Shown here: positions 1 through 64,000 of the stretch, one piece after another | How positions within the stretch are numbered: the stretch's first letter is position 1 | How the letters are laid out: each line of letters begins with the position of its first letter | Origin: an uncultured Pelagibacteraceae bacterium | GTDB taxonomy: Bacteria > Pseudomonadota > Alphaproteobacteria > Pelagibacterales > Pelagibacteraceae | DNA length: 64,000 bases | Assembly (NCBI GenBank): GCA_902579465.1 | Contig: CACHGV010000002.1 | Coordinates: 1-64,000 of the forward strand | Direction: 5' to 3' | Position numbers and translations under genes: made by a program | The notes under the pieces: generated by a model | Told to the model about the DNA's origin: nothing | The model's database searches: none | What the model saw: the letters and a program-made list of their open reading frames with translations, nothing else

Positions 1-1
1 T

Positions 2-1036
2 GATATTCTCTTAAGTTTAAAAAGTTCATTTTTTTATTTTAGAATAGGAGTTTTTGCTTGCTTAATTTGGTATTTAATTGACAAAAATAAAAATTTCATA
101 AATTATTTTTATTATGCATTAATTATATGTTTTTCTATTTTAGTTATAGATGGATATTTTCAATATTTTAATGGACAAAATTTATTTGGTATAAAAATAG
201 ATAGTAGTCTTCGTGTCTCATCATTTTTTAAAGATGATTTAATTTTGGGTTCATACTTATCTAGATTATTTCCTTTGTTATTTTCTCTATTTCTAATTCA
301 ACCAAAGCAAAAATTTGAAAAATATTTTATAGGACTTTTGTTTATCTTTGTAGATGTATTAATATTTTTGTCAGGTGAGAGAGCTGCATTCTTTTTTTTA
401 AATTTATCAACAATATTTATCATTATTTTAATTAAAGAATATCAAAAATTTAGATTAATTACTTTTATAATAGGTATGGTTTTGATTTTTGTTATGAGTC
501 TAAATTCATCAACTTTAACAAATAGAATGTTTAAGGAACCTGCCAAAAATATGGGTATAATAAAAAGTTCACAAAAGTCAGTTATTTTTACCCCTGAACA
601 TGACAGTCATATTCGAACTGCATACAATATGTTTAAAGACAGGCCTATATTAGGTCATGGGCCAAAAATGTTTAGAGTTAAATGTAAAGATGATAAGTAT
701 AGAGTAGGCATATCTCCTTGCAGCACACATCCACATAACTTTTATGTTCAATTACTTGCAGAGACAGGAATAGTAGGATTTTTGTTTTTATTTATCTCTT
801 TCATTTATGTAATTTATGCATCTTTAAAACAATTTAAATGTATAATTTTAAATGAAAAAAGATTTCTATCAGATTATCAAGTTTGTCTATTAGCAGGAAT
901 ACTAATAACTGTTTGGCCTTTTGCTCCGAATGGAAACTTTTTTAATAATTGGCTGATGATTGTTTATAGTTTACCAGTAGGATTCTATTTACAATCTATT
1001 TATTCAAAAAAAATTATTGAAAAAAATTCAAATTAA
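2..1036 (+). CDS. O-antigen ligase/polymerase family membrane protein, 5'-truncated by window
   Basis: The frame is open from base 2 with no start codon required, so the gene begins upstream of the window. The visible ~344 codons encode several hydrophobic helices, an 'SGERAAF' segment (about bases 372-392) and an H-P-H-N motif (bases 728-739) followed by a glycine-containing helix. These are features of the Wzy_C / O-antigen ligase family, which polymerises O-antigen or ligates it to lipid A-core on the periplasmic face of the inner membrane. The Wzz-like gene downstream supports a role in surface polysaccharide assembly. Ligase versus polymerase cannot be decided from sequence. The TTG at 245 is not needed as a start. 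Confidence 0.75.
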   Translation, partial: DILLSLKSSFFYFRIGVFACLIWYLIDKNKNFINYFYYALIICFSILVIDGYFQYFNGQNLFGIKIDSSLRVSSFFKDDLILGSYLSRLFPLLFSLFLIQPKQKFEKYFIGLLFIFVDVLIFLSGERAAFFFLNLSTIFIIILIKEYQKFRLITFIIGMVLIFVMSLNSSTLTNRMFKEPAKNMGIIKSSQKSVIFTPEHDSHIRTAYNMFKDRPILGHGPKMFRVKCKDDKYRVGISPCSTHPHNFYVQLLAETGIVGFLFLFISFIYVIYASLKQFKCIILNEKRFLSDYQVCLLAGILITVWPFAPNGNFFNNWLMIVYSLPVGFYLQSIYSKKIIEKNSN

Positions 1037-1067
1037 AATAATTTAAAGTTATTAGTACTTTAAATAT

Positions 1068-2117
1068 ATGAAAAAAAAATCTGTTCATTACGATAATGAA
1101 ATAAGTATAATAGAAATTTTTAAAACTATTTTTGATGCAAAAATAAGTATTATATTCATTCTACTTATTTCAATTTTAATAGGCAGTTATTATAATTCTC
1201 AAAATTCAAATTCATTTAAATTTTTACTGAATATAAATAGTTCTAAAGATACAGAATTTACAAGATTTTTACCAATGTATATTCTAGTGTATGATGACTT
1301 GCTGAACCCAGATGAAAACGAAATTGAAAATTCAAATAAAAAGGTTGCAGCTAAACCAAATGAAATAAGCGAAATTATGTTGGAAAGATTTGTTAAAGAG
1401 GTACTAGATTATGAGGAATTAATATCTATTTTATCAAATAACAAAAGAATTAAGAAAAGCATTTCAGGATTATCTTTAGAAAAACAAAACGAGAGATTAT
1501 ATGAGTATGCAAAATCACTTTCTTTGTATCAGCCAAATTTGAAAGATCCGTCTAAATATAAGTTAAATTTTGTATGGGATAATATTGATGAGGGTAAAAA
1601 CATTTTAAATGATCTACTTAAACTTGTTTCAAAAAATCTTGAAAATAGAATATTCAAAGAGTTGAATGACTTATTGGAGGTAAAAAGAACAACTAAACTC
1701 AATGACGATTTAGTGAGGATTGAATATTTAACAGAGCAAAGTTTAATCGCACAAGAGCTTGGTATACGAAATAACAAAGAAGATACCCTTAAGTTGTCTG
1801 ACACGAATGTTTCTTTTAATATTAATATTCAAAATATTGCTTATTATTTGAGAGGATATGAAATGATCAATAAAGAAATTAGTCTAATTAAATCTCGTAA
1901 ATATATACAAATAGAAAATATGCAAAATGATATAAATTTGTTAAAAAAATCCAAGGTTAATTGGACTGATTATAATATTAATTACATTAATGTTAGCAAC
2001 GCAGGTAACCCAAGATTAGTTTTGATGCTCTCGATTGGCACAGGTTTTATTGTTGCTATAATTTATGCATTTATCTTAAGTATGTTCAAAAATATAAAAG
2101 TAATTAGAAAAAAATAA
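1068..2117 (+). CDS. Wzz-like polysaccharide chain-length determinant protein
   Basis: 349 residues with one transmembrane helix near residues 28-46, a long charged helix-rich periplasmic region, and a second helix near residues 318-341. This N-TM/periplasm/C-TM architecture is that of Wzz / polysaccharide co-polymerase proteins that set the length of O-antigen chains in the inner membrane. Position 31 bp after an O-antigen ligase/polymerase gene agrees. Sequence motifs are weak (no clear proline-rich segment before the second helix), so the call rests on topology and context. It is the last gene before the lone 5S rRNA. Confidence 0.6.
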   Translation: MKKKSVHYDNEISIIEIFKTIFDAKISIIFILLISILIGSYYNSQNSNSFKFLLNINSSKDTEFTRFLPMYILVYDDLLNPDENEIENSNKKVAAKPNEISEIMLERFVKEVLDYEELISILSNNKRIKKSISGLSLEKQNERLYEYAKSLSLYQPNLKDPSKYKLNFVWDNIDEGKNILNDLLKLVSKNLENRIFKELNDLLEVKRTTKLNDDLVRIEYLTEQSLIAQELGIRNNKEDTLKLSDTNVSFNINIQNIAYYLRGYEMINKEISLIKSRKYIQIENMQNDINLLKKSKVNWTDYNINYINVSNAGNPRLVLMLSIGTGFIVAIIYAFILSMFKNIKVIRKK

Positions 2118-2185
2118 GATAATTTTGGTTTATTTTAAACTATGGAATTAATTATTTTTTAAATAATAATATCCTTATATTAATC

Positions 2186-2214
2186 TTTACATTGTTAAAT
2201 ATTTTTAGTAGAAA
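2186..2214 (+). promoter_or_regulatory. Possible sigma-70 promoter for the isolated 5S rRNA
   Basis: TTTACA (2186-2191), a 17-bp spacer and TAGAAA (2209-2214) would start transcription at about 2220-2221, the predicted 5' end of 5S rRNA. The match is moderate (5/6 and 4/6). The 5S gene is preceded here by polysaccharide genes and not by 23S rRNA, so an independent promoter is expected. This is inference from sequence only. Confidence 0.3.
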
Positions 2215-2219
2215 ACCTT

Positions 2220-2335
2220 GCCTGGTGATTATTGCGAAAGTGTAATACCCGATCCCATTCCGAACTCGGCAGTCAAGCCTTTCAGCGCCGATGGTACTTT
2301 GTCTTAAGACATGGAAGAGTAGGACATTGCCAGGC
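2220..2335 (+). rRNA. rrf: 5S ribosomal RNA, detached from 16S-23S
   Basis: About 116 nt. The ends GCCTGG.. (from 2220) and ..CCAGGC (to 2335) pair as helix I, and the internal CGAACTCGG segment (2261-2269) is the classic 5S loop/helix III signature. No 23S rRNA lies upstream in the window; the upstream neighbours are polysaccharide genes. SAR11 genomes are known (from memory of the clade's genome papers) to carry a hypervariable region between 23S and 5S rRNA, which fits. Ends are accurate to a few nucleotides. Confidence 0.95.
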
Positions 2336-2402
2336 TGTTTCCTGTAAATAAATTTATATGAACTTAAAAATTCAAGTTAATTAAAGTCTGGAAATGAGGA
2401 AA

Positions 2403-3386
2403 ATGAATGTTTTACTTACAGGAGGAGCAGGATATATAGGTAGTCACGTTGCGATCTTGCTTATTGAAAAAGGTCACTCAGTAACAATAATAGATAGTCT
2501 AATTACTGGCAATAAAAGACTTGTACCAAAAAAAGCAAAACTTTTTGTTTGTGATATAGCAGATAAAAAAAAGGTTTCTCAAATTGTTAAACAGCAAAAA
2601 TTTGATTTAGTTATGCATTTTGCTGGATTAATAAGAGTTGACGAGTCAATCAAGAAACCAAAAAAATATATTAATTTTAATTTTGAAAAAACAAAGATTT
2701 TTTTGAATATTTGTTTTAATAATAAAATTGATAAACTCATATTTTCATCAACAGCATCAGTTTATGGTAAATCAAATAAAGGCAAAGTTTCAGAAAACGA
2801 CAAAAAAGTTCCCGGAAATCCATATGCATTATCAAAATTAAAAACAGAAAAATTTATTATTAACAAATCAAAAAAAATTCTAATAAACTACATCATATTG
2901 AGATATTTTAATGTTGCTGGCGCAGATATGAAATATAGGTCTGGGTTAATATCAAAATACTCTTCTCATCTAATTAAAGTTATTTGTGAAGTAGTGATTG
3001 GAAAAAGAAAAAAATTAATAATAAATGGAAATGACTATGACACAAGAGATGGTACGCCAGTAAGGGATTATATTCACATTAGCGATTTAGCTCAAATGCA
3101 TTATATTTGTGCAAAAAATTTGATTAATAAAAATCATTCAAATATTTTTAATTGTGGCTATGGAAGAGGTTTTTCAGTTAAAAATGTAGTGAGCACTTTC
3201 AATAAAATTTTAGGTTATCAAATAAATGCCCAAATTGGCAAAAGAAGACCAGGAGATTGTGAAAAAATAATTGCTAATACTCAAAAATTTAAAAAATATT
3301 TTAAATGGAAGCCTAAATATAACAATTTAAATATTATAATCAAAACAGCATTGAACTGGGAAAAAAAAATAAGACAATATAAATGA
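2403..3386 (+). CDS. galE: UDP-glucose 4-epimerase
   Basis: Extended short-chain dehydrogenase/reductase. The N-terminus has the Rossmann motif GGAGYIGSH, and the catalytic pair is visible as SSTASVYG and YALSKLKTEK (YxxxK). A GTPVRDYIHISDLA stretch is characteristic of GalE. It interconverts UDP-glucose and UDP-galactose in the cytoplasm for envelope sugars. I start at the ATG at 2403, which gives the usual MxVLxTGGAGYIGSH beginning; an in-frame ATG at 2394 adds three residues. It overlaps the next epimerase gene by 4 bp, so the pair is cotranscribed. Length (327 aa) is normal. Confidence 0.88.
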   Translation: MNVLLTGGAGYIGSHVAILLIEKGHSVTIIDSLITGNKRLVPKKAKLFVCDIADKKKVSQIVKQQKFDLVMHFAGLIRVDESIKKPKKYINFNFEKTKIFLNICFNNKIDKLIFSSTASVYGKSNKGKVSENDKKVPGNPYALSKLKTEKFIINKSKKILINYIILRYFNVAGADMKYRSGLISKYSSHLIKVICEVVIGKRKKLIINGNDYDTRDGTPVRDYIHISDLAQMHYICAKNLINKNHSNIFNCGYGRGFSVKNVVSTFNKILGYQINAQIGKRRPGDCEKIIANTQKFKKYFKWKPKYNNLNIIIKTALNWEKKIRQYK

Positions 3387-4267
3387 TCAAAGAGTACATA
3401 ATTGTTACTGGTGGAGCGGGGTTTATCGGATCAAACCTTATTCATTTTTTATTAAAGAAATCTAAATTTAAAATTATAAGTTTAGATAATTATTCAACTG
3501 GCTCAAAAAAAAATCATATTAAAGATAAAAGAGTTAAGTATCTGAGGGGTAATGTTTTAAATATTCAAAAAATTTTATACAAATATAAATCCAATATAAA
3601 TTGTATTTTTCATTTTGGTGAATTTTCAAGAATTTTTCAAAGTTTTAAAAAATTTAAAGAATGTTTTCAATCAAATTCAATTGGATCGCAAGCAGTTTTT
3701 AAATTCTGTCTTGATAATAAAATTAAACTCATTTATTCTGCAACTTCTGCAAGTTTGGGAAAAAGGGGAAAGGATAAAAATTTATCCCCTTATGCCTTCA
3801 CAAAATCCAAAAATTTAGAATTATTAGAAAATCTTAAAAAATGGTTTAAATTTAAATTTGAAATTATTTTTTTTTATAATGTATATGGACCAGGACATAT
3901 TAGAGTTGGTGATATGGCAACAGTAATTGGTATATTTGAAGATAAATATATTAATAAAAAACCTATGTCTGTAGTTAAGCCAGGGACTCAAACTAGAAGA
4001 TTTACTCATGTATATGATACTGTTAGTGTTTGTTATGACGCGTTTAAAGCAAATAAATGCAGATATTATAGCATAAGTAATAAAAAAGCATATGCGATAA
4101 TAGATGTTGCGAAAATGTTCAAAAGTAAAATTATAATGTTAGAACCAAGGTCGGGTGAAAGATATGCTTCAGCGTTAACTAAAATTTCGTCAAATAATAA
4201 AATAATTCAAAAATTTGGAAAATTACAATTGAAAGATTACGTAAGTTCCTTTATTAACTCTTTCTAA
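3383..4267 (+). CDS. NAD-dependent sugar-nucleotide epimerase/dehydratase
   Basis: 294 aa extended SDR protein. GGAGFIGSN at the N-terminus binds NAD(H), the YSATSASLG segment supplies the catalytic Ser/Thr region, and SPYAFTKSK gives the YxxxK pair. VYGPGH and [10 protein letters not shown] are typical of GalE/RmlB-type enzymes. Its start overlaps the preceding galE by 4 bp. The exact substrate (UDP-hexose, dTDP-glucose or another nucleotide sugar) cannot be told from sequence. It is slightly shorter than typical GalE (about 330 aa). Confidence 0.72.
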
Positions 4268-4269
4268 TT

Positions 4270-4395
4270 ATGAAAATTAAAAGCTCATTAAAGTCTATAA
4301 AAAAAAGAGATCTTAACTCTAAACTTGTTAGAAGAAGAGGAAGAGTTTACATTATTAATAAAACGAACCCAAAGTTTAAAGCAAGACAAAAATAG
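4270..4395 (+). CDS. rpmJ: 50S ribosomal protein L36 (bL36)
   Basis: A 41-residue basic ORF beginning MKIKSSLKS and ending NPKFKARQK. This is the alphaproteobacterial bL36 pattern: short, rich in Arg/Lys, with [11 protein letters not shown] in the middle and the P-x-F-K-A-R-Q end. The zinc-binding cysteines of some bL36 proteins are absent, as in other alphaproteobacterial members. It starts 2 bp after the epimerase stop. It is easily missed because of its length. It forms part of the large ribosomal subunit. Confidence 0.9.
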
Positions 4396-4399
4396 TTTT

Positions 4400-4534
4400 A
4401 TGGATAATGAAAACCATAAAAATAATTGGAATAATTTTACTAATTTTTTATCTTCGTACGTAATAGTGATATTTTTCATTTTAGCTTTATTAGCGACATT
4501 TTTTTTAAAAAATTATAAATTATATTTGTTATGA
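4400..4534 (+). CDS. Small single-TM protein, aa3-type cytochrome oxidase subunit IV-like
   Basis: 44 residues: a polar N-terminus with His and Asn/Asp, the motif NNWNNFTNFL, then one transmembrane helix of about 20 residues and a short basic tail. In many alphaproteobacteria the gene directly upstream of pntA encodes a similar small protein of the bacterial aa3-type cytochrome c oxidase subunit IV family (Pfam COX4_pro_2), with the same order of polar start, Trp/Phe-rich patch and single helix. Family assignment is inference from shape and position. The stop overlaps the pntA start by 4 bp, implying translational coupling. Confidence 0.5.
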   Translation: MDNENHKNNWNNFTNFLSSYVIVIFFILALLATFFLKNYKLYLL

Positions 4535-5619
4535 AACTAGTATCTATTTCAGAAAACAGAGATATAGAAAAGCGTATAGCCGTTACCCCAGAAATTGCAA
4601 AAAAATATATTAGCTTAGGTTTTAATTTATCATTACCAAAAAATTATGGAGCACACTTAGGTTTTAGTGATGAAGATTTTAAAAATCTAGGTGTTAGTTT
4701 TTTAGATAATGAGGAGGAATTAATTAATAATTCGGATATTATTATTCAATTAGGATTGCCTACAGATGAAAAAATGTCATTATTTAAAGAAAATTTGACT
4801 TTAATTGGCTCATTAAATACTTTTTTAAATAAACCAAGATTAGAAAATTTAAAATCAAAGAAAATAAATTGTTTTTCATTAGAATTGTTGCCAAGAATTA
4901 CAAGAGCACAATCAATGGATATTTTATCATCACAGGCAAACCTTGCTGGGTACAAAGCAGTGGTAGAAGCTTTCCAAGTTTATGAAAGAGCTATTCCAAT
5001 GATGATGACTGCGGCTGGAACAATTCCTGCAGCAAAAGTTTTAGTTGTTGGAGCGGGAGTTGCAGGATTACAGGCAATTGCTACAGCCAAAAGGATGGGT
5101 GCGGTTGTATTTGCAACAGATGTTAGAATAGCATCAAAAGAGCAAGTTGAAAGTTTAGGTGGAAAATTTTTGACTGTCGAGGGTTCCGAAAATTTGGAAA
5201 CTGAGGGTGGTTACGCAAAAGAAGCGTCTGATGATTTTAAAAAAAAACAAGAACAATTATTAACTGATACTCTAAAAAAAATTGATATTATTATTTGTAC
5301 AGCTTTAATTCCTGGTAGAGATGCACCTAAAATTATTAAAGAAGATATGTTTAAAAATCTTCAACCTGGCTCAGTAATTTACGATTTAGCAGCTGTTCAA
5401 GGTGGAAATACAGTCTTTACAGAAGTTGATAAAATTGTTGAAAAAAATGGTGTTAAAATTTTAGGTGAAGCAAATATATTAAATAAATTACCAGTATCAG
5501 CTTCAAATTTATATGCTAAAAATGTATTTAATTTTGTTTCAAATTTATATGATAAAGAAAGTAAGAAATTAAATATTAATTTGGAAGACGAAATAATTGA
5601 AAAAACTTTAATAAAATAG
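4531..5619 (+). CDS. pntAA: NAD(P) transhydrogenase subunit alpha part 1 (NAD-binding domain I)
   Basis: 362 aa, homologous to the soluble domain I of proton-translocating transhydrogenase. ENRDIEKRIAVTP at the start, SLELLPRITRAQSMD, and the dinucleotide fold VVGAGVAGLQA (residues about 171-181) followed by VFATDVR are diagnostic. The membrane helices of a fused PntA are absent; they are encoded by the next gene, the split arrangement usual in alphaproteobacteria. With PntAB and PntB it uses the proton-motive force to reduce NADP+ with NADH at the inner membrane. Confidence 0.95.
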   Translation: MKLVSISENRDIEKRIAVTPEIAKKYISLGFNLSLPKNYGAHLGFSDEDFKNLGVSFLDNEEELINNSDIIIQLGLPTDEKMSLFKENLTLIGSLNTFLNKPRLENLKSKKINCFSLELLPRITRAQSMDILSSQANLAGYKAVVEAFQVYERAIPMMMTAAGTIPAAKVLVVGAGVAGLQAIATAKRMGAVVFATDVRIASKEQVESLGGKFLTVEGSENLETEGGYAKEASDDFKKKQEQLLTDTLKKIDIIICTALIPGRDAPKIIKEDMFKNLQPGSVIYDLAAVQGGNTVFTEVDKIVEKNGVKILGEANILNKLPVSASNLYAKNVFNFVSNLYDKESKKLNINLEDEIIEKTLIK

Positions 5620-5622
5620 ATT

Positions 5623-5931
5623 ATGGAAATAGATCCTTTTATATTCAGATTAAGTATATTTATATTATCAATATTTATTGGGTATTATGTGGTGTGGAGT
5701 GTAACACCCTCATTACATACACCTTTAATGTCTGTCACAAATGCAATTTCATCTGTAATTATAGTAGGGGCTATAATTGCAGCCTTATCAGGTAGTGATG
5801 GAATTATTTTTTCATCATCAAGTATTTTTGGATTTTTAGCGATAGTTTTAGCAGCAGTTAATATCTTTGGTGGATTTTTAGTCACCCAGAGAATGCTTGC
5901 TATGTATAAAAAAAAGAAAAAGGATAAGTAA
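5623..5931 (+). CDS. pntAB: NAD(P) transhydrogenase subunit alpha part 2 (membrane)
   Basis: 102 residues with three transmembrane helices and the conserved VWSVTPSLHTPLMSVTNAISS segment (split here: TPSLHTPLMSVTNAISS at about residues 28-44). This is the membrane part of the alpha subunit, forming half of the proton channel with PntB. It begins 3 bp after pntAA and ends 3 bp before pntB, so the three are one operon. The C-terminal lysine-rich tail is cytoplasmic. Confidence 0.93.
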   Translation: MEIDPFIFRLSIFILSIFIGYYVVWSVTPSLHTPLMSVTNAISSVIIVGAIIAALSGSDGIIFSSSSIFGFLAIVLAAVNIFGGFLVTQRMLAMYKKKKKDK

Positions 5932-5934
5932 TAG

Positions 5935-7329
5935 ATGTCTGCAAATCTTTCAGCAATTTTATATCTTATCTCAGGGGTATTATTTATTTTAGCTTTAAGA
6001 GGATTGTCATCACCTGAAACCTCAAGGCAAGGAAATTTATTTGGAATTATTGGAATGCTGATAGCGGTTACTGTTACGTTTTTATCTGTCAGTAATTTTT
6101 CATCTGGTTTCATTTATGTACTTATATTTTTAGCAATAGGTGGAAGTATTGGAGCATTTATTGCGTACCGTATTCCAATGACAGCGATGCCAGAGTTAGT
6201 TGCTGGTTTTCACAGTTTAGTTGGTTTGGCTGCAGTGTTTGTTGCAATTTCAGCTTTTATAAATCCTGAAGCTTTTGGACTTGGAACACCAAGAAATATA
6301 AAACTTGCAAGTTTAATTGAAATGGCGATAGGAGCTGCTGTTGGTGCAATCACTTTTTCAGGTTCAATTATTGCCTTTTTAAAGCTTCAAGGAATAATGT
6401 CGGGTGCACCTATAACTTTTAAAGGTCAACATGTATTAAATGCTTTAATATTAATTTTAATTGTAGTTTTAACATTTTATCTTTGTTCAACTCAATCAGC
6501 GAATTTATTTTGGATATTAATCGCGGTTTCTTTTTTAATTGGATTTTTAATAATTATTCCAATTGGTGGAGCTGATATGCCTGTAGTTATCTCAATGCTT
6601 AACTCTTATTCTGGTTGGGCTGCTGCTGGAATAGGTTTTACTTTAGAAAATACTGCTTTAATTATTACAGGTGCATTGGTTGGATCATCAGGGGCAATTT
6701 TATCTTACATAATGTGTAAAGGAATGAATAGATCATTCTTTAATGTTATTTTGGGCGGATTTGGTGCAACTGAACAATCATCATCATCTCAAAATAAAGA
6801 GCAAAGACCTGTTAAAAGTGGTAATGCAGATGATGCTGCTTTTCTAATGAAAAATGCATCATCAGTAATAATCGTTCCTGGTTATGGTATGGCTGTAGCC
6901 CAAGCGCAACATGCTTTAAGGGAAATGGTTGATACATTAAAAAAGAATGACATCAAAGTATCTTATGCCATTCATCCTGTAGCAGGAAGAATGCCAGGTC
7001 ATATGAACGTTTTGCTTGCTGAAGCAAATGTTCCATATGACGAAGTATTTGAATTAGAGGAGATTAATAATGATTTTGCGAATGCGGATGTAGCATTTGT
7101 AATAGGTGCTAATGATGTGACAAATCCCGTCGCAAAAACAGATCCACAAAGCCCAATTTATGGTATGCCTGTTCTTGATGTTGAAAAATGTAAGTCAGTG
7201 TTATTTGTTAAACGTAGTTTATCCCCTGGTTATGCTGGAATAGATAATGATCTATTTTATAAAGAAAATACTCTAATGTTGTTTGCAGATGCAAAAAAAA
7301 TGACAGAAGATATTACTAAAAATTTATAA
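5935..7329 (+). CDS. pntB: NAD(P) transhydrogenase subunit beta
   Basis: 464 aa. The N-terminal ~270 residues hold eight or nine hydrophobic helices including GGADMPVVISMLNSYSGWA, and the C-terminal domain III carries the NADP(H)-binding motif PGYGMAVAQAQH (about residues 314-325) and HPVAGRMPGHMNVLLAEA. Together with PntAA/PntAB it makes NADPH. Length and domain order are normal, with no sign of damage. Confidence 0.95.
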   Translation: MSANLSAILYLISGVLFILALRGLSSPETSRQGNLFGIIGMLIAVTVTFLSVSNFSSGFIYVLIFLAIGGSIGAFIAYRIPMTAMPELVAGFHSLVGLAAVFVAISAFINPEAFGLGTPRNIKLASLIEMAIGAAVGAITFSGSIIAFLKLQGIMSGAPITFKGQHVLNALILILIVVLTFYLCSTQSANLFWILIAVSFLIGFLIIIPIGGADMPVVISMLNSYSGWAAAGIGFTLENTALIITGALVGSSGAILSYIMCKGMNRSFFNVILGGFGATEQSSSSQNKEQRPVKSGNADDAAFLMKNASSVIIVPGYGMAVAQAQHALREMVDTLKKNDIKVSYAIHPVAGRMPGHMNVLLAEANVPYDEVFELEEINNDFANADVAFVIGANDVTNPVAKTDPQSPIYGMPVLDVEKCKSVLFVKRSLSPGYAGIDNDLFYKENTLMLFADAKKMTEDITKNL

Positions 7330-7337
7330 GTATAAAT

Positions 7338-8036
7338 GTGAATACAAAAATATTTTGCGACATTGCTGAATTGGGTCAAATTAAGAAATATAATAAAAAA
7401 AAAATTGTAAAAGGATTTACAACTAACCCAAGCCTAATTAGAAAAGCCGGGGCAAATGATTATAAATCATATTCACAAAAGATCTTAAAAATTTGCCAAA
7501 ATAAACCTGTGTCCCTTGAAGTATTTGCCGACAAGTATAAAGAAATGAAAATTCAAGCACTTAAAATAAATACTTGGGGCAAAAATGTTTATGTGAAAGT
7601 ACCAGTTACTAACTCTAAAGGTAAATTTATGGGACAAATTATAAAAGATTTAAATAATCAAAATATTAAATTAAATGTGACAGCTGTTTATAGTGCCAAA
7701 CAAACCGAAAGAATTTTGAAGTTGATTAATAAAAAAACAAAAATAATTATTTCTATTTTTGCAGGTAGAGCAGGAGATGCAGGTAAGGACCCAGTGCCAG
7801 AATTTGTAAAGAGCATTAGATTGGCCAAGAAATTTAAGAATGTAGAGATTTTATGGGCTAGCGTTAGGGAACCATATAATTATTTGCAAGCAAAAAAATT
7901 AGGTTGTCATATAATTACTGTTCCTCCAAATATAATCGATAAAATAGAAAATTTTGGTAAATCATTTGAGCAACTTACAAAAGAAACGGTAAAAGCTTTT
8001 CTAGTAGACAGTAATAAATCTAATTTTAAAATTTAA
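7338..8036 (+). CDS. Transaldolase / fructose-6-phosphate aldolase family protein
   Basis: 232 aa TIM-barrel aldolase. KGFTTNPSLIRKAG is the family's N-terminal signature, and the Schiff-base lysine lies in VYVKVP (about residues 83-88). AGRAGDAGKDP and the conserved Trp-Ala-Ser-Val segment follow. Short members of this family include transaldolases and fructose-6-phosphate aldolases, and sequence alone does not separate them. The start is GTG at 7338, since the overlapping ATG at 7336 runs straight into a stop. The gene ends 8 bp from the 3' end of the convergent tRNA-fMet. Role: pentose-phosphate carbon shuffling. Confidence 0.8.
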   Translation: MNTKIFCDIAELGQIKKYNKKKIVKGFTTNPSLIRKAGANDYKSYSQKILKICQNKPVSLEVFADKYKEMKIQALKINTWGKNVYVKVPVTNSKGKFMGQIIKDLNNQNIKLNVTAVYSAKQTERILKLINKKTKIIISIFAGRAGDAGKDPVPEFVKSIRLAKKFKNVEILWASVREPYNYLQAKKLGCHIITVPPNIIDKIENFGKSFEQLTKETVKAFLVDSNKSNFKI

Positions 8037-8044
8037 TGTGAAAT

Positions 8045-8121
8045 TGGTTGCGGGGGACGGATTTGAACCGCCGACCTCAAGGTTATGAGCCTTGCGAGCT
8101 ACCAGGCTGCTCCACCCCGCG
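8045..8121 (-). tRNA. Initiator tRNA-fMet (anticodon CAT)
   Basis: 77 nt with encoded CCA. Position 1 is C facing A72, the mismatch that marks bacterial initiators for formylation, and the D arm AGCCTGGTAGCTC is typical of initiators. The anticodon arm reads CAAGG-CTCATAA-CCTTG, so two of the three G-C pairs normally conserved in initiators (30-40, 31-39) are present and the third (29-41) is A-U. It lies immediately downstream of rpsU and tail-to-tail with the transaldolase gene. Confidence 0.95.
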
Positions 8122-8124
8122 GTT

Positions 8125-8319
8125 TTATATTCTATTTTTTAATTTATTTAGTTTTTTTACTCTTTTAATGTTTTCTTGGAGAATTCTCTTCTTTTTTTCA
8201 GATGGTTTTTCATAAGTATTTTTTAATTTTATAATTTTAAAAAAACCATCTCTTTGAAGTTTTCTTTTTAAAACTCTTAAAGCTTGTTCAATATTATTAT
8301 CTTTAACCTCTATTTTAAT
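8125..8319 (-). CDS. rpsU: 30S ribosomal protein S21 (bS21), probable ATT start
   Basis: KIEVKDNNIEQALRVLKRKL and YEKPSEKKKR are hallmark bS21 segments. The only standard start in frame is ATG at 8340, which would add seven unusual residues and has no ribosome-binding site. A perfect GGAGG (minus strand, 8329-8325) sits inside that extension, 5 nt before an ATT codon at 8319-8317, and starting there gives the canonical xKIxVKDNN N-terminus (64 aa). I therefore prefer ATT, which is inference; infC is a known precedent for ATT starts. It lies at the end of a minus-strand run with rpmE and trcR. Confidence 0.9.
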   Translation of the reverse strand: MKIEVKDNNIEQALRVLKRKLQRDGFFKIIKLKNTYEKPSEKKKRILQENIKRVKKLNKLKNRI

Positions 8320-8324
8320 AACTA

Positions 8325-8329
8325 CCTCC
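8325..8329 (-). promoter_or_regulatory. Strong Shine-Dalgarno that decides the rpsU start
   Basis: GGAGG on the minus strand, 5 nt upstream of the ATT codon at 8319. It lies within the coding sequence if the upstream ATG at 8340 is used, where it would have no purpose. Many genes in this window have no recognisable Shine-Dalgarno, so a perfect one is conspicuous. Confidence 0.6.
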
Positions 8330-8383
8330 AGAAAATGCATTAGGTAGCACTTTATAATTTGTTTGTCTATTAGATTTCATACT

Positions 8384-8953
8384 TCATTTATTTAATTGCA
8401 ATTTTTCTTTTTCTTTTTTTTCTTTGATTATTCTTCTTTCAGCTTTTTCAATATTATTAATTAAGTCTTTTTGTGAAAATAAACCCATTGCTACCGGATC
8501 TTTAGGATTCAAATTATTATAGTTCCAATAACTTTTATTTCTTATGGCCGTGACTGAGTTTTTAGTTATTCCAACTATTTTTGCAATTTGAGAATCTTTC
8601 AAAATTGGATGTTGTTTTATTAACCAAAGTGCAGAATCTGGTTTATCCTGTCTTTTAGATAACGGTATATACTTTTTAGATTTTTTATTTTCACTGTCAA
8701 TTTCAACTTCATTAACTAATAAATTAAGTGCTCTATTGGGGTCAGTTGAAGAAAGAGCTATTTCCTCTTTGCTTAATTGTCCAGCAATAATAGGATTGTA
8801 TCCAACTATACCTTTTGCAACTTCACCGTCAGCAATTCCTTGTATTTCTACTTCGTGTAACTTGCAGAACTCAGATATTTGTTTAAAAGATAATGACGTA
8901 TTTTCCACTAACCAAACAGCAGTAGCCATAGGCATTAATGGTGCTCTACTCAT
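8384..8953 (-). CDS. trcR: TrcR-like cell-cycle transcriptional regulator (DUF1013)
   Basis: 189 aa starting [23 protein letters not shown], split as the diagnostic MPMATAVWLVENT (residues 7-19) of the alphaproteobacterial DUF1013 family. A helix-turn-helix-like region (FKQISEFCKLHEVEIQGIADGE) follows, and a second DSQIAKIVGITKNSV segment near residues 120-134 resembles another. Family members are essential or cell-cycle linked regulators in Caulobacter. The start overlaps the rpmE stop by 1 bp (TAATG), so it is coupled to rpmE. The C-terminus is a lysine-rich coiled stretch. The family call is strong; the precise role is by family. Confidence 0.85.
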   Translation of the reverse strand: MSRAPLMPMATAVWLVENTSLSFKQISEFCKLHEVEIQGIADGEVAKGIVGYNPIIAGQLSKEEIALSSTDPNRALNLLVNEVEIDSENKKSKKYIPLSKRQDKPDSALWLIKQHPILKDSQIAKIVGITKNSVTAIRNKSYWNYNNLNPKDPVAMGLFSQKDLINNIEKAERRIIKEKKEKEKLQLNK

Positions 8954-9180
8954 TATTTAGTCTCAGATCTAAAATTTTGGAATTTTTTATTGAATTTACT
9001 TACTCTTCCTTTATCAAGAATTTTTTGCTTACCACCTGTCCAAGCGGAGTGTGATTTTGGATCAATTTCAAGTTTCAAAACTTCACCTTCAGATCCCCAT
9101 GTTGATCTAGTATCGAATTGACTCCCATCTGTCATTTCTACTTTAATGTTATGATAGTTAGGATGTAAGTTTTTTTTCAT
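8953..9180 (-). CDS. rpmE: 50S ribosomal protein L31 (bL31)
   Basis: 75 aa beginning [19 protein letters not shown], with STWGSEGE and [15 protein letters not shown], all characteristic bL31 segments. The CxxC zinc motif is missing (FDTRSTWG instead), so this is a zinc-independent form, as in many alphaproteobacteria. It is followed by trcR with a 1-bp overlap and preceded by suhB on the same strand. Confidence 0.95.
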
Positions 9181-9215
9181 AGCCGGCTTTATAGCAAAAA
9201 GTTAAATAAAAACAA

Positions 9216-9962
9216 TTAAAACTTCGATAATTTTTTCATCATTTTGTTGTATATTGTGCTACTTGAAGCCCTTATATTGATATTATTTTCACTATATTTA
9301 CTAAAATCATTCGTGTACCCCCCAGCTTCTTTTACTATTAATACTCCAGCGGCTATATCCCATAAATTTATTTTGTTATGAAAAAAACCATCCAACCTAC
9401 CAGACCCTACATACGCCAAATCAAGTGCTGCACATCCTGAATTCCTCATATTCAAACTTGGATAAATAATTTTTAAACCCTCTGGATTAGATGAAAATAA
9501 ACAATCTTCAATGTCACTTTTATTTGAAACTCTTATTCTATGGTTATTACAAAATGCTCCGTCATTTTTTTCAGCAAAAAATATCTCATTTTTTATTGGA
9601 TCATGTATTAAAGCAGAGTTTAATTCATTATCTATTTTTAGTGCAACTGAAATAGCAAAATGAGGTATTCCATGTAAAAAATTGGTTGTACCGTCAATCG
9701 GATCAATAATCCATATTTTATCTTTATCGTTATTATCAATTTTTCCATTTTCCTCGGTCAAGAAAGAATAATTCTTTTTTGCTCTAGTTAACTCATCGAT
9801 AAGTATTTCCTCAACTCTTTTGTCAGTTTTTGTTACAAAATCTCTTGGTCCTTTTTTTGAAGCTTGTAGGTTTTCAATCTCTCCAAAATCTCTAATAATT
9901 ATCTTCGACGCTTTTTCACAAGCTTTAATCATTATATTTAAATGAGGTGAAATAGAATTCAT
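9216..9962 (-). CDS. suhB: Inositol monophosphatase family protein (SuhB-like)
   Basis: 248 aa. The metal-binding motifs of the inositol monophosphatase superfamily are present: E70/E71 in FLTEENG, DPIDGTTNF (residues 87-95), and WDIAAGVLIVKEAGG near the C-terminus. Members dephosphorylate inositol-1-phosphate or related sugar phosphates; in bacteria SuhB also takes part in rRNA antitermination. The gene lies 3 bp after efp in the same minus-strand operon, beside ribosomal genes, which suits a SuhB assignment. Substrate not provable from sequence. Confidence 0.88.
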   Translation of the reverse strand: MNSISPHLNIMIKACEKASKIIIRDFGEIENLQASKKGPRDFVTKTDKRVEEILIDELTRAKKNYSFLTEENGKIDNNDKDKIWIIDPIDGTTNFLHGIPHFAISVALKIDNELNSALIHDPIKNEIFFAEKNDGAFCNNHRIRVSNKSDIEDCLFSSNPEGLKIIYPSLNMRNSGCAALDLAYVGSGRLDGFFHNKINLWDIAAGVLIVKEAGGYTNDFSKYSENNINIRASSSTIYNKMMKKLSKF

Positions 9963-9965
9963 AAT

Positions 9966-10526
9966 TCAAATTTTTTTTACATATTCTAATGTTCTGGTAT
10001 CCAAAATGATTTCATCTTCCACTTCTACAAATGGAGGGACTTGTATTTTAATTCCATTATCAAGTATGGCTGGTTTATATGATGACGAAACAGTTTGACC
10101 TTTCAAGGCACCATCGGTTGCGGAAATTTTACACTTTATTTGATTAGGAAGTTCAATTGAAATCGCACTTCCATTGTAAAAACTTAAAGTAACCTCAAGA
10201 TTTTCAGTCAATAATTTACCTTTTTCACCAATTATATCCTTTTTAATCTCAATTTGTTCAAAAGTTTTTGGATCTATAAAAAAATAATTATTTTCATCTG
10301 AATAAAGATAATTAAATTTATTTTCTTCAACAGTAGCTTTTTCTATTGACTCATTTGATCTAAATCTTTCATTTAATTTTGTATTTTTTCCTACACTTTT
10401 CATTTCCACTTGAGCAAATGCGCCACCTTTACCTGGCTTAACATGTTGGGTTTTTAGAACTTGCCACAAATCATTTTTATATTCCAGAAGCATTCCAACT
10501 CTAATTTCTCCAGCATTAATCTTCAT
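9966..10526 (-). CDS. efp: Translation elongation factor P
   Basis: 186 aa, the normal EF-P length, with the three beta-barrel domains. The N-terminal loop KPGKGGAFAQ places Lys33 at the site that is modified (beta-lysylated) in many bacteria; the surrounding residues match the lysine type. The C-terminus VPPFVEVEDEIILDTRT is the family signature. EF-P rescues ribosomes stalled at polyproline. It overlaps thiE by 4 bp (ATGA), so it is translationally coupled to a metabolic gene, and it precedes suhB by 3 bp. Confidence 0.96.
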   Translation of the reverse strand: MKINAGEIRVGMLLEYKNDLWQVLKTQHVKPGKGGAFAQVEMKSVGKNTKLNERFRSNESIEKATVEENKFNYLYSDENNYFFIDPKTFEQIEIKKDIIGEKGKLLTENLEVTLSFYNGSAISIELPNQIKCKISATDGALKGQTVSSSYKPAILDNGIKIQVPPFVEVEDEIILDTRTLEYVKKI

Positions 10527-11137
10527 CTTAAAATTCCTATTGCTTTTTTTGGTTTAAATTTCTTATTATTCCAGATATAGCTTGAGATAGCTAAAAAAGT
10601 TGCCTTATTCAATAGCAGATTTTTATAATTGCTAGAATTAATTCCACCAATTGCAACTATGGGAGTATTAGTTATCTTATTTACCTTATTTAAAATTTTA
10701 GTAGTAGCTTGATATTTTGTTTTCTTTGTTTTTGATGAGTTGAATGCTCCAAATGCTAAATAATCAGGTTTTAATTTTATCGCATTTTTAGCTAGTCTTA
10801 TTGAATTATGGCATGTGATTCCAATCATTTTATTTCCAACAATTTCTCTAGCTTTATTAATGGACATATCTTTTTGTCCCAAATGACAACCGTCTGCATT
10901 AAGCTTTTTTGCAAGCAAAGGATCGTCATTAACTATAAATTTTACTTTATGATTTTGACATATTTTTTTGATCTTATTTCCTATAATAATTTTTTGTGTC
11001 ATTGAGTATTTTTTTAATCTCATTTGAAAGAAACTCACCTTATTACTTTTTAAAACTAACTTTAAATCCTTATAAAAGCTTTTTGTTATTTTATTTGGGG
11101 AAATAAGATAAATAAATTTTTTTTTATTTATTTTCAA
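10523..11137 (-). CDS. thiE: Thiamine-phosphate synthase
   Basis: 204 aa TIM barrel. FQMR (residues 37-40), the VNDD segment (69-72), DGCHLGQKD (82-90) and the C-terminal VAIGGI are ThiE motifs. It joins HMP-PP and thiazole phosphate to give thiamine phosphate. The start is TTG at 11137, giving a 14-bp overlap with the upstream aldolase gene. Placement inside a tkt-gap-pgk-fda run is notable because transketolase and related enzymes need thiamine diphosphate. The protein is more lysine-rich and diverged than average. Confidence 0.85.
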   Translation of the reverse strand: MKINKKKFIYLISPNKITKSFYKDLKLVLKSNKVSFFQMRLKKYSMTQKIIIGNKIKKICQNHKVKFIVNDDPLLAKKLNADGCHLGQKDMSINKAREIVGNKMIGITCHNSIRLAKNAIKLKPDYLAFGAFNSSKTKKTKYQATTKILNKVNKITNTPIVAIGGINSSNYKNLLLNKATFLAISSYIWNNKKFKPKKAIGILR

Positions 11138-12134
11138 GTTCTATAGACCATTTTCCTTTAGCAGCTAACGTACACATTTTAGCTCTATGATTAAAAATAT
11201 TTTGAGTTTTCTCTTTATCCTTAGTGTTTTTTGACCATTGTTTAAGAGCGCTTTGTTGTAGAGCTCTTCCATATGAATATGTCATTATAAAATTTGTACT
11301 ATTATTTTTATTAATTAAATTTAAATTTTCTGTAGCTTCTATTTCTGATTGACCTCCAGATAAAAAGGCAATTCCAGGTACTTCACTTGGAACCACATTT
11401 TGAAGACATTCAAGGGTTTTTCTTGAGACCTCTTCGTTGGAGATTTTATTTTTACAATGTGTTCCACTTAAAATCATATTTGGTTTTAAAATAATTCCCG
11501 AAAGATCGACTTTGTGTAATATTAATTCATCAAAACATTTCTTAATTACCTCTGATGTTTTATTCAGACAAAGGTTGGCGGAATGGTCTCCATCCATTAA
11601 TACTTCAGGTTCTACTATTGGAACCATCCCACACTCTTGAACTAGTGAGGAGTATCTTGCAAGAGCATGAGCATTTGTATGAATTGCAATTATACTTGGA
11701 TATTTCTTGGTTATAACAAAAACGCCTCTCCATTTTGTAAAACGAGCTCCAAGCTCATAATATCTTTTTAATCTTTCTCTAAGTCCATCTAATCCCTCAG
11801 TAATTTTCTCATCAGAAGAATTTGCCAAAGTTTTTGCACCTGTATCAACTTTTATCCCAGGTAACGCACCTGAAGAGGAAATTAAATCAGGGATTGATTG
11901 TCCAATATTTGTTCTTTGATTTATTGTCTCATCGTAAAGAATTACACCACCTATATATTTCTTCATACATACAGATGAAAATAGTGTTTCTCTGAATAAA
12001 AGTCTATTTTCTGGTGTTGAGGTCACGTTTACTGCCTCTAGTCTTTTTGTCATAGTTCCATTACTTTCATCCGCTGCAAGGATACCTTTGCCATTAGATA
12101 TTATTTTAAGTGCAATTTTATTAAGCTCTGACAT
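11124..12134 (-). CDS. Class I fructose-bisphosphate aldolase
   Basis: 336 aa. GKGILAADESNGTM (residues 15-28) is the N-terminal signature of the eukaryote-like class I aldolase family, and the Schiff-base lysine is in GIILKPNM (about residue 217). AFLSGGQSE near the C-terminus binds the substrate phosphate. Enzyme: reversible condensation of DHAP and glyceraldehyde-3-phosphate to fructose-1,6-bisphosphate. It follows pgk by 1 bp and overlaps thiE. Metal-independent catalysis distinguishes it from class II enzymes. Confidence 0.92.
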   Translation of the reverse strand: MSELNKIALKIISNGKGILAADESNGTMTKRLEAVNVTSTPENRLLFRETLFSSVCMKKYIGGVILYDETINQRTNIGQSIPDLISSSGALPGIKVDTGAKTLANSSDEKITEGLDGLRERLKRYYELGARFTKWRGVFVITKKYPSIIAIHTNAHALARYSSLVQECGMVPIVEPEVLMDGDHSANLCLNKTSEVIKKCFDELILHKVDLSGIILKPNMILSGTHCKNKISNEEVSRKTLECLQNVVPSEVPGIAFLSGGQSEIEATENLNLINKNNSTNFIMTYSYGRALQQSALKQWSKNTKDKEKTQNIFNHRAKMCTLAAKGKWSIELENK

Positions 12135-12135
12135 A

Positions 12136-13314
12136 TCAATTTAAAGCGGTTATACCAGGCAGCTTTTTTCCTTCAAGATATTCTAGAAAAGCTCCACCTG
12201 CAGTTGAAACAAAATTAAAGTTACCAACAATTTTCAATCTATTTAATAATGAGACAGTATCACCACCGCCCACAACAGAAAAAATTTTGTTTGATCTATT
12301 ATTATCAACTATTTTTTTGGCTATTTTAATACTTCCATTAGCGAAATTTGGATTTTCAAAATAACCAGCGGGTCCGTTCCAAAATATTGTTTTACTATTA
12401 TCAATAATATCTATTATTTTATTAATTGTTTTTGGTCCAATATCTAAAATCATTTCATCAGGTAAGATTTGATCTAATTCTTTATTTGCTGGTGAACCAT
12501 TTAAATATTTAGATACAAGTACGTCACAAGGATATATTAACTTACATTCATTTTTTTCTGAAAGTGAAATAATTTCATCAACCAATTCATGACAATTTTT
12601 TTCTTTAATTGATTTTCCAATATTATTTCCAAAATATTCAATAAAATTATTAGCCATCCCTCCAACAATTATAATATTATTAAATTTTGTTATTAAATTT
12701 TTGATAATATCTATTTTAGTTGAAATTTTAGATCCTCCAATTATACATGTTATAGGTTTTGTTATTTCAGTGGTAATTTTATTAAGAGCTGATATCTCTA
12801 AATCAAGTTGCAGTCCAGAGTAAGAAGGTAAATATTTAGAAACTTGATAAATAGATGCGTGTGCTCTATGAGAACATGAAAATGCATCATTCACATAAAT
12901 ATCTCCTAAGCTTGCTAGGTGTTCTGCAAATTTTTGATCATTTTTTTCCTCTTCAATATAAAACCTTATATTTTCTAAAATAAGAATTTCTTCATCAAAA
13001 TTTTCAAAGAAATCTTTATTTTTAATTTCATAAATATTTTTTGTTATTAGTTTTGCACTTACATTTAATTTTTTTTTCAAATCTTCACATATTGGTTTTA
13101 AGGACAACTCTTTTACTACTTTTCCTTTTGGCCTTCCCACATGTGATAAAATTATTATTTTAGTTTTTTGTTGTATTAAAAATTTCAATGTTGGGAGAAT
13201 TTTATCAATTCTTGTCGTATCACTTATTTTTCCATTTTCAAAAGGAACATTTAAGTCTAATCTAAGTAATATTTTTTTATTATTAAGATTTTTTTCGTTT
13301 AATATACTTCTCAT
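12136..13314 (-). CDS. pgk: Phosphoglycerate kinase
   Basis: 392 aa two-domain kinase. LLRLDLNVPF, SHVGRPKG (residues about 57-64), NDAFSCSHRAHAS, IGGSKISTKI, FWNGPAGYFE and VVGGGDTV cover the substrate- and nucleotide-binding sites. It interconverts 1,3-bisphosphoglycerate and 3-phosphoglycerate with ADP/ATP. It overlaps the gapA stop by 1 bp and is followed 1 bp later by the aldolase gene, so tkt, gap, pgk and fda read as one operon. Confidence 0.97.
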   Translation of the reverse strand: MRSILNEKNLNNKKILLRLDLNVPFENGKISDTTRIDKILPTLKFLIQQKTKIIILSHVGRPKGKVVKELSLKPICEDLKKKLNVSAKLITKNIYEIKNKDFFENFDEEILILENIRFYIEEEKNDQKFAEHLASLGDIYVNDAFSCSHRAHASIYQVSKYLPSYSGLQLDLEISALNKITTEITKPITCIIGGSKISTKIDIIKNLITKFNNIIIVGGMANNFIEYFGNNIGKSIKEKNCHELVDEIISLSEKNECKLIYPCDVLVSKYLNGSPANKELDQILPDEMILDIGPKTINKIIDIIDNSKTIFWNGPAGYFENPNFANGSIKIAKKIVDNNRSNKIFSVVGGGDTVSLLNRLKIVGNFNFVSTAGGAFLEYLEGKKLPGITALN

Positions 13315-14321
13315 TAAGAGATTTTACTTAAATTCTCAGCTATATCGCACATTCTATTGGAAAAACCCCATTCATTATCATACCAAGCGGAAATTTTACC
13401 CATATTATTTCCAATCACATTTGTCAAAGAAGCATCTACAATTGCAGATGCAGAATGATGATTAAAATCAACGGACACCAGTTTCTCATGAGTAACCTCT
13501 AAAATTTTTTTCAACTCATTTTTAGAGGCGTATTCAAAAGCATCATTAATTTTTTTTATATCTATTTCTTTTTTTGAACAGAATATCAACTCGACAAGGG
13601 ACACATTAGGAGTTGGGACTCTCATTGCAATCCCTTCCAATTTACCTTTTAAGCTTGGAATTATCTCGCCTATTGCTTTTGATGCCCCAGTTGATGTTGG
13701 AACTATTGACTGACTTGCAGCTCTTGCTCTTCTTGGATCTTTATGAGAATTATCTAAAATTCTTTGATCACTAGTAAATGCATGAATGGTAGTCATAAAA
13801 CCTTTTTCGATTTCAAAATTATTATTAAGGACATTTACCACTGGTCCTAAACAGTTAGTTGTGCAAGAGGCAGCAGATATTATTTTATCATCCTTTGAAA
13901 TAATATTTTCATTTACACCAAACACAATTGTTTTATCTGCATTTTTACATGGAGCTGAAACGATTACTTTTTTTGCTCCATTTTTAATGTGTGAAAATAA
14001 TTTTTCCTTTGAATTAAATTTACCAGTACACTCAAAAACATAGTCAACATGGTATTTTTTCCAATCAATATTTTCGATTTTAGATTCTTGAGAAAATGTA
14101 ATTTTATTTTTATTAATTATCAATTCATTTTCATTAAATTTAAAATCTGCGTTAAATTTTCCATGAATAGAGTCATATTTTATTAATTTACAAGTTGCTT
14201 CTGCATTAGATCTGTTGTTTATGTGACTAATTTTTAAATTTTTATTTTGAGTTTCAAAAATTGATCTAACCACCATTCGGCCAATTCTACCCATCCCATT
14301 AATTCCAATTTTAATAGTCAT
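13314..14321 (-). CDS. gap: Glyceraldehyde-3-phosphate dehydrogenase
   Basis: 335 aa. NAD(P)-binding motif GINGMGRIGR at residues 7-16, catalytic cysteine C153 in ASCTTNCLGP (151-160), and a C-terminal WYDNEWGFSNRM. Enzyme: reversible oxidation of glyceraldehyde-3-phosphate to 1,3-bisphosphoglycerate. After the second beta strand the sequence reads INNRSN in place of the acidic residue common in strict NAD enzymes, which may allow NADP; that is inference. It sits between tkt (2 bp) and pgk (1-bp overlap). Confidence 0.96.
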   Translation of the reverse strand: MTIKIGINGMGRIGRMVVRSIFETQNKNLKISHINNRSNAEATCKLIKYDSIHGKFNADFKFNENELIINKNKITFSQESKIENIDWKKYHVDYVFECTGKFNSKEKLFSHIKNGAKKVIVSAPCKNADKTIVFGVNENIISKDDKIISAASCTTNCLGPVVNVLNNNFEIEKGFMTTIHAFTSDQRILDNSHKDPRRARAASQSIVPTSTGASKAIGEIIPSLKGKLEGIAMRVPTPNVSLVELIFCSKKEIDIKKINDAFEYASKNELKKILEVTHEKLVSVDFNHHSASAIVDASLTNVIGNNMGKISAWYDNEWGFSNRMCDIAENLSKIS

Positions 14322-14323
14322 TT

Positions 14324-16282
14324 TTAGTTTTTTATTTCCTTCTTTATTTTATTCACAATGTTTGAAGATATTAGACCAAAATATTTATAAATATCTTTAT
14401 ACGGAGCACTTTTTCCAAATACGTCAATGCCAAAAGTCATTCCAAAATTACCTACATATTTTTTCCAACAGTCGCTTGATCCAGCTTCGATTGATATTTT
14501 CAATTTTGTTTCATTTAAAATTTTATTCTTATAATTACCTGGTTGTGTGTCAAAAAGCTCCATACATGGTACCGATATAACTTTGGAGTATATCCTATCT
14601 TTGGCTAATTTATGGCTGGCCTCTATAGCCAAGTTTACCTCAGAACCACTTGCTAAAATAGTCAATTTTATTTTTTTGTTTGTTCTTAAAACTTCATAAG
14701 CTCCTAATGAGCACTTGTTAGTATTTGAATATTTATTTCTAATAGGATTAAGGTTTTGTCTTGTTAACGATAGAATACTTGGTGTTATAGAGCTCTTTAA
14801 AGCATGTTCCCAACATTCAATAGTTTCTATTCTATCTGCAGGTCTAAAAACATTAAGGTTGGGTATTGATCTTAATCCAGATAATTGTTCAATAGGTTGG
14901 TGTGTTGGCCCATCCTCCCCAAGCCCTATGGAGTCATGTGTCATTACATATATAACCTGTTGTTTCATCATTGCCGCTAATCTTATTGATGGTTTGCAGT
15001 AATCTGAAAAAATTAAAAAAGTTCCTCCATAAGGTATGAATTTACTGTGTAAAGCTAATCCATTCATTATTCCACACATCGCATGTTCTCTTACTCCATA
15101 ATGAATATAGTTTCCGTTAAAATTTCCTGGTTTTATTATTTCATGATTTTTTGTTTTAGTATTATTTGATCCAGCAAGATCTGCTGATCCACCAATAAGT
15201 GTATTATTGTTTTTAACAAGAGATTTAATAATTGACTCAGAGGATTTTCTGGAAGCAAGACTTTTTTCTTCTTTTAATGCTATTTTTTTTTCAATTACTG
15301 CAGACTTTAAGAACTCATTTTTAAAAAGTTTATTTATTTTATTTTTTTTCTTGCTATAAACTTTGTTCCACCTGTTTTCAATTTTTTCTCCCTTACCCCC
15401 AATTTCTCGCCAAATCTTCAATATATTTTTGGGAATTTCAAATGGTTTATAATTCCAACCTAATTCTTTTCGAACCAGTTCAATCTCTTCATTACCAAGA
15501 GGGCTTCCATGAGAGGAGGCTTTTCCAGATTTATTAGGTGATCCATAACCAATTTTAGTCTTACAAGAAATAACTGTGGGTTTTTTTGCATTTTGAACTT
15601 TTTTAAGGGCATTAAATATTTCTTTTTCTTTATGACCATCAATTTCTAGGTATTCCCACCCATAACTCTCAAATCTTTTTTTAAAATTATCTGAAACTGC
15701 TAAACTTGTTGGCCCATCAATGGATATAGAATTATTATCAAATAACATTATTAAGTTTTTAAGTTTTAAATGTCCAGCCAAGCTCATAGCTTCGTGGCTT
15801 ATGCCTTCCATTAGACAGCCATCTCCAGCAACTACATAAGTTTTATGATTTATAATATCTTTACCGATTTTTTGTTTTAAAATTTCCTCTGCTAATGCAA
15901 AACCTACTGCATTAGAAATTCCCTGACCCAAAGGACCTGTTGTTGTTTCAATGCCTGAGTTTTGAACATACTCTGGATGACCTGCACAAATAGAGTCAAG
16001 TTGTCTAAAGTTTTTAATATCTTTTAATTTAACACTTTTGTAACCTGTTAAATAAAGTAATGAGTAAAGCAACATTGATCCGTGACCAGCAGATAAAACG
16101 AATCTATCTCTATTTATCCAGCTTGGATTTTTTGGATTAAATTTCAAAAAATATTTAAAAAGTATTGTAGATACATCAGCCATCCCCATAGGCATACCTG
16201 GGTGACCAGAATTAGCTTTTTGTACGGCATCCATCGAAAGAACACGTATAGAGTTAGACAAGATTTTATTAAATTTTTTCAA
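14324..16282 (-). CDS. tkt: Transketolase
   Basis: 652 aa. The thiamine diphosphate motif begins GDGCLMEGISHEA (about residues 153-165) and ends with LFDNNSIS. HSGHPGMPMG-like residues near 26-35 (NSGHPGMPMG), GPLGQGISNAVG, and the pyrimidine-domain VREHAMCGIMNG and MTHDSIGLGEDGPTHQP are all present. It moves two-carbon units between sugar phosphates. First gene of the minus-strand carbon operon; the divergent coiled-coil gene begins about 50 bp away, so the promoter should lie in 16283-16334. Confidence 0.97.
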   Translation of the reverse strand: MKKFNKILSNSIRVLSMDAVQKANSGHPGMPMGMADVSTILFKYFLKFNPKNPSWINRDRFVLSAGHGSMLLYSLLYLTGYKSVKLKDIKNFRQLDSICAGHPEYVQNSGIETTTGPLGQGISNAVGFALAEEILKQKIGKDIINHKTYVVAGDGCLMEGISHEAMSLAGHLKLKNLIMLFDNNSISIDGPTSLAVSDNFKKRFESYGWEYLEIDGHKEKEIFNALKKVQNAKKPTVISCKTKIGYGSPNKSGKASSHGSPLGNEEIELVRKELGWNYKPFEIPKNILKIWREIGGKGEKIENRWNKVYSKKKNKINKLFKNEFLKSAVIEKKIALKEEKSLASRKSSESIIKSLVKNNNTLIGGSADLAGSNNTKTKNHEIIKPGNFNGNYIHYGVREHAMCGIMNGLALHSKFIPYGGTFLIFSDYCKPSIRLAAMMKQQVIYVMTHDSIGLGEDGPTHQPIEQLSGLRSIPNLNVFRPADRIETIECWEHALKSSITPSILSLTRQNLNPIRNKYSNTNKCSLGAYEVLRTNKKIKLTILASGSEVNLAIEASHKLAKDRIYSKVISVPCMELFDTQPGNYKNKILNETKLKISIEAGSSDCWKKYVGNFGMTFGIDVFGKSAPYKDIYKYFGLISSNIVNKIKKEIKN

Positions 16283-16334
16283 AATTTATCCTTTGTAGAC
16301 TTAGGTGAATCAATTTATTAATATAGATATATAT

Positions 16335-16658
16335 ATGAAATCAATTAGTGAAAAAGAAAAAAAACTATTAGAAACTTTAGATAAATTAAAAAATCTAGAG
16401 AATATAAAACCAGATAAAATTTTGGAGTTAGAAAATCTAGCAAACCAAAAAAATCAATTAGAAATTGAAAAAAAAGAAATAGAACAAAAGTATAATACAC
16501 TTCAACAAGAAAATCAGACTCTTAAACAGAAATTTGATGATTTTAAAAAAAAAGAAATTGAGGAAAAAAAAAGGGAAGATCAATTTTCTGAAAAAATTGA
16601 TGAATTAAACCAAGAAACAGATAATTTAATGGAAGAAATTGATAAATGGCAAATGTAA
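16335..16658 (+). CDS. Small coiled-coil protein upstream of zapA
   Basis: About 107 residues, almost entirely charged heptad-like helix (many Glu, Lys, Leu), predicted coiled coil from end to end. I start at the ATG at 16335; an upstream in-frame start at 16305 adds ten hydrophobic residues that do not fit. It overlaps zapA by 13 bp, so it may be a partner in division or an unrelated structural protein. No family recognised; many alphaproteobacteria have a similarly placed coiled-coil protein before zapA. Confidence 0.65.
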   Translation: MKSISEKEKKLLETLDKLKNLENIKPDKILELENLANQKNQLEIEKKEIEQKYNTLQQENQTLKQKFDDFKKKEIEEKKREDQFSEKIDELNQETDNLMEEIDKWQM

Positions 16659-17092
16659 ATATAAAATTTAATGGAAAAGAATTTCTGTTATCTTGTGAAG
16701 ATGGGCAAGAGGAACATTTAGAGGAATTAGCCTTATATTTAAATGAAAAGTTTAGTAATTTAAAAAATTCTTTGGGAAATATAGGTGAAAGCAAACTTTT
16801 ACTTATAACGTCTATTTCTGTTTTAGATGAGTATTATGAGACTAAAAAAAAAATAGATATACAAAAAAAAGAAATAAATAAAATTACTGAGAAATTTAAA
16901 GAACTTAAATCACTAGTATATAATTATAGAGATTTAAAAGAAATCGAGATTTCTGAATTAAGCAAAAACCAGGATAATTTAAAGAATGAAATCGATGCTA
17001 ATCGTAACGATTATGAATCTTTAGTTGATAAGACTACACTCGAGTTAGAAAATTTTATCAAACGAAATGATCCAGATACCAAGACTCAATAA
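16646..17092 (+). CDS. zapA: Cell division protein ZapA-like
   Basis: 148 aa. The N-terminal ~80 residues (VNIKFNGKEFLLSCEDGQEE, then LNEKF and LLLITSISVLDEY) match the ZapA globular fold, and the rest is a long coiled coil, longer than in E. coli ZapA (about 109 aa). ZapA bundles FtsZ filaments at the division ring. The neighbour 5-formyl-THF cyclo-ligase is the classic zapA partner; the 6S RNA that often lies between them has no room here (5 bp). Confidence 0.8.
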   Translation: MANVNIKFNGKEFLLSCEDGQEEHLEELALYLNEKFSNLKNSLGNIGESKLLLITSISVLDEYYETKKKIDIQKKEINKITEKFKELKSLVYNYRDLKEIEISELSKNQDNLKNEIDANRNDYESLVDKTTLELENFIKRNDPDTKTQ

Positions 17093-17097
17093 TCATA

Positions 17098-17643
17098 GTG
17101 TCTAAGGAAAAATTAAGAAAAAAATTAATTACTTTAAGAAAAGCTAATTTTACTGATCAAGTCATAAGCTTCATTAAATTTAATAGTATATTGAAAAAAT
17201 TGAATTTTAATAAAAATATCAACATTGGAGGGTATTATCCAATAAATAGTGAAATAGGATGTTTAGATATTTTAGAAAAGTTAGAAATAAATAATTTTAA
17301 AATATCTTTACCGATTACTAAGAAAAATTATGATATGGATTTTTATGAATGGTCTTTTCAAAACCCCCTAAAAATCAGTTACCAAGGTATACCAGAGCCA
17401 TATATTAAAAAGAAAGTTTTTCCAGATGTTTTGATTGTCCCTCTTGTTGGATTTGATAATAATAAATTTAGATTAGGTTATGGAGGTGGGTTTTATGACA
17501 GATATATTTCAAAACTTTCAAATTTTAAAAAAGTTTTAACAGTTGGTTTTGCCTTTCCATTTCAAGAAGTTAAAAATATTCCCATTAATAAATTTGACAA
17601 AAAATTAGACTTTATTTTAACTAATAAAGGAATCATAAAATGA
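17098..17643 (+). CDS. 5-formyltetrahydrofolate cyclo-ligase
   Basis: 181 aa. The family's GYGGGFYDRY motif is at about residues 127-136, preceded by the DVLIVPLVGFD segment. It converts 5-formyl-THF to 5,10-methenyl-THF with ATP. The start codon is GTG at 17098, 5 bp after zapA. The stop overlaps ymdB by 4 bp, so the cluster is one operon. Confidence 0.92.
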   Translation: MSKEKLRKKLITLRKANFTDQVISFIKFNSILKKLNFNKNINIGGYYPINSEIGCLDILEKLEINNFKISLPITKKNYDMDFYEWSFQNPLKISYQGIPEPYIKKKVFPDVLIVPLVGFDNNKFRLGYGGGFYDRYISKLSNFKKVLTVGFAFPFQEVKNIPINKFDKKLDFILTNKGIIK

Positions 17644-18446
17644 ACATTTTATTTTTAGGTGATATAGTTGGCAATAGTGGATGTCATGCAGTAAAAAAAT
17701 TTTTACCAGATATTATCAAATCAAAAAAAATAAACTTTGTTGTTGTAAACGGTGAGAATGCTGCAAAAGAAGGTGTAGGTATAACAGAGAATATAGTGAA
17801 TGAATTACTTAGTTGTGGCGTTGATGTAATTACAACTGGTAATCATGTCTGGGATCAAAAAGAAACATATGAATTTATAAAAAATCAGAAAAGGTTATTA
17901 AGACCTCTTAATTTATCTGGCGATGTTCCAGGTGATGGTTTTGGTATTTATGATTCTTATGGCGGTTACAAAGTGGGTGTATTAAATTTAATGGGTAATG
18001 TTTTTATGAAAAAATCTGATGATGTCTTTATAAAAAGCAAAGAATTTTTAGATCAAAATATGCTGAAAAAAAAGTATGATTTTCTTATAGTTGACTTTCA
18101 TGGCGAGATAACAAGTGAGAAAATGGCCATTGGACACGTATTTGACGGAAATGCTACATTTGTTGTGGGAACTCATACTCATGTTCCTACAAATGACGGA
18201 AGGGTATTAAGTAAGGGAACCGCATATTTAACAGATGCAGGAATGTGTGGTGATTATGATTCAGTAATTGGGATGGACACTAAAAATTCTGTCAATAGGT
18301 TTTACAAAAGAGATTCTATAAAACATTTTCCTGCTGAAGGTAAGGCCTCACTATGTGGAGCAATTATTGAAGCTAATCCAAAAAATGGTTTGGCATCAAA
18401 TATTAGTCAGTTTATATTTGGTGGTCAACTTCAGAAAAAATTTTAA
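17640..18446 (+). CDS. YmdB-type metallophosphoesterase
   Basis: 268 aa. Metal ligands of the TIGR00282/YmdB family are visible: GDIVG near the start (D8), VNGENAA (residues 38-44), TGNHVWD (about 66-72), DFHGE and GTHTHVPT. Members are cyclic-nucleotide phosphodiesterases in Bacillus; the alphaproteobacterial function is not settled. It overlaps the preceding gene by 4 bp and precedes yebC by 3 bp. Confidence 0.9.
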   Translation: MNILFLGDIVGNSGCHAVKKFLPDIIKSKKINFVVVNGENAAKEGVGITENIVNELLSCGVDVITTGNHVWDQKETYEFIKNQKRLLRPLNLSGDVPGDGFGIYDSYGGYKVGVLNLMGNVFMKKSDDVFIKSKEFLDQNMLKKKYDFLIVDFHGEITSEKMAIGHVFDGNATFVVGTHTHVPTNDGRVLSKGTAYLTDAGMCGDYDSVIGMDTKNSVNRFYKRDSIKHFPAEGKASLCGAIIEANPKNGLASNISQFIFGGQLQKKF

Positions 18447-18449
18447 ATC

Positions 18450-19163
18450 ATGGCAGGACATTCACATTGGGCAGGGATTAAACATAAAAAGGGAAAGGCA
18501 GACAAGCAAAGATCAGCCATTTTTTCAAAACTATCTAGGGAAATTACAGTAGCAGCAAAACTTGGAGATAAAAATCCAGATATGAATTCAAGATTAAGAT
18601 CTGCGATCCAGGCTGCTAGATCAGCAAATATGCCAAAAGATAATATTGAAAGAGCAATTGACAAATCATCAATAGCGGCAGACTCTAATTTTGAAAATAT
18701 AAGATATGAAGGATTTGGACCTGCAAAAACAGCTATAGTAATTACTACTTTAACGGATAATAAAAATAGAACTGCATCTAATTTAAGAACAATTTTTCAA
18801 AAAAATGGAGGAGGACTTGGCACACAAGGTTCAGCATCACATAATTTTCTTCAGCTAGGTGTTATAAAAATTGATAAAGGAGAAATTGATGAAGAAAAAG
18901 TTTTCAACCTAGCAACTGATGCTGGAGCTAATGATTGCATATTTCACAATAATTATTATGAAATTCATACAAATAATGATGAGATATATGATGTAAAAAA
19001 TCTATTGGAAAAAGAGATTTCTAATTTTATATCTACAGAAATTGAATGGGTTCCTATAAATAAAATTAATCTAAATGAGGAAGACAAAGAAAAAATGAAT
19101 AAGTTTTTGGAGATTTTAGAAGAAGATGATGATGTTCAAAATGTTTTTACAAATGCAATTTAA
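18450..19163 (+). CDS. YebC/PmpR family regulator or translation factor
   Basis: 237 aa with the unmistakable N-terminus MAGHSHWAGIKHKKGKAD and the DNIERAI and YEGFGP segments. Family members have been described as transcription regulators and, more recently, as factors that ease ribosome stalling on difficult sequences. It lies directly before the resolvase-like gene, the common yebC-ruvC order. Confidence 0.94.
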   Translation: MAGHSHWAGIKHKKGKADKQRSAIFSKLSREITVAAKLGDKNPDMNSRLRSAIQAARSANMPKDNIERAIDKSSIAADSNFENIRYEGFGPAKTAIVITTLTDNKNRTASNLRTIFQKNGGGLGTQGSASHNFLQLGVIKIDKGEIDEEKVFNLATDAGANDCIFHNNYYEIHTNNDEIYDVKNLLEKEISNFISTEIEWVPINKINLNEEDKEKMNKFLEILEEDDDVQNVFTNAI

Positions 19164-19172
19164 TTTAATTTT

Positions 19173-19661
19173 ATGTTAATTATAGGAATAGATCCTGGAA
19201 TAACTGGTGCAATTTGTTTTTTTGAAGACGGAGAATTGAAGGATGTAATTGATATGCCTACTATGGCATCAGGAAATAAAAATAAAAAACAAATTAATGG
19301 TAGCCAAATATTTAACGAAATATCTTTAAGAATTCAAAACTACAAATCTGAGAATATAAATGTAGTGGTAGAGCAAGTTTCTGCAATGCCTGGACAAGGT
19401 GTTACTAGTATGTTTAACTTTGGACAATCATTTGGAGTTTTAAAAGGAGTTTGTGCTGCAATGCAACTACCAATTTTTTTTGTAAGACCAGCCAAATGGA
19501 AAAAGCATTATGATTTAATAAATTCTCAAAAAGATTCGAGTAGAGTTAAAGCAATCGAAATGTTTCCTAAGTTTTCGTCAATTTTATCTCGAAAAAAGGA
19601 TACCAACAAAGCAGATGCAATATTAATAGCTAATTATCATCTAAATTCTCAAGAAAAATAA
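19173..19661 (+). CDS. RuvC-like (RNase H fold) endonuclease, phage-type
   Basis: 162 aa. Acidic residues of an RNase H-like active site are visible: D7 in IGIDPG, E67 in VVVEQVS, and D143/D148 in KKDTNKADAIL. The AMPGQGVTSMFNFGQSFG stretch (residues about 71-88) is typical of the RuvC-like subfamily found in phages and many bacteria, not of canonical RuvC. It occupies the slot of ruvC between yebC and tolQ, but ruvA and ruvB, which normally follow, are absent here. Probable role: cleavage of branched DNA. Confidence 0.75.
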   Translation: MLIIGIDPGITGAICFFEDGELKDVIDMPTMASGNKNKKQINGSQIFNEISLRIQNYKSENINVVVEQVSAMPGQGVTSMFNFGQSFGVLKGVCAAMQLPIFFVRPAKWKKHYDLINSQKDSSRVKAIEMFPKFSSILSRKKDTNKADAILIANYHLNSQEK

Positions 19662-19717
19662 ATATAGCTAGCCTTTATAGACAAATTCATGACACATTTT
19701 AGTGTGAAATCAATTGG

Positions 19718-20392
19718 ATGGACGCAGATATAACCTCCCAAGCAGTAGGATTAGCAAGTAATACAGATTTTTCAATTTTAAGTTTATTTTTGAGAGCAGA
19801 CTTTATAGTTAAATCTGTGATTATCATTCTAATCGCTAGCTCAGTTTATTCTTGGGCGATAATTTTTGATAAAATTATAATGTTTAGAAAAATTAATAGA
19901 GATTCCGAGGATTTTGAAGAAAGATTTTGGAAGTCTAAGTCTGCAGAAACATTTTACAATAGCCTGCCGACATCATTGGATAATCCAATGGCTCAATTAT
20001 TCAAAGATTCGATGCAAGCTGTTATGAAATCAAGATCAAAAACAAATATAAGCCAAAGACTCGAAAATATTTTAGAAGTAAATATCGAAAAGCAAATGAA
20101 TGTTGTAAACAACAAATTTACTTTTCTAGCAACAGTGGGATCTACAGCACCATTTATTGGATTATTTGGAACTGTCTGGGGAATAATGAATTCTTTTCAA
20201 TCAATTGCTATATCGAGAAATACCAGTCTAGCCATAGTGGCTCCTGGAATTGCTGAAGCTTTATTTGCAACTGCTTTAGGTTTATTAGCAGCAATACCAG
20301 CAGTAATTGCTTATAATAAATTTGGAAATGATTCCAAAAAATATTCTCAAAAACTAGAAAATTTTTCAAAAAGATTTATTTCAATAATTTAA
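19718..20392 (+). CDS. tolQ: TolQ, proton-channel subunit of the Tol-Pal system
   Basis: 224 aa of the TolQ/ExbB/MotA family, with one N-terminal helix (residues ~29-48) and two C-terminal helices, including the conserved TVWGIMNSFQSI and VAPGIAEALFATALGLLAAIPA segments (the latter split over about residues 174-195). With TolR it harvests the proton gradient to drive TolA. Start ATG at 19718. The usual ybgC thioesterase gene before tolQ is absent. First gene of tolQRAB-pal-cpoB. Confidence 0.93.
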   Translation: MDADITSQAVGLASNTDFSILSLFLRADFIVKSVIIILIASSVYSWAIIFDKIIMFRKINRDSEDFEERFWKSKSAETFYNSLPTSLDNPMAQLFKDSMQAVMKSRSKTNISQRLENILEVNIEKQMNVVNNKFTFLATVGSTAPFIGLFGTVWGIMNSFQSIAISRNTSLAIVAPGIAEALFATALGLLAAIPAVIAYNKFGNDSKKYSQKLENFSKRFISII

Positions 20393-20393
20393 T

Positions 20394-20810
20394 ATGGCAT
20401 TTAACTTAAAGCGTTCAGAAAGAGAACCGATGAGTGAAATAAATGTAACTCCTTTTGTTGATGTAATGCTTGTTCTGTTAATTATTTTTATGGTGACTGC
20501 TCCTTTGCTTACAGTCGGTGTTCAAGTTGATCTCCCAGAGACATCTGCTGATACTTTACCAGAGGAAAGTGAGCCACTCACATTAACTATAAACTCAAAA
20601 GGTGAAGTTTTTATTCAAGAGACAAAAATTGAATTTAATAATTTGATTAAAAAAATTTTAGCTGTGTCTAACAATAGAACTGACACAAGAATTTATGTTA
20701 GAGGTGACAAGACAATTAATTATGGGAGAGTATTAGAAGTAATGGGTATACTTTCAGGTTCAGGCTTTACTAAAGTTGCCTTAATATCTGAACCATATAA
20801 AGAGAGATAA
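20394..20810 (+). CDS. tolR: TolR (ExbD/TolR family)
   Basis: 138 aa. EINVTPFVDVMLVLLIIFMV (residues ~16-35) contains the single transmembrane helix with the proton-carrying Asp, and a small periplasmic domain follows. It starts 1 bp after tolQ and ends 2 bp before tolA. Function: stator subunit of the TolQR motor. Confidence 0.94.
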   Translation: MAFNLKRSEREPMSEINVTPFVDVMLVLLIIFMVTAPLLTVGVQVDLPETSADTLPEESEPLTLTINSKGEVFIQETKIEFNNLIKKILAVSNNRTDTRIYVRGDKTINYGRVLEVMGILSGSGFTKVALISEPYKER

Positions 20811-20812
20811 AC

Positions 20813-21880
20813 TTGTTTAATAAAATTGCATTAAGTGGTGTTCCAAATGGATTTAATAATTTTTCTTTTGGTATGTTATTTTCAGTTATTTTTCATGGAT
20901 CTATATTTGTCGCAACAATTTTTGCCCTTCCTTTCGTTGTAAAAAAACCAATTGAGTTACTCCCAAGTATATCAGTTGAATTAATACAAATTTCTGAGCA
21001 GATGAATATTCCTTATGCCCCAAAAGCAGCTAAAATTATCGAAAAAGCAAAAACTGAAAATAAAAAGTTACTCTCGGAGCAAGCCCCACCTAAAGAGATA
21101 AAAAAAGAGATAAATAAGCAAGTAAAATTTGATAATCAAAAAGATGAGATAGACTTATCAAAATCAAAAAAAATACCAGTCCCTGAAAAAAAACAGGAAA
21201 AAATTAAATTAGAAAAGTCTGAAGCTGTCCCATTACCTGATAAAAAGTTAGAAAAAATAGAAACTAAACAAGAAACTGAGCAACAACCATCTAAAGAAAA
21301 AAAAAAAACATTAGTTGATAGAGAAAAAAGAAAAAAAATTGAAAAACAGGTAGAAAAAGACTTAGTTATTAAAGAATTTGTTAAAAAAACAAAACCAATC
21401 AAAGATGATAAAGCAATCCAAGCTTCTGAATATGAAAAAAAAGAATTAGATGTGGATTTAATTAAAGGCTTAATTGCAAAGCAATACGAAAATGTTGGAG
21501 AAGTAAAAAAAAAATCTGACGGAACCACACAATCTGAGGATAAATCAATGAGATTAACAAAATTATCTGTTACAACGGAATATTCTATTCAGATGCAGTA
21601 TAAAGATTGTTGGTCACCCCCTATTGGTGGCGAATATAAAAAAAATGATTATTTAGTTACAGTCAAACTTGATTTAGAAAAAAATGGAAGAGTTAAAAGC
21701 AGAGAAATTTTGGAGAGAAATAGAATGGGTGTAGACAGTAAATATAGAATTTTTGCTGAGTCTGTTGATCGTGCAGTATTAAAGTGCAATCCTCTTAGAA
21801 ATCTACCACTTAAAACCTATGAAGATTGGAGTACTATGATATTAAGGTTTAATCCAGAGGGCATGATGGTTGGGCAATGA
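20813..21880 (+). CDS. tolA: TolA-like periplasm-spanning protein
   Basis: 355 aa. One N-terminal helix (residues ~20-45) is followed by a long Lys/Glu-rich helical region (about 70-240) and a C-terminal TonB/TolA-like domain beginning near YSIQMQYKDCWSPP. The start is TTG at 20813. TolA links the inner-membrane motor to Pal and TolB. The domain II repeat differs from the alanine-rich E. coli one but keeps the charged helix character. Overlaps tolB by 4 bp. Confidence 0.88.
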   Translation: MFNKIALSGVPNGFNNFSFGMLFSVIFHGSIFVATIFALPFVVKKPIELLPSISVELIQISEQMNIPYAPKAAKIIEKAKTENKKLLSEQAPPKEIKKEINKQVKFDNQKDEIDLSKSKKIPVPEKKQEKIKLEKSEAVPLPDKKLEKIETKQETEQQPSKEKKKTLVDREKRKKIEKQVEKDLVIKEFVKKTKPIKDDKAIQASEYEKKELDVDLIKGLIAKQYENVGEVKKKSDGTTQSEDKSMRLTKLSVTTEYSIQMQYKDCWSPPIGGEYKKNDYLVTVKLDLEKNGRVKSREILERNRMGVDSKYRIFAESVDRAVLKCNPLRNLPLKTYEDWSTMILRFNPEGMMVGQ

Positions 21881-23241
21881 AAAAAAATTTATTCTTGATA
21901 TTTCTTTTTTACGTAATTTTAAAACCAAGTATTAGTTTTTCACTCGTAGAAATTGATATTACCAGAGGTAATCTTGATCCAATGCCTATTTCAGTATCAC
22001 CTTTTTTTTCTGATAAAAATACTGACGAAAATATTAAAAAAAATTTAAATATTGAAAACCTAGGTCTAGAAATATCGAAAATAATTGAGAACAATCTTGA
22101 AAAAACTGGTTTATTTGATGCAATTGAGAAAGAGGCATTTTTGCAAAAACCAGATATTGCCCATTTAAAACCAAGGTTTGAAGATTGGGCTTTGATTAAA
22201 TCACAGGTTTTGATCACTGGTAAAGTAACATCCAAAATATTAAATGAGAAAGATTATATAAATATAGAATTCAAACTTTGGGATGTTCTAGGTGCAAAAA
22301 TGGTTGATGGTTTTTCTTTAACAACAACACCACGTTCTTGGAGAAGGGTTGGTCATAAAATTTCTGACAAGGTTTATGAACGTTTAACCGGAGAAAGTGG
22401 CTATTTTGATACTAGAATAATTTATGTAGCAGAGGAAGGGCCTAAAACTCAAAGAATAAAAAAATTAGCATTGATGGACCAAGATGGTTTTAATACGAAG
22501 TATATAACATTAGGAAGCGAATTAGTTTTAACTCCAAGATTTAATCCAGCTAACGATAAAGAAATAACTTATATGTCTTACTTTAGGAATATGCCCAGGG
22601 TTTATATTGTAAACCTTCAAACTGGTGAGCAAAAAGTAGTAGGTGATTTTAGAGGTATGACATTTGCCCCGAGATTTTCACCTGATGGAAAAAAACTTAT
22701 AATGAGTCTCGCAAAAGATGGTAATTCGGAGATATGGGTCAGAAATTTAGAGACAAACATCCAAGAAAAATTAACCGATCATCCCTCTATTGATACCTCT
22801 CCATCATACTCACCTGACGGCAAATTTATTACATTTAATTCTGATAGAAGTGGTTATCAGCAAATTTATGTAATGAGAAGTGATGGATCAAAAGTTAAAA
22901 GAATATCATTTGGAAAAGGAATTTATGGTACGCCAGTTTGGTCACCAAGAGGAGATTTAATAGCGTTTACAAAACTACATAAAGGTAAATTTTTTATTGG
23001 AGTTATGAGAACTGACGGAACTGGGGAGAGGTTGCTTACAGAAAATTTTTATCAAGAGGCACCTTCATGGTCTCCAAATGGAAGAATAATCATATTTTAT
23101 AGAGAAACAAAAACTGACGACAAAGGTCAGGGATTTTCAGCAAAATTATGGTCAATTGATTTAACTGGATACAACGAGAGGTTGGTATTAACCGAGACTG
23201 ATGCTTCAGACCCATCATGGTCTTCTTTGTTAGGAAATTAA
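21877..23241 (+). CDS. tolB: TolB, periplasmic beta-propeller
   Basis: 454 aa. A signal peptide (about 20 residues) is followed by an N-terminal domain and WD40-like repeats of the type SPDGKxIxFxSDRSGxxQIYVM, visible as FSPDGKKLIMS, YSPDGKFITFNSDRSG and WSPRGDLIAFT. It interacts with Pal at the outer membrane. Its start overlaps tolA by 4 bp. The 95-bp gap to pal is the largest in this operon. Confidence 0.95.
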   Translation: MKKNLFLIFLFYVILKPSISFSLVEIDITRGNLDPMPISVSPFFSDKNTDENIKKNLNIENLGLEISKIIENNLEKTGLFDAIEKEAFLQKPDIAHLKPRFEDWALIKSQVLITGKVTSKILNEKDYINIEFKLWDVLGAKMVDGFSLTTTPRSWRRVGHKISDKVYERLTGESGYFDTRIIYVAEEGPKTQRIKKLALMDQDGFNTKYITLGSELVLTPRFNPANDKEITYMSYFRNMPRVYIVNLQTGEQKVVGDFRGMTFAPRFSPDGKKLIMSLAKDGNSEIWVRNLETNIQEKLTDHPSIDTSPSYSPDGKFITFNSDRSGYQQIYVMRSDGSKVKRISFGKGIYGTPVWSPRGDLIAFTKLHKGKFFIGVMRTDGTGERLLTENFYQEAPSWSPNGRIIIFYRETKTDDKGQGFSAKLWSIDLTGYNERLVLTETDASDPSWSSLLGN

Positions 23242-23336
23242 AGAAAATTTACTATTTTGTTAAATTAGGTTGATTTTTCTGGACAAAACATCTAATTACA
23301 TGGTTAAGTTCATAATATTCTATTGAAGGAGCAAAA

Positions 23337-23888
23337 ATGAATCTAAGCAAAATTTTAAAAAACGTATTTCTTGTTGTTATATTTGGTTTAGTTGTTACCG
23401 CATGTGCAACCAAGAAATCTGTGAAAACAACGACAGAGTCTAAAACTACTACTAAAGCAGCTGAGACTCAAAAAACAGATCCAATTGAAAAATTAGATGC
23501 GTTAATGCAGGGCGATGTTTATATAGGCTCAGATACTGTAGGAGAGCTAGCAAGTGGAGTCCCTGACAGAGTATTCTTTGCAACAAATGAAACTATTTTA
23601 ACTACAGCTTCTAGAGAAACTTTAAGAAAGCAAGCTGCTTGGTTAAGACAGAATTCTGATGTGACAGTTGTAGTAGAAGGTCACGCGGATGAAAGAGGTA
23701 CAAGAGAATATAACTTGGCTTTAGGTGAGAGAAGAGCTAATGCGGCAAAAGACTATTTAATGACTTATGGTGTTTCGTCTGATCGAATTAAAGTTTTAAG
23801 TTATGGAAAAGAGAGACCTGTGGACTCAGGCTCTAATCCACTTTCATGGTCGAAAAATAGAAGATCTGTAACAGTAAAAGCAAATTAA
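23337..23888 (+). CDS. pal: Peptidoglycan-associated lipoprotein Pal
   Basis: 183 aa. The lipobox VVTAC places the lipid-modified cysteine at residue 23. After a Thr/Lys-rich linker, the OmpA-like domain carries VVVEGHADERGTREYNLALG and RIKVLSYGKERP. A good Shine-Dalgarno, GAAGGAG, sits 5-6 nt before the ATG. Pal anchors the outer membrane to peptidoglycan. The gap upstream of pal and the terminator just downstream suggest it can be expressed at its own level. Confidence 0.96.
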   Translation: MNLSKILKNVFLVVIFGLVVTACATKKSVKTTTESKTTTKAAETQKTDPIEKLDALMQGDVYIGSDTVGELASGVPDRVFFATNETILTTASRETLRKQAAWLRQNSDVTVVVEGHADERGTREYNLALGERRANAAKDYLMTYGVSSDRIKVLSYGKERPVDSGSNPLSWSKNRRSVTVKAN

Positions 23889-23902
23889 ATATAAATTTAA
23901 AA

Positions 23903-23938
23903 AAGACCCTTACTTTAAATAAGTATGGGTCTTCTTTT
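23903..23938 (+). terminator. Rho-independent terminator after pal
   Basis: The arms AAGACCCTTACTT (23903-23915) and AAGTATGGGTCTT (23921-23933) pair with one T/T mismatch around a 5-nt loop, and CTTTTT follows. It is the clearest intrinsic terminator in the window and separates pal from cpoB. Confidence 0.88.
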
Positions 23939-23966
23939 TGCCATTATTATAATTACAAATGTTTTT

Positions 23967-24986
23967 ATGAGATTATTAATTAAGTTAATTTTTATTAACT
24001 TTGTTTCATTTTTACTTTTTTCAACAAGCATTTCATTTTCTCAAGATCAACAAGTACAAGAAATTTTAGAAAATATTCAAAAAGACCTTAGAACTCTAGA
24101 AAGAGCAGTTTACTCTCAATCATTTTCTGAAAATTCAGATGCAAATACAACTCAAAAAGCATCAACAAAGGAGTCAGAGCAGGCATTAACAAAACATTTG
24201 CTGAAATTGAGTGAAATAGAGACACAGTTCCAGGAATTAACAAACAAATTTGAAGAAATAAATTTTAAATTAGACAAATTATCAAATAAACTTTCTAAAG
24301 TTCAGCAAGATAATCAATTAAGATTTGAGCAAATTGAGCAAGCTTCTATTGTGAATACAAATAATAAGTCTCTTAAATCTTTGCCTAAAACAGAGCAAAC
24401 AGTTGTAAACGAAGAGATAACTCAAAAAAAAATACTTCCTGGATCCTCAGAACCACAATCTTTAGGAGAGATATCTTATAAAGATATGACCACTAGCGAT
24501 GATAATCAATTAATAGAGACAGTAGAACAAACAGAAGCAATAATTTCAGAAGTTTTTAATTCTGAGGAAAAATTATTGCCTGACGCTAGTCCAAAAGAAC
24601 AATATCAATTTGCTAGAAATTTTTTAAAAGTTGGAGATTATGCTAATGCTGAGAAAGCATTTAGAGAGTTTGTACTGATTAACCCTGATAACGAATTGTC
24701 AGGCAACGCTCAATACTGGTATGCAGAAACCTATAGAATAAGACAAATGTACACTGATGCAGCTACTGCATATTTGGAAGGTTATCAAAAGTATCCAAAA
24801 AGTAAGATTGCTCCTGAAAATTTATTGAAACTAGGTGTATCATTGGTTCAGATGGGAGAAAAAGATCAAGGATGCTTGATGATTGCTGGAGTTAAAAAAC
24901 AATATCCTGACGCAACTCAATCTGTACTTCAAAAAGCAAAGTATTATGAAGAAAAAGAATTTGAGTGTAAAAAAGAAAATTCATAA
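23967..24986 (+). CDS. cpoB: CpoB/YbgF-like TPR protein
   Basis: 339 aa from the ATG at 23967. An in-frame start at 23925 would lie inside the terminator hairpin after pal and is rejected. The N-terminus is a signal peptide (hydrophobic to about residue 22, cleavage near SFS-QD). A coiled-coil segment (about residues 80-125) and C-terminal TPR-like repeats (YQFARNFLKVGDYANAEKAF, then NAQYWYAETY) follow. CpoB coordinates Tol-Pal with peptidoglycan synthesis at constriction. Confidence 0.85.
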   Translation: MRLLIKLIFINFVSFLLFSTSISFSQDQQVQEILENIQKDLRTLERAVYSQSFSENSDANTTQKASTKESEQALTKHLLKLSEIETQFQELTNKFEEINFKLDKLSNKLSKVQQDNQLRFEQIEQASIVNTNNKSLKSLPKTEQTVVNEEITQKKILPGSSEPQSLGEISYKDMTTSDDNQLIETVEQTEAIISEVFNSEEKLLPDASPKEQYQFARNFLKVGDYANAEKAFREFVLINPDNELSGNAQYWYAETYRIRQMYTDAATAYLEGYQKYPKSKIAPENLLKLGVSLVQMGEKDQGCLMIAGVKKQYPDATQSVLQKAKYYEEKEFECKKENS

Positions 24987-26034
24987 TTTTTATTCCAAAA
25001 AATTAGACGATCCAAGAATAAAAAAAATTTACTTAAAATTTAAAAAAAAAATATCTAGGCATACCCCAAGTAGTTTTTGTGTTGCTGTTTCAGGAGGGAT
25101 AGATAGTATAGCACTTTCATTCTTAGCTAAATGTTATTCATTAGAAAATAACAAAAAAATTTATTTCTTTATTATAGACCACAAGCTTAGAAAAAATTCT
25201 ACTTTTGAGGCTAAATTAGTAAAAAAAAAACTTAAATTATTTCAAATTTCTAGCAACATACTTACTATTAAAAAGGAAAAAATATCAAAAAACATTCAAT
25301 CTTTTGCCAGAGAAAATAGATACAAATTAATTATCAAACAAAGTTTAAATAAAAAAATTGACATGATTTTAACTGCACATCATGAAGACGATTTGATTGA
25401 AAACTTTTTTATTAGATTATTAAGAGGTTCAGGTTTAAAAGGTTTGATTTCATTCAGCAAAATTAAATCTAAAGTAAACTTTGATGATAAAATTTATATT
25501 TTAAGGCCTTTAATTGATATACCTAAAAAGGATTTGGCATATATTTCAAATAATACTTTTAATTTTTATGTTAATGATCCTTCTAATTTAGATGACAAAT
25601 TTTTAAGAGCAAGAGTAAGAAAATTAATTTCAAACTTAGAGAAAGATGGATTAACATTTAACAAATTTAAATTATCTCTGAACAATCTAAGCAAAAGCAA
25701 TATTGCTATAGATTATTATGTTAAGAAAAATATTAACGATAATTCTAATTACTTAAAATTAACTAATTCAATTATTTTAAAAGATGATTTTCTTAAACAA
25801 CCAGATGAAATTGTCTTTAGATCATTTTCTGAACTAATACAAAAAATAGGAAAAAAAGAAACTTTTGCTAGGGGCGCAAAAGTGGATAACTTGCTTAAAT
25901 TTTTAAGATCTACTAATACTAACTCAAAAAAAACACTTTCAGGATGTATAATTCAAAAAATTAAGAATTCAGTCATTATTTCTTCAGAAAAAAGATATAA
26001 TACCTCCAAATTGGCACAAATTGACACTTGTTAA
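24946..26034 (+). CDS. tilS: tRNA(Ile)-lysidine synthase
   Basis: N-type ATP pyrophosphatase: CVAVSGGIDSIALS contains the SGGxDS P-loop (about residues 49-54), and HHEDDLIENFFIRLLRGSGLKGL matches the TilS core. It modifies the anticodon of tRNA-Ile2 to read AUA. I place the start at ATG 24946, overlapping cpoB by 41 bp; TTG at 24961 is possible, while the upstream TTG at 24883 is not needed. About 362 aa. The tol-tilS-ftsH order is common in proteobacteria. Confidence 0.88.
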   Translation: MKKKNLSVKKKIHNFYSKKLDDPRIKKIYLKFKKKISRHTPSSFCVAVSGGIDSIALSFLAKCYSLENNKKIYFFIIDHKLRKNSTFEAKLVKKKLKLFQISSNILTIKKEKISKNIQSFARENRYKLIIKQSLNKKIDMILTAHHEDDLIENFFIRLLRGSGLKGLISFSKIKSKVNFDDKIYILRPLIDIPKKDLAYISNNTFNFYVNDPSNLDDKFLRARVRKLISNLEKDGLTFNKFKLSLNNLSKSNIAIDYYVKKNINDNSNYLKLTNSIILKDDFLKQPDEIVFRSFSELIQKIGKKETFARGAKVDNLLKFLRSTNTNSKKTLSGCIIQKIKNSVIISSEKRYNTSKLAQIDTC

Positions 26035-26061
26035 ATTGATAATAATTCTTAATTTATATAT

Positions 26062-27954
26062 ATGAATTTCAGAAACTTAGCTATGTGGGCGGTAATAGTG
26101 ATTTTGACTATCGGCCTATACAATATGTTCAAAAACCCACAAGGTTCAGTTAATCAAAAAAATAACATTATATTTTCAGAATTTTTAACACAAGTGGATA
26201 ATGGAAGAGTTGTCCAAGTAGAAATTCAAGGCAAAAATATAAAGGGTGTAATGTCTAATGGAGAAATGTTTAATACTTATGCTCCTGATGACCCAAATTT
26301 AATTCAAAAATTGAGTGATAAAGGAGTTAGTATCTCAGCGAGCCCATTAGAAGAAAAAATGCCTTCATTATTTGGAGTACTTTTATCATGGTTTCCTATG
26401 TTACTCTTAATTGCTGTATGGATATTCTTCATGAGACAGATGCAAGGTGGTAAAGGCGGAGCCATGGGCTTTGGAAAATCTAAAGCCAAAATGATGAATG
26501 AGATAAAAGGTAAAGTTACATTTAACGATGTAGCTGGGGTAGAGGAAGCAAAAGAAGAAGTTGAAGAAGTAGTCGAATTTTTAAAAGATCCAAAGAAATT
26601 TAGTAGATTGGGTGGAAAAATACCTCGAGGATGCCTTTTAGTTGGACCTCCTGGAACTGGTAAAACTTTACTAGCAAGAGCTATAGCAGGTGAAGCAGGA
26701 GTACCATTCTTTACCATTTCAGGTTCAGACTTTGTAGAAATGTTTGTTGGTGTTGGAGCTTCAAGAGTTAGAGATATGTTTGAGCAAGGCAAAAAACACT
26801 CACCATGCATTATATTCATTGATGAAATTGATGCAGTTGGAAGAAGTAGAGGCGCTGGTTTAGGTGGTGGTAACGATGAGAGAGAACAAACGCTAAATCA
26901 ATTACTTGTAGAAATGGACGGATTCGATACAAATGAAGGTGTAATAATAATTGCAGCTACTAATAGACCTGATGTGCTCGATCCTGCTTTATTAAGACCA
27001 GGTAGATTTGACAGACAAGTAGTAGTTTCTAATCCTGACTTACTTGGAAGAGAAAAAATATTGAAAGTGCATGCTAAAAAAATATCAATGGCACCAGATG
27101 TCAATTTAAGAACTATTGCAAGAGGAACTCCAGGATTTTCCGGCGCTGATCTGGCTAATTTAGTAAACGAAGCAGCATTATTAGCAGCAAGAAAAAACAA
27201 AAGAATAGTTACATATATGGAATTTGAAGAAGCAAAAGATAAAGTAATGATGGGTTCTGAGAGAAGATCAATGGTAATGAGTGAGGAAGAAAAAAAACTT
27301 ACTGCCTATCATGAAGCTGGTCATGCTATTGTTACTATTAATGAAAAAGCAGCATACCCTATTCATAAAGCAACAATTATTCCGAGAGGAAGAGCATTAG
27401 GAATGGTAATGCAACTTCCCGAAAGAGATGAAGTGTCTCAAACAAGAGAACAACTACATGCCCAAATGGCTATAGCAATGGGTGGACGAGTTGCAGAGGA
27501 AATTATTTTTGGAGATAATAAAGTGACCACTGGGGCTGCAAGTGACATAGAACAAGCGACAAAAAGAGCAAGAGCAATGGTAATGAGAGCAGGATTAAGT
27601 AAAGAGCTTGGTCCAGTTGCTTATGGTGAAAATGAGGAAGAAGTATTCCTTGGAAGATCAGTTGCAAGGCAACAAAATATGTCCGAAGAAACTGCAAGAA
27701 AAGTTGATAAAGAAATAAGAAAATTTGTTGATCAAGGTTATGATAGAGCAAAAAAAGTTTTGACAGATAAAATAGACGACTTGCATAAATTAGCTAAAGC
27801 TTTACTTACTTATGAAACATTGACGGGTCAGGAAATAGAAGACATAGTGAATAGAAATTTATATCCAAAAAATAAAGAGGATTTAAAAGTAGATGAAGAT
27901 GATCAAAGTTCTGCTTTAGGTTCAATGGGACTAAAACCAAAGATTGTTCATTAA
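26062..27954 (+). CDS. ftsH: ATP-dependent zinc metalloprotease FtsH
   Basis: 630 aa. Two N-terminal membrane helices (about residues 5-22 and 102-123), the AAA module with Walker A GPPGTGKT (about 195-202), Walker [14 protein letters not shown] and the second region of homology [17 protein letters not shown], then the zinc site HEAGH (about 417-421). It degrades membrane and regulatory proteins; sigma-32 (encoded at 32437) is a known FtsH substrate in other bacteria. The modulators HflK/HflC are encoded at 56350-58310. Confidence 0.98.
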
Positions 27955-27960
27955 AGTTTA

Positions 27961-29013
27961 ATGAAAAAATATTACACAAGAGCGTGTAATTTTTATTATA
28001 ATAGAAAATCCAGAGAGAAAGTTAAAAAAAATATTTCAATTCCAGTTAATGGCAGCAAGTCATTTTCATTCGATACTATTGAAATCATTACGAGGAGTAA
28101 TAAAAAAAAAATAAATATCAGAAATATTAAAAATCTTCCTTCAAAAATTAAAAAAAAGGTCTTAATTGATATAAAAAATATATCCAAAGTTAAAAAAATT
28201 CCCAAATTAAAATTTGATGACTTGCCAATATTAATGGGTATTTTAAATATTACACCAGATAGTTTTTCTGATGGTGGAAAATTTAATAAAAAAATTTCTG
28301 CAAGAAAACAGATTAATAAATTAATAGCCGATGGAGCAAAGATAATTGATGTAGGTGGTGAATCTACAAGACCTGGTTCAAAAGAAATATCTCAAACAGA
28401 GGAGTGGCAGAGAGTAAATAAAGTTATGAGTTATTTAAAATCTAAAATTTTTTTTGTTTCTTTAGATACAAGAAAAAGTTTTGTGATGAAAAAAGCTTTA
28501 AAATATAAACTAGACTTAATTAATGATATATCTGGCTTAAGCTATGATAATGAGACAATTAATTTTTTAAAAAAAACAAAGTTACCATTCGTTCTACATC
28601 ATATGAAAGGTAATACAGAAACAATGCAAAAAAATCCTAGCTACAACAATGTTTTGTTAGATATATATGACTATTTCGAAGATAGGCTGAGATTAATTAG
28701 AAAAAGTGGAATTAAACATAATCACATAATCTTAGATCCTGGAGTAGGTTTCGGTAAAAATATGAAACATAATATTACCCTAATCAATAATGTTTCTATT
28801 TTTCATTCTTTAGGATTACCAGTAATGTTAGGAATTTCCAGAAAGAGATTTATAAAAGATATATCTGGAAATAATGATAGCAAAGAAAGAATAGGTGGGA
28901 CTGTGTCTTCAAGTATTTTTAGCATGTTACAAGGAGTACAAATACTTAGGATCCATGATGTTAATGAAGTTAACCAAGGGATAAAAGTTTTTAAAAAACT
29001 AAATTTTAATTAA
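27961..29013 (+). CDS. folP: Dihydropteroate synthase with N-terminal extension
   Basis: 350 aa. The DHPS core starts near residue 87 (LMGILNITPDSFSDGGKF) and includes VGGESTRPG, FVLHHMKG, LDPGVGFGK and GISRKRFI. It condenses 6-hydroxymethyl-dihydropterin-PP with p-aminobenzoate. The ~85-residue basic extension is not part of the catalytic barrel; similar extensions occur in some alphaproteobacterial DHPS proteins. It is 6 bp after ftsH and overlaps glmM by 1 bp. Confidence 0.92.
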   Translation: MKKYYTRACNFYYNRKSREKVKKNISIPVNGSKSFSFDTIEIITRSNKKKINIRNIKNLPSKIKKKVLIDIKNISKVKKIPKLKFDDLPILMGILNITPDSFSDGGKFNKKISARKQINKLIADGAKIIDVGGESTRPGSKEISQTEEWQRVNKVMSYLKSKIFFVSLDTRKSFVMKKALKYKLDLINDISGLSYDNETINFLKKTKLPFVLHHMKGNTETMQKNPSYNNVLLDIYDYFEDRLRLIRKSGIKHNHIILDPGVGFGKNMKHNITLINNVSIFHSLGLPVMLGISRKRFIKDISGNNDSKERIGGTVSSSIFSMLQGVQILRIHDVNEVNQGIKVFKKLNFN

Positions 29014-30344
29014 TGAAAAAAAAATACTTTGGTACAGATGGAATAAGAGGAAAGGTAAATGGTGATAAAATAAATGGTGACATGTTTTTTAAGTTTGGTT
29101 TGGCTGCTGGCACATATTTTAATAATAAAAAAAAAACTAAACAGATAGCAATAATCGCGAAAGATACTAGGTTGTCAGGATATGCACTAGAACCAGCATT
29201 AGTATCCGGATTAACATCAGCTGGAATGCACGTTTTCACTTTTGGACCATTACCAACAAATGGTCTTGCAATGCTTACAAAAAAAATGAGAGCTAATATG
29301 GGAATTATGATCACTGCATCGCATAATTCTTTTTACGATAATGGTTTAAAATTATTTGGACCAAATGGTTTAAAATTATCAGACAAAATTGAAAAGAAAA
29401 TTGAAAAACTAATTGACTCCAAAGTCTCAAAAAAATTATCAAAGCCTGAAATATTAGGCAGAGTAAAAAGATTAGAGAATGGCTCAAATAAATATCTTGA
29501 AATTTTAAAAACAAATTTTCCTAAACAATTTAATTTAAGAGGTTTAAGAATTACAGTAGATTGTGCCAATGGAGCTGCTTATAAAGTAGGACCTCAATTG
29601 TTTAGATCATTGGGTGCAACAGTTAATGAAATTGGAACTACACCAAATGGATTTAATATAAATAAAAAATGTGGTTCTACATTTCCTAATAAAATTAAAT
29701 ATCATACAAAAAAAAATAAATCCCATATTGGAATTTCATTGGATGGGGATGCAGACAGAATTATAGTTTGTGATGAAAAGAGCAACATTATTGATGGAGA
29801 CAAAATAATAGCTATGCTAGCAACAAGATGGAAAAGAAAAAAAATTCTAAAAGGCGGTGTTGTAGGAACCTTAATGACAAACTATGGATTACAAAAATAT
29901 TTTTCTAAAAATAAGATAAAGTTTATAAGATCTAAAGTTGGTGATAGGTATGTAAAAGAAGCAATGCAGAAAAGTAAATTTAATTTAGGAGGAGAACAAT
30001 CCGGTCATATTATCCTTGGCAAATTTGCAACTACAGGCGATGGTTTATTGGTAGCACTAGAAATTCTCTTTTCTATGAGAAAGGGAAAAAAAGCGAGTGA
30101 AGTATTTAAAAATTTTACACCTACTCCCCAATTGCTAGAAAATGTTGAGGTAAAGGATAAATCGATAATAGATAGCCTTAGGTGCAAAAATGCAATTAAA
30201 AAAGCAAACAGTTTAATAAAAGGAAAAGGCAGAATGTTAGTGAGAAAATCTGGAACTGAACCAGTAGTAAGAATAATGTGTGAAACTGATGATAAAACTA
30301 TGCTTTCAAAATGTGTTAATATTGTAAAAAAATCAATTATATAA
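29013..30344 (+). CDS. glmM: Phosphoglucosamine mutase
   Basis: 443 aa alpha-D-phosphohexomutase. FGTDGIRG at the N-terminus, the phosphoserine loop TASHNSFYDNGLK (about residues 99-111), the metal-binding GDADR (about 244-248) and the C-terminal RKSGTEPVVR phosphate-binding loop are all intact. It makes glucosamine-1-phosphate for peptidoglycan and LPS. The ftsH-folP-glmM order is conserved in proteobacteria. Confidence 0.97.
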   Translation: MKKKYFGTDGIRGKVNGDKINGDMFFKFGLAAGTYFNNKKKTKQIAIIAKDTRLSGYALEPALVSGLTSAGMHVFTFGPLPTNGLAMLTKKMRANMGIMITASHNSFYDNGLKLFGPNGLKLSDKIEKKIEKLIDSKVSKKLSKPEILGRVKRLENGSNKYLEILKTNFPKQFNLRGLRITVDCANGAAYKVGPQLFRSLGATVNEIGTTPNGFNINKKCGSTFPNKIKYHTKKNKSHIGISLDGDADRIIVCDEKSNIIDGDKIIAMLATRWKRKKILKGGVVGTLMTNYGLQKYFSKNKIKFIRSKVGDRYVKEAMQKSKFNLGGEQSGHIILGKFATTGDGLLVALEILFSMRKGKKASEVFKNFTPTPQLLENVEVKDKSIIDSLRCKNAIKKANSLIKGKGRMLVRKSGTEPVVRIMCETDDKTMLSKCVNIVKKSII

Positions 30345-30345
30345 C

Positions 30346-31158
30346 TTGAAAATAAAATCTAAAATTTTAATTATTGCTGGTTCAGACTCTTCTGGCGGTG
30401 CAGGCATACAAGCAGACATTAAAACTGTCACATCGCTTGGCTCATATGCAATGACTGCCATAACTGCAATAACATCACAAAATACAACAGGTGTTAAATC
30501 AATAATTCCAGTGGATAGTAAAGAAATTTCTAATCAAATTGAATTTACAGCAAAAGATATAAAACCAGACGCTGTTAAAATAGGAATGCTTCATTCAAAA
30601 GAGGTTATAAATTCAGTAGTAAAATCGTTAAAAAAGATAAAAGCAAAAAAAATAATATTAGATCCTGTGATGGTAGCAAAGGGTGGAAAAAAATTAATAA
30701 ATGACCCAGATATTAATATTTTAAAAAAAAAACTTTTATCTGAAGCAGATTTAATTACACCAAATATACCTGAAGCAGAAATTTTAACCAATTTTAAAAT
30801 ATCAAACATCCAGGATGTAATTTTAGCAGGTAACCATTTAATAGAATTGGGTGCAAATAATGTCCTTATTAAAGGAGGTCATTTAAATTATAATAATATT
30901 CAAGACGTATTTATTAATAAAAAAGAAATCACAATCTTTAAAAATAAGAAAATAAATACAAAAAATAGCCACGGCACTGGTTGCACTCTTTCGAGCGCTA
31001 TAACCACCTACTTTTCATGTGGAAAAACTTTAAAGAAATCTTGTGAAATGGGAATTAAATATGTAAATCATTCCTTAAGAACACAACCAAACTTAGGGAA
31101 AGGTCACGGTCCTGTAAACCATTTAAACAGTATACAAATTAAAAAAAATTTTAGATGA
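30346..31158 (+). CDS. thiD: Hydroxymethylpyrimidine/phosphomethylpyrimidine kinase
   Basis: 270 aa ribokinase-family kinase. [18 protein letters not shown] at the N-terminus and the anion-hole [13 protein letters not shown] near residues 207-219 are diagnostic. It phosphorylates HMP to HMP-PP, the partner substrate of the ThiE encoded at 10523. The start is TTG at 30346, one base after glmM. The stop overlaps purA by 4 bp. Confidence 0.94.
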
Positions 31159-32447
31159 AAAATGTAGTTGTAGTTGGGTCACAATGGGGAGACGAAGGAA
31201 AAGGTAAAATTGTTGATTGGCTATCAAGTGAGGCAGACGTAATTGTAAGATTTCAAGGTGGGCATAATGCTGGCCACACTCTTGTTATAGATAGTATAGT
31301 TTACAAATTAAGACTGTTACCATCAGGAATAGTTAGAAAAAATAAAATATCAATTATTGGAAATGGCGTAGTGGTTGATCCATGGGCACTTTTAGATGAG
31401 ATTGATGAAATTAAATCTAAAGGTGTTGAAGTTAATCCTGATAATTTAATTTTGTCTGAAGCAGCCACTCTTATCTTGCCATTTCATAAAGAAATGGATG
31501 AGATTAGAGAAGATGCGGCAGGAAAATCAAAAATAGGAACTACAAGAAGAGGAATAGGACCAGCGTATGAAGATAAGATTGGCAGAAGATCAATAAGAGT
31601 AATGGATCTTGCATCAGAAAATAATTTGGATAAAAGATTAGACGTGGTATTGAGTCATCATAATGCCATAAGAAAAGGTTTAGGAAAAACTGAATTTGAA
31701 AAAGAGCAATTAAAAAAAAATCTTTTAAATATTGCACCACAAATACTTAAATTTTCACAACCAGTATGGAAAAAAATAGATGAATTTAAATATCAAAACA
31801 AAAAAATATTATTTGAAGGTGCACAAGGAATTCTTTTAGACGTTGACCATGGGACTTATCCATTTGTAACCTCATCTAATACTGTCGCTTCGTCTGCTGC
31901 GACCGGCTCAGGCTGTGGCATAAACTCCATTAACTATGTTTTAGGTATTACAAAAGCATACACCACAAGAGTTGGAGAGGGCCCTTTTCCAACAGAACTA
32001 ACAGATGAAATAGGCGACTTACTTGGAACAAGAGGAAAAGAATTCGGAACCGTCACTAGTCGAAAACGAAGATGTGGTTGGTTTGACGGGGTCCTTGTAA
32101 GACAAACTCTTAAAATTTCAGGAATTGATGGAATTGCACTAACCAAACTAGATGTACTAGACGAACTAGATGAAATTAAAATGTGTATTGCTTATGAGAT
32201 AAATGGGAAAAAATATGATTACCTCCCAGCTTCGGTTGATGATCAATTTATGGCTAGACCAATATATAAATGCTATAAAGGTTGGAAATCTTCAACAGTA
32301 GGTATAAAAAAATTTGAAGAATTACCGAAAAATGCAAAAAATTACATAAAAGAATTAGAAAAGTTTATTGAGACTAGAATTTCAAGTATTTCAACCAGTC
32401 CTGAGAGAAATGATACAATCTTAATACAAGATCCCTTTAATCTTTAA
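31155..32447 (+). CDS. purA: Adenylosuccinate synthetase
   Basis: 430 aa. [13 protein letters not shown] (residues 5-17), [24 protein letters not shown] and the C-terminal [11 protein letters not shown] match PurA throughout. It makes adenylosuccinate from IMP and aspartate with GTP. It overlaps thiD by 4 bp, and its 3' end overlaps that of the convergent rpoH by 11 bp. Confidence 0.98.
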
Positions 32448-33333
32448 CTGCAGGTAATAAGTTTTTTGATTTTGCAGAATTCAGCATATGCTTTTGTAGT
32501 TTCTCAAAAGCTTTATTTTCTATTTGTCTTACTCTTTCTCTACTTATTTTATACTTTTTGCTTAGCTCATCTAAAGTGATAGGATCGTCTGTTAATCTTC
32601 TTGAGTATAAAATTTTTCTTTCTCTCTCATTCAGTACTTTAATAGAATCTTGAAGTAGATCTTTTCTTTGCTCCATTTCATCATTTTGAGCAATTTTTAA
32701 TTCATGATCCATTTCGTTATCAACTACCCAGTCTTGCCATTCATCCCCATCTTCACCTATGGGAGCATTTAAAGATTGTTCTTTACCTGAAAGTCTTCTA
32801 TTCATAGATACAACCTCACTCTCGCTTACTGAAAGTCTTTTAGCTATATCTTCAACATGTTCTTTTCTTAGGTCTCCCTCCAAACGAGGAGCTATTTGGT
32901 TTTTAATTTTTTTTAGATTAAAAAAAAGTTTTTTTTGTGCAGTTGTTGTTCCTATTTTAACTAAGCTCCATGACCTTAATATGTATTCTTGTATTGAAGC
33001 TTTGATCCACCACATTGCATAAGTTGCAAGTCTAAAACCTTTTTCTGGTTCAAATTTTTTTACCGCTTGCATTAATCCTACGTTACCTTCAGATATCATC
33101 TCATTGAGAGGTAAACCGTAACCTTTGTAGCCCATTGCTATCTTCGCAACCAGTCTTAAATGGCTTGTTACAAGTTTTTCTGCTGATTTAACATTACCAG
33201 TTGATTGCCAATTTTTAGCTAACATATATTCTTCTTCAGCTGCAAGCATTGGAAACTTCTTAATCTGAGCAAGATACGCAGTTAATCCACCTTCATTAGA
33301 AAGTGCTGGTAAGTTATATGTATTTTTATTCAT
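32437..33333 (-). CDS. rpoH: RNA polymerase sigma-32 factor
   Basis: 298 aa. Region 2 ([32 protein letters not shown]) and region 4 ([19 protein letters not shown]) are clear. The [12 protein letters not shown] segment corresponds to the RpoH box that sets heat-shock sigma factors apart from the housekeeping factor. Role: heat-shock transcription; likely targets include ftsH. Its 3' end overlaps that of purA. Intergenic space upstream (33334-33379) is only 46 bp and holds no clear promoter. Confidence 0.93.
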
Positions 33334-33379
33334 TTGAAGTATTTATTTAATAAATAAATTAATTTTTACAATGCTTTTA

Positions 33380-34357
33380 TTACTTGAATTTTCTTAGCTT
33401 TTTTAAAATCTTTTCTAAATCTGATGGTAATTTTGATGTAAATTCAAGTCTCTCGTTATTTTTAGGATGATTAAAACCAATAGTTCTCGCATGTAAAAAT
33501 TGTCTATTAAGTTCAGTTATACTCTTGTCAAGCTCATTATCAATATTTACAATTTTTTTATATTTTTTTTTGTATTTTTTATCACCTAAAATATTATTAC
33601 CTTTGTAAGACAGATGAACTCTTATTTGGTGCGTTCTTCCTGTTTCAAGTTTACATTCAATGAGACTAAATGTTGGAATTTTATCATTCTCAAATATTTC
33701 TAAAGTCTTATAATTTGTCACAGCCCTTTTACCTTTTTTAGACGAAACTTCCATCATTTGTCTATTTCTTGAGCTTCGTGTTATAAACGTTTCTATTTTT
33801 CCATTTTGAGGTCTTATTTTGCCCCAGACTAGAGCTTGATAAACTCGAGTAATAGAGTGATCTGAAAATTGTTTTGATAAATTTTCGTGTGAAATATTAT
33901 TTTTAGCAATAACTATTAATCCAGATGTATCTTTGTCTATCCTATGTACAATTCCAGGCCTTAGTTCATTTCCAATATTTGATAAATTGTTGCTATCATA
34001 GTTTATCAACGCATTTACAATAGTATTGTCATAATTACCTGGACTAGGATGCATGGAAATTCCTGCAGATTTATTAATAACAATTATATCTTTATCTTCG
34101 TGAACAATATCAAGAGGATATTGAAATGGCTTAAGAGACTCTTTTTTAGGCTCTGAAATCTCAAAATAAATTTCATCATTCAATTTAATTTTTTTAGAAG
34201 GGTCAGTAATAATAATATTATTTATTTTTAACTTATTTTCTAAAATTAAACTTTTTACTCTTGATCTACTTAATTTATTATCCTGATTAGATAATAGAAT
34301 GTCTATTCTTAAATTTTTTTCTTTATTTTTGACTTTTATATTTATAATACTTTTCAT
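33380..34357 (-). CDS. rluD: RluD-type 23S rRNA pseudouridine synthase
   Basis: About 325 aa. An N-terminal S4-like RNA-binding segment (RVKSLILENKLKINN) is followed by the pseudouridine synthase core with the catalytic Asp in HRIDKDTSGLIVIAKN and RQFLHARTIGFNHP. I start at ATG 34357; extending to 34393 would run into the tRNA-Arg gene. Gene context (rpoH-rluD) is frequent in alphaproteobacteria. RluD versus RluC-type target sites cannot be distinguished with certainty. Confidence 0.9.
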   Translation of the reverse strand: MKSIINIKVKNKEKNLRIDILLSNQDNKLSRSRVKSLILENKLKINNIIITDPSKKIKLNDEIYFEISEPKKESLKPFQYPLDIVHEDKDIIVINKSAGISMHPSPGNYDNTIVNALINYDSNNLSNIGNELRPGIVHRIDKDTSGLIVIAKNNISHENLSKQFSDHSITRVYQALVWGKIRPQNGKIETFITRSSRNRQMMEVSSKKGKRAVTNYKTLEIFENDKIPTFSLIECKLETGRTHQIRVHLSYKGNNILGDKKYKKKYKKIVNIDNELDKSITELNRQFLHARTIGFNHPKNNERLEFTSKLPSDLEKILKKLRKFK

Positions 34358-34378
34358 ATTGATATAATTATACAATAT

Positions 34379-34455
34379 GCGCTTGTAGCTCAACTGGATA
34401 GAGCGCCAGATTTCGGCTCTGGAGGTTCAGGGTTCGACTCCTTGCGGGCGCACCA
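34379..34455 (+). tRNA. tRNA-Arg (anticodon TCG)
   Basis: 77 nt with encoded CCA. The acceptor GCGCTTG pairs with CGGGCGC, the anticodon arm reads CCAGA-TTTCGGC-TCTGG, giving anticodon TCG, and the T arm contains GGTTCGACTCC. It is head-to-head with rluD (21 bp from its start) and its CCA abuts the stop of the minus-strand ABC permease gene. It is one of the densest packings in the window. Confidence 0.95.
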
Positions 34456-35247
34456 TTATTCGCCCATATTAATCAAAGTCCCCTTTTTTTTTGCAGCATT
34501 GAAAGAATAATAAAATAATCCAATTGAAAGAGAAAAGTAAAAAGCGTTCCACATAAACGCATAGTAAACATTTTCAACATTAACTGTTTGGTTAATCAAA
34601 ATATTTCTAGCTTCTTCAAATATGTATACTAAAGGCAAAACATATGCTATTTTTTGAAATATTTCTGGAAGAGTTTCTATTGGATAATAAATACATCCAA
34701 AGGGAGCGAGCAAAAACATTGTTGACCATGCGATATTTTCAAATGAAGGACCAAATCTAAGCAAACCCGAGGAAACTAAAATACCAAGTGTAATTCCAAA
34801 AATATAAAGACTTAAAAAAAGAAAGAATAAAAATATTCCTAAATCTAAAATTGAAATTCCAAACAATGGGGATGTAAGTAAAATTGCAGGAACTAGGCCA
34901 ATTAGGGATCTAATTAATGCAGTTATAACAAGTGAGGTTAATATCTCACCAATTCTCATTGGTGCTATGAAAAGATTAGTGAAATTTCTACTCCAAATTT
35001 CTTCTAAAAAAAGCATATTGAAACCAATACTTGTTCTAAACAAAAAATCATAAAGTATTGCACAAGTAAGAATTACACCAACTGCATTGTTATAATAAGT
35101 TGTATGCGTAGCAAAAAAATTAGATATAAATCCCCATAATGTGATTTGAATAGATGGCCAGTAAACTAAATCTAATATTCTGGGAAATGATCTAGTGATT
35201 AGATAAAAATGCCTTAAGAATAAACCATATATTCTAGTTAAACTCAC
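34456..35247 (-). CDS. ABC-2 type transporter permease
   Basis: 263 aa with about six membrane helices. Hydrophobic stretches lie near residues 33-55, 59-80, 108-135, 140-165, 175-190 and 230-250. The fold and the ATPase gene next to it (14-bp overlap) indicate an ABC-2 exporter. Substrate unknown; the DrrB/NodJ-like architecture suits polysaccharides, lipids or drugs. The stop lies directly beside the tRNA-Arg CCA end. Confidence 0.85.
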   Translation of the reverse strand: MSLTRIYGLFLRHFYLITRSFPRILDLVYWPSIQITLWGFISNFFATHTTYYNNAVGVILTCAILYDFLFRTSIGFNMLFLEEIWSRNFTNLFIAPMRIGEILTSLVITALIRSLIGLVPAILLTSPLFGISILDLGIFLFFLFLSLYIFGITLGILVSSGLLRFGPSFENIAWSTMFLLAPFGCIYYPIETLPEIFQKIAYVLPLVYIFEEARNILINQTVNVENVYYAFMWNAFYFSLSIGLFYYSFNAAKKKGTLINMGE

Positions 35248-35971
35248 TTTTACTCCTTGATAGTTTTAGAAAAACTTCCTCTAAATTTGTTCTTCCATGT
35301 TTTGTAATTAAATCTTCAGGTTTACCTTGGTCAATTATTTCTCCATTTTTCATCATTAATACAGATTTACATAAGCGTGTGACTTCATTCATATTATGAG
35401 AAGCTAAAAGTATCGAAATTTTTTTTTCTTTTTTGTATTCCTCTAAAAAAGTTCTAACAAAATCTCCTACTTCTGGGTCTAAAGAAGCAGTTGGTTCATC
35501 AAGTAGCAGAACTTTTGGTTCATTCACTAGTGCTTTGGCCAAACTTACTCTGTTCTTTTGACCTGATGAAAGCTCCCCAGTAATACTGTTTAATAACTCT
35601 CCTATTCTTAGCTTTTCCGACAAATACTCAATTCGCTCCTTAATATTTTTAACTTTATAAAGTTTAGAGTAAACATATAAATTTTGTCTAACTGTAAGTT
35701 TTTTGGGGAGTTCAATATAAGGCGATATAAAATTAATCATTTCAAGAATTTTAATTCTATTTTCTTCAAGTTTAAGATTATTGATAAATATTTGACCACT
35801 AGTAGGTTTAAGTAAGCCTAGCAACATTCCAATAGTTGTTGTTTTTCCCGATCCATTAGGACCTAGCAAACCTAAAATTTCGTCTTCTTCTACATTAAAG
35901 GATATACCTTTTACAGCTTCTTTTTTTCCATAATTTTTTTTTATATTCTTAACTTCAATTAAATTTTTCAT
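35234..35971 (-). CDS. ABC-2 type transporter ATPase
   Basis: 245 aa. Walker A GPNGSGKTT (about residues 36-44), the ABC signature as LSSGQKNR (about 139-146), Walker B VLLLDEPTASLDPEVG and the switch histidine in LASHN. It powers the membrane partner encoded by the overlapping downstream gene. It overlaps tsaC by 4 bp. Substrate unknown. Confidence 0.93.
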   Translation of the reverse strand: MKNLIEVKNIKKNYGKKEAVKGISFNVEEDEILGLLGPNGSGKTTTIGMLLGLLKPTSGQIFINNLKLEENRIKILEMINFISPYIELPKKLTVRQNLYVYSKLYKVKNIKERIEYLSEKLRIGELLNSITGELSSGQKNRVSLAKALVNEPKVLLLDEPTASLDPEVGDFVRTFLEEYKKEKKISILLASHNMNEVTRLCKSVLMMKNGEIIDQGKPEDLITKHGRTNLEEVFLKLSRSKSEFN

Positions 35972-36900
35972 TTTTTTGACGCTCTTAAAATTCTATCATT
36001 AATAGCTTCACCAATATTAATATTTGGTATTTTTTCTATAGCAATTTTTTTGTACCCATTTTTTTTTATACTTCTTAAAGTCTTATATAAGTTTTTTGCA
36101 GCTTCTTTTAAGTTACTTGTCTTACTTATATAAAAATAGTTTTTGTCTAATTTTTTTCTTTTTTTTATTAAGATATATGCTTCGTTTTGATAATTCTTTT
36201 TGGCATTTAGTCTCACAGGTACCCCAGGTGAATAATGCAATTTGCTATTCCCAGGAACTTTTATTCTAATTTTTTTTTTATTTTTATTATCTGGTCGATT
36301 AATTAATTTATAAATTAATTTACTGTTTGTTCCACCTAGTCTTAAAATATAAGGTTTTCCAATAAGATTTATGATAGTTGATTCTAAACCTATTTTCGAA
36401 GAACCACCATCTAAGATAAACTTCAATTTAGAACCAAATTCATCAATTACATCCTGTTTAGAAACTGGACTTATACTTGTTGAAATATTTGCACTAGGAG
36501 CTGCCAGTGGATAATTAATTTTTTTTAAGAGTTTTCTAGATAGAGGATGACTTGGAAATCTTACTGCTATTGAATTTGAGTTATTTGTAATAATCTTTGA
36601 AATCCCACTTTTCTTTTTTAATTTTAAAACAAATGATATTGGTCCTGGGCAAAATTTTTTATAAAGCTTAATAAAAGTGTTATTTATATCACAATCTTTT
36701 TTTAAGTCATTAATACTATAATAATGAACAATTAAAGGATTGTTACTTGGTCTTTTTTTTAATTTATATACTTTAGAAACTGCTTTATCTGAATACGCAT
36801 TTCCTGCCAAACCATAGACTGTCTCGGTAGGTATCGCTATACACTCATTATTATTTAAGTATTTTATTGCTTTTTTAATATTTGAATCATTCTTTTTCAT
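35968..36900 (-). CDS. L-threonylcarbamoyladenylate synthase (Sua5 type)
   Basis: 310 aa. The YrdC/Sua5 core includes AIPTETVYGLAGNA (residues ~22-35), KKRPSNNPLIVH and GGSSKIGLESTI. The C-terminal ~110 residues form the extra Sua5 domain, so this is the long Sua5 form and not the short TsaC. It makes threonylcarbamoyl-AMP for t6A37 modification of ANN-reading tRNAs. It is divergent from xseB, with only 20 bp between start codons. Confidence 0.92.
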   Translation of the reverse strand: MKKNDSNIKKAIKYLNNNECIAIPTETVYGLAGNAYSDKAVSKVYKLKKRPSNNPLIVHYYSINDLKKDCDINNTFIKLYKKFCPGPISFVLKLKKKSGISKIITNNSNSIAVRFPSHPLSRKLLKKINYPLAAPSANISTSISPVSKQDVIDEFGSKLKFILDGGSSKIGLESTIINLIGKPYILRLGGTNSKLIYKLINRPDNKNKKKIRIKVPGNSKLHYSPGVPVRLNAKKNYQNEAYILIKKRKKLDKNYFYISKTSNLKEAAKNLYKTLRSIKKNGYKKIAIEKIPNINIGEAINDRILRASKK

Positions 36901-36920
36901 ATAATATTACCAACTAATAT

Positions 36921-37175
36921 ATGAATGAAAAAAATTTGCCAGATGATATTGCGTCAAAATCATTAAATGAGCTTACTGATTTAGCAGACGAAATTATTAA
37001 AAATTTAGAAAACGAAAATAATCTAGAAAATACATCTGAAGATTACTCAAATTTATTAAAAATTAATAGTTTGATAGAAAAAAAATTTCAAAAAAATTTT
37101 AAAGAAATATCAGACAAAACAAATTTTAAAATTAGAATTATAAAATCGAATAAAAATGCAAAAAAAGCTAAATAA
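36921..37175 (+). CDS. xseB: Exodeoxyribonuclease VII small subunit
   Basis: 84 aa, short, acidic first half and lysine-rich end. The LNELTDLADEIIKNLENEN segment matches the helical core of XseB. Position directly before ispA and dxs is the classic xseB-ispA-dxs operon order. Identification leans on context because the protein is small and diverged. It overlaps ispA by 20 bp. Confidence 0.75.
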   Translation: MNEKNLPDDIASKSLNELTDLADEIIKNLENENNLENTSEDYSNLLKINSLIEKKFQKNFKEISDKTNFKIRIIKSNKNAKKAK

Positions 37176-38025
37176 AATTGTTAATTTAACTAACAACTAT
37201 CTTTATAAATATTTTTCCAAACAAAAAAAAACTGAACTTATAAAACCAATGCTTTATGGACTTTTACCTGGAGGTAAAAAAGTAAGATCAAAAATACTAT
37301 TTGACATTGGATCTATATTTAAGGTGGATAAAAAAAAAATTCTGCAAGTTGCAGCAGCGGTTGAATGTATACATGCTTATTCTTTAATACATGATGATTT
37401 ACCTTGCATGGATAATGATAATTTAAGAAGAGGAAAATTGACGACACACAAAAAATTTAGTGAGTCAACAGCAATTCTTGCTGGTAATTCTTTACTTACT
37501 ATTGCATTTCAAATTTTAAGCGAAAAAAGATTAAAATTAAATGAACAAAAAAAAATAAAACTAATAAACTTGCTTTCTGAAAGTTCTGGACATACAGGGA
37601 TTGCTGGGGGTCAGTTTTTAGACTTAAGTTATGAAAAAATTAAAAAAACTAAAAAACAAATTATAGATATGCAAATTAAAAAAACTGGAAAATTATTTAG
37701 TTTTTGTTGTGTTGCCCCTATTATAATGTCTGGGAAAACAAAATATCTGAATAAGTTCAATAAAATAGGTAGCGAAATCGGATTATTATTTCAAATTGCT
37801 GATGACTTGATAGATTTAAGAGGCAAAACGTCAAGCGCAGGAAAAAAAACTAAAAAAGATTTTAAAAAGGGAAAAGCTACTTTAATAAGTTTACTAGGCA
37901 CTAATAATACTATTAAATATGCAGATAACTTAAAATTAAAAATATTTAAAAGTTTAAAAATTTTTGGAAGAAAAAGTGAAGATTTAAGAGAGACAATAAA
38001 TTATATTTTAAATAGAACAAAGTGA
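37156..38025 (+). CDS. ispA: Farnesyl/geranyl diphosphate synthase
   Basis: 289 aa. The first Asp-rich motif is [10 protein letters not shown] (about residues 79-88) and the second is [10 protein letters not shown] (about 214-223). The insertion of two residues between the Asp pairs in the first motif is typical of bacterial FPP synthases. Overlaps xseB (20 bp) and dxs (4 bp), so isoprenoid precursor genes are cotranscribed. Confidence 0.93.
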
Positions 38026-39935
38026 GTAATAATTATAAATTCTTAAATAATATTAATTTTCCTGACGATGTGAGGAAACTATCTCAATCTGATATAAAAA
38101 TTTTGGCAGACGAAGTTAGGCAAGAATTAATTGATGTTGTCTCTGAAACAGGTGGGCACTTAGGTGCTGGACTAGGAGTTGTAGAATTGACTGTTGTGTT
38201 GCATTATATATTTAATACTCCTCATGATAAATTGATTTGGGATGTGGGACATCAAACTTACCCGCATAAAATATTAACTGGAAGAAAAAAACAAATAAGA
38301 ACTCTTAGAAAAGGTGAGGGATTATCAGGTTTTACAAAAAGATCGGAAAGTGAGTATGATCCATTTGGTGCTGCTCATAGTTCAACTTCAATTTCATCAG
38401 CACTAGGAATAGCGGTAGCTAATAAGTTATCAAATAAATCTGGTAATGTAATTGCAGTCATAGGCGATGGAGCAATAAGTGCTGGTATGGCTTATGAGGC
38501 TATGAACAATGCAGGTGGAAGCAAAACAAAGATGATTGTTGTTTTAAACGATAACGACATGTCAATTGCTAAACCTGTTGGTGCTATGAGAAAATATCTA
38601 GCAAAAATTTTGTCTGGTAAAATTTACTTTAGTTTTAGAGAAACACTTAAATTAATTATATCTGCTTTTTCAAAAAGATTTAAAAATAAAGCAGGAAAAG
38701 CAGAAGATTTTTTAAGATCTGCAGTCACAGGTGGAACATTATTCAATTCTATGGGATTTTATTATATCGGACCAATAGATGGACACGATATTGATACAAT
38801 GGTTTCAGTATTTAATAATGCAAAAGATATTAATTACGATGGACCAATTTTAATCCACGTTAAAACTGAAAAAGGAAAAGGTTATTCCTTCGCTGAAAAA
38901 TCAGAAGACAAATTTCATGGTGTTTCAAAATTTAATATAAAAACAGGAGAACAAGAAAAGTCTAAATCTAATACTCCTTCTTATACAAAAGTATTCGCAA
39001 ATTCATTAATCAAACATGCAGAAAACGATAGCAAGGTTATTGGTATAACTGCAGCTATGCCATCAGGAACAGGAATGGATTTATTTGGAAAAAAATTTCC
39101 AGAAAGAATGTTTGATGTTGGGATTGCCGAACAACATGCAGTTACTTTTGCTGCGGGAATGGCTACCGAAGGGTATAAACCTTACGCTGCAATATACTCA
39201 ACATTTCTTCAAAGGGCTTACGATCAGGTCGTTCACGATGTTGCTATACAATCTTTGCCTGTTAGATTTGCAATTGATAGAGCTGGGTTGGTTGGCGCTG
39301 ATGGTCCAACACATGCTGGATCATTTGATATTACATACCTTTCAACATTGCCAAATTTTGTGGTGATGGCTGCGAGTGATGAGGCTGAGCTTGTAAGAAT
39401 GATAAATACATCAATGGATATAAATGATAGACCGTCAGCTTTTAGATATCCAAGGGGCAATGGTGTGGGAGTTCAATTACCTGAAATAACTGAGAAAATT
39501 GAATTGGGAAAAGCAAAAATAATTAAAGAAGGAAAAAAAGTTGCAATCTTAAATTTTGGAGCAAGATTACAGGAGTGTATTTTGGCTTCTGAAAATCTAC
39601 TAAAAAAAGGAATTGATATCTCTATTATTGATGCAAGATTTACAAAACCTTTAGATGAAAACCTAATTTGGCAAATTGCTACAGAACATGAGGTTTTGAT
39701 TACGATAGAAGAAGGTTCAATCGGGGGATTTGGATCTCACGTAAGCCAATTTTTAAGTGAAAAAAATTTATTAGACAACAATCTTAAATTTAGATCAATG
39801 ATATTGCCTGATAGATTTATTGATCATGATAAACCAGAGCTAATGTATAAGTTTGCCAGTCTAGACTCTATCGGTATTGAAAATAAAATTTTAGATACTT
39901 TAAATTCAAAAGTTTTAATTAAAAAATCTAATTAG
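38022..39935 (+). CDS. dxs: 1-deoxy-D-xylulose-5-phosphate synthase
   Basis: 637 aa. The thiamine diphosphate motif [13 protein letters not shown]...[16 protein letters not shown], and the pyrimidine domain [16 protein letters not shown] and [17 protein letters not shown] identify DXS. The start is GTG at 38022. It feeds the MEP pathway, supplying IspA and the IspB encoded nearby. It ends in a 4-bp tail-to-tail overlap with aroC. Confidence 0.97.
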
Positions 39936-41017
39936 ATTTTATTCTGAGCTTTGTTCATTAAATAGTGATCAAGAATTACACAATGCATCATAGCTTCTCC
40001 TATTGGAACCGCTCTAATTCCAACACAGGGATCATGTCTTCCTTTTACAGATATTGTTGTATTCTTCCCAAACCTATCAATTGTTTTCCTCGATGACAAA
40101 ATAGATGATGTTGGTTTTACTGCAAATGAAACGTTTATTTCTTGTCCAGTAGATATTCCTCCAAGAATTCCTCCTGCATTATTTGATTTAAAACTAGTTT
40201 TACCTTTTTTTTTCAAAATTTCATCGGAGTTTTCCTCACCAGTTAACATTGCCGAGTTCATTCCTGATCCAATGTTCACACCCTTTACAGCATTAATACT
40301 CATCATTGCTGATGCAAGATCCATGTCTAATTTTGAGTATATTGGTGCTCCAAGTCCCAAAGGAACTCCTCTTGCTCTAACTTCAATAATTGCTCCACAA
40401 GAAGATCCAGCTTTTCTTATCCCAAGTAAATATTTTTCCCAAAGTTTAATCACTGTTTTATCGGGACAAAAAAATGGGTTACTAGAAATTGTTTTGTCTT
40501 TCCATTTCTTTAAGTCACATCCTAATATTCCTAATTGAGTAACAGCACCAACAGCTTGATATCTCTTACCAATTTTATTTTTCAAAACAACTTTTGCAAC
40601 CGCACCTGCCGCAACTCTAGCCGCAGTCTCGCGAGCAGATTGTCTTCCACCACCTCTGTAATCCCGGATACCGTATTTTTTGAAATAAGTATAATCTGCA
40701 TGTCCTGGTCTAAATTTATTTTTTATTGTCTCATAGTCTCTAGATCTCATATCTTTATTATAAATTATTAGGGAAATTGGAGTTCCAGTTGTTCTACCCT
40801 CAAAAACACCAGATAAAATATTAATTTTGTCGTCCTCTTTTCTTTGAGTTGTAAATTTAGATTGCCCTGGTTTTCTTTTATTAAGTTCTTTTTGTATATC
40901 ACTTTCTTTTATTGGAATATTTGGAGGACAGCCATCTACAACGCATCCAATAGCCGGACCATGTGACTCTCCCCAAGTGGTAAACCTAAATATCTTTCCA
41001 AAAGTATTAAATGACAT
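39932..41017 (-). CDS. aroC: Chorismate synthase
   Basis: 361 aa. [17 protein letters not shown] (residues ~16-32), [29 protein letters not shown] and the C-terminal [13 protein letters not shown] match AroC. It removes phosphate from EPSP to form chorismate using reduced FMN. Only 32 bp separate its start from that of the divergent pdxH. Confidence 0.97.
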
Positions 41018-41049
41018 TATTTTAATGTATAAATTATTTTTTTAAATTT

Positions 41050-41673
41050 ATGAACGAAAAAAACTCACTTGGACTAAATCTTTGCTTTAAAGAACATAAT
41101 AACCCAATAAAACTTTTTGAAGAATGGTTCAATAAAGCAAAAAAAACAGAAATTAATGATCCAAACGCATTTGCTGTTGGAACAGTAAATAAAAATGGGT
41201 TTCCAACAGTCAGAATGGTGCTTCTTAAAGATTTTGATAAAAATGGATTTGTTTTTTATACAAACCTTAATAGCGATAAAAGCAAAGCTATCAAAAATAC
41301 CTCAAAAATTTCGATGTGCTTTCATTGGAAAAGTTTACAAAGGCAAATAAGAATAATTGGTATTGCCACTCAAGTATCAAAAAAAGAAGCTGATGATTAT
41401 TATAATTCAAGAGCTTACGGAAGTAGAATTGGTGCTTGGGCCTCAAAGCAAAGCTCTGTTTTAAAACAAAGACAAGATTTATATAAGTCCATAGAAGAAT
41501 TTAAGCAAAAATTCCCAAATAAAAATAATATACCTCGACCTAAACATTGGTCTGGTTGGAGAATTAAACCAAAAGAAATTGAATTTTGGTTAGATGGACA
41601 GAATCGAATTCATGAAAGATTAAAGTATGTTAGAAAAATTAAAAGATGGCAAAAAGTATTGTTAAGTCCCTAA
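41050..41673 (+). CDS. pdxH: Pyridoxamine 5'-phosphate oxidase
   Basis: 207 aa. FMN-binding split barrel: RMVLLKDFDKNGFVFYTN, FHWKSLQRQIRIIG, and the C-terminal family region EFWLDGQNRIHERL. It oxidises PNP/PMP to pyridoxal phosphate. Divergent from aroC; its 3' end overlaps that of ispB by 4 bp. Confidence 0.95.
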   Translation: MNEKNSLGLNLCFKEHNNPIKLFEEWFNKAKKTEINDPNAFAVGTVNKNGFPTVRMVLLKDFDKNGFVFYTNLNSDKSKAIKNTSKISMCFHWKSLQRQIRIIGIATQVSKKEADDYYNSRAYGSRIGAWASKQSSVLKQRQDLYKSIEEFKQKFPNKNNIPRPKHWSGWRIKPKEIEFWLDGQNRIHERLKYVRKIKRWQKVLLSP

Positions 41674-42683
41674 AAATTTCTTTCAATGCTAAAAGATGTT
41701 AAGCTCCTTAATATATTTTTTTCGTCAGACTCATCAAATACACTCAAAGAATTAGAGGCTAGATTAATATAATGTTCTGCTTTCTTATAACACTCATTAA
41801 TAATATTATTTTTTTTTATTAAATCTAGGACATGCTCTAAATCTTGCTTTTCACGAATATTTTTTTCAAAAAAAGATTTTAGTATTTCTTTTTGAAATTT
41901 ATCAACCTTTTGATAAAGTAAAATTATAGGCAAAGTGACTTTACCCTCGTAAAAATCATTGCCAATTTTTTTTCCAAATAATTTTAATTCGGAATTGTAA
42001 TCTAATGCGTCATCTGCTATTTGAAATGTTAATCCTAAGTTTTTTCCATAAAATTCCAAAGCATTTTTATATTTAAAATCTTTTTCAGCAATAATTGCTC
42101 CAACTTTAGTCGCTGCTGCAAATAAAGACGCAGTTTTAGATGAAATAATATTTAGATATGTTTCTTCCAAGATATCTATTTCTTTATTATGTTGTAACTG
42201 AAGGACTTCACCTTGGGCAATTTCAGATGATGTTGTTGCTAATAGTTTTAATAGTTCTAAATTCCCGTCTTCTACCATCATTTCAAAACATTTACTTAGC
42301 AAATAATCACCTACCAAAATTGAGGAATGATTTCCCCAAATTGTATTTAGTGTTTTTTTACCTCGTCTTATTTCAGCACTATCTATTACATCGTCGTGCA
42401 TTAAAGTAGCCGCATGTATAAGTTCTATACAAGCAGCAAGATTTACGTCTCTTAATCCTTTTTGATATTCACAAATTTTAGCACATTGCAAGGTTAAGAG
42501 TGCTCTTAGTCTTTTTCCACCAGTTTTTAAATGATACTTGGTCATCTTTTGAACCAGTTCAACTTTACTTGCTAGTCTAGAATTAATTTTTTCTTCAACT
42601 AGAATCAATTTATCATCTACTGAATTTTTTAAATTCTCATAAGAATTATTAATTTGTTTTTTAAGCTGTATTACAGTTCCCAT
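41670..42683 (-). CDS. ispB: Octaprenyl/polyprenyl diphosphate synthase
   Basis: 337 aa. The first Asp-rich motif is MHDDVIDSAE (DDxxD without insertion, the long-chain type) and the second is IADDALDYNSE. It makes the ubiquinone side chain. Compared with the FPP synthase at 37156 it has the trans-long-chain arrangement. The start faces sppA with about 110 bp between. Confidence 0.92.
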   Translation of the reverse strand: MGTVIQLKKQINNSYENLKNSVDDKLILVEEKINSRLASKVELVQKMTKYHLKTGGKRLRALLTLQCAKICEYQKGLRDVNLAACIELIHAATLMHDDVIDSAEIRRGKKTLNTIWGNHSSILVGDYLLSKCFEMMVEDGNLELLKLLATTSSEIAQGEVLQLQHNKEIDILEETYLNIISSKTASLFAAATKVGAIIAEKDFKYKNALEFYGKNLGLTFQIADDALDYNSELKLFGKKIGNDFYEGKVTLPIILLYQKVDKFQKEILKSFFEKNIREKQDLEHVLDLIKKNNIINECYKKAEHYINLASNSLSVFDESDEKNILRSLTSFSIERNF

Positions 42684-42793
42684 TGTTTAAAACTATTATA
42701 TCCAATTTATTAATATACTTATCAATTGACGCACCTTATTCTTTAATTATAACTAGGGTTTATAATATATTAAAAAAACTTATAACAATTCTA

Positions 42794-43603
42794 ATGTTCT
42801 CGTTTTTTAAAAAAAAAAAGATAATAAGTCACCTCAAATTATCAGGGGTTATAGGAAATGTTGGAAGGTTTAGACAAGGAATAGAATATTCAAGTGAGGA
42901 AGAAATAATAAAAAAGGCTTTCTCAGTAAAGAAAGCATTAGCCGTTGCGATTACAATTAATTCACCAGGTGGATCTCCAGTACAGTCACATTTGATATAC
43001 AAACTAATAAAAGAGCAATCTAAGAAAACAAAAAAAAAAGTAATTGTTTTTGCTGAGGACGTGGCAGCATCTGGAGGATATCTTATTTCATGTGCTGGTG
43101 ATGAAATTTATGCTAACTCAAGTTCAATCATAGGATCTATCGGAGTTATTTCTGCATCATTTGGTTTTAAAAACTTAATTGAAAAAATTGGTATTGAAAG
43201 AAGAGTTTATACCGCTGGAAAAAATAAGAGTACTTTGGATCCATTTTTGGATGAAAAAGAAGAAGATATAAATCGTTTAAAAAATATACAATTAGAAATA
43301 CATCAAGATTTTATAGACGTTGTTGAAGAGAGCAGAAAAGAAAAACTAAATAAAAGTTCTGGTATAGAACTTTTTTCTGGAGAATTTTGGGCAGGAAAAA
43401 AAGCAAAAGAATTAGGACTTATCGATGGATTAGGAAATGCAGAGCAAATATTAAGAGAGAAATATGGAGATGATTTAGAAATTAAGAAATTTGGAAAAAG
43501 CAAAGGGTGGTTATCAAAAAAGCTATCATCTTCTGAAAATTATACTGATAAAGTAATCGGTTTATTAGAAGAAAGATCAATCTGGCAAAGGTATGGTCTC
43601 TAA
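42794..43603 (+). CDS. sppA: SppA-type signal peptide peptidase (S49 family)
   Basis: 269 aa from the ATG at 42794; an upstream TTG at 42683 would add 37 unconserved residues. The serine nucleophile is in [10 protein letters not shown] and the catalytic lysine in TAGKNKS, the S49 Ser/Lys dyad; [13 protein letters not shown] is the conserved turn. Unlike full E. coli SppA this is a single-domain form. It degrades leftover signal peptides at the inner membrane. Overlaps glyQ by 11 bp. Confidence 0.88.
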
Positions 43604-44465
43604 ATTAAAAAAAAAAACTTTATCTTTTCAAGATACAATATTTAAATTACAAAAGTACTGGTCTAAAAAAGGTTGTGTAATTTTACAACCGTACGATATA
43701 GAAGTCGGTGCTGGGACATTCCATCCAGCAACCACCTTAAGATCGCTTGGCCCAAAACCATGGAAAACTGCATATGTTCAACCATCACGCCGCCCGACTG
43801 ATGGAAGATATGGTGACAACCCTAATAGATTGCAACATTACTATCAATTCCAAGTTTTAATTAAACCTTCACCAAAAGAAATAAAAAAGATGTATTTAAA
43901 TAGCTTGTCATCAATAGGTATTAATCATGAAGAACACGATATAAGGTTTGTTGAAGATGACTGGGAAAGCCCCACATTAGGAGCGGCAGGTCTTGGATGG
44001 GAAGTTTGGTGTAATGGAATGGAAGTTACACAATTTACCTATTTCCAACAAATGGCTGGAGTTGAATGTAAACCCGTATCTGTTGAAATTACATATGGAT
44101 TAGAGAGATTGTGCATGTTTATTCAAAACAAAAAAAGTGTTTTTGACTTAATTTGGAATGATGAAGGAATTTCTTACAAAGATGTTTTTCATCAGTCAGA
44201 GAAAGAATTTTCAGCATATAATTTTGAATATGCCAATACTGATAATTTATTTAAAATATTTGAAATGCTTGAAGAAGAAACAAAATTATTAGTTGAAAAA
44301 AAGATTTCTCTTCCAGCTTATGATCAATGTTTAAAATGTAGTCATGTCTTCAATATTTTAGATGCAAGAGGGGTGATTAGTGTAGCACAAAGGGCTGAAT
44401 ATATTGCAAGAATAAGGGAACTAACTAAATCAATTGGGAAAGTTTGGATTGAAAGCCAAGGTTAA
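43593..44465 (+). CDS. glyQ: Glycyl-tRNA synthetase alpha subunit
   Basis: 290 aa. [20 protein letters not shown], the motif 2 region [18 protein letters not shown] and [17 protein letters not shown] are classic GlyQ. It forms the catalytic half of the tetrameric alpha2beta2 enzyme. One-base overlap with glyS. Confidence 0.98.
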
Positions 44466-46528
44466 TGTCAGAATTATTTGTAGAGCTATTTAGTGAGGAA
44501 ATTCCTGCAAGGCTTCAAATAACCGCAAGGAATGAATTAAAAAAAAATATTAAAAATTTTTTTATTTATAACCAAATCAAATTCAATGAAAATTTCAATG
44601 TTTATTCAACACCAAATAGATTAGTTCTACATGTTGATAAAATCCCTAATGAAATCAAATTAAGCTCAGAGGAAATTAAGGGCCCAAATGTTAATGCTCC
44701 TGAAAAAGCATTAGAGGGATTTATTAGATCAAACAATACAATATTAGAAAAAATCTTTAAAAAAAATACTGAGAAAGGCGAATTTTATTTTTTTAATAAA
44801 GAATCTAGAAAAATAAAAGTTTCAGATTTACTAGAAAAAAATTTAAGTGAAATCTTAAAAAAGATTGCTTGGAATAAATCAATGAAATGGGCAAATTATG
44901 ATCTTTATTGGGGAAGACCTCTTAAATCTATTTTAGCAATATTTAATAAAAAACCTCTAAATTTTGATTTTAACCACATAAATAGCTCCAACAAAACTTT
45001 TATAGATAAATCACTAGAAGAAGGTATGAAAATTTTTAATGACTTTCATTCGTATTTAAAATTTTTTAAACAAAAAGGTATTTTAATTGATCAAGATTTA
45101 AGAAAAAAAATAATACAGAATAAGATTAATGAAATAATTAATAAAAAAAACTTAAAAATCGAACAGAATGATAGGCTTATAGATGAGATAGTAAATATAG
45201 TTGAAAAGCCGTCGGTAATTATTTGTGATTTTGACAAAAAATTTTTAAATATACCAAGTGAAATATTGATTACGACTATGCAGAGTCATCAAAAATATTT
45301 ACCAACTTTTGATAAAAAAAATAATCTTACAAATAATTTTTTTGTAGTTTCAGATATAAAAGACATTAAAGGATTTGTTAAATTAGGAAATCAGAGAGTG
45401 ATTGAGGCAAGATTAAGCGATGCTGAGTTTTTTTGGGAAAAAAATAAAACCCAAAATTTAGTTAAACAAGTAGATAAATTAAAAAATATAAATTATTTTA
45501 AAGGTTTAGGGTCTTACTTTGACAAAATTCAGCGCATGAGAAAGTTGTCATCATTAATTTCTGATGATTTTTTAATTAGTAAAGATAAAACTGAAATAGC
45601 TTCATCAATTTGCAAAGTTGACTTAATGTCTGATCTTGTTGGAGAGTTTCCAGAACTCCAAGGCATTGTTGGAGGTCATTTTGCAAGGTTTCAAGGTTTT
45701 GATAAAGAAGTTTGTCTTGCTGTATCTGAACAATATTTGCCTAACGGGATGGAAAGCAAATTACCAAAAAAAATGTACAGTGTTGCTTTGTCTTTAAGTG
45801 ATAAACTAGACTCATTAGTTGGTTTTTTTGGAATTAATCTGAAACCTACTAGTTCAAAAGACCCATATGCCATAAGAAGAATGGCTATAAGTCTTGTCAG
45901 ATTAATTGTTGAAAATAAAATAAAAATAAAACTAAAAGATTTAATTATTTACACCTGTTCAGTATATAGAGATCAGGGTTATGAATTTGATATTAAGAAG
46001 ATACAAAACGAATTAAGTGATTTTATAATTGAAAGATTAAAAAATTATTTAAAAGAAAAAAAAATAAGACAAGATATAATTGAAAGCTCAACATTTTTGC
46101 TTGGACTAGATGATATATTAAAGGCTTATAAAAAATCTTTATGTTTAAATAAAAATATTAAAAAAGAAATCGGTATTGAAACTATTGCAGCATACAAAAG
46201 ATCTTCAAATATACTAAATGCTGAAGAAAAAATGTCTACCGAATCCCTTGGTTTTGCAGATCCAGGTTTATTTAATAATGATTATGAGAAAAAATTATAT
46301 AAAAAAATAAATGATATAAGAAAATATTTTTTGAGTATTGGAAAAGATGAAAATTACGAGGAGAGTTTAAAAATTTTATCAAGTATTAAGAACGAGGTAA
46401 ACGATTTTTTTGATAATGTTATTGTTAATGATGAAGATATAATAATTAAAAAAAATAGATTAGAATTATTAAATATGTTGTGTAAGACTTTTGATAACTA
46501 TTTTAATTTTTCAAAAATAGAAGCCTAG
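44465..46528 (+). CDS. glyS: Glycyl-tRNA synthetase beta subunit
   Basis: 687 aa. The N-terminal ELFSEEIPARLQ and the TMQSHQKYLPTFDK and AYKRSSNIL segments match the GlyS family. It binds tRNA-Gly and supports the alpha subunit. Begins at the last base of glyQ; ends 1 bp before ppdK. The C-terminal region is lysine-rich and diverged, as in many A+T-rich genomes. Confidence 0.95.
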   Translation: MSELFVELFSEEIPARLQITARNELKKNIKNFFIYNQIKFNENFNVYSTPNRLVLHVDKIPNEIKLSSEEIKGPNVNAPEKALEGFIRSNNTILEKIFKKNTEKGEFYFFNKESRKIKVSDLLEKNLSEILKKIAWNKSMKWANYDLYWGRPLKSILAIFNKKPLNFDFNHINSSNKTFIDKSLEEGMKIFNDFHSYLKFFKQKGILIDQDLRKKIIQNKINEIINKKNLKIEQNDRLIDEIVNIVEKPSVIICDFDKKFLNIPSEILITTMQSHQKYLPTFDKKNNLTNNFFVVSDIKDIKGFVKLGNQRVIEARLSDAEFFWEKNKTQNLVKQVDKLKNINYFKGLGSYFDKIQRMRKLSSLISDDFLISKDKTEIASSICKVDLMSDLVGEFPELQGIVGGHFARFQGFDKEVCLAVSEQYLPNGMESKLPKKMYSVALSLSDKLDSLVGFFGINLKPTSSKDPYAIRRMAISLVRLIVENKIKIKLKDLIIYTCSVYRDQGYEFDIKKIQNELSDFIIERLKNYLKEKKIRQDIIESSTFLLGLDDILKAYKKSLCLNKNIKKEIGIETIAAYKRSSNILNAEEKMSTESLGFADPGLFNNDYEKKLYKKINDIRKYFLSIGKDENYEESLKILSSIKNEVNDFFDNVIVNDEDIIIKKNRLELLNMLCKTFDNYFNFSKIEA

Positions 46529-46529
46529 T

Positions 46530-49190
46530 ATGAAAAAATTTATATTTAATTTTAAATCAAATAAAATAAAAGAAATTAAACTACCAAAAAATATTCTTGG
46601 TGGAAAAGGTGCAAATCTTTCTGAGATGGGAAGAATGGGGCTACCCGTACCCCCTGGTTTTACAATATCTACAGAAGTATGTGACTTGTTTTATAAGAAT
46701 AAAAAAAAATTAAATAAAAAAATACTTAATGAAATAAGTAAAGAATTAAAATTTATTGAAAAAGACTCAGGAAAGAAATTTGGAGATATAAAAAATCCCC
46801 TTTTAGTTTCTGTAAGATCTGGAGCTAGGGTTTCCATGCCTGGTATGATGGATACAATTTTAAATCTAGGTCTTAATGATAATACGGTGATAGCACTTGC
46901 AAAAAAAACTTCAAACTTAAGATTCGCAAATGATAGTTATAGGCGTTTTATTCAAATGTATTCTAATGTTGTATTAGGAATCGAGGGTTATCACTTTGAG
47001 GATATAATTGAGAATTATAAATTAACAAAAGGGGTGTTACTAGACACAGAATTAGATGAGCATGACTGGGAAGCTTTGATAAAAGATTTTAAAAATATCG
47101 TAAAGGAAAAAACAAAAAAAGATTTTCCTCAAAATGTCGAAGAACAGCTGGTGGGAGCTATAAGTGCTGTTTTTTTATCTTGGGAAAGTCATAGAGCAAA
47201 AATCTATAGAAAATTAAATCAAATACCATCTAATTGGGGTACAGCAGTTAATGTACAATCAATGGTTTTTGGAAATATGGGAAATGACTGTGCAACTGGT
47301 GTAGTTTTTACTAGAAATCCATCAGATGGAGAAAAAAATATTTACGGAGAATATTTAATAAATGCGCAAGGAGAAGATGTTGTTGCTGGAACCAGAACAC
47401 CACAACATATAACAAAGAAAGCTAGAGTTGAGTCAAAAGAAACTCTTAAGTCAATGGAAGAGGCAATGCCATCGACATACAAGCAACTAAAAAATATTCT
47501 TAATAAGTTAGAAAAACATTACAAAGATATGCAGGATGTGGAGTTTACTGTTGAAAATAAAAAACTGTGGATGCTTCAAACACGCTCTGGAAAACGAACA
47601 GCTAAGTCTGCTGTAAAAATAGCTGTAGATATGGTTAAAGAAAAATTAATTACTAAAAAAGACGCAATATTGCGAATAGAGCCAAGTTCTTTAGACACTT
47701 TACTTCATCCAACTTTAGATGAGAAAATGAAATTGGAAGTAATTGGGTCAGGCTTACCTGCATCACCTGGTGCTGCAAGTGGAAAAGTTGTTTTCACATC
47801 TGAAGAGGCTGAAAGATTAAACAGTATGATGCAAAGTACAATATTAGTTCGTGTAGAAACTTCACCAGAAGATATACATGGTATGCACGCAGCAAAAGGA
47901 ATACTTACTTCAAGAGGAGGTATGACAAGTCATGCTGCAGTAGTTGCAAGAGGGATGGGACGACCATGTGTTTCTGGATCTAGTGAAATAGAAATTGATT
48001 ATGAAAATAAATTATTCAAAACAAACAATAAAGTAATTAAAGAGGGTGAAATAATTACAATTGATGGTTCTACAGGCAGAATAATTATTGGTGAGGTAAA
48101 AACAGTTAAACCAGAGATATCAGGTGATTTTTCAAAAATAATGAGTTGGTCTGATGATTTTAGAAAATTAAAAATTAGAACTAATTCTGAGACGCCATTA
48201 GATAGCAAAACTGCTAGAGAATTTGGTGCAGAGGGTATTGGCTTGTGTAGAACTGAACATATGTTTTTTGAAGAGGAAAGAATTTTATCAGTAAGAGAAA
48301 TGATATTATCAAAAACAATTGAGGATCGATCTAATGCACTCAAAAAGTTATTACCACATCAAAAAAAAGATTTTATTGAAATATTTAAGATAATGAAAGG
48401 TTTACCCGTAACAGTAAGATTACTTGACCCACCTCTTCATGAATTTTTACCAAAAAGTAACAATGAAATTAATGATGTCGCAGTTTCACTAAATATTCCT
48501 GTTAAAGAACTTGAAGTTAGAATTTCAGAACTTCATGAACAAAATCCCATGCTGGGTCATAGAGGTTGTAGATTAGCAATTTCATTCCCTGAAATTTATG
48601 AGATGCAGTGTACTGCAATTTTTGAGGCTTTAGTGGAATGTAAAAAACAAAAAATTCAATCAACAATGCCTGAAATCATGATACCTTTAGTTTCAACAGA
48701 AGCAGAAATAAAACTCATGAAAGATTTAGTCATTAGAGTTGCAAAAAAAGTTCAAGATGCGAATAAAACTAAAATCGATTTTCTAGTCGGAACAATGATT
48801 GAATTACCAAGAGCAGCAATAAAAGCAAAAGATATCGCTAGACATGCTGAATTTTTTAGTTTTGGAACTAATGATTTAACTCAAACTACATTTGGAATTA
48901 GCAGAGATGATAGTGGTAAATTCCTTAAAGATTATATTGAGAACAAAATTTTTGATATTGATCCTTTTGTATCAATTGATGAGGGGGTTGGAGACTTAAT
49001 AAAAATTGCAACTGATAAAGGCAGAAAACAAAACAAAAAAATTAAACTTGGAATTTGTGGTGAGCATGGTGGAGATCCCAAAAGTATAGAATTTTGTGCA
49101 AAAACTGGATTAGATTATGTGTCTTGTTCTCCCTACAGAGTTCCAGTTGCAAGATTAGCGGCAGCTCAAGCTCAAATAAAAAAAAATTAA
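46530..49190 (+). CDS. ppdK: Pyruvate, phosphate dikinase
   Basis: 886 aa with three domains: an N-terminal nucleotide-binding domain (LGGKGANLSEMGRMGLPVPPG, then SVRSGARVSMPGMMDT), the phosphohistidine domain GGMTSHAAVVARGMGRPCV, and a C-terminal PEP/pyruvate barrel ending LGICGEHGGDPKSIEFC. It interconverts pyruvate and PEP using ATP and Pi. With gap, pgk and fda earlier in the window it fits a reversible, gluconeogenesis-friendly lower pathway. It overlaps nadC by 4 bp at the 3' end. Confidence 0.97.
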   Translation: MKKFIFNFKSNKIKEIKLPKNILGGKGANLSEMGRMGLPVPPGFTISTEVCDLFYKNKKKLNKKILNEISKELKFIEKDSGKKFGDIKNPLLVSVRSGARVSMPGMMDTILNLGLNDNTVIALAKKTSNLRFANDSYRRFIQMYSNVVLGIEGYHFEDIIENYKLTKGVLLDTELDEHDWEALIKDFKNIVKEKTKKDFPQNVEEQLVGAISAVFLSWESHRAKIYRKLNQIPSNWGTAVNVQSMVFGNMGNDCATGVVFTRNPSDGEKNIYGEYLINAQGEDVVAGTRTPQHITKKARVESKETLKSMEEAMPSTYKQLKNILNKLEKHYKDMQDVEFTVENKKLWMLQTRSGKRTAKSAVKIAVDMVKEKLITKKDAILRIEPSSLDTLLHPTLDEKMKLEVIGSGLPASPGAASGKVVFTSEEAERLNSMMQSTILVRVETSPEDIHGMHAAKGILTSRGGMTSHAAVVARGMGRPCVSGSSEIEIDYENKLFKTNNKVIKEGEIITIDGSTGRIIIGEVKTVKPEISGDFSKIMSWSDDFRKLKIRTNSETPLDSKTAREFGAEGIGLCRTEHMFFEEERILSVREMILSKTIEDRSNALKKLLPHQKKDFIEIFKIMKGLPVTVRLLDPPLHEFLPKSNNEINDVAVSLNIPVKELEVRISELHEQNPMLGHRGCRLAISFPEIYEMQCTAIFEALVECKKQKIQSTMPEIMIPLVSTEAEIKLMKDLVIRVAKKVQDANKTKIDFLVGTMIELPRAAIKAKDIARHAEFFSFGTNDLTQTTFGISRDDSGKFLKDYIENKIFDIDPFVSIDEGVGDLIKIATDKGRKQNKKIKLGICGEHGGDPKSIEFCAKTGLDYVSCSPYRVPVARLAAAQAQIKKN

Positions 49191-50023
49191 ATCTCTAATT
49201 TTAAATCCAAAGCTTGAATACTATGTGTTAATTCACCTACTGATATTCTATCAACGTTTGTTGCAGCTATTTTTTTAACATTTTTTAAAGTTATTCCTCC
49301 AGAGGCTTCAGTCTCATATTTCCCTTTTGCATATTTAATAGCTTTTTTAAGATTTTTTGGACTCATATTATCAAATAAAACTCTATTAAAATTAAGTCCA
49401 TTAATTCTCTTAAATTGATTCAAAGTATCAACTTCAACAGTAATTTTTCTTTCTTTTTTTTTATTTATTGCTTTTTTTACTATATCTTCAAATTTCTTTG
49501 ATGAGGCTAGATGATTGTCTTTAATTAAAAATTCATCACTTAAATTAAATCTATGGTTTGTCCCACCTCCTAGTTTTACAGCATATTTTTGAATAACTCT
49601 TAGATTTGGAATTGTTTTTCTTGTGCAACAAATTTTCGTTTTTTTACCTACCTTTTCTACAAATTTATTGGTTTTAGTTGCAATACCTGAGATATGGGAG
49701 AGAAAATTTAGAGCAACCCTTTCCCCAATTAAAATACTTTTAATTTTTCCTTCAATTACAGCAACTATAGAACTTTTGTTAACTTTTGATCCTTCTTTTT
49801 TTTTTATATGAAATTTAATATTTCTATCTAATAACTTAAAAGTTTGTTTAGCAAATTCTAATCCACCTATAATACCTTTTTCATTACTTATTAGGTTAAC
49901 TTTTAAAATTGAATTATTATTTAATAGATTTGTTGTAATATCTCCTGAAGGATAAAGATCCTCATTAAGAGCTAACTTACAGGTTGATCGGATAAAATTT
50001 TTACTTAATTGAATTTTTGGCAC
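49187..50023 (-). CDS. nadC: Nicotinate-nucleotide pyrophosphorylase
   Basis: 278 aa. Quinolinate phosphoribosyltransferase motifs: EDLYPSGDITTNLL, NFLSHISGIAT, CTRKTIPNLRVIQKYAV, GGGTNHRFNL and LFDNMSP, ending with EASGGITLKN. It forms nicotinate mononucleotide. Five base pairs downstream of nadA on the same strand. L-aspartate oxidase (nadB) is not beside them in this window. Confidence 0.96.
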   Translation of the reverse strand: MPKIQLSKNFIRSTCKLALNEDLYPSGDITTNLLNNNSILKVNLISNEKGIIGGLEFAKQTFKLLDRNIKFHIKKKEGSKVNKSSIVAVIEGKIKSILIGERVALNFLSHISGIATKTNKFVEKVGKKTKICCTRKTIPNLRVIQKYAVKLGGGTNHRFNLSDEFLIKDNHLASSKKFEDIVKKAINKKKERKITVEVDTLNQFKRINGLNFNRVLFDNMSPKNLKKAIKYAKGKYETEASGGITLKNVKKIAATNVDRISVGELTHSIQALDLKLEI

Positions 50024-50028
50024 AGAAT

Positions 50029-51018
50029 TTATCTGCCTATTTCAGCCATTCTCTCTACTGATTTCCTAGCCATCTCAATTGTTTCGTGTTCCATTATTAT
50101 TTCGTTTGTTTCATTTTCTAAACAATCAAGTATTTTTGGCAGCGTAATTCTTTTCATGTGAGGACATAAGTTACAAGGTCTAATAAATTCTACATTAGGA
50201 TTGTCAATTTGAACATTATCACTCATTGAGCATTCTGTAACCATCATAACTTTTTCAGGTTGATTATCTTTTACATATTTAATCATTCCACTTGTTGAAC
50301 CAGCAAAATCACTTGCTTTTATTACTTCAGGAGGACATTCAGGATGAGCAATAATTTTAATTCCAGGATTATTTTTTCTTATTTCATTAATCTCTTCATC
50401 ATTAAATTGTTCATGAACCTCACACGTCCCTTTCCATGAAATAATTTCTACATCAGTCTGAGAAGCAACATATTTTGCTAAATAATCGTCTGGTAAGAAA
50501 ATTACTTTTTTTACACCTAAAGAGTTTACAATTTTAACAGCATTTGCTGATGTACAGCAAACGTCAGTTTCAGCCTTAACATCTGCGGAAGTATTAACGT
50601 ATGAAACCACAGGAACACCAGGATATTGTTTTTTTAAGCTTCTTACATCTTCACCAGTTATAGATGAGGATAAAGAGCAACCAGCTTTCATATCTGGCAG
50701 TAAAACTTTTTTATCTGGACTCATTAATTTGGCGGTCTCCGCCATAAAATGAACACCGCACATAACAATTATATCTGCCTCAGTTTTAGCAGCTTCAATA
50801 GCTAAGGCTAATGAGTCTGCTGAAAAATCAGATATGCCATGATATATTTCAGGAGTTTGGTAATTATGAGCAAGAATTACTGCGTTCTTTTCTTTTTTAA
50901 GTTTATTTATTTTATAAATATAAGGTGCGTGAGTAGCCCATTCTATTTCAGGTATCGATTTAGAAACCTTTCGATAAATAGGATCTGTTGCAATTTTAAC
51001 TTGGGTTGTGAATTCCAT
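50029..51018 (-). CDS. nadA: Quinolinate synthase
   Basis: 329 aa. Three cysteine sites that bind the [4Fe-4S] cluster are visible: in MCGVHFMAE, TECSMSD and RPCNLCPHMK. HNYQTPEIYHGISDFSADSLA is the family's N-terminal signature. It makes quinolinate from iminoaspartate and DHAP. It is transcribed with nadC, away from tRNA-Leu. Confidence 0.96.
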   Translation of the reverse strand: MEFTTQVKIATDPIYRKVSKSIPEIEWATHAPYIYKINKLKKEKNAVILAHNYQTPEIYHGISDFSADSLALAIEAAKTEADIIVMCGVHFMAETAKLMSPDKKVLLPDMKAGCSLSSSITGEDVRSLKKQYPGVPVVSYVNTSADVKAETDVCCTSANAVKIVNSLGVKKVIFLPDDYLAKYVASQTDVEIISWKGTCEVHEQFNDEEINEIRKNNPGIKIIAHPECPPEVIKASDFAGSTSGMIKYVKDNQPEKVMMVTECSMSDNVQIDNPNVEFIRPCNLCPHMKRITLPKILDCLENETNEIIMEHETIEMARKSVERMAEIGR

Positions 51019-51076
51019 ATTAAAAACTTATCAACTTGAAATAGAATTGTCATTCATTTAATCTGACGCATGATTT

Positions 51077-51162
51077 GCGGCCATGCTGAAATTGGTAGAC
51101 AGGCACGGTTGAGGGCCGTGTGAGCCTTGCTCATGAGAGTTCGATTCTCTCTGGCCGCACCA
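51077..51162 (+). tRNA. tRNA-Leu (anticodon GAG)
   Basis: 86 nt with encoded CCA. The acceptor GCGGCCA pairs with TGGCCGC, the anticodon arm CACGG-TTGAGGG-CCGTG gives GAG, and a variable arm (AGCCTTGCTCATGA region) marks a class II tRNA. It lies 23 bp before the left 31-bp repeat of the ssrA-associated element. Confidence 0.94.
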
Positions 51163-51181
51163 TTAATTAAAATTATTTATG

Positions 51182-51211
51182 AAAAAGGGGCGTTCTGTTG
51201 CCAGGTGCCCC
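51182..51211 (-). terminator. Orphan tmRNA terminator hairpin (left repeat copy)
   Basis: On the minus strand GGGGC (51211-51207) pairs with GCCCC (51191-51187) and is followed by TTTTT (51186-51182). Its sequence equals the 3' hairpin of the tmRNA coding piece at 54243-54267, but only this copy has the T run. It appears to be the original ssrA terminator now separated from its gene. Confidence 0.55.
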
Positions 51212-51215
51212 AAAC
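51185..51215. repeat. Left 31-bp direct repeat (attachment-site-like)
   Basis: This sequence (AAGGGGCGTT... to ...GCCCCAAAC) is identical to 54241-54271 over 31 bp, as checked base by base. The right copy is part of the tmRNA gene. Identity stops abruptly on both sides. A duplication of the 3' end of a structural RNA gene is the usual footprint of site-specific integration. Confidence 0.85.
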
Positions 51216-51284
51216 TGTTTATCTAGATCCACTAATAAACACTCATAAATACTACCATTAAAGGAACACCAATCAAGGAACTTG

Positions 51285-51303
51285 TGACGCCACCATGACG
51301 CCA
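51285..51303 (+). repeat. Left tandem TGACGCCA boxes (possible integrase arm sites)
   Basis: TGACGCCA at 51285-51292 and again at 51296-51303, an 11-bp period. The same arrangement recurs at 54168-54186 in the same orientation. The helical spacing and the position 70 bp inside the left repeat resemble arm-type binding sites of tyrosine recombinases. Confidence 0.6.
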
Positions 51304-51315
51304 AATATTGGAAGA

Positions 51316-51389
51316 GGGGTCCCAAACAAAGTCCAAAATAGATTTAATTAAAGTTACCCACATACCAATAACTACATAAAGGGGTCCCA
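51316..51389 (+). repeat. Pair of GGGGTCCCA repeats in the gene-free left end
   Basis: GGGGTCCCA at 51316-51324 and 51381-51389. The stretch 51163-51460 (298 bp) has no gene I can support; it holds the left 31-bp repeat, the tandem boxes and this pair. The pair may be a second set of protein-binding sites. Low certainty. Confidence 0.35.
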
Positions 51390-51460
51390 CTGCTTTAGGT
51401 GTATAGCAAGTCGAATAAAGACAGGACAATTGGAAACTTTTTGGTACCATAAATAGTTCA

Positions 51461-51664
51461 ATGGCTTGGTATAATATAAATTCTCAGGATAGCGTAACTG
51501 CGGAAACTTTAGAAAAAATCAAAACCGAAAGGTGTGGTTTCTGTGGACAAGAAAAACCAGTCAGAAAGAGAATGAAAATATATTTTTCAGAATTTGAAAT
51601 AGCAGAAAAACCAGTATGTCGAGATTGCTATGTTCAGAATTCAAAAAAGGCAATAGCTACTTAG
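51461..51664 (+). CDS. Small zinc-ribbon-like protein of unknown function
   Basis: 67 aa. Two CxxC knuckles are visible: CGFC (about residues 26-29) and CRDC (about 53-56), separated by a basic and aromatic segment, the layout of a small zinc ribbon. I do not recognise a family. It is the first plus-strand gene inside the ssrA-associated element. Possible nucleic-acid- or protein-binding role is inference. Confidence 0.6.
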   Translation: MAWYNINSQDSVTAETLEKIKTERCGFCGQEKPVRKRMKIYFSEFEIAEKPVCRDCYVQNSKKAIAT

Positions 51665-51728
51665 TTTTTAAGAATATCATTAGATAAATACAAGCAGACT
51701 CACGGTTATGGATTTGTTATAGTTTTAT

Positions 51729-51986
51729 ATGGCAACATACCAAGAAATTTTAGATAAAGTTCCAGAATCAGTTAAGGACAAGTTCTTAATTAAAAAAAGA
51801 GAAAGAGCCATTGAAATTGTTAAAGATAAAATTTCTAAGTCTGGAAAAAGTTTAAATGATTTTGATGATGATGAGATGGAAGGAATGATTGCTGATGAGG
51901 AACAAAACCTTAAAGGGGATCAATTAAAAACAATTTTATTTACTTTATTAACAGCAGAGGGTTTGTCTTATTTAGCAAATCTTTAA
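51729..51986 (+). CDS. Small acidic protein of unknown function
   Basis: 85 aa, mostly helical by composition, with a basic N-terminal third (IKKRERAIEIVKDKI), an acidic centre (NDFDDDEMEGMIADEEQ) and a hydrophobic C-terminal helix (TILFTLLTAEGLSYLANL). No family recognised. It starts 64 bp after the zinc-ribbon gene and ends 1 bp before the next gene, so it is probably cotranscribed with the genes that follow. Confidence 0.6.
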   Translation: MATYQEILDKVPESVKDKFLIKKRERAIEIVKDKISKSGKSLNDFDDDEMEGMIADEEQNLKGDQLKTILFTLLTAEGLSYLANL

Positions 51987-51987
51987 T

Positions 51988-52419
51988 ATGTACAAAAAAA
52001 GTTTGTTTGCGATAATAGGTACTAAAATTTTATTTTTTTTTAAACCTGAGCTAAAAATCGTATTAAGGAATATAATTTTATGTGCTTTATTTGTGCTTTT
52101 AATTATTTATATTCATTATGAATTTATAAGTTGGTCATCGGTCTCTGGAATAAATGAATATCTTACATTTTCATATATTCTTAAAAATACTTTAATAATA
52201 TTATCGCTAGTTTTATTATTTTTTAGCATAAAAAGGTCAAAACTTAAAAATGATGGATTTGATAAATTTAGAGACAAAGAACTCAAAACATATTCTGAAA
52301 AAAAATTAGAACCTAAAACAAATTTACAAAAAAATGAGATAGACGATGCTTATTTTAATAAATTTAGAAATAAAAAAAAACTAAGAACCACTCAAGAAAT
52401 TAAACTAAACAAAAAATGA
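51988..52419 (+). CDS. Two-TM membrane protein of unknown function with repeated FxKFR motif
   Basis: 143 aa. Two transmembrane helices (about residues 26-45 and 62-81) are followed by a charged cytoplasmic tail. The tail holds FDKFRDK (residues 91-97) and FNKFRNK (123-129), a repeated short motif; the next protein has FEKFRLK near its N-terminus. No family recognised. It overlaps the next gene by 4 bp. Confidence 0.6.
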   Translation: MYKKSLFAIIGTKILFFFKPELKIVLRNIILCALFVLLIIYIHYEFISWSSVSGINEYLTFSYILKNTLIILSLVLLFFSIKRSKLKNDGFDKFRDKELKTYSEKKLEPKTNLQKNEIDDAYFNKFRNKKKLRTTQEIKLNKK

Positions 52420-52832
52420 AAAAACAAAATGAATTGGTTATATTTGAGAAATTTAGATTAAAACTCTCACAAAAAGAAAAAAAAGAAATTGATGCTTTAA
52501 AAATGGAGTTTAAAGGTGCCCCAATCCAAACCACTGGTGCTATGTTATTTCTAGCGGCTGCCACTCCTTTTACAGGGGAGGGTACTAAATTTTACAAAGA
52601 AACAGCATCACAAATTGTAACAATATTTAAATCCTCTATTCGCGATGCAGCAATCAGTGATGTTAGCCAAAGTATTAGAAAAAAAAATAAAAAGGCTTAT
52701 CAATATAATGAAGAAGAGCTAAAAAAACTTATACTTAAACAAGAAAGTAGAATTAAAAAAAAAGGTAGAATTGGTTTAATGAAAAAAATTATTGTTGTAC
52801 ATCTGGGACTCGGCTTTTTACCATTTTTATGA
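52416..52832 (+). CDS. Protein of unknown function, coupled to the two-TM protein
   Basis: 138 aa. It begins with FEKFRLKLSQKEKKE (residues 10-24), has a small-residue stretch TTGAMLFLAAATPFTGEG (about 39-56), then a basic helical middle and a hydrophobic end (IVVHLGLGFLPFL). No family recognised. The 4-bp overlap with the preceding gene and the shared FxKFR motif suggest the two proteins act together; that is inference. Confidence 0.6.
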   Translation: MKKQNELVIFEKFRLKLSQKEKKEIDALKMEFKGAPIQTTGAMLFLAAATPFTGEGTKFYKETASQIVTIFKSSIRDAAISDVSQSIRKKNKKAYQYNEEELKKLILKQESRIKKKGRIGLMKKIIVVHLGLGFLPFL

Positions 52833-52891
52833 TTGAAGTATTAATAGCCTTGGAACTTGCATTTTTAGCTTATAAATTTTTGTCAGATTAA
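52829..52891 (+). CDS. Putative 20-residue hydrophobic micro-protein
   Basis: ATG at 52829 overlaps the preceding stop codon by 4 bp (ATGA). The peptide MIEVLIALELAFLAYKFLSD would form a single helix able to lie in a membrane. The ATGA junction is the same coupling used by true genes here, but the ORF is so short that chance is a real possibility. Confidence 0.25.
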   Translation: MIEVLIALELAFLAYKFLSD

Positions 52892-52932
52892 CTCAACTTG
52901 AGTAAGAGTTCAGGATTTGTTAATCTTGGATA

Positions 52933-54075
52933 ATGAAAATAATTTTGTTTTTTATTTTTTTAATTTTACCAACGTTTGCCAACAGTTTTGATGATCATTA
53001 TAAGTTTGATCACTGGGCTTATGAAAGAATTATGTTTGGAAAAACTGAAAGTCGTGAAGAAGCAAAAAAACTTTTAGACAGTCATAAACTTAATAATCTT
53101 GAGGTAAGAGATACAAATAAACCTTATTTAGGACCTATAATAGATGGTCATGCACATCCTAGAAAATCCACCGGAAGAGCTTTAGATATAGGTACTGAGT
53201 ATTTTATAGAAGATTTGCCAATGTTAACAAATAAGGCAAATGTTTTTATGTCTGTAATTATGGGAACTCCAAATACTTACAAATCAGAAGATAATTGGAA
53301 TTATTATTATGATTTTGCTGCAGAGCATCAGAATGTTTTAACTAATTGTCATTCCAATTTTATTGGAATGGCAGCAAATAAAAAAAAATATAAGAACTCA
53401 GAAGTTAATAAAGAGTTTAAAGAAACTATTAAAAGATTTAAAAAAGGACAATGTTATGGATTGGGAGAAGCTGGACTGGTTCACTATAATAAAAAGAAAA
53501 AAAATCCCCCTTATGGTGGGTATCAACCCCAATTAGATTTAGATCTTAAAAACCCAATTATTGATAAGGCGTTCAAATTTGTCAATGAACACCGTATGCC
53601 GATTAATTTACACCTGGAGCCTTTTCATGAAATAGATGGGATAGATAGATTAACAGAGTTTAAAAATTTTTATAAAAAAAAATGTGAAAAATACCCCAAC
53701 GCAAAAATTGTGATAGCTCATACAGGAATGATGCCAACAAAAGACCTTGAAGAAATTTTTGATTATTGTCCTAATACATATACTGACTGGAAAATAGCAT
53801 TTCATTGGTCTTCTCTTTGGGGCTTTGAGGATTTGCATATCCCAAATGATTATAGATTTAAATTACATGAGGTTTGGGCAAAATCGATGGAAAAATATTC
53901 CGATAGATATTTTTTTGGTTCTGATCATAAATTAGGTAAAAGCCCAGCACATGATGTTTTTGTTGAACACTATATGAAGCATGTTCGTTTGATGATTGGA
54001 TCTTTAAGCCCAGATGTACAAGAAAAGATTGCATATAAAAATGCAGCTAAACTTTTTAAAATTAATCTTAATTAA
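52933..54075 (+). CDS. Exported amidohydrolase-superfamily protein
   Basis: 380 aa. A signal peptide (hydrophobic residues 2-13, likely cleavage near AN-S, about residue 18) precedes a TIM-barrel hydrolase. Metal-site candidates occur in family order: HAH in DGHAHP (about 73-75), Glu in GLGEAGLVH (about 180), His in NLHLEP (about 226), His in IAHTG (about 264) and Asp in FGSDH (about 331). This is the amidohydrolase/TatD-PTE-like pattern. Substrate unknown. It is the last gene of the ssrA-associated element, facing the tmRNA. Confidence 0.75.
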   Translation: MKIILFFIFLILPTFANSFDDHYKFDHWAYERIMFGKTESREEAKKLLDSHKLNNLEVRDTNKPYLGPIIDGHAHPRKSTGRALDIGTEYFIEDLPMLTNKANVFMSVIMGTPNTYKSEDNWNYYYDFAAEHQNVLTNCHSNFIGMAANKKKYKNSEVNKEFKETIKRFKKGQCYGLGEAGLVHYNKKKKNPPYGGYQPQLDLDLKNPIIDKAFKFVNEHRMPINLHLEPFHEIDGIDRLTEFKNFYKKKCEKYPNAKIVIAHTGMMPTKDLEEIFDYCPNTYTDWKIAFHWSSLWGFEDLHIPNDYRFKLHEVWAKSMEKYSDRYFFGSDHKLGKSPAHDVFVEHYMKHVRLMIGSLSPDVQEKIAYKNAAKLFKINLN

Positions 54076-54167
54076 TTTTGTATTTCCTATTTCTCAATTG
54101 AGATTAAGAGTTACTTAGTTTTAAAGAGTGTCTTATCCAGGAGTTCCTTTACTAAATCTCTTTTTTC

Positions 54168-54186
54168 TGACGCCACTGTGACGCCA
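54168..54186 (+). repeat. Right tandem TGACGCCA boxes (possible integrase arm sites)
   Basis: TGACGCCA at 54168-54175 and 54179-54186, again an 11-bp period, 54 bp inside the right repeat. The pattern TGACGCCAnnnTGACGCCAA is shared with the left pair, with only the three middle bases differing. Confidence 0.6.
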
Positions 54187-54240
54187 ACCTGTATTTACCT
54201 TCTAAAAAGTGTTTATTTTTCTAGCGAACCGAGAATCTGG

Positions 54241-54271
54241 AAGGGGCGTTCTGTTGCCAGGTGCCCCAAAC
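54241..54271. repeat. Right 31-bp direct repeat, within the tmRNA gene
   Basis: Identical to 51185-51215. It covers the 3' hairpin of the tmRNA coding piece, so the element restores the end of ssrA while displacing the original copy. The outer side continues into the tmRNA (CCCCGTAACTTAATTAG) and the inner side into element sequence. Confidence 0.85.
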
Positions 54272-54480
54272 CCCGTAACTTAATTAGTAAACTAATTAAG
54301 CTGCAAGTGCATAACTTTCGTTAGCATTTATAAATTAGCCCATTACGGCGGAACAATACCGAACGAAAGAACAACTTTTAGACACCCGTCGATCCTAATT
54401 CACCCCCTTAAGTTGTAAATGGTGGAGGTGGTGGGTACTGCCCCCACGTCCGTAATGGTTATTACGAAATTCGTTTATCG
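54243..54480 (-). ncRNA. ssrA: Two-piece (circularly permuted) tmRNA
   Basis: Read on the minus strand. The acceptor piece comes first and ends CACCTCCACCA (CCA at 54422-54420). A 12-nt intervening segment (54419-54408) follows, then the coding piece starts GGGGGTGA at 54407 with ATCGACGGG just after. GGGGGTG pairs with CACCTCC including a G3-U70 pair, the alanine identity element. CCGTAATGG (54348-54340) in the coding piece is fully complementary to CCATTACGG (54458-54450) in the acceptor piece, forming P2. The tag reads ANESYALAA and ends in a 9-bp hairpin. The mature 3' end of the coding piece lies near 54243. Confidence 0.93.
54296..54325 (-). other. tmRNA-encoded proteolysis tag reading frame
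   Basis: Minus-strand codons GCT AAC GAA AGT TAT GCA CTT GCA GCT TAA give ANESYALAA-stop. The ALAA end is the usual signal for ClpXP/ClpAP. The stop lies in the hairpin formed by 54279-54287 and 54292-54300. The resume codon is taken as GCT at 54325; an alanine from the charged tmRNA would precede it. Confidence 0.85.
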
Positions 54481-54505
54481 TCATAGTTGGAAAACCAACA
54501 CTATT

Positions 54506-54533
54506 AATATAAAACCAATTACAAGAGATTCAA
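54506..54533 (-). promoter_or_regulatory. Probable sigma-70 promoter of ssrA
   Basis: On the minus strand TTGAAT (54533-54528), a 16-bp spacer and TATATT (54511-54506). The expected start near 54499 coincides with a small hairpin (GTTGG-TTTT-CCAAC, 54499-54486) that would form the 5' leader of the tmRNA precursor. Matches are 4/6 and 5/6. Confidence 0.5.
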
Positions 54534-54543
54534 TAATTTATTC

Positions 54544-55491
54544 ATGAAACTTACAAAAGAACAAATAAACGACATAAAGGATCAACAATCCCAAGAGAAT
54601 TTAACTAAAAGAGTTACTGCTCCCGAATTAGAAAAAGTATTATATGAAGCTATACCAGCCTTAGATCATGGCTTTATAAGAGTTATCGACTACATGGGTG
54701 ATGATAGCTCAATTGTGCAGTCTGCTAGAGTTTCTTATGGTAAAGGAACGAAACAGGTTTCAACAGATAGCGGTTTAATAAAATATCTAATGCGTCATTG
54801 GCATAGTACCCCATTTGAAATGTGTGAAATTAAATATCATGTAAAATTACCAATATTTATAGCAAGACAATGGATCAGACATCGTACAGCAAACGTAAAC
54901 GAATATTCTGCAAGATATTCTATTTTAGATAAAGAATTTTATTTACCTGATCCACAAAATTTAGCAGCTCAATCAATTGCAAACAGACAAGGTAGAGGTG
55001 ATGTGATTGAGGGAGATCAGGCAAAAGAAGTTTTAGAACTTTTAAAAAATGATGCTGAAAGAACGTATGATAATTATGAAACTATGCTTAATCAGAAATT
55101 TGATGGGTCTACAATTGACGAAAATAAAAAAGGATTAGCTAGAGAGTTAGCGAGAATGAACCTAACTTTGAATACGTATACCCAGTGGTATTGGAAAACT
55201 GATCTTTTAAACTTAATGAATTTTTTAAGATTACGTGCTGACCATCATGCTCAATATGAAATTAGAGTTTATGCAGATATAATGTTAGATACACTAAAGA
55301 GATGGGTTCCTATTACATACGATGCATTCATGGATTATAGAGTGGGTGGCACGGAGGTTTCTGCTAAAGGAAAAGTAATTATACAAAAATTATTGAAAGG
55401 TGAAGATATAAATTTAGAACAATCTGGACTTTCAAAAAGAGAGTGGAATGAACTTATGGAGGCTTTTGAAATTAAAGATAGGATTGTTTAA
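54544..55491 (+). CDS. thyX: FAD-dependent thymidylate synthase
   Basis: 315 aa. The ThyX motif [15 protein letters not shown] (about residues 112-126) fits RHRx7S, with the upstream [10 protein letters not shown] and HSTPFEM segments typical of long ThyX proteins. It makes dTMP with NADPH, FAD and methylene-THF. It is divergent from ssrA, sharing the 54481-54543 intergenic region. The 3' end overlaps the convergent Mrp gene by 20 bp. Confidence 0.97.
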
Positions 55492-56296
55492 TTTCTTCTG
55501 CAAATTTTATATAAATTTTTGAAATTTCATGATTTGGATCTTTCTCAACAATAGGAATTCCCATATCTCCATATTTTCCAACATCGGAGTTTATTGGTAT
55601 TTGTCCTAAAAATTTCTTCTCAAATTCTTGTGCGGTTCTTTCAACACCATTCTCTCCAAAAATTGCATATTTTTTTCCATCATCTCCAATAAAGTGACTC
55701 ATATTGTCAATTAATCCAATAATATTTACTTTTAATTTATCAAACATTCTAATTCCTCTTTTTACATCTTGAAGTGCAATCTCCTGAGGAGTTGATACTA
55801 TGATCGCACCATCTACACTAATCTCTTGTGCAAATGTCAGTTGAGTATCACCAGTACCTGGGGGCATATCAACAATAATAAAGTCTAAATCTTTCCACCC
55901 GACTTTTTGAGTGAAAGTTTTAATAGCACTTGTTACCATTGGTCCTCTCCAGATCATCGGTGTTTGCTCATCTGTCAGAAATCCAATAGACATACATTGA
56001 ATATCATACTTTATAATCGGTTTTAAAGTTTGACCGTCGCTATCTGGCTTTTCATTTATAGAGAATAACTTTGGTAAAGAAGGTCCGTAAATATCAGCAT
56101 CTAAAATTCCGACTTTACATCCAATAGTTTTAAGGGCTAAAGCTAGATTTGTAGCAAAAGTAGATTTTCCAACACCTCCCTTTGCACTAGATATTGCAAT
56201 TGTAAACTTAGTTCCTGGAATTGGGTTTCTTTTGAAGGTTTTTGGCTCAGTTTTTGCCTTCATTGTGTCACTAAGACCTACTTTTTTATCATTCAT
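55472..56296 (-). CDS. Mrp/NBP35-family iron-sulfur carrier ATPase
   Basis: 274 aa. The deviant Walker [21 protein letters not shown] starts near residue 34 and is followed by [13 protein letters not shown] and [13 protein letters not shown]. These define ApbC/Mrp. The N-terminal DUF59 domain present in many Mrp proteins is missing; a short basic leader stands in its place. Likely role: Fe-S cluster loading. It overlaps thyX at the 3' end and diverges from hflK. Confidence 0.93.
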
Positions 56297-56349
56297 AAAA
56301 ATACACTTACCTTGTTTTTGAATATAAAGACACTATATAGAATGTCATA

Positions 56350-57450
56350 ATGACGATTTATAAAAATCAAAGTCCATGGGGAAGTCCTCCAGGTAGTGGT
56401 GGAGGTAGCGGAAATGGTGGAGGTTTTAGAAGAGGCCCTACACCTCCTAATTTAGATGAAGCAATTAAAAAATTGCAAGATACTATAAACAAATTTACTG
56501 GAAGTGGTACAGGTGGAAAAAAACCTATTATATTAGGTTTGATCATACTAGTTGTAATTTGGGCATTGAGTGGTTTGTATAGAGTTTTACCCGATGAACA
56601 GGGCGTAGTCTTAAGATTTGGAAAATTTGTAAATACCACTCAACCAGGATTAAATTATCATTTTCCATTCCCAATTGAGAGTGTGTTAACTCCAAAAGTT
56701 ACAAAAGTTAATAGAATGGACATCGGTTTTAGATCAGAGAGAGATAGTGGATTTGGACAAGGTGGTGGAGTAGCAGACGTACCCGAAGAAAGTTTAATGT
56801 TAACAGGTGATGAAAATATTGTGAATATAGACTTTTCAGTATTCTGGGTAATTAAAGATGCTGGTAATTTTCTTTTTAAAATCCAAGATCCAGAAGGCAC
56901 TGTAAAAGCTGCAGCAGAAACTGCAATGAGAGAAGTTATAGCAAGATCAAATATTCAGCCAATTCTTACAGAAGGAAGGGCGGTTATTGAAAGAGATACC
57001 CAAGATATTATTCAAGGAATACTTGATGAATATGAAAGTGGTGTTCAAATTACCCAAGTGCAAACACAAAAAGCTGACCCACCAGACCAGGTCATTGATG
57101 CTTTTAGAGATGTACAGGCTGCTAGAGCTGATATGGAAAGATCGAAAAATGAAGCCGAAGCTTATGCCAATGATGTAATACCAAGAGCTCGGGGAGAAGC
57201 AGCAAAAATTTTACAAGCTGCTGAAGCTTATAAGAAAGAGGTTGTTGCAAAAGCAGAGGGTGAAGCAAGTAGATTTTTATCAATTTACACTGAGTATGCG
57301 AAAGCAAGAGAGGTTACTCAGGAAAGAATGTATTTGGAGACAATGGAGCAGGTTCTTGCTGATATTAATAAAATTATAATTGATAAAGATTCAGGCTCAG
57401 GTGTTGTACCATATCTTCCATTACAAGAATTAAAATCAGGGACAAACTAA
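56350..57450 (+). CDS. hflK: HflK, FtsH modulator (SPFH family)
   Basis: 366 aa. A Gly/Pro-rich N-terminus (residues 8-35) precedes one membrane helix (about 58-78) and an SPFH/band-7 domain with VLRFGKFVNTTQPGLNYHFP and ARGEAAKILQAAEAYKKEVV near the C-terminus. With HflC it encloses FtsH and limits its access to membrane proteins. One-base overlap with hflC (TAATG). Confidence 0.95.
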   Translation: MTIYKNQSPWGSPPGSGGGSGNGGGFRRGPTPPNLDEAIKKLQDTINKFTGSGTGGKKPIILGLIILVVIWALSGLYRVLPDEQGVVLRFGKFVNTTQPGLNYHFPFPIESVLTPKVTKVNRMDIGFRSERDSGFGQGGGVADVPEESLMLTGDENIVNIDFSVFWVIKDAGNFLFKIQDPEGTVKAAAETAMREVIARSNIQPILTEGRAVIERDTQDIIQGILDEYESGVQITQVQTQKADPPDQVIDAFRDVQAARADMERSKNEAEAYANDVIPRARGEAAKILQAAEAYKKEVVAKAEGEASRFLSIYTEYAKAREVTQERMYLETMEQVLADINKIIIDKDSGSGVVPYLPLQELKSGTN

Positions 57451-58310
57451 TGAAAGCTGGAAAATTTATATTACCGATAATCATTTTAATAGGAGCAACT
57501 TTATTCTTTTCAATATTTATAGTTAAAGAAGTAAACCAAGCTATAGTCCTACAATTTGGTGATCCCAAGAGAATTATTTTAAAGCCAGGTTTAAACTTTA
57601 AGCTACCTTTTATTCAAAACGTAGTGTTTTTAGATAAAAGAGTTTTAAATTTAGATACTCCGCCAGAAGAGGTTATTGCATCTGATCAAAAACGTCTAAT
57701 AGTTGATGCATTTGCAAGATTTCAAATTATTGATCCATTGAAATTTTATATTTCCGTAGGAAACGAAAGAGTTGCGAGATCAAGACTAGCAACGATTATT
57801 AATTCGAGAATAAGAAATGTATTAGGTCAACAAAAACTACAAACATTGTTATCTGAAGATAGATCAAAGCAAATGGCCTTAATTCAACAAGGTGTTAACA
57901 ATGAAGCTGAAAACTTTGGTATTAAGATAGTTGACGTAAGAATTAAAAGAGCTGATTTACCTCAAGCAAATAGTGATGCAATCTTTAGAAGAATGCAAAC
58001 TGAAAGGGAGAGAGAAGCAAAAGAATTTAGAGCAAAAGGTGCTGAGATGGCAGTCACTATAACATCAACAGCAGATAAAGAAGTTACAGTTATTCTAGCT
58101 GACGCTCAAAAAAAATCAGAAATTATGAAAGGGGAAGGAGATGGTCAAAAAAATAAAATTTTTGCTGATGCATTTGGACAAGACCCTGAATTTTTTGGTT
58201 TTTACAGAGCAATGCAAGCTTACCAAAACGCCTTAATTGGTGGAGAAACATCAATGATATTATCTCCTGATAGTGAATTCTTTAAGTTCTTTGGAAATAA
58301 AGAAAAATAA
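57450..58310 (+). CDS. hflC: HflC, FtsH modulator (SPFH family)
   Basis: 286 aa. N-terminal helix (residues ~5-25), then VNQAIVLQFGDPKRIILKPG and the SPFH domain, with VDVRIKRADLPQ and RMQTEREREAKEFRAKG. It pairs with HflK. The next gene, DUF2065, is a frequent neighbour in this operon. Confidence 0.95.
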   Translation: MKAGKFILPIIILIGATLFFSIFIVKEVNQAIVLQFGDPKRIILKPGLNFKLPFIQNVVFLDKRVLNLDTPPEEVIASDQKRLIVDAFARFQIIDPLKFYISVGNERVARSRLATIINSRIRNVLGQQKLQTLLSEDRSKQMALIQQGVNNEAENFGIKIVDVRIKRADLPQANSDAIFRRMQTEREREAKEFRAKGAEMAVTITSTADKEVTVILADAQKKSEIMKGEGDGQKNKIFADAFGQDPEFFGFYRAMQAYQNALIGGETSMILSPDSEFFKFFGNKEK

Positions 58311-58324
58311 CAACTCTAGTTAAC

Positions 58325-58510
58325 ATGAAAGAATTGATCATAGCATTTGGTCTTTTCTTATTTATAGAAGGTGTTTTTTATGCCTTATTTCCATCAAAAA
58401 TGAAAAATATGTTAAAAAAACTCGATGCTTTAGCTGATAAACAATTAAGAGCAGGTGGATTAGTATTTGCAATTATAGGATTTATAATTATTTGGTATTC
58501 AAAGTCATGA
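58325..58510 (+). CDS. DUF2065 small membrane protein
   Basis: 61 aa with two hydrophobic helices (about residues 3-20 and 43-58) joined by a basic loop; GLFLFIEGVFYALFPSKMKN is the family's start. Members are found in hflKC operons and have no established function. It overlaps the protease gene by 4 bp. Confidence 0.85.
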   Translation: MKELIIAFGLFLFIEGVFYALFPSKMKNMLKKLDALADKQLRAGGLVFAIIGFIIIWYSKS

Positions 58511-59904
58511 AAAATATGTACAAAATTTTATCAATATTAATAGTTTCAATAAGTTATTTTTCGATTTCCAAAGCTCAAGAAATTCCATCATCATTTGCAG
58601 ATTTAGCAGAAAGATTAATGCCATCGGTTGTAAATATTTCAACTACCACAACTGTAACAACTAGATCAAATCCTTTGCCATTTGAATTTCCACCAGGTTC
58701 ACCATTTGAAGATATGTTTGGCTCTCCTCAACAAAGACAAACTAGTGCGCTAGGATCAGGTTTTATAATTGATGAGGAGGGAATTGTAATAACAAACAAC
58801 CATGTTATTCAAGGAGCATCAGATATATTTGTTAGAGTTAATGGAGATAAGGATTTTAAAGCAGAAGTGCTCGGTGCCGACGCTGGTATGGATATTGCAG
58901 TATTAAAAATAAAGTCTGACGAAAAATTTAAACCAGTAAAATTTGGCAACTCAGACAAATCTAGAATTGGAGATTGGGTTATTGCAATAGGTAATCCATT
59001 TGGTCTTGGAGGCACAGTAACAGCAGGAATAATCTCTGCCAGAAATAGAAGTATAGGATTATCAAGATATGAAGATTATATTCAAACTGATGCTTCAATA
59101 AACCAAGGAAATTCAGGCGGTCCACTATTTAATATGAACGGAGATGTTATTGGAATTAACACAGCTATACTTGGCCAATCTGGTTCAATTGGAATAGGTT
59201 TTGCAATACCATCAAATAGTGCTCAAAAAGTAATTGAACAATTAATTGAATTTGGAGAAACAAAAAGAGGATGGCTTGGAGTTAGAATACAAGTCGTAGA
59301 TCAAGGAATAGCAGATGCAGAAAAGCTGGACAAACCTAGAGGTGCCCTGGTTGCAAGCGTTGCGGATAATAGTCCATCCGACAAAGGAGGAATTAAACCT
59401 GGTGATATAATTTTAGAGTTTGATGGAAAACCTATTAATGAAATGAAGGAACTGCCTAAAATAGTTGCTGAAACAGATGTTGGAAAAAAAGTAATTGTTA
59501 AAGTTTGGAGAAATAAAAGAGAAATTACAAAAGAAATAATTCTTGGAAGATTAGAAACCTCAGAAGATTTTAAAGCACAAAAACCAGCAATTGAAAAACC
59601 AAAAGTTAAGAGAATTGAAGGTTTGAAAATCGATGTTCGTTTATTAAGTAAAGATGATATTGATGCAAGAAATCTTCCAAAAGGAACAAGTGGAGTGGTC
59701 ATCACTAAAATAGATAAAGATAGTCCTATAAACTATTTACAAGTTAATAATGTTATTGTTGAGGCAAATAGAAAAAAAATTAACACAATAGGTGATCTAG
59801 ATAATGTGGTAAAATTAAAGTTAAGAAGTAATGAAAATAACTTACTAATTGCAATTTATAATAACCAAAATCAAAGAACATATATTGGTGTAAAATTAAA
59901 ATAA
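58507..59904 (+). CDS. DegP/DegQ (HtrA) type periplasmic serine protease
   Basis: About 465 aa from the ATG at 58507; an upstream TTG at 58492 is unnecessary. After a signal peptide (cleavage near KA-QE, ~residue 23) comes a trypsin-like domain with His in NNHVIQ (about 98), Asp in GMDIAVL (about 128) and Ser in GNSGGPLF (about 203), then two PDZ domains. It degrades or refolds misfolded periplasmic proteins. The operon hflK-hflC-DUF2065-htrA groups membrane and periplasmic quality control. Confidence 0.95.
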   Translation: MKNMYKILSILIVSISYFSISKAQEIPSSFADLAERLMPSVVNISTTTTVTTRSNPLPFEFPPGSPFEDMFGSPQQRQTSALGSGFIIDEEGIVITNNHVIQGASDIFVRVNGDKDFKAEVLGADAGMDIAVLKIKSDEKFKPVKFGNSDKSRIGDWVIAIGNPFGLGGTVTAGIISARNRSIGLSRYEDYIQTDASINQGNSGGPLFNMNGDVIGINTAILGQSGSIGIGFAIPSNSAQKVIEQLIEFGETKRGWLGVRIQVVDQGIADAEKLDKPRGALVASVADNSPSDKGGIKPGDIILEFDGKPINEMKELPKIVAETDVGKKVIVKVWRNKREITKEIILGRLETSEDFKAQKPAIEKPKVKRIEGLKIDVRLLSKDDIDARNLPKGTSGVVITKIDKDSPINYLQVNNVIVEANRKKINTIGDLDNVVKLKLRSNENNLLIAIYNNQNQRTYIGVKLK

Positions 59905-59908
59905 TAAC

Positions 59909-60817
59909 ATGGACCTAAAGTCCAAAATAATATTAATCTCAGGTCCAACTGCATCAGGCAAGTCTAAAGCTGCATTGAAAATTGCCAAAAAGTTAAATGG
60001 AGAAATTATTAATGCAGATAGTATGCAGGTTTATAAAGAATTAAAGATCTTGACTGCTCGACCTTCAAAAACCGATTTGAATAAAATCGATCATCATTTA
60101 TATGGTTTTAGAAGTGTTAAAAAAGAATTTTCATCAGGTGAGTGGTTAAAATTAGCAAAAAAGAAAATTAAAAAAATTAGAGACAAAAACAAAATACCAG
60201 TTTTAGTTGGTGGTACTGGTCTTTATTTCAAAACTTTGACTGATGGATTGGTTAAAATTCCAAAAATACCCATCTCTGTTCGTGATAAAATTAGAAGAAT
60301 GCAAAATAAATTAGGTCAAAAAAAATTTTATTTAAAACTCTTAAATAATGATCCATTAGTAAAAAATAAGATTGACCCCACCGATGTTCAAAGATCAATT
60401 AGAGCTTATGAAGTTATCAAGTTTACAAAGAAATCAGTTTTTAGTTGGTATACGAAAACAAAACCATCTTTCAAAAAAGATCAATTTATAAAAATTTATG
60501 TCGATTATCCTAAAGAAATACTTATTAATAAAATATCCAAAAGAGTTGATCAGATGATGAAAAATGGGGCTATTCAAGAAGTTAAGGATTTTTTAAAACT
60601 TGATTTGAAGAGTGACAGCAACATCTTCAAGGTTATAGGAATAAGAGAGATTAAAGAATTTATCGATAAAAAAATTTCTATGCATGATTTAAAACTAAAT
60701 ATTGTTATAAAAACTAGACAATACGCTAAAAGACAGCGAACTTGGTCTAGAGGTCAAATGAGTGATTGGCAAAAATTTGATGCTGAGGCTCTTTCAAAAT
60801 TTATAAAAAAATTATAA
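59909..60817 (+). CDS. miaA: tRNA dimethylallyltransferase
   Basis: 302 aa. P-loop SGPTASGKSKAALKIA (residues ~10-25), NADSMQVYKELKILTARPS and VGGTGLYFKTLTDG are the MiaA signatures; the basic C-terminus ends in TRQYAKRQRTWSRGQ. It adds a dimethylallyl group to A37 of UNN-reading tRNAs. It follows the protease gene by 4 bp. Confidence 0.96.
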   Translation: MDLKSKIILISGPTASGKSKAALKIAKKLNGEIINADSMQVYKELKILTARPSKTDLNKIDHHLYGFRSVKKEFSSGEWLKLAKKKIKKIRDKNKIPVLVGGTGLYFKTLTDGLVKIPKIPISVRDKIRRMQNKLGQKKFYLKLLNNDPLVKNKIDPTDVQRSIRAYEVIKFTKKSVFSWYTKTKPSFKKDQFIKIYVDYPKEILINKISKRVDQMMKNGAIQEVKDFLKLDLKSDSNIFKVIGIREIKEFIDKKISMHDLKLNIVIKTRQYAKRQRTWSRGQMSDWQKFDAEALSKFIKKL

Positions 60818-60833
60818 AAATCCTCACAATAAC

Positions 60834-60863
60834 TTGACCAATGAGTACAACTTCAGCTAGATT
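60834..60863 (+). promoter_or_regulatory. Possible promoter for ilvB, giving a leaderless mRNA
   Basis: TTGACC (60834-60839), 18-bp spacer and TAGATT (60858-60863). The predicted start, about 60869-60871, falls on the ilvB ATG at 60870, so a transcript from here would be leaderless or nearly so. Matches are 5/6 and 4/6. Sequence-only inference. Confidence 0.3.
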
Positions 60864-60869
60864 GGCTTA

Positions 60870-62636
60870 ATGCCAAAATTTTATTCAGGAGCTGAGATAG
60901 TATTCAAATGTTTGGAAGATCAAAATGTAAGTCACATATTTGGTTATCCTGGAGGAGCAGTCCTTCCAATATATGATGAATTAAAAAATTTTAATTCAAT
61001 AAAACATATTTTAGTAAGACATGAACAGGGCGCAGGACACGCTGCAGAGGGCTATGCAAGGTCAACTGGAAAACCAGGTGTATTGTTAGTAACTTCAGGT
61101 CCTGGAGCCACCAATGCTGTTACTGCCTTGACAGATGCTTACATGGACTCTGTGCCGTTAGTTTGCATCACAGGACAAGTTCCAACACATTTAATTGGTA
61201 CTGATGCATTTCAAGAATGTGACACAACAGGAATAACTAGACCTTGTACTAAACATAACTGGTTAGTAAAAGATATTAATGACCTAGCTGAAGTAATGCA
61301 TAAAGCTTTTGAAGTAGCAACAACAGGTAGACCAGGACCAGTTTTAGTTGATATACCTAAAGATATTCAATTTCAAAAATCTAAATACAAAAATTATAAA
61401 AAGAATAAAAAATTAAATGGAAAATCTCATGATAACTATTCACAAAAAAATATTGATGAATTAATTAATTTAATTAGCAAAGCAAAAAAACCAATTTTTT
61501 ACACTGGAGGTGGAGTAATAAATTCAGGAACAAAAGCAAGTGAGCTTTTAAGAGAACTTGTATATGCAACAGGTTTTCCAATAACTTCAACTTTGCAGGG
61601 TCTGGGTTGTTTTCCTGCAGATGATAATCAATTTTTAGGAATGTTAGGTATGCATGGAACTTATGAAGCAAACAACGCCATGTATTCATGTGACTTAATG
61701 ATAAATGTTGGTGCAAGGTTTGATGATAGAATTACTGGCAAGATTGATGAGTTCTCTCCAAAGTCTAAAAAAGTTCATATTGATATAGATCCATCCTCAA
61801 TAAATAAAAATGTAAAAGTAGATTTAGCAATTGTGGGAGATATTAAGTCAGTTTTAACATCAACACTAAAAACTTTCAAAAAATCTAAAAATAACTTTAC
61901 TAAATCTAACAAACATCAAATATCAAATTGGTGGGAACAAATTCAGAAATGGAGATCTAAAAGATCATTAGACTACATCGGTAGTGAAGAAACTATTAAA
62001 CCTCAATATGCGATCGAAAGATTATATGAACTTACTAAAGATAAAGATACTTATATAACAACTGAAGTAGGCCAACATCAAATGTGGGCTGCTCAACACT
62101 ACAAATTCAATAAACCAAATAGATGGATGACTTCTGGAGGTCTTGGTACGATGGGATATGGATTGCCAGCAGCAGTTGGAGTCCAAATTGCTCATCCAAA
62201 GAAATTAGTAATTGATATTGCTGGCGAGGCGTCTGTTTTGATGACTATGCAGGAAATGTCAACTGCTGTTCAGTACAATTTGCCTATAAAAATATTTATT
62301 TTGAATAATGAGTACATGGGAATGGTAAGACAATGGCAGGAATTACTACATGATAAAAATTATTCAGAAAGTTATACAGCTGCATTACCAGATTTTGTTA
62401 AAATGGCAGAAGCTTACGGTTGTGTAGGCATAAGAGCAAAAACACCTGAAGAATTAGATGATAAGATTATTGAAATGTTAAATACAGATCGACCAGTAAT
62501 ATTTGATTGCCTTGTAGATAAACAAGAAAACTGTTTTCCAATGATACCTTCTGGAAAACCTCATAATCAAATGTTACTTGGTCCTAAAGATCAAAAAGAA
62601 AAAAAGATTACTGGAAAGGGTAGAACACTGGTTTAA
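60870..62636 (+). CDS. ilvB: Acetolactate synthase large (catalytic) subunit
   Basis: 588 aa thiamine diphosphate enzyme. HIFGYPGGAVLPIYDEL, the catalytic Glu in VRHEQGAGHAAEGYAR, VTSGPGATNAVT and the cofactor motif GEASVLMTMQEMSTA...NNEYMGMVRQWQE are clear. It forms acetolactate or acetohydroxybutyrate at the start of Val, Leu and Ile synthesis. One-base overlap with ilvH. The 52-bp gap upstream holds a possible promoter. Confidence 0.95.
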   Translation: MPKFYSGAEIVFKCLEDQNVSHIFGYPGGAVLPIYDELKNFNSIKHILVRHEQGAGHAAEGYARSTGKPGVLLVTSGPGATNAVTALTDAYMDSVPLVCITGQVPTHLIGTDAFQECDTTGITRPCTKHNWLVKDINDLAEVMHKAFEVATTGRPGPVLVDIPKDIQFQKSKYKNYKKNKKLNGKSHDNYSQKNIDELINLISKAKKPIFYTGGGVINSGTKASELLRELVYATGFPITSTLQGLGCFPADDNQFLGMLGMHGTYEANNAMYSCDLMINVGARFDDRITGKIDEFSPKSKKVHIDIDPSSINKNVKVDLAIVGDIKSVLTSTLKTFKKSKNNFTKSNKHQISNWWEQIQKWRSKRSLDYIGSEETIKPQYAIERLYELTKDKDTYITTEVGQHQMWAAQHYKFNKPNRWMTSGGLGTMGYGLPAAVGVQIAHPKKLVIDIAGEASVLMTMQEMSTAVQYNLPIKIFILNNEYMGMVRQWQELLHDKNYSESYTAALPDFVKMAEAYGCVGIRAKTPEELDDKIIEMLNTDRPVIFDCLVDKQENCFPMIPSGKPHNQMLLGPKDQKEKKITGKGRTLV

Positions 62637-63184
62637 TGGCTAACTCAAAATCAGCATATAGTTTTGCGGGAAAAAAACAGAAGTCTGATACTCATATTAT
62701 AGTTGTATGGGTAGATAATGAGGCTGGAGTTTTAGCTCGTGTAGTTGGTTTATTTTCTGGAAGAGGCTATAATATCGAGTCCCTTGCAGTAGCAGAGGTC
62801 GATCAGAAGCAAAATATTTCAAGAATAACAATTGTAACTACCGGTACACCACAAGTAGTAGATCAGATTAAACTCCAATTAAAAAAATTAGTTCCAGTTC
62901 ATAAAGTAGCAGATTTTAAAAGAGAAGATAAAAATGTTATTTTTAAAGAAATGGCATTGTTTAAGTTTGTTGCAAACAATGGCAAATTAAATAAAGCTTT
63001 TGAAGCTTGTAAAAATTTTAATCCAGTAATATTAGATCAAACAAATAAATCCAATGTTATACAAATTACAGCTTTGAGAAGAGAAATAGATACTATGTCA
63101 AAAAATTTAAAAAAATTTGGTTTAGTGAGTGTTTCAAGAACAGGAGCAGTCGCTATGACAAGAGGATCAGAAATATTTAAATAA
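62636..63184 (+). CDS. ilvH: Acetolactate synthase small (regulatory) subunit
   Basis: 182 aa. An N-terminal ACT domain (HIIVVWVDNEAGVLARVVGLFSGRGYNIESLAV, in parts about residues 20-51) and the C-terminal ALS_ss_C region (GSEIFK end) match IlvH. It makes the enzyme sensitive to valine in other bacteria. It sits between ilvB and ilvC. Confidence 0.96.
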   Translation: MANSKSAYSFAGKKQKSDTHIIVVWVDNEAGVLARVVGLFSGRGYNIESLAVAEVDQKQNISRITIVTTGTPQVVDQIKLQLKKLVPVHKVADFKREDKNVIFKEMALFKFVANNGKLNKAFEACKNFNPVILDQTNKSNVIQITALRREIDTMSKNLKKFGLVSVSRTGAVAMTRGSEIFK

Positions 63185-63196
63185 ATTAAAAATTAA

Positions 63197-64000
<804 letters not shown>

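Follow-up and report, generated by a model that had tools for sequence, protein, structure and literature searches.

A predicted MOC1-type, phage-related Holliday junction resolvase in the ruvC slot of Pelagibacteraceae genomes that lack recognisable RuvABC

The ruvC slot beside yebC in Pelagibacteraceae holds a gene for a predicted stand-alone Holliday junction resolvase of the MOC1 type. The best reading of our results, which we hold with a probability of about 0.85, is that a single phage-type resolvase took over the position of RuvABC there and cooperates with RecG; within this reading we infer the cleavage, the role as main resolvase, the cooperation with RecG and the direction of transfer.

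The gene lies in the window, the 64,000-nucleotide stretch of DNA analysed here, which is contig C2 of a 1.11-Mb, 27-contig genome that is 78.6% complete. The gene order, named by reading, is yebC, a 9-bp gap, the nuclease gene, a 56-bp gap, tolQ, tolR, tolA, tolB and pal (Table 1), and the short gap after yebC suggests that the two genes may share a single transcript. The usual proteobacterial order has ruvA, ruvB and ybgC ahead of tolQ. All three are absent from the yebC-tolQ interval of the window, as the first-pass annotation had noted. The span that it gave, 19173-19717, was right at its start; the open reading frame stops at 19661 and the remainder is the spacer before tolQ. Because dN/dS was 0.037-0.063 (six relatives, 89-95% protein identity) and 57 alignment columns are identical in at least 49 of 50 Pelagibacteraceae resolvases, the open reading frame was counted as a real gene under strong purifying selection. 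Recent transfer or contamination as its source was disfavoured, since its GC content (0.299) matches that of the window (0.298) and the proteins of the family form one clade.

Table 1. Positions in the window of the predicted resolvase gene, its flanking genes and the codons for its putative catalytic acids.
Feature	Position	Strand	Basis
Predicted MOC1-type (RNase H-fold) Holliday junction resolvase, stand-alone, in the ruvC slot	19173..19661	+	162 aa; phmmer, phrog_1770, AlphaFold/Foldseek
yebC, upstream flank	18450..19163	+	Named by reading; TIGR01033 finds the equivalent in relatives
tolQ, downstream flank	19718..20392	+	Named by reading; 3' of the resolvase gene in 50/50 family loci
D7 codon, putative first catalytic Asp (NtMOC1 D116)	19191..19193	+	phmmer alignment; role of D116 as described in PMC7078210
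E67 codon (NtMOC1 E175)	19371..19373	+	phmmer alignment; PMC7078210
D148 codon (NtMOC1 E258)	19614..19616	+	phmmer alignment; invariant in 50/50

The protein was compared with the sequences of solved structures using phmmer. Plant MOC1 proteins made up the top nine of the 11 sequences, the tobacco enzyme NtMOC1 being the best (E 1.3e-15), and RuvC came next after MOC1 (E 0.011). A 67-row profile found nine PDB sequences at E values up to 0.01, all of them MOC1 (best 1.1e-28), and among the PHROGs families residues 1-159 matched phrog_1770, Holliday junction resolvase, at 2.4e-36. The AlphaFold model of the 162-aa protein as a monomer had a pLDDT of 93.6. When this predicted model was used as the query, Foldseek placed 12 MOC1 chains on top (E 6.7e-14 to 7.2e-12, TM up to 0.87) and the best RuvC at E 5.8e-8 and TM 0.66. 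VIA-align likewise placed nine MOC1 rows on top (Z 23.4 to 21.5), with 6kvo_A, a MOC1, at Z 23.4 and an rmsd of 1.8 over 159 residues, compared to Z 17.6 and an rmsd of 2.7 over 146 residues for the best RuvC. Identity to MOC1 in the structural alignments was 24-30%. On this combination of sequence and modelled structure, the protein is classed as a MOC1-type resolvase with a predicted RNase H fold, other than canonical RuvC.

A divergent, fast-evolving canonical RuvC, left in the slot after deletion of ruvA and ruvB, would share its slot and superfamily with RuvC, as the protein does. It would also account for the weak matches to the RuvC models of Pfam (PF02075, 18.9 bits, E 0.0015) and NCBIfam (NF000711, 24.7 bits, E 1.7e-5), and for a glycine at position 9 that resembles the GIDPG motif of RuvC. 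Both scores are, however, below the curated cut-offs of 22.2 and 163 bits, and in a tree whose RuvC rows were 12 canonical alphaproteobacterial proteins a 100/100 branch split the window protein from all of them. Against the weak RuvC match stand phage and viral relatives at 41-53% identity, the nearest structures are those of MOC1, and two genomes, G309 and G360, carry a MOC1-type gene in addition to a canonical RuvC on a different contig. We consider a derived RuvC very improbable. The first-pass annotation had spoken of a phage-type rather than a canonical RuvC nuclease, and the phylogeny with bacterial and phage RuvC-like proteins bears this out: the gene branches outside the 12 alphaproteobacterial RuvCs and its product stands among phage sequences.

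The catalytic tetrad of tobacco MOC1 is described as D116, D118, E175 and E258, its dimer helix as carrying G192, G196, G200 and A204, and its loop as carrying Y180 and D183; R149, K185, K218 and R250-K252 contact the DNA, and the substitutions R149D, K185D and K218D abolish cleavage (PMC7078210). For maize MOC1, the loss at K229 is described as severe (PMC11183143). In the phmmer alignment the tetrad falls on D7, G9, E67 and D148, so that three of the four acids are present: D118 is replaced by G9, which is glycine in 50/50 family proteins, and E258 by D148. The residues of the dimer helix align with G84, G88, G92 and A96 at the same glycine spacing; R149, K185, K218 and R250-K252 align with K38, V77, K110 and R140-K141-K142, and maize K229 aligns with K120. 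Residues D7, G9, E67, D148, K38, K110, K120, K141, G84, G88 and G92 are invariant in the 50 family proteins and K142 is kept in 49; R140 is the only aligned acidic, basic or dimer-glycine position kept in fewer than 49. The loop that follows E67, with the motif AMPGQGVTSMFNFG (residues 71-84), aligns with the base-recognition loop of MOC1. Y180, D183 and K185 are absent from it and M72, Q75 and V77 are found instead, M72 and Q75 being invariant in 50/50. Residues 72, 75, 77 and 81 are the same in all 67 rows of the alignment of relatives, which is in part an effect of searching with this motif. The catalytic core and dimer helix thus look retained in the alignment, and G9, V77 and the loop are unlike those of the plant enzyme. 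Because the equivalent of D118 is G9 and the four-acid tetrad is incomplete, the protein is assigned to a wider MOC1-type family, apart from plant-type MOC1. Because the loop residues have changed, reading of a cytosine in the way of MOC1 D183, and with it cytosine-dependent cutting, would not be expected here.

The distribution of the gene was determined in 117 Pelagibacterales genomes, 64 from the family of the window (f1, Pelagibacteraceae) and 53 from family f2; 75 of them are at least 90% complete. A relative of the window protein was found in 61/64 f1 genomes and in 0/53 f2 genomes. Two of the three f1 genomes that were missed (G040 and G113) also have no yebC match, and in the third (G097) yebC lies at a contig edge. 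All 50 f1 loci have the order yebC-resolvase-tolQ, with or without ybgC. In five of these about 500 bp separate the resolvase gene from tolQ, and the four that were read (L039, L046, L047 and L051, from the three sister genera g2-g4) have a ybgC-like gene there, directly after the resolvase gene and overlapping it by 8, 20 or 50 bp; L048 has the same gap. In the genus of the window there is no room for ybgC before tolQ. Because the sister genera keep a ybgC-like gene beside the resolvase gene, the loss of ybgC is an event separate from that of ruvABC, and the earlier view of ybgC as part of the same event does not stand. The slot order also agrees in 79 of 80 named Pelagibacteraceae loci, some of which come from genomes shared with the 50. 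In the exception, L157 (CACACV010000056.1), yebC and a split tolQ are found in inverted order around the resolvase gene, and this contig is probably an assembly chimera. Proteins with 98% identity occur in Pelagibacteraceae (SAR11) records such as AG-900-G22, and the best 80 cellular-contig matches to the window protein all belong to Pelagibacterales.

Neither RuvC (PF02075) nor RuvA_N matched any of the 117 Pelagibacterales genomes, including the 75 that are at least 90% complete, and RuvC was also without a match in the genome of the window itself (0/1). RuvB_N matched 116/117 genomes, 113 of them above its low cut-off of 27 bits; it also matched all 14 control genomes, archaea among them. 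The best single match in the order reached 33.9 bits, and the matches listed span only part of the model. RuvB is about 340 aa long, and the listed RuvB_N frames, of 284 aa or of 419 aa and more, include none of RuvB length. Eight of the loci were identified by reading as ClpX (L001, L003, L006, L007 and L008) or DnaX (L002, L004 and L005). The RuvB_N matches were consequently rejected as true RuvB, these eight by their identity and the others by score, coverage and frame length. Since the genome of the window is incomplete, the absence of the ruv genes rests on its relatives, ten of which are single contigs at 99-100% completeness (G001, G003, G005, G007, G009, G011, G013, G015, G020 and G026). 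Incompleteness as the cause of the missing genes was rejected, since the 75 more complete relatives are also without RuvC and RuvA. RuvABC therefore appears to have been lost across SAR11, RuvA and RuvC being without a match and RuvB not recognisable. The proposal of the first-pass annotation that a stand-alone nuclease took the place of the whole resolvasome is supported: neither ruvA nor ruvC was matched elsewhere in the genomes, nothing there could be recognised as ruvB, and the protein falls outside the canonical RuvCs of the tree.

Relatives of the window protein are common in viral sequences. They were found in 115 of 50,697 phage records of INPHARED (best 42% identity), and at least 588 IMG/VR stretches encode them, 80 of which were used. 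Neither yebC nor tolQ occurred, within the flanks covered, at any of 160 viral-contig loci (80 MOC1-type and 80 Hjc-like). Outside Pelagibacteraceae, three of 286 genomes of the class match the window protein, with E values of about 1e-18 to 1e-21, at the loci L243 (the slot of family f119), L242 and L244. The last two are MOC1-type genes in the larger alphaproteobacterial genomes G309 and G360, which keep canonical RuvC. L242 was read as lying near a recombinase-like gene and may sit in a mobile element.

The Pelagibacteraceae resolvases form one clade in three trees (100/97, 100/99 and 100/99). With RuvC as the outgroup they are placed among phage sequences, the nesting node having a support of 85/66; when RuvC was left out of the tree, a single branch simply divided Pelagibacteraceae from the phage rows. 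The phage contigs in these trees were retrieved using the motif itself, and the cellular rows are alphaproteobacterial. A phage origin of the resolvase gene is likely, and transfer would have run from phage to host. The f119 slot protein groups with the viral contig L190 in the three trees (97/84, 97/92 and 94/86). The trees separate it from Pelagibacteraceae, although the AU test did not reject a joint clade of the two (p-AU 0.119), and for this reason an independent gain of the MOC1-type gene in f119 is put forward only as possible.

The other sampled family of the order has a different protein in the same place. A yebC above the cut-off was found in 8/9 f2 genomes searched, and in all eight loci a protein of 123-127 aa is encoded between yebC and tolQ. 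Four of these slot proteins exceed the PDDEXK_15 cut-off of 27 bits (30.6 to 33.7 bits) and fall short of the Pfam Hjc cut-off of 21.1 (12.8 to 16.9 bits), and for three of them phrog_244, a family of RusA-like Holliday junction resolvases, was matched with E values near 1e-20. On these profile matches, the f2 slot protein is assigned to the PD-(D/E)XK nucleases, a predicted fold unrelated to that of the MOC1 type. Relatives are encoded by 111 of 194 IMG/VR stretches; among the 50,697 phage records the sole match is in Roseobacter phage CRP-810, at 51% identity. A Holliday junction resolvase is described in almost all CRP-810-type phages, one of which is a prophage in a marine SAR11 (PMC11288001). 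With a model of L253, a viral f2-type relative, the 14 best Foldseek chains were all resolvases of the Hjc kind, at weak E values of 0.05 to 0.2, and a profile of the f2-type proteins gave no relevant match among the PDB sequences.

Beyond the order, RuvC was found in 263 of 289 alphaproteobacterial genomes. Three of the 26 without a match are Pelagibacteraceae, and yebC was sought in 12 of the other 23 as well as in the RuvC-keeping controls G309 and G360, where RuvC adjoins yebC and RuvA. Five of the 12, from four families, have a resolvase-type gene beside yebC and no RuvA match (G146, G165, G289, G276 and G233). In G233 (f119, 80% complete) a MOC1-type protein (phrog_1770, 7.7e-22) is followed by ybgC and tolQ. 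The slot proteins of G146 (f32; an assembly of one contig of 1,410,127 bases) and G276 (f142) have 113 and 97 aa, respectively, share 68% identity and precede tolQ. Both belong by profile to phrog_2002, a Holliday junction resolvase family (E 1.6e-8 and 2.5e-10, respectively), and neither matches a Pfam nuclease; the phrog_2002 match and a sequence pattern recognised by reading point to putative PD-(D/E)XK nucleases. Two phage relatives of the f142 protein were found at 45-47% identity. In G165 and G289 (f51) a 168-aa slot protein lies above the PDDEXK_15 cut-off (2e-21); that of G165 is 44% identical to a protein of the jumbo phage PA5oct, and 13 phage records match. The f51 gene is followed by tilS (L357 of G165 and L332 of G289) and, in the longer G165 stretch, also by ftsH. 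The tolQ-to-ybgF stretch is absent between the f51 slot nuclease and tilS, as if tol-pal had been excised.

BLAST matches between the slot proteins of f2, f32/f142 and f51 were absent or marginal (best 3.6e-4, f142 with f2, in a set of nine sequences); the CRP-810 phage protein matched the f142 slot protein at 1.5e-5. The idea that the f2 and f51 proteins are unrelated families was rejected, since both pass PDDEXK_15 and match phrog_244, which makes them subtypes of one family. All the slot occupants match phage "Holliday junction resolvase" families, and they fall into about four sequence types, with two unrelated folds between them: MOC1-type (Pelagibacteraceae and f119), short PDDEXK_15/Hjc-like (f2), smaller Hjc-like (f32 and f142) and the 168-aa PDDEXK_15 protein (f51).

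For the remaining seven of the 12 genomes (G313, G249, G323, G204, G135, G148 and G286) no slot nuclease was seen. G323, G204 and G135 retain a RuvA match, and RuvC was therefore probably missed there or lost in a gap. In G204 and G148 yebC is close to the end of its contig, in G135 yebC itself was not matched, and G286 was read as having no slot nuclease. G313 (L335) and G249 (L327) have a match to neither RuvC nor RuvA, and no nuclease was read beside yebC. We consider it probable, at a lesser confidence than the displacement within SAR11, that streamlined Alphaproteobacteria have replaced genes at the position after yebC again and again, the whole of RuvABC being exchanged each time for RecG plus a phage-type resolvase (four or more sequence types, in two unrelated folds), and that the cutting preference shifted as a result in these AT-rich genomes. 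Counting f2 and f51 as one family leaves these odds as they were, since the site still holds two folds that are unrelated.

RuvAB normally loads RuvC and moves the junctions, and RecG can also migrate junctions. In the displacement that we propose, a ruvC-ruvA-ruvB block between yebC and ybgC/tolQ would have been replaced in place, in the ancestor of Pelagibacteraceae, by one phage-type gene for a MOC1-like enzyme. This enzyme would act as a homodimer whose loop opens the Holliday junction and whose D-E-D metal site makes symmetric nicks in two strands, requiring no loading by RuvAB; RecG would supply branch migration, like in the combination of RusA and RecG in E. coli. This pairing of RecG with a stand-alone dimer is proposed because RecG is kept and because RusA, an E. 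coli prophage resolvase, can replace RuvABC given RecG (PMC5055574). Of 32 genomes searched for RecG, 31 have it in full length, among them that of the window (G000:C1:109805-111661, 620 bits) and all five from outside the order in which the slot holds a nuclease; the one miss was G027, which is 87% complete. The scores of 26 of these 31 lie below the NCBI cut-off of 659.4 bits, and so does that of the RuvC-keeping G360 (645.7).

The recG search also returned helicases resembling Mfd (310-386 bits) in 15/16 genomes outside Pelagibacteraceae and in 0/16 Pelagibacteraceae. The frames in f2 are short, with 789-804 aa compared to 1011-1197 elsewhere. All these helicases are regarded as Mfd-like on the basis of length and score. 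Transcription-repair coupling may have been lost in SAR11.

The slot gene could instead be a domesticated phage gene with another job, such as nucleoid segregation or the trimming of branched DNA, in cells that have no dedicated resolvase or are served by YqgF/RuvX. Plant MOC1 is linked to chloroplast nucleoids, and the resolvase activity of the slot protein is predicted from sequence and model. Weighing against the displacement reading are the incomplete tetrad, D148 in place of E258 and the changed loop, in which V77 is found at the position of K185; the K185D substitution abolished cleavage by tobacco MOC1. The solved RuvX structure 7ess bears a title describing a Holliday junction resolvase that cleaves branched DNA, and YqgF is described as nearly ubiquitous in bacteria (PMC1193525). 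As of 2005, however, the same source lists YqgF without demonstrated resolvase activity; it co-occurs with RuvC/RecU and therefore would be no simple stand-in for them (PMC1193525). With a different job it would also be hard to account for the nucleases of other phage resolvase families that occupy this slot where RuvC and RuvA gave no match, unless the need common to these lineages is junction cutting, and the gene is under strong purifying selection. We regard another job as unlikely, if less so than a derived RuvC, and in-place displacement of RuvABC remains our preferred reading.

The closest known systems each share a part of this arrangement. The chloroplast MOC1 enzymes (tobacco 6kvn/6kvo and maize 6is8/8kfr) are the nearest solved relatives, with aligned acids, basic residues and dimer glycines, but D118 is a glycine and the loop is changed in the SAR11 protein, which is encoded by a bacterial chromosomal gene. 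The phage resolvases of phrog_1770 (epsilon15, PaV-LD and Stenotrophomonas phage Bhz63, whose resolvase is annotated as cd22992 MOC1) belong to the matching family, whereas the SAR11 gene is chromosomal, outside a phage module and in the yebC-tolQ slot family-wide. Canonical RuvC, in its yebC-ruvC-ruvA-ruvB cluster, has in common with it the slot, the predicted RNase H fold and the likely substrate; the SAR11 protein lies outside RuvC by cut-off and by tree, ruvA was not found and ruvB was not recognisable. RusA acting with RecG is also a stand-alone phage-related resolvase, but it is normally unexpressed in E. coli, whereas the SAR11 gene would be a fixed replacement. The fold of RusA differs from that of MOC1-type resolvases. 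In Firmicutes a non-homologous resolvase, RecU, is likewise found in place of RuvC, with RuvAB kept and RecU near ruvAB in only two genomes (PMC1193525); in SAR11, by contrast, the searches detected neither RuvA nor, where it was sought, RuvB, and the incoming gene occupies the former ruv position. That source also notes that junction resolution may fall to proteins encoded by prophages in certain genomes (PMC1193525). The SAR11 enzyme is of a type already known, in what would be a new role and at a new location; what surprises is that nucleases of different folds appear to have entered one site more than once.

Loss of ruvABC in SAR11 was reportedly described by Viklund in 2012. Our literature search found no account of an in-place replacement of the resolvase in SAR11, and Viklund 2013, on HIMB59, mentions neither ruv, nor resolvase, nor repair. 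A core SAR11 cluster is named "putative Holliday junction resolvase" in PMC3686209, which from the part available could be either the slot gene or YqgF. SAR11 is described as recombining heavily and as having no MutSL, RecBCD or RecF in PMC12374537, the available part of which mentions neither Holliday nor resolvase.

RuvAB and RuvC/RecU are counted among the core recombination functions that nearly all bacteria share (PMC1193525), and SAR11 is numerically dominant in the nutrient-poor surface ocean (PMC3686209). If our reading is right, SAR11 would leave the final step of recombination to a phage-type enzyme, the closest relative of known structure being one that works in chloroplasts, and the repeated use of one slot would make the minimal cellular need for junction resolution directly testable.
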